Source: a virus. From it: a DNA stretch of 28,107 nucleotides. The notes under the pieces are model-generated. The model was not told the origin of the DNA and made no database searches. It was given only the letters and a program-made list of their open reading frames with translations. Both the position numbers and the translations under genes were made by a program. Below are positions 1-28,107 of this stretch, one piece after another. Position 1 is the stretch's first letter. Every line of letters starts with the position of its first letter. The DNA is taken from positions 1-28,107 of IMG/VR virus record IMGVR_UViG_3300037516_000476; one strand, written 5' to 3'.

Positions 1-1698
1 GTATGATTGTGACACCTCAGCTTGTGAATATTCACCACCTGTTTTATTAAAAACTCTAACATCAACCGCATTAACTACTCCACTTGTTGATCCAATTTCT
101 TTTAACAATTCACCCGTAAACAATGGGTCTCCCATTTTTCTTTTTTCAATTGCAAAATATGAAATTGTTTTTTCAATTATTGATTTAATGACATCTGACT
201 CTAATTCGTTTCTATCAATTACAACATCAATCTCCAATCCAAGGTCAATAACCTCACCACTTTGAATCTCAACAAAGTCATTAATCATTCTATATTGTGA
301 AATATATTCGGTTACATTATCTTTTAAAGTGTTAGAAACTACGTCAGTTAGGTTTCCGTCGGAATCGTAAGACAATAATTTAATCTTCACCTTATTATCT
401 TCCTCCATCACATTAACCTTAGCCGCAGCGCCAAATGTGGGTGGCATATTTTCAATTACCGATTTGTAATCATTTAACGTTACTGCTCTATTTTGTGCCG
501 CAAAATTGTAAGAAATCATATTTCTAATTTCATCAATTGTTGGTTGATCTGCCCCACCTATTGCCGGAGTTACATTTGATACTCTTAACGATTGAATAAC
601 TTGTGAATTTACAGTTGAAACTGGACCATTTACATTAAACTCAATGTTGTCAATACTATTAATAACATTAACCCCTAGATTTGAGTTTTTACCTCCACCA
701 ATTCTATATTTTACAAACATTGTACTGTTTGACTTAGGTACCGCACCTAACGATACGTTATTCAAATAAGAACCTAAACTAACTTTTAAATTACCCGTTA
801 TGAAATTATCTAAATTAGCCATTGGGTCCACAGTTCCAGAACCAAATGTCATCGAATAATATCCTTCTGGGGTATATTCAGTCATAAATTTATTACTAAC
901 TGAAAGGTATGTTCCTGGTATGAAATTATCTTTATCTGATATTTTTGTTGAGTCTTTAATGAATACTTTATCTTCCATTAAAGATTTAACTTCATACCAT
1001 TTATTAGTTGATGATGTAAATTCTGATGATGTTGGATTTGACCCGAACGATGTACCTTCTTTATGTATAACCGACACAATACCTAATACGTTTTGTTCAG
1101 GTAAATAAAGTTTCAAGAAAGGTTTCTGATCTAATTCAGTTACAACTCTTCTATATATCCTTGAGACTCCGTTTACGACCGCTTCTCTCTTAGTAATGGT
1201 ATATGACACTAATTTATTGTTACCGTCGAAATTAGGTATCTTTAAACGATTTGGTTCACCTTTATTGTTAAATGGATTAGAGAAATCAATATCTTCTAAT
1301 GTTTCAAAAATCTGACCTCCTCCTGATATCTGAGCTCCCGCCTTTAATAGACCCAAGTATTCAGTTTTCTCCTTATCACCCGCCACTGGTACATTTATTG
1401 AAAAGTCACATAAGGCAACTGAGGGTCTGTTTCCAGGTATTCTTAAACCATATGTTTTGGCAATATGAAAAAGAGATTGTCTCTGTTGAGCGAAATCTAA
1501 CATTGTTTCTTGCCATACTCTATCAATATGGAAGTGTAGATTATCCGCCACAGCCGCGTTCAAGTCTAATAACACAGAAAATATAGATGCGTCATTAGTA
1601 TTTTTTATTAAATCTGGATAGTAATCATTTGTTAGATTTACTAACTCTTGTCTTAATCCCGCAAAATCTCTAGTTGCGTATGATATTTTTTTAGCCAT
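1..1698 (-). CDS. gp6: Baseplate wedge protein gp6-like (baseplate J family), 3' end outside window
   Basis: Minus-strand reading from ATG at 1698 is open for 566 codons to the window edge, so the C-terminus is missing. The protein begins MAKKISYATRDFAGLRQEL, followed by helical text (LLDLNAAVADNLHFHIDRVWQETM) split here only by its length. This N-terminus, and the later segment around NRAVTLNDYKSVIENMP, are typical of the baseplate J/T4 gp6 family, which forms the dimeric ring holding the wedges around the hub. T4 gp6 is about 660 residues, so roughly 100 residues may lie beyond position 1. The start lies one base after the gp25 stop, indicating translational coupling in a gp25-gp6 pair as in T4. 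Family call is by recognition; no search was possible. Confidence 0.85.
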   Translation of the reverse strand, partial: MAKKISYATRDFAGLRQELVNLTNDYYPDLIKNTNDASIFSVLLDLNAAVADNLHFHIDRVWQETMLDFAQQRQSLFHIAKTYGLRIPGNRPSVALCDFSINVPVAGDKEKTEYLGLLKAGAQISGGGQIFETLEDIDFSNPFNNKGEPNRLKIPNFDGNNKLVSYTITKREAVVNGVSRIYRRVVTELDQKPFLKLYLPEQNVLGIVSVIHKEGTSFGSNPTSSEFTSSTNKWYEVKSLMEDKVFIKDSTKISDKDNFIPGTYLSVSNKFMTEYTPEGYYSMTFGSGTVDPMANLDNFITGNLKVSLGSYLNNVSLGAVPKSNSTMFVKYRIGGGKNSNLGVNVINSIDNIEFNVNGPVSTVNSQVIQSLRVSNVTPAIGGADQPTIDEIRNMISYNFAAQNRAVTLNDYKSVIENMPPTFGAAAKVNVMEEDNKVKIKLLSYDSDGNLTDVVSNTLKDNVTEYISQYRMINDFVEIQSGEVIDLGLEIDVVIDRNELESDVIKSIIEKTISYFAIEKRKMGDPLFTGELLKEIGSTSGVVNAVDVRVFNKTGGEYSQAEVSQSY

Positions 1699-1699
1699 T

Positions 1700-2152
1700 T
1701 TATATGTTTATAATTACAAAGTCGGATGACGTAAATGATCCGTTATTAACCGTGTAGTCTATTTTTACTTTTGCGGTGTATGGTTTACTTGTAGCGTCTG
1801 ATACCCTAAATAACCTTTCATCCTCTTGTTGTGAATATAATTTAGTCTCTTCAGGGTCATTTTCTGCTGATACGATATTGATTGAGTTAATATCTAAATT
1901 TGGAATGTATTTTTTAACGCTTTCTCTTATTTCGTCTTCAATTAAACCAAAGGTAACAACGTCATTTTGGTCAAAGATGTATTCGTACAATCTAGTTCCA
2001 AAATCGGGTAAATAATATCTACTACCCTTTCTTGTTAATAATAAATGAATCAAATTCGCACGAACTTCTCTTTCAGGTGATTCTGTCATCCTTAAGAAGT
2101 CACCTTTTAAACTATTCCTAAATGGAAAATCTATACCGTAAGTTGCTGCCAT
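1700..2152 (-). CDS. gp25: Baseplate wedge subunit gp25-like (GPW/gp25 family)
   Basis: A 150-residue protein of the gp25/GPW family, slightly longer than T4 gp25 (132). Residues about 1-60 carry the family signature: a short N-terminal segment (GIDFPFR), a helix (REVRANLIHLLLTRKG) and the segment YLPDFGTRLYEYIFD, which matches the usual 'G-x-R-x-x-x-P-x-x-G-T-x-L' pattern. gp25 is a core wedge subunit next to gp6 and gp53 and is involved in starting sheath polymerisation. It opens a transcription block just after the nrdA terminator and is followed by gp6 after one base. No Shine-Dalgarno is visible; the upstream sequence is AT-rich (TTTATTTGATATG). Confidence 0.88.
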   Translation of the reverse strand: MAATYGIDFPFRNSLKGDFLRMTESPEREVRANLIHLLLTRKGSRYYLPDFGTRLYEYIFDQNDVVTFGLIEDEIRESVKKYIPNLDINSINIVSAENDPEETKLYSQQEDERLFRVSDATSKPYTAKVKIDYTVNNGSFTSSDFVIINI

Positions 2153-2180
2153 ATCAAATAAATATAAACTAATCTAAAAT

Positions 2181-2215
2181 GGTAATAAATAAAAAATCCA
2201 GCCGAAGCTGGATTT
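2181..2215 (-). terminator. Intrinsic terminator after nrdA
   Basis: On the minus strand a perfect 9-bp stem AAATCCAGC/GCTGGATTT (2194-2202 with 2207-2215) is closed by a TTCG loop, making a C(UUCG)G tetraloop in RNA, an unusually stable type. It is followed directly by TTTTTTATTTATT. It begins 20 bases after the nrdA stop and separates the nucleotide-metabolism operon from the gp25-gp6 block. Confidence 0.93.
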
Positions 2216-2234
2216 AATGTAGTTTCCTATAATT

Positions 2235-4667
2235 TTACGAACCACAACCCTCACAGTCAAACGGAGAGTCTATTGGTTTATCTGATGTCATTACGACTTC
2301 AGGTGTTCTTTCACTAATTAATGTATTATTAGTTGGTACTTCCACATTGTTTATAGATGACGTTTGTTCAATTGGTTTCGACACTGACGTATCAACTCCT
2401 AAACCTTTAATTGCGTCTACCGCCGCCCTTGTTCTCAAATAGTACATACCCGTTTTTAACCCTAATTTCCAACCAAATAAATGAGCCGCCAATAATTTAG
2501 GTTTAGTTGCATTATCAACAAATAGGTTTAAAGATTGTGATTGGTCAATAAATATACTTCTATTTGCTGCCATTTGTAAAACACGTTTTTGAGACATTTC
2601 CCAAACTGTTTTATAAACCTCTTTCATTTCAGTAGGAATTTCAGGAATGTTTTGAACTGACCCATTCTCCATAATTAACTTATTCTTAATGGTATCACTC
2701 CACAATCCTATTTTTAATAAATCATTAACTAGATGTTTATTAATCATAATGAACTCTCCACTTAATGTTCTACGAGAATATAAGTTGGTTGTGAATGGTT
2801 CGAACGCTTCATTGTTTCCTAAAATTTGTGCAGTTGATGCTGTTGGCATTGGTGCGACTAATAATGAATTTCTAACACCATAGTTTACCACTTCTTTTCT
2901 TAGAGATTTCCAATCCCAACGACCTGATAAATCTTTATCTTTTTTACCCCACATTTCAAATTGGAAAACACCTTTTTCAATTGGTGATCCTGCTATTGAT
3001 TCATATGGTCCAAACTCTTTAGATAAATCTTTAGAAGATGTCATTGCCGCAAAATATATTGTTTCAAAAATATCTGTTTGTAATTTATCCGCATCTTCAC
3101 TTTCGAACGGTAAACCCAACATACAGAACACATCTGCCAATCCTTGAACACCAAGCCCAACTGGACGATGTTTAAAATTTGAAAGTTTGGTTTCTTGAGT
3201 TGGATAATAGTTTAAATCAATTACATTATTTAAATTCTTAACAACTTGATATGTGTACTCGTATAATAAATCGTGATTAAATTCACCATTAATAATATAC
3301 TTTGGTAAAGCTATTGACGCTAAATTACAAACTGCTTGCTCTGTTGGTGAACTATATTCAATAATTTCAGTACATAAGTTTGAAGATTTGATTGTACCTA
3401 AATTCTTTTGGTTTGATTTGTAGTTAGCTGGGTCCTTATATAACATATATGGTGTTCCCGTTTCAATTTGAGCAGTAAGGATTGCATCCATTAACTTTCT
3501 CGCCTTGATTACTTTTCTTGCCTTGCCTTCTTTTTCGTACTGTTCATACAAACGAGTAAATTTCTTATCTTCTGGTGAATCGTATACATCTGATAATCCA
3601 GGTGCTTCATCAGGTGAAAATAAAGACCAATCACCATCTTGTTCAACTCTCTCCATAAATAAACCTGGAGTCCACATTGCCAAGAATAAATCTCTTGCTC
3701 TCATTTCTTCTTTACCGTGATTCTTTCTTAAATCAATAAATTCAAAAATATCCGAATGCCAAGGTTCAAGATAAACCGCAAAAGATCCCTTACGTTTTCC
3801 TCCTTGGTTAATCCAACGAGCAACTTCGTTATATGTTTTCATCATAGGTAATAAACCATCCGACTGTCCACCTGTACCTTTTATATAAGAACCTTTAGCT
3901 CGAACATCGTGAACGTGAAGTCCAATACCTCCCGCCCATTTAGAAATTTTGGCAACATCTTTAATCGTATCAAATAGACCATCAATATCGTCACCCTTAT
4001 TACCAATTAAGAAACAAGAGGACATTTGTGCTCTACGTGTACCTGCATTAAATAATGTTGGAGTTGCGTGAGTATAAAAATGTTGTGATAAGTCGTCATA
4101 AATTCTTAACGCCATATCTAAATTACCTTTACAAATACCAACGGCAACTCTCATATAAAGATACTGTGGCCTTTCAACTACTCTATCTCCAATCTTTAAA
4201 AGATAAGAACGTTCTAATGTTTTATATCCAAAGTAATCAAATTCAAAATCTCTTTCTTGATGAATTGCACCATCTAAAGACTCTCTATTTTCAATTACAA
4301 ATTTGTAAACACCTTCATCAATTAATGAAGATTCTTTACCTGTTTTTGGTTCAACAAAAGAATATAATTCTTTAATACATTGAGAAAACTTTTTATGTGT
4401 TGTCTTATGTAAATTAGATACCGCCAATCGACCCGATAATTTAGCATAATCAGGATGAGTGGTAACCATTGCCGCAGCTGTTTCCGCCGCTAATACATCT
4501 AACTCAGTTGTTGTTATTCCATCATATATACCTTGTGTTACTTTTAATGTAACAAATGTTGGATCAATGTATTCTAAATTTAAATCACTACAAAAAACAC
4601 TTATTCTACGTGTTATTTTATCATATCTCATTTCCTCTAGGGAACCATCTCTTTTTTTTACTTTCAT
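2235..4667 (-). CDS. nrdA: Ribonucleoside-diphosphate reductase large subunit (class Ia, NrdA)
   Basis: An 810-residue class I ribonucleotide reductase alpha subunit, reducing NDPs to dNDPs with NrdB. Residues 1-90 form an ATP-cone (KKRDGSLEEM...DKITRRI), so dATP-type activity control may be kept. Catalytic residues are all visible: C218 in SSCFL, N430/C432/E434 in SNLCTEI, C447 in AVCNLAS, the radical-transfer pair Y742-Y743 in MYYLRTR, and the C-terminal redox pair C805/C808 in CEGCGS. It starts 12 bases after the nrdB stop, giving a nrdB-nrdA operon downstream of gp41. The text is closer to the eukaryotic/Bacteroidota type than to T4 or E. coli NrdA. No intron or intein interrupts it. Confidence 0.97.
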   Translation of the reverse strand: MKVKKRDGSLEEMRYDKITRRISVFCSDLNLEYIDPTFVTLKVTQGIYDGITTTELDVLAAETAAAMVTTHPDYAKLSGRLAVSNLHKTTHKKFSQCIKELYSFVEPKTGKESSLIDEGVYKFVIENRESLDGAIHQERDFEFDYFGYKTLERSYLLKIGDRVVERPQYLYMRVAVGICKGNLDMALRIYDDLSQHFYTHATPTLFNAGTRRAQMSSCFLIGNKGDDIDGLFDTIKDVAKISKWAGGIGLHVHDVRAKGSYIKGTGGQSDGLLPMMKTYNEVARWINQGGKRKGSFAVYLEPWHSDIFEFIDLRKNHGKEEMRARDLFLAMWTPGLFMERVEQDGDWSLFSPDEAPGLSDVYDSPEDKKFTRLYEQYEKEGKARKVIKARKLMDAILTAQIETGTPYMLYKDPANYKSNQKNLGTIKSSNLCTEIIEYSSPTEQAVCNLASIALPKYIINGEFNHDLLYEYTYQVVKNLNNVIDLNYYPTQETKLSNFKHRPVGLGVQGLADVFCMLGLPFESEDADKLQTDIFETIYFAAMTSSKDLSKEFGPYESIAGSPIEKGVFQFEMWGKKDKDLSGRWDWKSLRKEVVNYGVRNSLLVAPMPTASTAQILGNNEAFEPFTTNLYSRRTLSGEFIMINKHLVNDLLKIGLWSDTIKNKLIMENGSVQNIPEIPTEMKEVYKTVWEMSQKRVLQMAANRSIFIDQSQSLNLFVDNATKPKLLAAHLFGWKLGLKTGMYYLRTRAAVDAIKGLGVDTSVSKPIEQTSSINNVEVPTNNTLISERTPEVVMTSDKPIDSPFDCEGCGS

Positions 4668-4679
4668 CTTATACTATTT

Positions 4680-5657
4680 TTAGAAGTCCATATCCTCGTC
4701 AAACGCGGATTCTAAATCTTCGGTTGCAACATTATTAACTCCCGCCTTTTGATATTCGGCAACTCTTTTCTCAAAGAAATTAGTTTTACCTTGTAATGCG
4801 ATGTTCTGCATAAAATCAAATGGGTTTTCTGAATTGTAAACTTTAGAACAACCCAACGCCATTAATAATCTATCAGTAACAAATTCAAGATATTGAGCCA
4901 TTAAATCGGAATTCATACCAATTAAACGAACTGGTAATGCTTCAAGAATAAATTCTTTCTCAATTTCCAATGCTCCACAGATAATATCTTTTATTTTCTT
5001 TTCACTTAGTTTCTTTTCAATATGGTTATTGTAAATGTGACAAGCAAAATCACAGTGTACACCTTCATCACGAGAAATTAATTCGTTTGAAAATGTTAAA
5101 CCAGGCATTAATCCTCTTTTCTTTAACCAAAAAATTGAACAAAATGAACCAGAGAAGAAGATTCCCTCTACGGCCGCAAATGCCAATAATCTCTCAACAA
5201 AAGATTCTGAATTAATATATTTAAGAGCCCAATCCGCTTTTTTCTTAACGGCAGGAATTGTATCAACCGCATTGAACAAGTAATGTTGTTCATCCTTATC
5301 TTTAACCAACGTATCGATTAATAAAGAATATGTTTCACTATGAATATTTTCCATCATTATTTGGAATCCGTAGAAGAATTTAGCTTCTGTATATTGAACT
5401 TCATTAACAAAGTTCATTGCTAGATTTTCATTTACAATTCCATCAGACGCAGCAAAGAATGCTAATACGTGTTTAATAAAATGTTTTTCGTCATCATTTA
5501 ATTTATTCTCCCAATCTGTAACATCTTGACCTAAATCAATTTCCTCAGCTGTCCAAAAAGACGCTTCAGATTGTTTGTAAAATTTCCATAAATCGTGATG
5601 TTCGATTGGAAAAAGGACAAAACGTCCTGGATTGTCTTGTAAGATTCTTTCCGTCAT
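4680..5657 (-). CDS. nrdB: Ribonucleoside-diphosphate reductase small subunit (class Ia, NrdB)
   Basis: A 325-residue di-iron beta subunit that generates the tyrosyl radical for NrdA. Expected metal ligands are D72 (AASDG), E103 and H106 (ENIH), E164 (AVEG), E198 and H201 (RDEGVH); Y110 in ENIHSETY is the radical tyrosine. The acidic C-terminus FDEDMDF resembles the tail by which beta docks on alpha. I chose ATG 5657, giving [13 protein letters not shown], because an in-frame ATG at 5837 would overlap 173 bases of the helicase gene and add 60 residues unlike NrdB. From 5657 the gap to the helicase stop is 7 bases and the context is AAAATTATG. Strongly similar to animal R2 proteins by eye. Confidence 0.97.
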
Positions 5658-5664
5658 AATTTTA

Positions 5665-7044
5665 TTATTTATTGTTAAGTAATTCTTGTCTCTTCTTAAA
5701 CGCTTCCGCTGCTCTATTTGCGTTGTTTTGAGTTTTTTGTTGTTCCATACCAAGTAAGGTACTTTGTGATTCTGTATCAATAACAAGATATTCATTATTG
5801 AATTTACAGTTACTAAATACAACACCATCTTTACCAATACGAGATTTTAAAAGTGATAGGGTTGCCAAGTTTTGTTCTTTCTGTTCTAATGTCTTACCTA
5901 TTGACAAAATAACGTGAGCAATTTGAGCCTTCTTAATAGAACCACCCATTTGGTCACCCGTTACTACTTCTGATGAAATTGACTCTCTATTACCTTGTGT
6001 TGCGGTCCATATTGCAATATCAAATTCACTTGTCATAGCCTCTAAAGACCTCATAACGGAACCTTCACCTTTCCACTCTTCACCATTTGTACTCTTATCT
6101 GTTGAAATACAATCAACGTAGTCGATAAGTAACAAATCCATTTTAAATCCGTCAGATTTCATCTTTCTAACGATGTTTTTTATTTGTGAAACGGTCACAC
6201 TATCTGAAGGAAATTTCATTAATTTTAATGAACCTGAAGATCTCTCTTCCGCCTCTTTAACCAATCTCTTAACCTCTTCAGCGTTTGCGGGTTGGTCATC
6301 AGGAGTAATTCCTGACCAAATCGTATAATGTTTTCTTTTTATATTACCAGGGTTGTCTTCAAAGAAAATTTGAACAACATTCATCCCTTGGTTATATGCC
6401 GTGTTCGCAAATTTAGTAAGTAAGGTTGTCTTACCTGTACCAGTTGGTGCTAATACAACACCTAATTCTCCACGACCTAAACCACCTTTTAATAGTTGGT
6501 CGATACCCGCAATTCCTGTTGGGATTGGTAGTCTAAAATTATCTTCTAAAGCTTGGTCAATATTATGAAATACGTCAACCGCTTGATCATCATTAATACC
6601 GACTTGTAACGCCCTTTTAATGATTTCCTCAATCTTATTATACGATTCAAATTCACCACTTTCGATAATGTTATGAACGTTCTTAAGTTCCTTTTTTAAG
6701 TTCTGTTGTTTACAAAAATTAAGAGCGGTATCTCTAACAAATGATGTGTCTTTATCATCGTCTTTGATGTTCTGTAAAGTATCTAAATGTACTCTATTTG
6801 TGTCCTTAGTACCCGACTCTGTCATTATTTTCTGTGATAGAGTGTGGTAATCTGGTAGTTTATTATACGTAACGTATAATTCTTTGATATTTTCTACAAT
6901 GTATCTAAATGAATTGTTGTCAAAATATTTACTGTCTAGAAAGTCTATGATTGCTTCTCCAAATTTTTTGTCTTCGATAACCGCTCTAATGAGTGATTGT
7001 TGAAAAGAAAATCCAAGAAAACCGAAATTTTTCTCCTGCTGCAT
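5665..7044 (-). CDS. gp41: Replicative DNA helicase, DnaB-like (T4 gp41-like)
   Basis: A 459-residue hexameric 5'-3' replicative helicase of the DnaB/gp41 family, which unwinds the fork and works with a primase. Residues 1-150 form the N-terminal helical domain; a linker leads to the RecA-like ATPase core from about 165. Walker A is APTGTGKTT (199-207, with K205), Walker B is LLLIDYVD with D308, and [17 protein letters not shown] fits the conserved motif 4 region. The C-terminus is a basic/Gln-rich tail. The start ATG 7044 has AAATTATG context. It lies between the unknown 149-residue gene (19 bases upstream) and nrdB (7 bases downstream). No primase is in this window. Confidence 0.93.
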
Positions 7045-7063
7045 AATTTATGATATAAGTTTA

Positions 7064-7513
7064 TTAAAGTTGATATTGCAAATATACTGTTTCCAATTCT
7101 TCCGAAGACAAGATGTCAGTTAAATCTGACAAAACTCTCTTTAGTTTTGGGCGAATATCAACCGTATATCTAACCTTTGGATGGAAGAAATATGCGGGAA
7201 ATATTCTAGAAATAAATACGTCGTCTCCGAGTTTAATTTCCAATAAAAAGTGCTCTTTTTCTTTCTCATTCTCATCTTCCACAAACTCGGAATTGAGGAA
7301 ATAATTTTGATTTTCACATAGATAGTCGGAAGTTTTCATTTTCAAATCTTCACTTATTTCTTCACAAATATTTTTTACATAATAGTGAAGATCCATTGAT
7401 CTACGTGCTTGCTCAACGTGGTCTTTTACGTTGAAGAATCTTTGACATACGATGTTTCCACCTAAACTAAGCAAAAACTCAAATTTTGTGATTTCTTGTT
7501 GATAGTTACTCAT
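7064..7513 (-). CDS. Unknown protein in replication cluster
   Basis: A 149-residue protein that I do not recognise. It is soluble-looking, rich in Glu, Lys and aromatic residues, with a Glu-rich mid segment (EDENEKEKEH, about 79-88) and a C-terminal helical part (RPKLKRVLSDLTDIL). There is no signal peptide or membrane segment. The start overlaps the end of the exonuclease gene by 8 bases and the stop is 19 bases before the helicase start, so it is co-expressed with replication genes; context at the start is ACAATTATG. By position it could be a helicase-loading or late-transcription accessory factor (T4 gp59 and gp33 lie near rnh), but no sequence feature shows this. Confidence 0.8.
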   Translation of the reverse strand: MSNYQQEITKFEFLLSLGGNIVCQRFFNVKDHVEQARRSMDLHYYVKNICEEISEDLKMKTSDYLCENQNYFLNSEFVEDENEKEKEHFLLEIKLGDDVFISRIFPAYFFHPKVRYTVDIRPKLKRVLSDLTDILSSEELETVYLQYQL

Positions 7514-8528
7514 AATTGTTTTTAATTTTAATCGTCCTTTTATTTTTTTCTTTTCTTGTTAATCTAAGAAATGGGTTAAAGAATTTTATCCAAGCGTCAT
7601 CCGATTTAGGTAACAGTTGGAATAGTCCATCCTCCATCATCATTTTCATAGTATTTTTATAAGACCTTCCTTCTGGGTCCAAATTTTCATTTATTAGTGA
7701 CATAATTGTCTCTCTCGCCTCATCAGTTAAGAACGGTTCATCCAAGCTAACTATCTTTTTATTTACTTCATAGAACTCCTCACCAAATACACCGTGTTTG
7801 GTTACACCTGTTAGAAGATTTTTAATTAACCAATTATCCTTATCTTCTTCAAATAGAACATTAGTTTTACTTCTAATATCTTCAATAGTAAGGGGTAAGT
7901 TTTTAATTTCAGGAAAAAGGGTAATAAGTCTTTTAATTCCCATATTCTTAATTCCTGCAATATTATCTGATGGGTCACCGCATAACATCTTAACCAAGAT
8001 TACGTTTTCAATTAGAATTTCTTCGTGATTGTAAACGATGGTGTCGTTTTTTTTGTATACTTTTTGATGTGAGGGGTTGTAAATTTGAGTTTGTTCAGAA
8101 ACCAGTTGTGTTAAATCTCCGTCTCCAGAATAAATTGTTTTGTTTTCGGTTGGTGAATTTTGAGTGTAAAATGCAATACAATCGTCTGCTTCACAAAATT
8201 CAAATTCTCCTTGTCTAACAAAGACTTCTTCTAAATACTGTTTTACTCGTTGCTTTTGATATTGGTATGAATTAATTTCTTCATCACTTCTTAATCGAGA
8301 TTTTCTATTCTCTTTGTATTGAGAGTAGAACTTCTTTCTTGAGTCTGAACCATTTTCTCCATCCCAAAATACTACAATTTTGTCTAAATGGTACGTCTCA
8401 AATGATCTCCTAAGAGTATTAACAAAATGGTATATTGCTCCAATATGTTTTCCTTTGTAGAAATGGTTTTTGAGACCATAAAAACCAATCGTAAGTAAAT
8501 TGTCTCCATCAACGAGTAAAACCGACAT
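7506..8528 (-). CDS. rnh: 5'-3' exonuclease / RNase H (T4 Rnh-like, FEN family)
   Basis: A 340-residue flap endonuclease-type nuclease that removes RNA primers and flaps from lagging-strand fragments. Acidic metal-binding residues typical of the family are visible: D7/D9 in VDGDN, D56 in FWDGENG, E113/D115/D116 in EADDC, D136/D138 in SGDGD, and D185/D188 in CGDPSDN. Basic arch residues follow in SRKKFYSQYKENRK (63-76). The helix-three-turn-helix DNA-binding element is at about 189-205 (NIAGIKNMGIKRL). Length is near T4 RNase H (305) with a basic C-terminal tail. It starts 10 bases after the uvsX stop and overlaps the next gene by 8 bases. Confidence 0.9.
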   Translation of the reverse strand: MSVLLVDGDNLLTIGFYGLKNHFYKGKHIGAIYHFVNTLRRSFETYHLDKIVVFWDGENGSDSRKKFYSQYKENRKSRLRSDEEINSYQYQKQRVKQYLEEVFVRQGEFEFCEADDCIAFYTQNSPTENKTIYSGDGDLTQLVSEQTQIYNPSHQKVYKKNDTIVYNHEEILIENVILVKMLCGDPSDNIAGIKNMGIKRLITLFPEIKNLPLTIEDIRSKTNVLFEEDKDNWLIKNLLTGVTKHGVFGEEFYEVNKKIVSLDEPFLTDEARETIMSLINENLDPEGRSYKNTMKMMMEDGLFQLLPKSDDAWIKFFNPFLRLTRKEKNKRTIKIKNNYE

Positions 8529-8538
8529 TTAGTATAAT

Positions 8539-9531
8539 TTATTCGTCATCATCTGACGAGATTTCTGCTTTGAATCCTAGTTCGCTAACATCAGCAACTT
8601 TCTCTCCGAATAGTTTACTGATATAGTCTAAATTTTCTTTTGCGTATTCTTGGATAGATATTTTTTCTTCAGCGGGTTCTTTTGCTTTCATAAATCCGTG
8701 AGGAGTTACCATTATCTTTCCATCCGCAAATCCAATACCATTAACGTGGTTCTTCATAATAGAAATTTTAGTTCTACTTGCGAAGTTTACATCACGTTTA
8801 TTTCTTGTGATTTTGATTTTTGTTGTGCCCGCTCCTTTTTGGTTACCAAATAAAAATACTAAAGTTGAGTTTAACCAAATGGCCTCTCCACCTTTTGCTT
8901 TAATCTTTGGTTGTCCGAAAGGATTGTCAGGTAACTCAACCCAAGGTTGGTTAACAATGATAAGGGTGTTTGTATGAGGCTTATCTGTTCTTCTTGAACC
9001 TGAAATACGTTGGTTAATACCCATACCTATTTTATCAGCAAGAACCGAAGCATTGTGTTGTTTACCACCTTTACCTTCGAATGTCATCTTACAAGGAACA
9101 GAACCAACTGAATCCCATAAGAATAAAATATCGTGAGGAATTTCTCCTTTTTCTTGTGCCACTAATACTTCATTAATAAAATCAGTAATCTGTTCGATAT
9201 AATCAAAGTCACTATTGAAGAGATAGAAATCATCTTCTTTATTGAATCCCATTAACACCGCGTGATCCCAATTCCATTTTTGTTCTGTAATAATGAACAC
9301 AGGTAGAATTCCTTTCTTTTGCGCATCAACTGCCGCTTTCACAAGTGCCGTAGTTTTACCAGTATCACTATGTCCTAAGAACATATTAATGTGTCCAATT
9401 GCTGGACCTGGTATTCCTGTAGCATCTAAAAACGCGTCTCCCAAATCTAAGAAACGATCTGGTTTGTACTCCGCTTCTTTAGAGAATTTCTTCTTCATAG
9501 AAGAGAAGTCGTTTTTTTTAATTCCTGCCAT
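8539..9531 (-). CDS. uvsX: UvsX-like RecA-family recombinase
   Basis: A 330-residue strand-exchange protein that forms filaments on ssDNA for recombination-dependent replication and repair. Walker A is GHSDTGKTT (53-61, K59 binding phosphate); Walker B is ILFLWDSVG with D140. Further RecA-family landmarks are the Glu in ITEQKWNWDH (about 81-90), the NQPW segment near 205 and the loop KAKGGEAIWLNST. The C-terminus is acidic (EISSDDDE), as in RecA and UvsX. It starts about 15 bases after the gp32 terminator, in ACATTATG context, and heads a tight run of replication genes. Confidence 0.93.
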   Translation of the reverse strand: MAGIKKNDFSSMKKKFSKEAEYKPDRFLDLGDAFLDATGIPGPAIGHINMFLGHSDTGKTTALVKAAVDAQKKGILPVFIITEQKWNWDHAVLMGFNKEDDFYLFNSDFDYIEQITDFINEVLVAQEKGEIPHDILFLWDSVGSVPCKMTFEGKGGKQHNASVLADKIGMGINQRISGSRRTDKPHTNTLIIVNQPWVELPDNPFGQPKIKAKGGEAIWLNSTLVFLFGNQKGAGTTKIKITRNKRDVNFASRTKISIMKNHVNGIGFADGKIMVTPHGFMKAKEPAEEKISIQEYAKENLDYISKLFGEKVADVSELGFKAEISSDDDE

Positions 9532-9545
9532 AATGTTGTTTTTTT

Positions 9546-9573
9546 AAAAATGGGGTGGATATTTCACCACCCC
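9546..9573 (-). terminator. Intrinsic terminator between gp32 and uvsX
   Basis: A 7-bp GC-rich stem GGGGTGG/CCACCCC (9552-9558 with 9567-9573) with an 8-base loop, followed on the minus strand by ATTTTTAAAAAAAC. It begins 10 bases after the gp32 stop and ends just before the uvsX start, so it probably limits read-through from gp32. The U-run is only five bases, so termination may be partial. Confidence 0.75.
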
Positions 9574-9582
9574 GTGAATAAT

Positions 9583-10425
9583 TTAGAACGGTAAATCTTC
9601 GTCTACTTCAGCCTCATCTTGTGGATCAACCACTGGTGTTGAAACTTTTTGTGTACCTATAGTTTCTTCATTTGAAGAATTAGAAGTCCATTTTTTTGTT
9701 TCATTATCCCAACGTGGAATTTCACCTTTAGCAACCATTTCTAAGTAGTCTTCACTTTTCTTAGAATAAACGTCTGACCAAGTCAATTCGTCTTCTAACC
9801 AAGTTTTAGATATGTTTTCATCTTCGTGTAAAGGACCCATATCTTCAGGAATTACCGAATTGATAGAAGTGTACTCTTTACCTGTACCCGCCTTAGTTAA
9901 GGTCAAAGAAATGATTAAATCACGTCCTTTTTGAGTGTCGGTAACATCACCTTTGTTTTTAAAGATTGGGAAGATTTTGTCTAAAATACCATCGCCTTTA
10001 GCGTTGTGTTTAAATCTCCAGAATTTTGGACCATCTTGTTCTTGATCACGGTCGATAACTTTTACGATGTAGAATTTACGTGAACGGTATTGACGAGCCA
10101 ATTCTCTGTCTGACTCAACACCTGTCATCATCAATCCTTCGTGAACCTCATTTAATGGGGAACGTTTACCTTCTTGTTTTGGGTCATATAATTTAACCCA
10201 TTTTCCATCCACCTGAACTTCGTGGAAGTACACCTCTTTAAATGGAGATGAACCGTCTGGTGTAGGAAGAATACGAATTCTTCTCTCTTCACCTTTTGAA
10301 CCTTTAGGAAGTATCGTTACGAAGTACTTCTTCATTCTATCCTCTTGGGATACTCTGTTTGCATTGCCACTTGTGGCGTTCTTGTTTTTTTCGTACTGTG
10401 CTAGTACTGCATCAAATGTTGACAT
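9583..10425 (-). CDS. gp32: Single-stranded DNA-binding protein, T4 gp32-like
   Basis: A 280-residue gp32-type ssDNA-binding protein coating ssDNA at forks and recombination intermediates. The core OB-fold region starts near residue 33 (KKYFVTILPKG) and includes RRIRILPTPDGSSPF, FHEVQVDGKWVKLYDP and SRKFYIVKVIDRDQEQDGP. The basic N-terminal part fits the cooperative-binding domain and the C-terminal 40 residues are acidic. The T4 protein binds zinc with His and Cys residues; this one has no cysteine at all. The end reads DEDLPF, like the partner-binding tip of bacterial SSB. It is flanked by terminators on both sides, suggesting a separate transcript. The start context is ACAATTATG. Confidence 0.88.
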   Translation of the reverse strand: MSTFDAVLAQYEKNKNATSGNANRVSQEDRMKKYFVTILPKGSKGEERRIRILPTPDGSSPFKEVYFHEVQVDGKWVKLYDPKQEGKRSPLNEVHEGLMMTGVESDRELARQYRSRKFYIVKVIDRDQEQDGPKFWRFKHNAKGDGILDKIFPIFKNKGDVTDTQKGRDLIISLTLTKAGTGKEYTSINSVIPEDMGPLHEDENISKTWLEDELTWSDVYSKKSEDYLEMVAKGEIPRWDNETKKWTSNSSNEETIGTQKVSTPVVDPQDEAEVDEDLPF

Positions 10426-10451
10426 AATTGTTAATTTAAGTTATAAACTGT

Positions 10452-10473
10452 TATAGATAAAATATAGATAAAA
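10452..10473. repeat. Perfect 11-bp tandem repeat in the gp32 leader
   Basis: Plus strand TATAGATAAAA occurs twice head to tail (10452-10462 and 10463-10473). On the coding strand this reads TTTTATCTATA twice, beginning in the U-run of the preceding terminator and ending 26 bases before the gp32 start. The leader is almost wholly A/U. It could hold promoter elements or a gp32 autoregulation site; both are inferences. Confidence 0.6.
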
Positions 10474-10498
10474 AAAGCCGGATTACGAAATCCAGCTT
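10468..10498 (-). terminator. Intrinsic terminator after DUF5856 gene
   Basis: On the minus strand AAGC-x-GGAT ... ATCC-x-GCTT (10475-10498) forms a 9-position stem with one mismatch and a 6-base loop, followed by TTTTT then ATCTATA. It lies about 30 bases after the stop of the DUF5856 gene and ends the late-gene run coming from the baseplate block. Confidence 0.82.
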
Positions 10499-10528
10499 AA
10501 AGTTTTTTAAAAAAAGTTTTTTGGTTTT

Positions 10529-10900
10529 TTATTCCAATGTTAAAAGATAAGATAATTTATTTAATTCTCCTAACATTTCGTCACGGATGTTTAATAAATC
10601 GGTATCTGATGGTTCCAATTGTTCTGACATTTGGACTAAAGATTCTCTAACAGTATTAACTAATCCCTTCATATCTAATTCTGAAAGGTTACTCAATTGA
10701 ATGGTTTTAGTTTCTTCGTCCAATGTAAATCTACCATATTTTCCCATTGCAGATTCAACAAAGGTGTCGATTAAGTCACTTAATGAATCATAAAATCCAC
10801 CAAACGCGTTGTGTCTAGCAAACCCTTTGGTTTGCCAATGGTTAATCTTCATTTGTATTTGTAAACCTAATAAAAAGTTTACATTAGAACTTAAATTCAT
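10529..10900 (-). CDS. DUF5856 / ferritin-like four-helix protein
   Basis: A 123-residue all-helical protein resembling phage DUF5856 proteins, which have a ferritin/Dps-like look: helix 1 LLGLQIQMKINHWQTKGFA, then FYDSLSDLIDTFVESAMGK, then two C-terminal helices (LVNTVRESLVQMSEQL, NIRDEMLGELNKLSYLL). The residues H21-W22 and D-x-x-D/E in helix 2 are the sort used in Dps ferroxidase sites, but only a partial set is apparent. Function is unknown. It overlaps the preceding gene by 17 bases, so the two are translationally coupled, and a terminator follows. Confidence 0.75.
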   Translation of the reverse strand: MNLSSNVNFLLGLQIQMKINHWQTKGFARHNAFGGFYDSLSDLIDTFVESAMGKYGRFTLDEETKTIQLSNLSELDMKGLVNTVRESLVQMSEQLEPSDTDLLNIRDEMLGELNKLSYLLTLE

Positions 10901-11519
10901 TTTCTTCTTCGTCTGGGTTAAAAGATGATTTTATGGTATCTGGTGAGTAATCTTGAACGTCTTGTTTAGTTAAAACATACTCATTTTTACCAGAAGCTCT
11001 CATTTCACCTTGTTTTTGATTAAAGAATTCGTTTGGTCTTTGGTTAAACGGATATGAATCCAAAGAACGCATCTCAAGTTTTTCTTGAGGTGTTTCTGGT
11101 TTCATTTGTTGTACTTGTGCACCTAATTGGTCGATTTTAGCAACCACTTGGTCCATTTCACCTAATTTAGCTTCAAGGTCTGTTAATTTACTAAATACAT
11201 CATCCATTTTGTTCAAAACAGATACGTGATCCGCTTTATTGTCATCGATGTTGTTTTTGATACTTTTAGTCATATTAACTAAATCAGTAATATCAATTTC
11301 TTCAGTACCTCCGTCCGCTGGTGCATCTCCTACTGGTGCGTCCATTGGTGGTGCCGCAGGATCAATCGGAGCAGCTGGGTCAATAGGTGCCGCAGGATCA
11401 ACTGGGGCAGCTGGGTCAATAGGCGGTTCTGGAACTTCTTGTTCCATAATCATCTTAGAACCATATTTGTTGATTTGTCTATAACGCTTCAACTCGTCGT
11501 GTAATTTTTTCTCTAACAT
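10884..11519 (-). CDS. Pro/Ala-repeat and coiled-coil protein, unknown
   Basis: A 211-residue protein not assigned to a family. Residues 1-25 are basic and helical (EKKLHDELKRYRQINKYG). Residues 34-57 are four copies of [I/V]DPAAP, continuing in a Pro/Asp/Gly-rich linker to about 72. Residues 75-140 show heptad-like spacing (SVLNKMDDVFSKLTDLEAKL), consistent with a coiled coil. The C-terminus is polar and acidic (NPDEEENEFKF). The layout of basic head, stiff linker and coiled coil suggests a structural or assembly protein; its place after the baseplate genes fits, but this is inference. It overlaps the next gene by 17 bases. Confidence 0.72.
   Translation of the reverse strand: MLEKKLHDELKRYRQINKYGSKMIMEQEVPEPPIDPAAPVDPAAPIDPAAPIDPAAPPMDAPVGDAPADGGTEEIDITDLVNMTKSIKNNIDDNKADHVSVLNKMDDVFSKLTDLEAKLGEMDQVVAKIDQLGAQVQQMKPETPQEKLEMRSLDSYPFNQRPNEFFNQKQGEMRASGKNEYVLTKQDVQDYSPDTIKSSFNPDEEENEFKF
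11350..11421. repeat. Two 36-bp tandem repeats encoding DPAAP units
   Basis: Two adjacent 36-bp copies (11350-11385 and 11386-11421) differ at three positions by eye. Each encodes two six-residue [I/V]DPAAP units whose codons alternate in wording, so the array seems to have grown by copying a 36-bp rather than an 18-bp unit. Confidence 0.8.
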
Positions 11520-11523
11520 AGTT

Positions 11524-11727
11524 TTAATCTTGTAATAATTGTCTACCGTCGTTGGTAATATATTTTTTATTTATTCTTTCAACTATACCGTCTTTTTCTC
11601 TGATAGTATAACACTCTCCTGTTAACATATCACATTCTTCTCTTTCCATTCCATCATTAGAAACATTTCTAACTTGTTTTGGGTTTAAGAATTGATTAAT
11701 ACTGTCGTTCATTTTATTATTTTCCAT
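11524..11727 (-). CDS. Small unknown protein with two cysteines
   Basis: A 67-residue protein starting MENNKMNDSINQF, not recognised. The middle part (EREECDMLTGECYTIREKDG) is probably the conserved part and has two cysteines seven apart, followed by the basic segment VERINKKYI. An ATG 18 bases earlier (11745) would add MYILKI; I prefer 11727 because it has the AAAATTATG context seen at other starts here. The gene follows the 1952-residue gene by about 45 bases and ends 4 bases before the next start, so it is probably co-transcribed. Confidence 0.62.
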   Translation of the reverse strand: MENNKMNDSINQFLNPKQVRNVSNDGMEREECDMLTGECYTIREKDGIVERINKKYITNDGRQLLQD

Positions 11728-11772
11728 AATTTTTAAGATATACATATAAATATCCCATAATTCTTAATATTC

Positions 11773-14700
11773 CTATTTAATACTAAAATAGATAACTTGT
11801 CCTTCGTGGGTATCTAATAATTTCATAAGTGATTCCGATAGAGCTATACCATAACCATTCACACTTGGTCCTATATTAACTGGTCCTTGTGCTTTAAATG
11901 GTACGTTTGTTAGTGTCCTATTTAAAGAATAGGATGGGGTTATCATCTTTTCAGTACCATTATTTGGGTTTAAAAACGTAGTTGTCCCTGTTCCAATATG
12001 GTCAGGTGTGATGTTACTTTGTAGTATAAATTTGGTTGAATAGAAATTTTCTGTTTTTGAATAATTCTTAAGTTCTTTCCAAGATAATCCACCGTTACCA
12101 TCTTTATCAGTAACAACTTGATTTTTAAATCTACTAACAATAGCCATATGGGTATCTTCTGCAATTGGATACGCTTCTGATCCCATTCTCGCAACAACCG
12201 CTCTAAACCAGTCTCCACCTTTATATTTAACTTTTTGAATATATTTCTCACCATTAAATCCATTATACGGAATACCGAATGATGTAACCCCCGATTCCAA
12301 TACTTGTTCTTCTCCAGGTATTTTAATTGTACCTTTATCAATAACAAAGTCACCTTTACCTGGAATCTTTAATGATTCTTCTGTGGTTACTTTTCCAGAA
12401 TTTTCTGCTGCTGTTTTTGCTTTCGCCTTTGTTAGTAATCTATCAAATAATGATTTATAACTTGACACAAACGAATCTTCTGGATCAGGTAAACTTGCCT
12501 GAGGTATTCTACTTCCTTTAAATGTTGTTGTAATTGAATTATTTCTAATACTATGACTAACTTCAGTAATCCAATATGAACCACGGAACATAGGGATGTT
12601 TTTCAAATAAAAGAACATTGTTGGTTGAATCATAACATTACCCATACAAGTAACTTCACATTGATATGAAGCTTGTCTGTAATAATCAAATAATCCAATG
12701 TCAACATTATACGTTCCCGCTCCAGATTCAGATCTTGCCAAGTTTTCTAATACAACAAAAGATTCTGATGTGTTTTTAATTGTGGATTGATCTAAACTAA
12801 CACCTTTAAACATACTTTGATTTTGGTCACCAAAACTAACCTCAAACGCAACCACCTTATTTGATTTGGATAAATTCTCCGTATCAAAAATTTTAGGTAA
12901 CGTTACAATTAGTGGGTTGTTATTAACATCTGATATATTAAAACTATCATCACTAAATCTATAATTTTTATTCATATCCGAAGGACGCTTGGATGTTGGT
13001 CCCGCAAATTGAATAACTGTTTTAGGTGACGACTCTTGGTAATCAACTTCTAAAAATGTTCCAAATAAATTATTCGCAACTGTATGTGATGGAGTAATTT
13101 TACTTCTTGTTGTTAATCCATTACCATAAAAGTTAACATACGCGGGTAGTGTTCTCATATCGAAACCACTTCCCTGTATTAACATTGAGATTGCACTATA
13201 TAAACTTGCCTTATCGTTTTTAGGGTCAATTATTGAAACAAACCTTTCTAAATTTAAATAAGCTTTATCTCCAATATCTTTATTCGCTTTATCTAAAAAT
13301 AAAAATTCCTCCATTAACAACCTTTGTCCAATTGAATTACCGGAGGACCATTTATCGTTAAATGATTTAAAGAAATTATATATTTCTACTTTTAGGTTTC
13401 TATTGTTATATCCATCAACAAAATCAATCGCGTGGACGTGGTCTTTATTTTTTATACTTCCCAACTTACCAATCAATAAGGTGATGAATAGTTGATATCT
13501 TGAATTTGCTCCTGGTGTTGCTGGAATAGCAAATGGAGGTACTATAGATAAGAATGTTAAAGGTAAACCATTTAATATAGTAGTACTTATATAATCTTGA
13601 AATATCTTTTTAACATCGGAACCTCCTGATTGTCTATATCCTGCATAAATCAATATTAACGGTCTAAACTTAAGAACGTTCTCTTCGGATAGTTCAATAT
13701 TATTTTTTACAAAAAAATCTAAATAATATCCACCAATATCTTCACCAACATAAAGTTCAATGTATTTTAAATTTCCAGATTGTGATGAACTATACTTGTC
13801 ATATTTTAAAGAGTTACCCGAAATACCTACAAACCCTTCAATTATATAAGGGTCAAGTTCTTTTGGGTTTCCTAATTTAATTTCTAATAAGTTACTATAA
13901 TCTATAATTTCATCTGTTAACTTAATTTTGTTTTCAGATTGTCTATCTTTTATGAGACTTACAAGTTCTTCAAATGTTTTACCTTCATCAGATGTTTCTT
14001 TCTTAACCGAAAGAAGTCCTTTTAGTAAATCTTGAAAATTATCGTATTTTACTTTGGAGAATTTCTTATAAGGGGTCTCCTCATTTAATTTTTCAGTTGC
14101 GAACTGTAAAAATATATCTTCAAACTGGTCTAATATTGCCGGACTAAATGTTGCAATTAAATCAATAACTTTTTTTGTGTTACCTTCAGCGGTATAATCT
14201 CCATTTGTGTTTGTATTATATTCATTGTATTTAAAAAATGTGCTTCCACTATAATCTCCGTTGATGTAGTTATCTTCCCACATCGTACTATAGTAAATTT
14301 GATTACCTCTATCAAATGAATCTGTATTAATAACCATTTCCGCCGTATTATTAAAATCGGCGTATTTGTTATCACCATCACAAGGTAATGGTGTATATCT
14401 TAAATCAGCTGGATTAAATTTGGAATTATCAACAAAGGATGTCCAATATCTTAATCCGTTTGATTTGATTGTACCTCTTGTTTTAATTCCACCATTTATA
14501 ACATTACTAAAATATGAGGTGTTACCTGAAAGTACCTCATAATGATTGTATCCATTTACCACTTGATGAAATATTGCATCATAAAATGGATGTATACCAA
14601 TATCTTTTGAGTCACTAAATGTTGCCCCTGTTGGTATTGGGAATCCTCCCACAAAATTAAATCCATTTGGAAATACAGTAAACTCATTGGATGTTCTACC

Positions 14701-17631
14701 TGAGTTAAAAAATAAATTAGCGTTAATATTTTTAGTTGTTCCTGTTGAATCAAGGAAACCATCTAAAATATCAACACCATCTAATATTTTCTTTTTATAT
14801 CTGTGATATATCGAACCCCATTTCACAATTAAATGATATGGTACATAATGTGTTGAACTGATTTCTCTAAATAATGACGATACTCTAACGGGTGGTAAAA
14901 GTACTGAGGTTGGTGTATCTTGTTTACCGTCCAATTCAATAAACGATATCTTATCGGTTAATTCTACAAATGGTAATGAGTTTAATAACAAATACGCCGA
15001 ACCAACATATTTTGAATATGGGTTGGTTTTTGTAAAATCACTAAATAATTGTCTATGAAAGTAAGGTGTGTTTAATACATTTTCAGTATGTGTGGCAAAA
15101 GACATAGATTGAGTAAATAAGTTAGCGTATTTCTCATTCTTTTTATATCCTTCTTTAACCCAATTATATGTTCCAACTGGTGTTGTAATAAAACCCTTAT
15201 CTGGTCTAACTTTTAATACTCCTTTAAAATTCAAATCATTTTCTGAGAATGGTTTATCAAGATAAGTCGTATATGTTGGTGAATTAAACGGATAAATATT
15301 TTTTCTATATGGTTCTGGAGTATATTTTAATAATTGATCATTAATTGTATTATATAATTTTTCGTTTTTAGGTTTTTTGGTTATACTATTGTCATATTGT
15401 TTAATATCAAATGGAGCATCTAACAAATCCTTAATGTACGGTTGAGTTGGTATACTGTCTCTATAATATGGACTTCTTTCAAATGGAGATAGTCCTTGCA
15501 TATATGTTGTTAAGTTCTCAACAGTTTTAATATTTGTATTTAAAATGTCAATAAGATCTGGCTCCTCACTTATTACTTCATTAATTGTTTCATATTCAAT
15601 ATTAACCAATTCTTTAATTATTGTTGCATCAAATGAATCAACGAAAGTCATAATTTTAGCTCTTTCGTGTAGTTCATATAAAAATGAAACTAAACTTCTA
15701 TCACTATATGGAATACTATTTGAAACTTCAAATAATGAACTTACTTGGTTGACTTTGGAATCGTCTAAATCACTTTCAAATATATAATTAATGTTATTCA
15801 CACCACCTTCTTTTTCGGAGTTGGGGTCACTCTTATTGGTTGATACCGCAATGTATTCCTCAACAAATGCAACCTCAGGCCATAACAATGGGTTGTTAGA
15901 TTGTAACTTCTCCCTAAGTTCGGGTTCTCCTGGGTATGCAATAACTTTTTTCTTATCTGTTGGTAATGTTCTTTTAATTTCTGGCCAAGGGTAAATTGTT
16001 TCTCCAATACTTTCATCAGAAAAACCTTTTAATTTTCCTTTTCTATCGTTAGCAACTTTAAATGCATCTTGATGTACTTCTTTCATTAATCTGACGTACA
16101 CTTCCGCGTTAGCTAATAAAACGGCGAATAGATTTCTAACGGTAGGTTCAAATCCAATTCCTAATTTTGGATTTTTAACCACTTCATTCATTTTTCTTTC
16201 TACCTCTTTTTCTATTTTTTGTTTTTGTTCAAAAAACGTTCCTCTAATTTCACCAACATCCTGTACTAATTTATCAATTGCAACAACATATTCCCCTCTT
16301 TCATTTTTCTTATAGTAATTACCTGCATTACTTATATTTTTTGATAGAAAAGAAATGGTTACATTTATTGATTTATCTGTTTTCTTTTGTAAATTATTAT
16401 TTAAAGCTGCACTATTTTTTAATTTTTCGTTGTATAGTACTAACAAACCCTCTAAAGTTTTATAATTTTCTTTACCTTCAATATTTTTCAAATCAGATTT
16501 GTTCTTATCACTAAGACCATAATATCTAATATAGGTGTTCAAACCATTAATATCTTTTCCTGTAATCGTATCTTCGTATGAACTTTTATTTAAATGTATA
16601 GATGCCCAATTTTTTATTTCTGATTCAAAATTTGTTAAATCTTTATCATAGTCTTGTAATCCAGCCAAGACTTTGGTGTCTATTACTTCACTGAATATTG
16701 TTTGTTCTAATATTTTATCTAACGTCTCCGCAATTGCACCAATTTCTCTAACCGTTTTTACTGGAAAGTCTTGTGGTATTAATTTTTTTCTTTTCATTTC
16801 CGAGTAAACGGAATTGAGCATCGCATAACCCTTTGATGATTTGAAAACTTTTTGAGTCGATTTACCCGTACTTTCGTTAAACTCAACGGGTTTTGTTGAC
16901 TCCTTAAGAAACATATATGGAGCATTTAGAACACCTTTTAACGGTATGTCATTCATAAACGCAAACGATGAACCGACAAATGATGTGGCAATTTCAAAAT
17001 TACCATTTGATTCGTTATATCTTGAGTTAAATTTTACTAAGTGTAATCTATATCTAATTGCCTTACCATAAAATCCTTTAACCGTTAAATAAAATATTGG
17101 CCAAGGTAAATGAAAGAAAGCTTGATATGGTGAATTCTCTGGAGATTCAAAAAGAGTCTTACCTCTAACATCAATAAAGTTAATATTGATTTGAGGTATA
17201 AAATTTGCTCCTTTTACTAATATACTAATGTTATCAATACCAAATGATTGCCCAGTTTCGTCACTTTGATAAAACTCATCTACACCGTGAAGGTTACCAT
17301 TTTCATCTTTTGTAACTTTTTTAGGTTTACTTTCAAAATAAGAATCGGTCCATTGAGTTGTGTAATCTCTATCAGTAGTTGCACTACTTAAAAAGTTCAG
17401 AGTTCCTTTGGCAATGTTTTTTAATGTATTCTTGTCGTCGTTTGAAACAAGTGTTGACCTAGGAACAATATCAGCTTCAAGATTAACAAACATAACCAAG
17501 TTTTCCTGTTTTATTCCTCTTGGTTCTATTTCACCATTAATCACGACACTATTAGGGTCGATGTACATCAGATTGTTCTGATCGACCTTAACTAATATTT
17601 TCTCACTATTCGATAAATCATTGTTCCCCAT
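11773..17631 (-). CDS. Giant baseplate protein with hub-like C-terminal region
   Basis: A 1952-residue virion protein. Residues about 130-245 are beta-rich (FHLPWPIFYLTVKGFYGKA, then GNFEIATSFVGSSFAFMNDI) and look like a baseplate or tube-contact domain. Helical and coiled parts fill about 380-530. Residues about 1640-1710 (ASYQCEVTCMGNVMIQP, then GSYWITEVSHSIRNNSI) match the usual gp27/gpD hub pattern of 'G...i.P...y.V..V.H.i'. Residues 1842-1853, DKDGNGGLSWKE, fit an EF-hand calcium loop. The place after gp53 corresponds to T4 gp5/gp27, but I see no lysozyme domain. It overlaps gp53 by 14 bases. A hub or hub-linked role is inferred; the middle is unassigned. Confidence 0.72.
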   Translation of the reverse strand: MGNNDLSNSEKILVKVDQNNLMYIDPNSVVINGEIEPRGIKQENLVMFVNLEADIVPRSTLVSNDDKNTLKNIAKGTLNFLSSATTDRDYTTQWTDSYFESKPKKVTKDENGNLHGVDEFYQSDETGQSFGIDNISILVKGANFIPQININFIDVRGKTLFESPENSPYQAFFHLPWPIFYLTVKGFYGKAIRYRLHLVKFNSRYNESNGNFEIATSFVGSSFAFMNDIPLKGVLNAPYMFLKESTKPVEFNESTGKSTQKVFKSSKGYAMLNSVYSEMKRKKLIPQDFPVKTVREIGAIAETLDKILEQTIFSEVIDTKVLAGLQDYDKDLTNFESEIKNWASIHLNKSSYEDTITGKDINGLNTYIRYYGLSDKNKSDLKNIEGKENYKTLEGLLVLYNEKLKNSAALNNNLQKKTDKSINVTISFLSKNISNAGNYYKKNERGEYVVAIDKLVQDVGEIRGTFFEQKQKIEKEVERKMNEVVKNPKLGIGFEPTVRNLFAVLLANAEVYVRLMKEVHQDAFKVANDRKGKLKGFSDESIGETIYPWPEIKRTLPTDKKKVIAYPGEPELREKLQSNNPLLWPEVAFVEEYIAVSTNKSDPNSEKEGGVNNINYIFESDLDDSKVNQVSSLFEVSNSIPYSDRSLVSFLYELHERAKIMTFVDSFDATIIKELVNIEYETINEVISEEPDLIDILNTNIKTVENLTTYMQGLSPFERSPYYRDSIPTQPYIKDLLDAPFDIKQYDNSITKKPKNEKLYNTINDQLLKYTPEPYRKNIYPFNSPTYTTYLDKPFSENDLNFKGVLKVRPDKGFITTPVGTYNWVKEGYKKNEKYANLFTQSMSFATHTENVLNTPYFHRQLFSDFTKTNPYSKYVGSAYLLLNSLPFVELTDKISFIELDGKQDTPTSVLLPPVRVSSLFREISSTHYVPYHLIVKWGSIYHRYKKKILDGVDILDGFLDSTGTTKNINANLFFNSGRTSNEFTVFPNGFNFVGGFPIPTGATFSDSKDIGIHPFYDAIFHQVVNGYNHYEVLSGNTSYFSNVINGGIKTRGTIKSNGLRYWTSFVDNSKFNPADLRYTPLPCDGDNKYADFNNTAEMVINTDSFDRGNQIYYSTMWEDNYINGDYSGSTFFKYNEYNTNTNGDYTAEGNTKKVIDLIATFSPAILDQFEDIFLQFATEKLNEETPYKKFSKVKYDNFQDLLKGLLSVKKETSDEGKTFEELVSLIKDRQSENKIKLTDEIIDYSNLLEIKLGNPKELDPYIIEGFVGISGNSLKYDKYSSSQSGNLKYIELYVGEDIGGYYLDFFVKNNIELSEENVLKFRPLILIYAGYRQSGGSDVKKIFQDYISTTILNGLPLTFLSIVPPFAIPATPGANSRYQLFITLLIGKLGSIKNKDHVHAIDFVDGYNNRNLKVEIYNFFKSFNDKWSSGNSIGQRLLMEEFLFLDKANKDIGDKAYLNLERFVSIIDPKNDKASLYSAISMLIQGSGFDMRTLPAYVNFYGNGLTTRSKITPSHTVANNLFGTFLEVDYQESSPKTVIQFAGPTSKRPSDMNKNYRFSDDSFNISDVNNNPLIVTLPKIFDTENLSKSNKVVAFEVSFGDQNQSMFKGVSLDQSTIKNTSESFVVLENLARSESGAGTYNVDIGLFDYYRQASYQCEVTCMGNVMIQPTMFFYLKNIPMFRGSYWITEVSHSIRNNSITTTFKGSRIPQASLPDPEDSFVSSYKSLFDRLLTKAKAKTAAENSGKVTTEESLKIPGKGDFVIDKGTIKIPGEEQVLESGVTSFGIPYNGFNGEKYIQKVKYKGGDWFRAVVARMGSEAYPIAEDTHMAIVSRFKNQVVTDKDGNGGLSWKELKNYSKTENFYSTKFILQSNITPDHIGTGTTTFLNPNNGTEKMITPSYSLNRTLTNVPFKAQGPVNIGPSVNGYGIALSESLMKLLDTHEGQVIYFSIK

Positions 17632-17944
17632 AATATAAATTATACAATTCTACACCTCTTTTATAATCTTGTAAAGAGGTAACCAAAGGAAAAGGAATTC
17701 TAAGGATAAAATTATCGGGGATTTCAAATTCATTTGTTCCCGCTAAAGCGTTGGCATTCATAATTAACCACCCAAAAATTGGTGTTCCGTAAAACTCTTG
17801 CGATAATTTATCTAATCTATCTTTTCCATTTTTATATTGGTGGTATTTGTCCGAACCCTTGATTGGGAGTTCAATACCTGGTACTATTCTAAAGCTACCA
17901 TCTTCCATAAAAAGTTCATATCTGTTAAAATAACTACGGGACAT
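17618..17944 (-). CDS. gp53: Baseplate wedge subunit gp53-like (LysM-like)
   Basis: A 108-residue protein matching the gp53/LysM-like wedge family: YKNGKDRLDKLSQEFYG, PIFGWLIMNANALAG, then FEIPDNFILRIPFPL. This reads as a LysM-type beta-alpha-alpha-beta unit with the family's RIPFP ending. T4 gp53 is 196 residues, so this is about half size and holds little beyond the LysM-like core. In T4 gp53 binds the gp6-gp7-gp25 wedge and joins wedges together. It overlaps the 1587-residue gene by 11 bases and the 1952-residue gene by 14, so the three are tightly coupled. Confidence 0.8.
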   Translation of the reverse strand: MSRSYFNRYELFMEDGSFRIVPGIELPIKGSDKYHQYKNGKDRLDKLSQEFYGTPIFGWLIMNANALAGTNEFEIPDNFILRIPFPLVTSLQDYKRGVELYNLYYGEQ

Positions 17945-20900
17945 TTCTATAATAATTTAATTTACCACTTATGCTATCAACTTTTTTAGAATTTAAATTA
18001 GTAACTTGTTCTTTTACCGCAGGGTCAGTTATTTCTTCTGTTGCTGTGACATTGAAAGAAATTGGGTTACTATTTTTTCTTTCTTTCATCGTTTTAAATT
18101 TAAATTTAATATCTTTCGGAGATTCAACGAACGATGTTATTTTTTTGTTTAATTTTTCAATAGTATTTTCATCAAATATGGTTTTATCCGCATCGAATAC
18201 CTTCATTAATGTTTCTTTACTATACATTCCTCCCGAACTTAACAATACCGACAATATAGAACCTAAAATTTGAGATGTTATTGTTGGGTTGGTGTAATCT
18301 ATCGTGTTATCTATATTTTCATAAAACTTACCTGTATTATCTTTTATGTAATCAATACAAGTTTTATATTCATCATAAATTAAATTAGACGTATAACCAG
18401 ATAAAGTTGCTTTCATTGCTTTATCCTGGGATTCTAACTGAGCGTCATATCCATATTTTACTAAGAAATTAACCTTATCTAATGCGATTATTAAATTATT
18501 TCTTCTTTCTTCAAACCCATCTACTTGTTTATTAGATGATAACGAACTAATTTTATCTTCAATTAATTTAGTAATATAAGGTCTTAATAATTCATTAGCC
18601 TTTATTATTTTAGGAGCGGTTAGTACTTTATCGAATGCAAACACCGAACATAAGTCTATTGTTTTTGTAAAATCAAGTAGATTCTTTTTTAATAAAGAAA
18701 CAAATCTTGAGTATGGGGTACCGTCAGGGTACTTACCAATCATTTCAATTGTGGTTCCTGGAGTTAAAGATGTTGACGTGAATATATCGTAATTTTTTAT
18801 TTTTCTATAATCTGAACTTAATAATAATTTCATTATTAACGGCCCGAATTCTTTATTTAAAAGATTGTAAGCGGGTTCAAATGATTCGAAATAAACTTTT
18901 GTCTTAGTGAAAACATCATTAACTAAATCATCATATGTTAATGTTGTTGTACCCTTTCCAATGTATGTTCCTAATTGTGGTTTTACACCTTCAGTAGTGT
19001 TACTTGAATCCACCGCAGGTTCTTCCGCCACCTGTAAACCTTCTAAGAACCACTTAGTAAATTCTTGTACTGTTCTTCCACTTATACTACCTACAGTTAC
19101 GGTTGATCTCTCATCGTACATTTCCGTATTAGCATAGAAGTTAGACGATAATGCGTTTTGTAATCTTTCAACAGGTTTAGCCAATCCTTGACCTCCAATA
19201 AAGTTAACTTGTAACGATACGTTGGCTAACATTGGTTGTACACCAATACCTTCTGGATTTAAATCCCAGGTACTATCTTCAAATGTTATACTGATATCTC
19301 TAATAATAATTTTAGAGTGGTAAAAATCACCAACTCTTAGTACACAAATTGGTGGTGGTCCGAATGTTGTATTTCTTGCGTTTAAATCCAAAGCCTCAGA
19401 TAAACCTTTAATTGGTATAGTATCTCCAGGTCTAAGACATTGTTGTAAAAATGTTAAACGTGCGTTTAATCCTTCAGGTGTCATCGAGTGAAACCCTGGG
19501 TGAAAATATTTTAATTTTTCTTTTAATGAACCAAAAACAACTGGGTCTTTTTCTTCCAATATTTTAAAATAATAACATTCAGACAATGTCTTCATTATTA
19601 TTCTCTTCATTGGGTCTATTTGTGGTTTTTTTCTACCTGAAGGTAGTTTCTCTTCTCCGTCAGGAACTAATCTAGTTCTTGGTGGAATAACATCGGGGTT
19701 TGGTTTTTGAGGTTCTTGAGGTACAACAGCTTTAGTATAATTGAATTCTACTTTAGATTGTCTACAACCGAAAGCAATTGCACTATTAACTTTTAATGAT
19801 TTTGATTTAAATTCATTATCACTACAACTTTTATTTTCTTCGTTTGCAACTTTTTCTCCTGCGTTAGTTGCTTTGAATATTAAATTACCTTCTTTATCTG
19901 CGAATCCTAAATCTTTAAATGATACAACCCTTTCTAATTTAGTTGCCGTGGTTGGTGAACCTTTTGGTATATTCACCCAATTAGCTTTACTAACGTCACC
20001 ACCTAACTCTCTAACAATATCTTTAAAAATACTGTGACTTCTTCTTATTGATAATTTATAATTGTAGGTATCATCAGCAACCGCAGAACAAGACGATAAC
20101 GCAGTAATTGTAATTTCTTGTACTTTACCTTTTGTTATATCTTCTTTTAGTGTTGCAATTTTTGTTTTATATTCGTTATAATTTGTAACACCTTTATCTA
20201 TTTGTTTTTGTAATAAATCTTTTTGTTCGGTAATCTTTGCCGCGTGAAGTGATGGGTCTATTTTACCATCTGGTGTTCCTATTAATGTTTTTATATCTTT
20301 TCTCGCATTATCCGCAGGTCCTGTTGTTCCATTAAACGCTAAAGGTAATAATGTATTTAAAGTTTCCTCTAATTCTGCCTTAGCTTTATCTTTATATGTA
20401 CCACCTGATTGACCAATTGATTGATTGTATAATGTTGTATAATCCGCAGCTGAAGTATAATCTCCATCACCACTTGGCCTGTCATTTGCAAACAATAATG
20501 AAGTTTTTAATTTAACCCCTTCAATTTTAGTTGGTTCAGTCTTAGGTGTTTCAGTTGGTATAGGATCGGATTCAACTCTAAATTTTTTAATTGATATTGG
20601 ATCAGATCCACCTTCAAGATATTCTTTTATTTTTTTAGCGTCGTCCGAGGTAATTGTTGTGTATCTTTTAATTAAATCATAAAAATCAATTTCTTCACAA
20701 CCAGCGAAAAATGCATTAATGTAGTTATCAGAATCTTCATCTGACATTCCTTCAAAATGTTCTCTAACTAATAAGTTTAAGATACTTGGGTGGTCTACAA
20801 CAACTTTAAATGATATTTGACCACTTCTTGATGTATTTTGATATGTGTAAATTGGTTCTGGTCTTCCTAAAAAACTATTTTCTTCCCATTTAGCACTATT

Positions 20901-22697
20901 TTGTTCTGATACCTTTAAATCATATGGTGGGAACCACATAACTCGACCTCCGTTTGGTCCTCTTTCACAATATGGTAAATCTAAAACTGTAAACCCTGGT
21001 AGTGTTGAAGATTTCCAAGCTAAGTTTTCAATTGAAAACATATATTTTTTAGCATAAAACCCTTCACCTCCGTAAAGGTCTTTACCCTTTTCACTTTTGA
21101 ATATGTTTGTAGATTGGTCAAATGATTTTTTACCATTTGACATTGGTGCGATGTTTAAATTCCAGGGTGTGGACATTACACTATCATCATATTTTCTAAT
21201 ATTACCCGTTCTTTTCATAGTATCCGAGTAATTCATATATGACCTATCTTTTGTCCATACTCTACAAAATTCAATTCCACTTTCTTCACCAGAATTGTTC
21301 TTAATATATTTCACTGCAGATCCTCTTGACATCATAACGTCACCTTCTTTAAAGAAACGACTTGTTTGGTCAATAACATTTGCAACGTGAGATCTTGCTG
21401 ACCCTCCATTATTTGGTAAGGTATCTAATATTTCTTGGGTATATCCTAATATTGAATCTTCTCTAAAATCAAATTTTGTAGATAAAGTATCTGAGTATGT
21501 TGATTGTTCTGTACCCCATTCTTTATTATGTGTACCAATTTTGTTTTTAGAATTTTTACTAATCCAAGTTAAGTTACCTGTAATTTTACCTCCTTGAGAT
21601 ATGTTCTTATCTCTTTGAAATAACTCCGCTTGAACGGGATCAAACATTAAACTCAAATAGTAACTACTTCTAACTTGTCTATCGTTAAAATCCCCCATCG
21701 CATATTTGACATCGTCTCCTCTGTCATCACCAATGTAGGCAACTCCTTTAGGTGCTTCAACACCTAATATATTTTTAATTCCTTGAGCAATTTTATCAAC
21801 AAAACTAAACACTTTCGATGAGTTTTGTGATCTTGCTGTTGTGGTATAATTTGGTGCGTATTTTGAATATGATAAATTATCATATAATACATTCTTTTGA
21901 CCTTCTCCCAAATATTCAATCATCAAATCTGATGGTTTCCTATCTAATTTTGGTCTTCTTTGTATTCCTATTAATGAACCTAATGCTCCTGTGACATCTT
22001 GCCAAACTTTACCTAATTCGGTTTTAGCTTGTGGTCTAACGTTAATTGGGTTTCTTGGGTTACTTAAATAATCTCCAGGTATTTCAGACCAAGGGAATTC
22101 TACCCCTGCAACTGTTTGTAAAAAGTCAATCGCTTTACCTGGAAGGGTTTTAGCAACAGTAATTTTATTGTTCGATTCAATTAATGGTTCTCTACCTGTA
22201 ATTAAATTAATTGCGGTTGCTGTATTACCATTTAACGCATCTAAAATTCTTAATCTACCATTTGTTGCCGCCTCAATATTTCTATTAATTCTTGAAAAAA
22301 CTGGACCACTTTGGTTCAATCTCATATTCAAAGCGGCAAACTTCATTAACTCTGATTCAGTATCATAATTGTCTGTTGACATAATACTGATAAAGTTATA
22401 GTTACCCGAATTGAAATATGGGTATAGTTGTAAATTTGCTCGTCTTGGGAGTGTATCTAATGTCTCTGTGACAAAGTACTCCAACGGTTTGAATATGTTC
22501 GTATTTTGGGTCTGTAATAGGTCTGTTGCTCTGTTTTGGTCAACTTCAGGTAAATCTGGGTTAGCCATTTCACTTAGAGTTTGAATTGTATACGAGCTTT
22601 GAGTAAACGTTTGAGGACCGTTAGGTCTATTCAACGTTTTACTTAAGATGTAATCTCTAAATCTTTTTGTAGAATCAAAATCTAAGTAGCTTGGCAT
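17934..22697 (-). CDS. Giant baseplate protein with OmpA-like segment
   Basis: A 1587-residue virion protein. Residues about 545-645 contain a tube/baseplate-like beta region (MFSIENLAWKSS, GRPEPIYTYQNTSRSGQISF, VVVDHPS). Residues about 727-990 read as an OmpA-like peptidoglycan-binding domain with an insertion: SLLFANDRP, a helical insert, ITITALSS, NYKLSIRRSHSIFKDIVRELGG and SKVEFNY. Residues about 1058-1175 (FHPGFHSMTPEGLNARL, LRVGDFYHSKIIIRDISITF, WDLNPEGIGVQPM) form a second beta-rich structural unit. Its place after the tape measure matches T4 genes 48/54 (tube-baseplate junction), but the protein is over four times larger. Role as baseplate/hub component is inferred from place and these patterns. 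It overlaps gp53 by 11 bases. Confidence 0.75.
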   Translation of the reverse strand: MPSYLDFDSTKRFRDYILSKTLNRPNGPQTFTQSSYTIQTLSEMANPDLPEVDQNRATDLLQTQNTNIFKPLEYFVTETLDTLPRRANLQLYPYFNSGNYNFISIMSTDNYDTESELMKFAALNMRLNQSGPVFSRINRNIEAATNGRLRILDALNGNTATAINLITGREPLIESNNKITVAKTLPGKAIDFLQTVAGVEFPWSEIPGDYLSNPRNPINVRPQAKTELGKVWQDVTGALGSLIGIQRRPKLDRKPSDLMIEYLGEGQKNVLYDNLSYSKYAPNYTTTARSQNSSKVFSFVDKIAQGIKNILGVEAPKGVAYIGDDRGDDVKYAMGDFNDRQVRSSYYLSLMFDPVQAELFQRDKNISQGGKITGNLTWISKNSKNKIGTHNKEWGTEQSTYSDTLSTKFDFREDSILGYTQEILDTLPNNGGSARSHVANVIDQTSRFFKEGDVMMSRGSAVKYIKNNSGEESGIEFCRVWTKDRSYMNYSDTMKRTGNIRKYDDSVMSTPWNLNIAPMSNGKKSFDQSTNIFKSEKGKDLYGGEGFYAKKYMFSIENLAWKSSTLPGFTVLDLPYCERGPNGGRVMWFPPYDLKVSEQNSAKWEENSFLGRPEPIYTYQNTSRSGQISFKVVVDHPSILNLLVREHFEGMSDEDSDNYINAFFAGCEEIDFYDLIKRYTTITSDDAKKIKEYLEGGSDPISIKKFRVESDPIPTETPKTEPTKIEGVKLKTSLLFANDRPSGDGDYTSAADYTTLYNQSIGQSGGTYKDKAKAELEETLNTLLPLAFNGTTGPADNARKDIKTLIGTPDGKIDPSLHAAKITEQKDLLQKQIDKGVTNYNEYKTKIATLKEDITKGKVQEITITALSSCSAVADDTYNYKLSIRRSHSIFKDIVRELGGDVSKANWVNIPKGSPTTATKLERVVSFKDLGFADKEGNLIFKATNAGEKVANEENKSCSDNEFKSKSLKVNSAIAFGCRQSKVEFNYTKAVVPQEPQKPNPDVIPPRTRLVPDGEEKLPSGRKKPQIDPMKRIIMKTLSECYYFKILEEKDPVVFGSLKEKLKYFHPGFHSMTPEGLNARLTFLQQCLRPGDTIPIKGLSEALDLNARNTTFGPPPICVLRVGDFYHSKIIIRDISITFEDSTWDLNPEGIGVQPMLANVSLQVNFIGGQGLAKPVERLQNALSSNFYANTEMYDERSTVTVGSISGRTVQEFTKWFLEGLQVAEEPAVDSSNTTEGVKPQLGTYIGKGTTTLTYDDLVNDVFTKTKVYFESFEPAYNLLNKEFGPLIMKLLLSSDYRKIKNYDIFTSTSLTPGTTIEMIGKYPDGTPYSRFVSLLKKNLLDFTKTIDLCSVFAFDKVLTAPKIIKANELLRPYITKLIEDKISSLSSNKQVDGFEERRNNLIIALDKVNFLVKYGYDAQLESQDKAMKATLSGYTSNLIYDEYKTCIDYIKDNTGKFYENIDNTIDYTNPTITSQILGSILSVLLSSGGMYSKETLMKVFDADKTIFDENTIEKLNKKITSFVESPKDIKFKFKTMKERKNSNPISFNVTATEEITDPAVKEQVTNLNSKKVDSISGKLNYYRNVP

Positions 22698-22736
22698 TAT
22701 ATCGCTTTTCTAATAAATAGAGGTTTATACGAAATA

Positions 22737-24623
22737 TTAAATCTGTAGGGATAGATAATCGTTCGGGTTCATAGGTTCCAAATTATTGTTGATTATAATT
22801 TGTTTATTCTTGTCATATTTTGTACTATTTTGGATTTGAAGATATTCGGCCGCGGTCATAGGTTTATCAGTACTAGTCGTTTTATCTTCTTTTGTTGCCG
22901 TTTTTGGTTTATTATCAACCTTTAACGCTTCTTGTTTTTTGTTAGAGGCACTACCCTTTAATATTCCCGATAAACCTTGGTTTCTAACTGTCTCCACCAT
23001 TTCACCCGCTTTGTTTCCTTTTTCACCTTTAAGCGCCCCACTAAGATACTTATTAGCTTCTTTTATGTAACTATCCGCAGTTTCTCCTGGTCCAACCATA
23101 GCTTTAGCGAATTGAACTTTTAATATTGTTAAAATTTCATTTGTCTTTAAAACTAAGTTTTGGGTTTCGGTAAATTGATCTCTTGCAACTTCCTCAATAC
23201 TCATTCCCTCTAATTTCTTCGCGTTTTCTTTTAATATATTTGCTTGTTCTTGTGTTAACTTATCTAACGCAATAGATTGAGCTCCACCAAATTCTTTTGA
23301 AATAGATGAAACATCAATTGTCATTGTACCATCTTTCATTCTAGCAAGGTTAGTAATAAATTCTGTTTGTTTGTCATCTAATTTTAAACCTCTACTCATT
23401 AATGCCGAAGCCGCTGATGATCTCTCAGCGGCGGCAATTGCCCCTTTCGATAATTCTTGATAACTGATTCCCAATTCGGCAGCCATTGCTTTAGCCCTTC
23501 TTAAATTTACACCAGTAATTTCAAATCTACCTTGTTCACTATTATATGTGGATAAAGACCCCGCAGCACCAATTAAAGCATCTTGTAACCCTTCAACATT
23601 ATTAGTTGCGTCATACATCATCTTAAGTGGGTCACCAAAATCACCAATTGCACCACCTAACACTTGTAAATTAGCGGATAATGATATTGCACCTTCTGGG
23701 TCCATAACCTTATCTGCAATGGTAAACACTTCATTCATACTCATTCTGAATTCGGTTGCCTTTTGTACCATTCTAGTTAAACCTTGTATACCGTTTTGAA
23801 AACCATATTCATTTAACTTACCAATATTTGCTCGAATTTCATTAACAGTTTTTTTACCGTTTAATCCTAACTCTATCGAACTCTTACCCGCTTGATTAAT
23901 TGCTTCTAATGATTTTTCTGCTCCAATACCAACTTGTTCAAATGTTGAGAAAACTTTTGACATTTCCGTTAAGTCCCCAACGAAAGCTCTTGATGTTTTG
24001 GCGGTATCCGCCACTACGGTTGCGTTTAATGTTGTAAATCTTCCTGTTTCTTCAGCAAGACCAACCATTAAATCACTTACTTGTTGAAAACCATAACCCA
24101 TTGAAACAACTCCAGGTAATGACGCAACAATTTCTTGTCTATAATTTTTTGATAAATCTCCCGCAACCCCTAATTGGGAATTGATTTGAGCTCTAAGTTC
24201 TACTTCTTTTTTTAGAATATCTTCAGCACCCACCATTGCTGCTCCCGCTAAATTTTTAATCAAAGCGGCGGTTCCGTCAATAATTCCACCATTTTTACCA
24301 AAGAACTTTTCTAGTGTTTCTACTCCCGCACCTAAGAAAGTTTTTAAATCAGTAATATCAGTACTAGGACCCATAGTTAATTTACTACTGAAGTCTTGTA
24401 TTCCACCTATACCATTAACTAATTTACCCGCATCGCTATTTGAATTTCCTCCACCACCTCCACCATCATTAGTTTTAGCGTTAGGGTCTATACTAAGATA
24501 GAATTGAAATTTATTTCCTAAAGTAGCTCCGTCCGTTTTGCCAAATTTTCTAACGTACACTTTTTCAAACTCGTCGGAACCTTTTCTAGCTGCTTTAGCT
24601 AATTCTATATCTGATGCATTCAT
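22737..24623 (-). CDS. Tail tape measure protein (gp29-like)
   Basis: A 628-residue, largely helical protein that fits the tape measure role: it sets tail length and occupies the tube before ejection. A GGGGGG run (54-59) separates a short N-terminal part from a long helical, Ala/Gly-rich body; GAAMVGAEDILKKEVEL and the region 150-420 (ETGRFTTLNATVVADTAK, ISYQELSKGAIAAAERSS) resemble conserved tape-measure core text. The C-terminus is Lys/Thr-rich and ends NPNDYLSLQI. T4 gp29 is 590 residues, so a tail of about T4 length is expected. It follows the chaperone pair by 13 bases, the usual order for tape measure genes. Confidence 0.83.
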   Translation of the reverse strand: MNASDIELAKAARKGSDEFEKVYVRKFGKTDGATLGNKFQFYLSIDPNAKTNDGGGGGGNSNSDAGKLVNGIGGIQDFSSKLTMGPSTDITDLKTFLGAGVETLEKFFGKNGGIIDGTAALIKNLAGAAMVGAEDILKKEVELRAQINSQLGVAGDLSKNYRQEIVASLPGVVSMGYGFQQVSDLMVGLAEETGRFTTLNATVVADTAKTSRAFVGDLTEMSKVFSTFEQVGIGAEKSLEAINQAGKSSIELGLNGKKTVNEIRANIGKLNEYGFQNGIQGLTRMVQKATEFRMSMNEVFTIADKVMDPEGAISLSANLQVLGGAIGDFGDPLKMMYDATNNVEGLQDALIGAAGSLSTYNSEQGRFEITGVNLRRAKAMAAELGISYQELSKGAIAAAERSSAASALMSRGLKLDDKQTEFITNLARMKDGTMTIDVSSISKEFGGAQSIALDKLTQEQANILKENAKKLEGMSIEEVARDQFTETQNLVLKTNEILTILKVQFAKAMVGPGETADSYIKEANKYLSGALKGEKGNKAGEMVETVRNQGLSGILKGSASNKKQEALKVDNKPKTATKEDKTTSTDKPMTAAEYLQIQNSTKYDKNKQIIINNNLEPMNPNDYLSLQI

Positions 24624-24636
24624 ACATATAAATAGA

Positions 24637-24786
24637 TTAAGTTGTGGTTTCTAATTCAATTAAATAATTGATATAGTACCTCCTTATGTATATTGGCATA
24701 GACATAACATCCCCATAGGAAAACCCTCTTTTAACCAAGAATAAAATCTCGTCTAATTGTCCCTTCTTATACTCCGTAGAAAGGGC
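24637..24786 (-). CDS. Putative frameshift-expressed extension of tail assembly chaperone
   Basis: In the +1 (equivalently -2) frame relative to the gp26-like gene, 49 codons are open from 24786 to a TAA at 24637, reading from ALSTEYKKGQ through VKRGFSYGDVMSM to MPIYIRRYYINYLIE. The text is clearly protein-like. The only usable starts are poor: the frame opens after a TAG near 24820 with only TTG codons, and the ATGs lie near its end, leaving 22 residues. Making it as a C-terminal extension (about 292 residues in total) by ribosomal frameshift fits the G/GT layout known upstream of tape measure genes in other tailed phages. It could instead start at TTG as a separate protein. Confidence 0.68.
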   Translation of the reverse strand, partial: ALSTEYKKGQLDEILFLVKRGFSYGDVMSMPIYIRRYYINYLIELETTT

Positions 24787-25516
24787 GAAAAAACTCCACC
24801 CCAAAGCCAATTTCTACATTGACAAGTTCTCCTGACGGGGCGGTTACTGATTTTACTAAATCTAAATTTGGTTTATGTTCTTTTACGAATTTTCTGAAGT
24901 CTTGAGAATCTTTGATTGGCATCTGTTCAACAAAATTGTGGATGTTCATCAGGTCTCTATTACCAGCGATGGATTTAATCATCATTTCTAACTGTTTGGT
25001 AACAATCGGTGCAACACCAATACCGTTCCAACTCTCTTCAATTTTTTCAATTTCTTTAAGTTGTTTTTTAGTTAAAAATTTAAAAGTAATGTCGACATTT
25101 GATTTTGGGAAATGGAATTTAAATTCTCCCATTTCATCTGGAGCCAATGTGAAGTCTTTAAATGTTATTTCACTTAAATCCACTACTGCAGTGAATTCTT
25201 CATCATTTTTCGGATCTCGTAAATAAAATGTGTATTCTGGACCAAAAGATGTGTTTCTTAAAAATATAAGAATTGCACTTCTATCTTCATCTGATAGTTC
25301 GTCTATTGGTAGGTCTTTATCTAATATTTTTCTTTTCAATAACTCCTCAATAACTGTATTGGTTTTAAGTAAGTTTTGAGCGGATAAAATATTCTCATCG
25401 GTAGCGGTTAAGTAAGCCACTCGAACCGATTTTTTCTTGTTTGTGTAATGAATACCTTTAGAAGGAAGTTCAACTACATCATATGCGATTGTTGGGTCTA
25501 TTGCAAATTGTTCCAT
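24767..25516 (-). CDS. gp26: gp26-like baseplate/tail assembly chaperone
   Basis: A 249-residue protein resembling the T4 gp26 family (T4 baseplate family). Marks are ELPSKGIHYTNKK near the N-terminus, then LTATDENILSAQNLLKTNT and LLKRKILDKDLPIDEL, followed by an alpha/beta body with the lysine-rich helix FLTKKQLKEIEKIEE. Such proteins in many phages precede the tape measure gene and act as its chaperone during tail assembly. The normal product ends FFRPFYGV; a second product about 43 residues longer is proposed through a shift at codons 242-244. It begins 40 bases after the tube terminator, with no clear Shine-Dalgarno. Confidence 0.78.
   Translation of the reverse strand: MEQFAIDPTIAYDVVELPSKGIHYTNKKKSVRVAYLTATDENILSAQNLLKTNTVIEELLKRKILDKDLPIDELSDEDRSAILIFLRNTSFGPEYTFYLRDPKNDEEFTAVVDLSEITFKDFTLAPDEMGEFKFHFPKSNVDITFKFLTKKQLKEIEKIEESWNGIGVAPIVTKQLEMMIKSIAGNRDLMNIHNFVEQMPIKDSQDFRKFVKEHKPNLDLVKSVTAPSGELVNVEIGFGVEFFRPFYGV
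24787..24802 (-). promoter_or_regulatory. Candidate programmed frameshift site (+1 or -2)
   Basis: The coding strand reads GGGGTGGAGTTTTTTC, in zero frame GTG GAG TTT TTT CGC. Slippage of Phe-tRNA on TTT to TTC gives +1; slipping back two on the T6 run gives -2. Both enter the 49-codon downstream frame. A G-rich, Shine-Dalgarno-like GGAG lies 3 bases before the second TTT, like the spacing in the prfB +1 site, and CGC in the A-site is likely rare in this AT-rich genome. Confidence 0.55.
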
Positions 25517-25555
25517 AGTGTTAATTTACTTAATAACTATGTGAAAGTAAAGATT

Positions 25556-25610
25556 TAAAATAAAAAACCAACAACCCATTAGACAGATTTACTAATTCGG
25601 TTGTTGGTTT
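25556..25610 (-). terminator. Intrinsic terminator after tail tube gene
   Basis: A perfect 12-bp stem AAACCAACAACC/GGTTGTTGGTTT (25565-25576 with 25599-25610) with a 22-base loop, followed on the minus strand by TTTATTTTAAATC. It starts 25 bases after the tube stop and separates it from the gp26-like gene. Confidence 0.9.
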
Positions 25611-25634
25611 AATAATATTATGTAGAAAATGGTA

Positions 25635-26123
25635 TTAGTATACTTGAATACATCTATCCATTCTCAATGTACATTGGATAGTTGCGATTGCATCGTTGTT
25701 GTAATCCAAATCACCAAAGTTTAAGTCGGTGATGAATGTACCTTGAAGAATCCATTTTTCAACCACAACTCCTGTTGGGTCTAACATTTCCAATTCAATG
25801 TCTTTTTTATATCCAGCAGCATATCCCATTCTACCTGTTACTGATTCTGCGTGTAAACGGAACCATTCCATTAAAGCTTGTGATGCTGAAGGACCAATTG
25901 GGTCTTTAAATGTAACTTGAAGAGCTTCCCAAGTAAATCTACCTGCAACGTAAGTTGAAGTGTTTAAGAAAGGAATCTCAACCGAGTTAATTTTAGCACT
26001 AGGTCTTTTAGCTGAAGTAACATACCATTCGTTGATACCCAATGATGAAGGGAATCTAACAATGAATCGGTTAACTCTTTTCGGTTCGTAAGGAACCGGC
26101 ATTTTCATTAGTAAATCTGCCAT
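25635..26123 (-). CDS. gp19: Tail tube protein gp19-like
   Basis: A 162-residue protein, almost the same length as T4 gp19 (163). The pattern is that of the family: MPVPYEPKRVNRFIVRFPSS at the start, then VEIPFLNTSTYVAGRFTWE, LQVTFKDPIGPSASQALMEW, and a C-terminus GTFITDLNFGDLDYNNDAI. Hexamers of gp19 stack to form the inner tube that the sheath drives into the cell. It is bounded by terminators on both sides with its own candidate promoter, suggesting strong separate expression. The order sheath then tube is as in T4. The start has a long A-rich leader (ATACAAAATG). Confidence 0.93.
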   Translation of the reverse strand: MADLLMKMPVPYEPKRVNRFIVRFPSSLGINEWYVTSAKRPSAKINSVEIPFLNTSTYVAGRFTWEALQVTFKDPIGPSASQALMEWFRLHAESVTGRMGYAAGYKKDIELEMLDPTGVVVEKWILQGTFITDLNFGDLDYNNDAIATIQCTLRMDRCIQVY

Positions 26124-26197
26124 TTTGTATTTGTTAAGTTTTTAGTTTATCTTTCATATAAATATAAGCCAAATGGAAAATAATCTTTTTTTGGTTT

Positions 26198-26225
26198 ATT
26201 ATTGTCTTGGGCTTGATTATGTCAA
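26198..26225 (-). promoter_or_regulatory. Candidate promoter upstream of tail tube gene
   Basis: On the minus strand TTGACA (26225-26220), a 16-base spacer and AATAAT (26203-26198) match a sigma70-type -35/-10 pair at 6/6 and 5/6, about 75 bases before the tube start. Bacteroidota promoters usually follow TTTG and TAnnTTTG, which I do not find well matched here, so the site is tentative; AT-rich DNA makes chance matches likely. Confidence 0.35.
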
Positions 26226-26368
26226 TTATTTTTCGTAGTTTTTTACAATACCACTATAAAAAGCTCTAGAATAAATTACTTAATTAATAAAATAATTAAA
26301 ATATTATTAATAAATACTAGAATATACACTTCCACAGTACTAATATAAGCAAAAAAGTATAATTATTA

Positions 26369-26391
26369 TAAAAAATGGTTCCTTGTGGAAC
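26369..26391 (-). terminator. Second terminator after tail sheath gene
   Basis: Minus-strand GTTCC ACAA GGAAC (stem 26378-26382 with 26387-26391), extendable with a bulge, is followed by CATTTTTTATAAT. It lies about 20 bases downstream of the first hairpin, forming a tandem terminator pair. Confidence 0.68.
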
Positions 26392-26410
26392 ATATACATT
26401 TTTAATAGAA

Positions 26411-26439
26411 AAGGGGTCCCGTAAATGGAACCCCTTTCT
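26411..26439 (-). terminator. First terminator after tail sheath gene
   Basis: An 8-bp stem AAAGGGGT/ACCCCTTT (26412-26419 with 26432-26439), with two further GG/CC pairs possible across a bulge, begins 20 bases after the sheath stop. The following U-run is short (TTCTATT), so the second hairpin may complete termination. Confidence 0.75.
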
Positions 26440-26458
26440 GTTTATATCTCCTTTTAGA

Positions 26459-28107
26459 TTAGATATTCTCAAATGAAGCCCCTGTTGGGGTAATTATGAA
26501 TTCTAAATCAATAAATTCAAGAGAACGAGTAGGTTTAACGTAAATCTTACCTCTCAATGTGTTAGCATCGATATCCTCTGGGTCATTTGAAACCGTTACA
26601 CGGAATTCATATAAACCTCTTTCCTTTTTAATTGACTCAAGAATTGGGTTAACCAATCTTAAGAATTCGTTTCTAACTTGTTCATCGTTTTGCTCGAACA
26701 ATAATCTAACCGCTACGGCAGATATTAATTTTCTTGCTCTTAATAGTAATCTTCTTACGTTGATTCTATCTAAAGCTGATTCTCTAACTTGAAGAGTTTT
26801 GTTACCCCAAATTATAGTACCAGTATCAGAGAATGTCGCAATTGGGTTAATTCTGTTAGCATATAGGTCATCTCTCTCATCTAAAGTTAATTTCTTAGAT
26901 GCTTTGATTGCATTTACTAAACCTCTTGAATAACCAGCGACTGCGAACCAAGGGTAAGACACATTATCAGTTAAAGCAATGTTCTTAACAACCTCACCTG
27001 TTGGTGGGATGTATAATTGAGTTGCATTATCTGTATCTCTTACTTGAATCCAAGGCCAATATGTTGCTGAGTAGTTTGTATCTAAAGAAACTGTATCAAG
27101 ATCACCAATAACACCTTCTGTTGTTGGGTTGTTCGGAGCTCCAATAATATATAGAGAATCCGCTCTTTCGTTTTCAACCATATCAATTGCTTGAGTAGTT
27201 AAAGAACTGTGATCTGAGAAGTTAATACCTGGAGTCGCAAATACGTTAATATCCACAGCTTCAGGGTTTGAGAAGGTATTAATACCATCTAAGTAAGCGT
27301 AATAATCAGAGTTTCCTACTGTATTACTGAATACACCACTATTAGTAGTATAACCACTTACATATGTACTTTTACCAAAAATGTAAGCGTCTCCGTTAGT
27401 TCTAACATCTCTATAGATATCCCAACCATCTCTACCACCATATACCGCGAATGTAAATTTACGATATGCACTAGTTTCTAACAATCCTTTATCTGTACCT
27501 TCTAAATCATATGGAGTACATTTAAATGATGTCCCAGTTATCGCAGCCGCGTTTGAAGATAAGTGGAATCCAAAAGACTCACCACTTGCGTCCGCTCCTT
27601 TGAATTTAAACAAATCTTTATCGAAACCAACTTGAGAAGAAAGACCTAAAGATACTTTTCTTACTTTATCTCCGTTAGACAATACTGGTGTACCATCTGA
27701 TTCGTAATAAATTACGTCTCCAGCTGCAAGATAATCAGTTTTATAAATTGTACTTCCCAAAGTTGACCCTGAGAACGCGTTGTCAGTTAAGAAACCTTTG
27801 AAACCTGCAGGGAAAGCATCTGTTGGGTGATTTGCGTCCATAACTAACATAATGTATTTTGAACGTAATTCAAACTCACCATCAGAAGTACCTATTTTTC
27901 TTGCGACGTAACCTGGTAAATCTGGATTCATTGAACATCTTGTGAATTTTTCAATTACTACCATATTGTCATCAGTATCGTTAAAATCTCTTACGATTAA
28001 ATCAAACTCACCAGAATCAATGTTAATGTTTTGAATCATTATTTTAACTTGGAAGTTAGCGGCTTCACCGTCAGAAATTGTCTGAACTTGGAATAAATCC
28101 GTAACTT
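26459..28107 (-). CDS. gp18: Tail sheath protein gp18-like, 5' end outside window
   Basis: The frame is open to the window edge. The ATG at 28039 is internal: 22 in-frame codons upstream read VTDLFQVQTISDGEAANF, sheath-like text, so 548 residues are visible. T4 gp18 is 659 residues, so roughly 100 N-terminal residues may be missing. The C-terminal third has the contractile sheath signature: NVRRLLLRARKLISAVAV, LFEQNDEQVRNEFLRLVNP, then GLYEFRVTVSNDPEDIDANT and PTRSLEFIDLEF. The middle (IDMVENERADSLYIIGAPNN) fits the sheath core. Sheath subunits wrap the tube and contract on host contact. Tandem terminators follow. Confidence 0.94.
   Translation of the reverse strand, partial: VTDLFQVQTISDGEAANFQVKIMIQNINIDSGEFDLIVRDFNDTDDNMVVIEKFTRCSMNPDLPGYVARKIGTSDGEFELRSKYIMLVMDANHPTDAFPAGFKGFLTDNAFSGSTLGSTIYKTDYLAAGDVIYYESDGTPVLSNGDKVRKVSLGLSSQVGFDKDLFKFKGADASGESFGFHLSSNAAAITGTSFKCTPYDLEGTDKGLLETSAYRKFTFAVYGGRDGWDIYRDVRTNGDAYIFGKSTYVSGYTTNSGVFSNTVGNSDYYAYLDGINTFSNPEAVDINVFATPGINFSDHSSLTTQAIDMVENERADSLYIIGAPNNPTTEGVIGDLDTVSLDTNYSATYWPWIQVRDTDNATQLYIPPTGEVVKNIALTDNVSYPWFAVAGYSRGLVNAIKASKKLTLDERDDLYANRINPIATFSDTGTIIWGNKTLQVRESALDRINVRRLLLRARKLISAVAVRLLFEQNDEQVRNEFLRLVNPILESIKKERGLYEFRVTVSNDPEDIDANTLRGKIYVKPTRSLEFIDLEFIITPTGASFENI

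Follow-up and report, generated by a model that had tools for sequence, protein, structure and literature searches.

Work by Xu, Hendrix and Duda (2004), as described in a 2016 review (PMC5009743), concerns the lambda gpG/gpGT frameshift of long-tailed phages. According to that review, the G-T frameshift is conserved in long-tailed phages 'except T4', and in the lambda model many copies of gpG and few of gpGT assemble on the tape measure protein, where the T portion recruits the tube protein. In T4, gp26 and gp51 are hub assembly chaperones, and gp51 is required yet absent from the particle (PMC3004832, which cites the 1968 catalytic-versus-stoichiometric work). Vladimirov, Gautam and Davidson (Virology 2022) identified short and long tail assembly chaperones in T4-like phages, as cited in the PRFect paper (PMC10885494) and the Adele paper (PMC12846349), where the same work is also cited for poly-T -1 signals in T4-like phages. 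Because both papers credit Vladimirov et al. with the idea that gp26 and gp51 are a short and a long chaperone, that idea is already published. Elsewhere, a +1 shift at TTT-CGC has been predicted in HF1-group haloviruses (PMC7230728), and influenza A PA-X, as cited in the same paper, arises from a +1 shift at UCC UUU CGU.

The window, by which we mean the whole 28-kb (28,107-nucleotide) stretch analysed, is a record from a virus of bacteria in which all main genes lie on the minus strand. Its content is T4-like, with sheath, tube, gp25, baseplate J, gp32, RecA-like, DnaB-like and ribonucleotide reductase genes. The order sheath, tube, chaperone, T and tape measure places the chaperone gene in the lambda-type position (Table 1). 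The chaperone and tube proteins are assigned by profile, and the PF12322 match of the 0-frame chaperone (2.1e-8) exceeds the curated cut-off. The tape measure protein is presumed from position and from Flavobacterium phage immuto, in which the gene after the tail is annotated as tape measure; the candidate had no hit of its own in the profile libraries searched. It starts at 24623, 14 nt past the end of the +1 frame (24637).

Table 1. Features at and around the predicted shift site, in window coordinates
Feature	Position	Strand	Evidence
Tail sheath protein	26459..28039	-	PF04984 4e-13; phrog_23 1.9e-55
Tail tube protein (gp19-like)	25635..26123	-	PF06841 3.1e-7; phrog_4542 1.1e-27
Short tail assembly chaperone, 0-frame gene (gp26-like, 'G' or TAC-N), 249 aa	24767..25516	-	PF12322 T4_baseplate 2.1e-8; phrog_150 3.3e-10, profile 17-233
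GGG GTG GAG just before site, possible stimulator	24794..24802	-	GGG invariant, GAG 86% in clade
Shift site TTT TTT CGC (predicted)	24785..24793	-	TTTTTTCG in 79/79 relatives; CGC 74, CGT 5
+1-frame tail ('T' or TAC-C), 49 codons + TAA	24637..24786	-	open frame in 79/79 relatives; pN/pS; phrog_150 and phrog_634 matches pointing to homology with T4 gp51 C-terminus
Tape measure protein candidate, 628 aa	22737..24623	-	position; same gene order in Flavobacterium phage immuto

Several other features of the window deserve mention. No Shine-Dalgarno-like sequence is apparent upstream of the start codons of its main genes, and CGC and CGG codons are nearly absent. The gene for the ribonucleotide reductase large subunit (2235-4667) adjoins the gp25-like baseplate gene within the structural and replication cluster, and a 385-aa frame with a putative TTG start (4680-5837) overlaps the helicase gene (5665-7044) by 173 nt. 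A search of genome contigs found no relative.

The 0-frame chaperone gene ends with ...GGG GTG GAG TTT TTT CGC CCT TTC TAC GGA GTA TAA. The motif TTTTTTCGC (24793-24785) lies 27 nt before the end of this TAA (24767), and the +1 frame reads FFALSTEYKKGQLDEILFLVKRGFSYGDVMSMPIYIRRYYINYLIELETTT from the T run to its stop at 24637. The coordinates, the frames and the entry point at TTT TTT CGC given in the sequence-only reading are right. The preceding +1-frame stop (24816-24814) is 7 codons upstream of the site, and two TTGs but no ATG lie between them. Across the window's 9,032 codons, in-frame TTT TTT C occurs once, at this site; in-frame TTT CGN likewise occurs once, and CGC makes up 2 of 328 Arg codons. 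The overlapping frame and the sequence at the proposed slip site are confirmed as real rather than products of chance.

We propose, with a probability of about 90%, that this one gene gives rise to two tail assembly chaperones by a +1 slip at the second TTT. Most ribosomes would end at the TAA and release the short, gp26-like form of 249 aa. A minority would pause with tRNA-Phe on the second TTT and the rare CGC waiting in the A site; the tRNA would move from UUU to UUC, one base forward, and the ribosome would go on translating in the +1 frame. The predicted long form of 292 aa consists of residues 1-243 followed by ALSTEYKK...LETTT, and the added residues would form a small domain of helices that matches the T4 gp51 C-terminus. 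If the lambda pair gpG and gpGT is a guide, the tape measure protein would be bound by many short chaperones and few long ones, with the extra domain recruiting the tail tube subunit. Like the lambda pair, the locus sits between the tube and tape measure genes, with a shift near the 3' end and a C-terminal domain that has no start of its own; lambda shifts by -1, whereas the window phage is predicted to shift by +1, and the likeness is one of position and layout. A lambda-like role for the products of the window gene would follow from this analogy.

Close relatives lend strong support to the predicted fusion, in which the gp26-like protein gains a 49-residue tail encoded just ahead of the tape measure gene. 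An IMG/VR scan returned 80 loci encoding relatives, 79 of them readable through the site, with chaperone proteins about 70-100% identical to that of the window. TTTTTTCG is found at the same codon in all 79, and in all of them the +1 frame is open and encodes the same protein motif (one copy ends at its contig end), so the fusion claimed from the sequence alone, with its T6 run and frame, withstood alignment. Over 36 non-overlapping codons, pN/pS is 0.16 in the +1 frame, compared with 1.34 and 1.76 in the other two frames; judged by this substitution pattern, the +1 frame is protein-coding and under purifying selection. The third positions round the site are frozen, with major-codon shares of 100% for GGG, 86% for GAG, 100% for TTT TTT, 94% for CGC and 100% each for CCT and TTC, against a mean of 0.75 elsewhere. 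Past the site, double coding accounts for part of this. The comparison gives a conserved site, conserved +1 coding, missing starts and homology of the tail to gp51; we infer the occurrence of the shift, its +1 sign, the role of CGC, the product ratio and the chaperone function.

CGC, the proposed A-site codon, is otherwise avoided in the parts of these phage genomes that were seen. At the site, the second TTT is followed by CGC in 74 of the 79 relatives and by CGT in the remaining 5, and so by a rare CGN codon in every case. Elsewhere in the long open frames of the relative loci, CGC accounts for 6 of 7,029 Arg codons (0.09%), and TTT_CGN, present 79 times at the site, occurs 11 times among 5,846 TTT codons. 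CGC is also dual-coding, since the GC of GCC, an Ala codon in the +1 frame, comes from it. Because of this double duty and the relatedness of the loci, its conservation is not clean proof of pausing.

We looked for stimulators on both sides of the site. The sequence-only reading had pointed to a GGAG before the second TTT and to Shine-Dalgarno stimulation of a +1 shift. The GGAG is indeed present in the window, but the clade conserves only GTN GAR, in which N is free (GTG 42%), so that the motif varies freely at the Val codon and stimulation of the prfB type is unsupported. We rejected that model, as the clade conserves nothing like a Shine-Dalgarno sequence 3 nt ahead of the shift codon. The invariant GGG codon before the GGAG may matter for the shift. 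GGGTNGAGTTTTTTCGCCC (24785-24802) can form a weak small hairpin around the site by pairing with CGCCC; its pairs are conserved and show no covariation. Downstream, searches for a stem-loop or pseudoknot found no conserved structure (z-scores -0.9 to +1.3), and for this reason the efficiency of the shift could be very low.

A -2 shift of the kind known from phage Mu, acting on the T6 run, would give the same fusion with one extra Phe. Both slips were proposed from the sequence alone, and in the window they do enter the same frame. Moreover, every member of the window clade keeps T6, the first TTT included, although that TTT is dispensable for a +1 slip at the second codon. More distant homologues speak against -2. 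Further scans, with chaperones from Flavobacterium phage immuto, Microcystis phage Mel-JY01 and Synechococcus phage S-CAM8 as queries and sorting by tail profile, added 160 loci whose tail is in the +1 frame (related to immuto and Mel-JY01) and 79 in which it is in the -1 frame; the survey loci are not independent (75, 49 and 56 distinct sequences in the three groups). Among the 160, the site is TTTTTTTGG in 103, TTTCTTTGG in 35 and TTTCTATGG in 4, with a few each of CTTTTTTGG, TTTTTTTAC, TTTCTTTAC and TTTCTATTC. The T6 run is missing from LR756508 (AAC TTT CTA TTC), from GXN1 (GAA TTC TTT CGT) and from relatives of immuto (ACC TTT CTA TGG); Rhodothermus phage RM378, also with its tail in the +1 frame, has TCC TTT TTT TGG. 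The distant +1 homologues (immuto, Mel-JY01, RM378, LR756508 and GXN1) have TTT-C, TTT-T or CTT-T sites, and the +1-frame homologues have in common a Phe (or Leu) codon with C or T as the next base. At sites with a broken run, tRNA-Phe slipping +1 from UUU to UUC pairs fully, whereas its re-pairing after a -2 slip is mismatched. A Mu-type -2 site conserved across the homologues was not found: the sites of LR756508, GXN1 and TTTCTATGG disallow -2. Because homologous sites without T6 allow +1 and not -2, we regard +1 as the most likely direction and a -2 shift as improbable. We note that the record of phage vB_SagM-GXN1 (PQ819873) carries just 40 annotated features in 176 kb, which may reflect an unusual code or incomplete annotation.

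The -1 homologues form a uniform set of their own. In all 79 loci a run of six T precedes C (75), G (2) or A (2), usually with the 0-frame stop one codon after the site, and the cyanophage homologues are predicted to shift at T_TTT_TTC. A scan with Pseudomonas phage Cygsa01 added 16 more -1 loci, with AAT TTT TTC GTA TAA, and XacN1 and LR756511 likewise have their tail in the -1 frame. Synechococcus phage S-SCSM1 has about 11 more bases behind the 0-frame stop than relatives have, which puts the tail in the +1 instead of the -1 frame; in its record the tail is a separate 55-aa gene with an ATG.

Alternatively, the tail could be a separate protein made by re-initiation or from an unusual internal start after the chaperone stop. 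Such an arrangement has a counterpart in Pseudomonas phage Cygsa01, where T is a gene of its own with a TAATG overlap, and in the window the two in-frame TTGs upstream of the site could serve as starts. That the tail lacks a good start had been noticed in the window, and the relatives bear this out. Among 42 distinct clade sequences, 14 have no ATG, GTG or TTG upstream of the site in the T frame, an upstream ATG is missing from 38, and in 25 a stop lies in the 30 nt that precede the site. Coding conservation of the tail starts at the shift site itself, and ATGs inside the tail come only about 30 codons in, at a conserved MP motif. With starts missing, stops upstream and ATGs so late, independent initiation cannot be the general mechanism. 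In addition, no homologue with a separate start and ribosome site for the tail was found in the clade of 79 relatives. We consider this explanation very unlikely.

Slippage of RNA polymerase on the T6 run, which would put a share of the messages in the +1 frame, seems less likely still. A homopolymer is present, but at six T it is short for slippage by a polymerase, and the run is absent from homologues with TTTCTTTGG or TTTCTATGG. Nothing was found in favour of sequencing error or gene decay, and conservation refutes both, the same site and frame recurring under purifying selection in 79 metagenome contigs.

If the +1 slip at the second TTT joins the two frames, the nature of the added domain becomes central. 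T4 gp26 and gp51 both belong to PF12322, and their matches to phrog_150 reach position 235 for gp26 and 280 for gp51. The last 55 residues of gp51 match phrog_634 (8e-11) and phrog_150 positions 228-281; phrog_634, named 'baseplate hub assembly catalyst', is also the family of the cyanophage -1 tail (9e-30). For the window, the 0-frame product matches phrog_150 over 17-233 with 40.9 bits and the fused product over 17-277 with 49.3 bits; five shuffled tails gave 40.0-45.5 bits, all below the fused product, and their matches ended by position 250. Comparison of tail profiles linked gp51 to the cyanophage tail (probability 97%, E 2e-11) and the window type to the cyanophage tail (76%, E 2e-5), while the direct hhalign comparison of window type and gp51 was weak (30%, E 5e-4); full-length profiles of these two aligned in the tail only, and weakly (E about 0.03). 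A tblastn search with the tail alone found no phage record. Taken together, the profiles argue for homology of the window's +1 tail to the C-terminus of T4 gp51, partly by way of the cyanophage bridge, so that the two products would be a short (gp26-like) and a long (gp51-like) chaperone.

Structure prediction was applied to the short form and the tail separately. AlphaFold2 gave the short form a pLDDT of 87, with the residues past the shift site disordered, and the tail three helices, also at pLDDT 87, with differences among the five models. The BFVD fold matches of the short form are T4-like baseplate hub assembly proteins. Searches of the PDB by fold gave nothing significant for the short form or the tail: the HK97 chaperone 2ob9 ranked 39th (E 3.7, TM 0.49 over the target), which is not significant, and gp51 has no relative among solved structures.

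The arrangement resembles that attributed to T4-like phages by Vladimirov et al. (2022), as cited in the two later papers, in that a short chaperone is accompanied by a long one with an extra C-terminal domain. The window gene, gp26 and gp51 all belong to PF12322 and phrog_150, and the gp51 C-terminus matches the cyanophage -1 tail. T4 uses two genes, 26 and 51, whereas the window phage has one gene and a predicted +1 shift; the cyanophage homologues differ from it in shifting -1. The sequence-only reading had taken genes 26 and 51 to be adjacent in T4. They lie on opposite strands and are paralogues, not consecutive parts of one product. In pseudoT-even (RB43-like) phages the two paralogues are in tandem on one strand, as expected from duplication, and in T4 they are divergent. 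The view that T4-like phages do without the device is outdated, given the short and long chaperones credited to the 2022 paper, and our analysis independently confirms the published idea of a gp26/gp51 short and long pair.

The closest cultured relative, Flavobacterium phage immuto (MW353176), has the same gene order and a +1 tail at TTT CTT TGG. Its chaperone is about 31% identical to the window protein, and of its tail the record annotates only a 36-aa hypothetical protein, which leaves out most of the conserved +1 frame. The haloviruses of the HF1 group and HSTV-2 share with the window a predicted +1 shift, a TTT CGC site and a place before the tape measure gene; in HSTV-2 (GenBank KC117376) the TTT CGC +1 site is annotated as a joined gene. 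The HSTV-2 chaperone differs in belonging to phrog_12163, with no phrog_150 match, and because it is of another family the halovirus TTT CGC site looks convergent. PA-X resembles the predicted window shift in having tRNA-Phe on UUU before CGN, a +1 shift and no evident structure, but it comes from a eukaryotic RNA virus, with an unrelated gene and ribosome.

More tentatively, and with slightly less than even confidence, we suggest that these phages reach one homologous T4-like chaperone pair by four routes, that the sign of the shift has switched along the way, and that the level of the tRNA reading CGC could set the ratio in the window clade. The first route would be a +1 shift at TTT-C, TTT-T or CTT-T (window clade, immuto, Mel-JY01 and RM378). 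Cyanophages and others would take the second, a -1 shift at T_TTT_TTC; the third would be an overlapping gene for the tail by itself, and the fourth a fused gene arisen by duplication, as T4 gp51. In this scheme the sign would have switched with no change in the protein position of the site, and since CGC is nearly reserved for the site in the genome parts seen, the level of a rare arginine tRNA could set the chaperone ratio. What may be new here is that the family of T4 chaperones contains a deeply conserved +1 branch, that the sign switches from one homologue to another and that CGC is nearly reserved for the site.

What do these results mean for the chaperone family? A conserved +1 variant would extend a device that mostly works by -1 shifts, and would do so in a family that includes T4, the long-listed exception. 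The forward direction and the near-exclusive use of an avoided codon are unusual for this gene family. Our comparison also corrects annotation, as many phage records overlook the tail or give it an entry of its own under the name 'baseplate hub assembly catalyst'. Finally, the rare-codon site would offer a simple natural test of whether a starved A site drives +1 slippage in phages that make little use of Shine-Dalgarno sequences.
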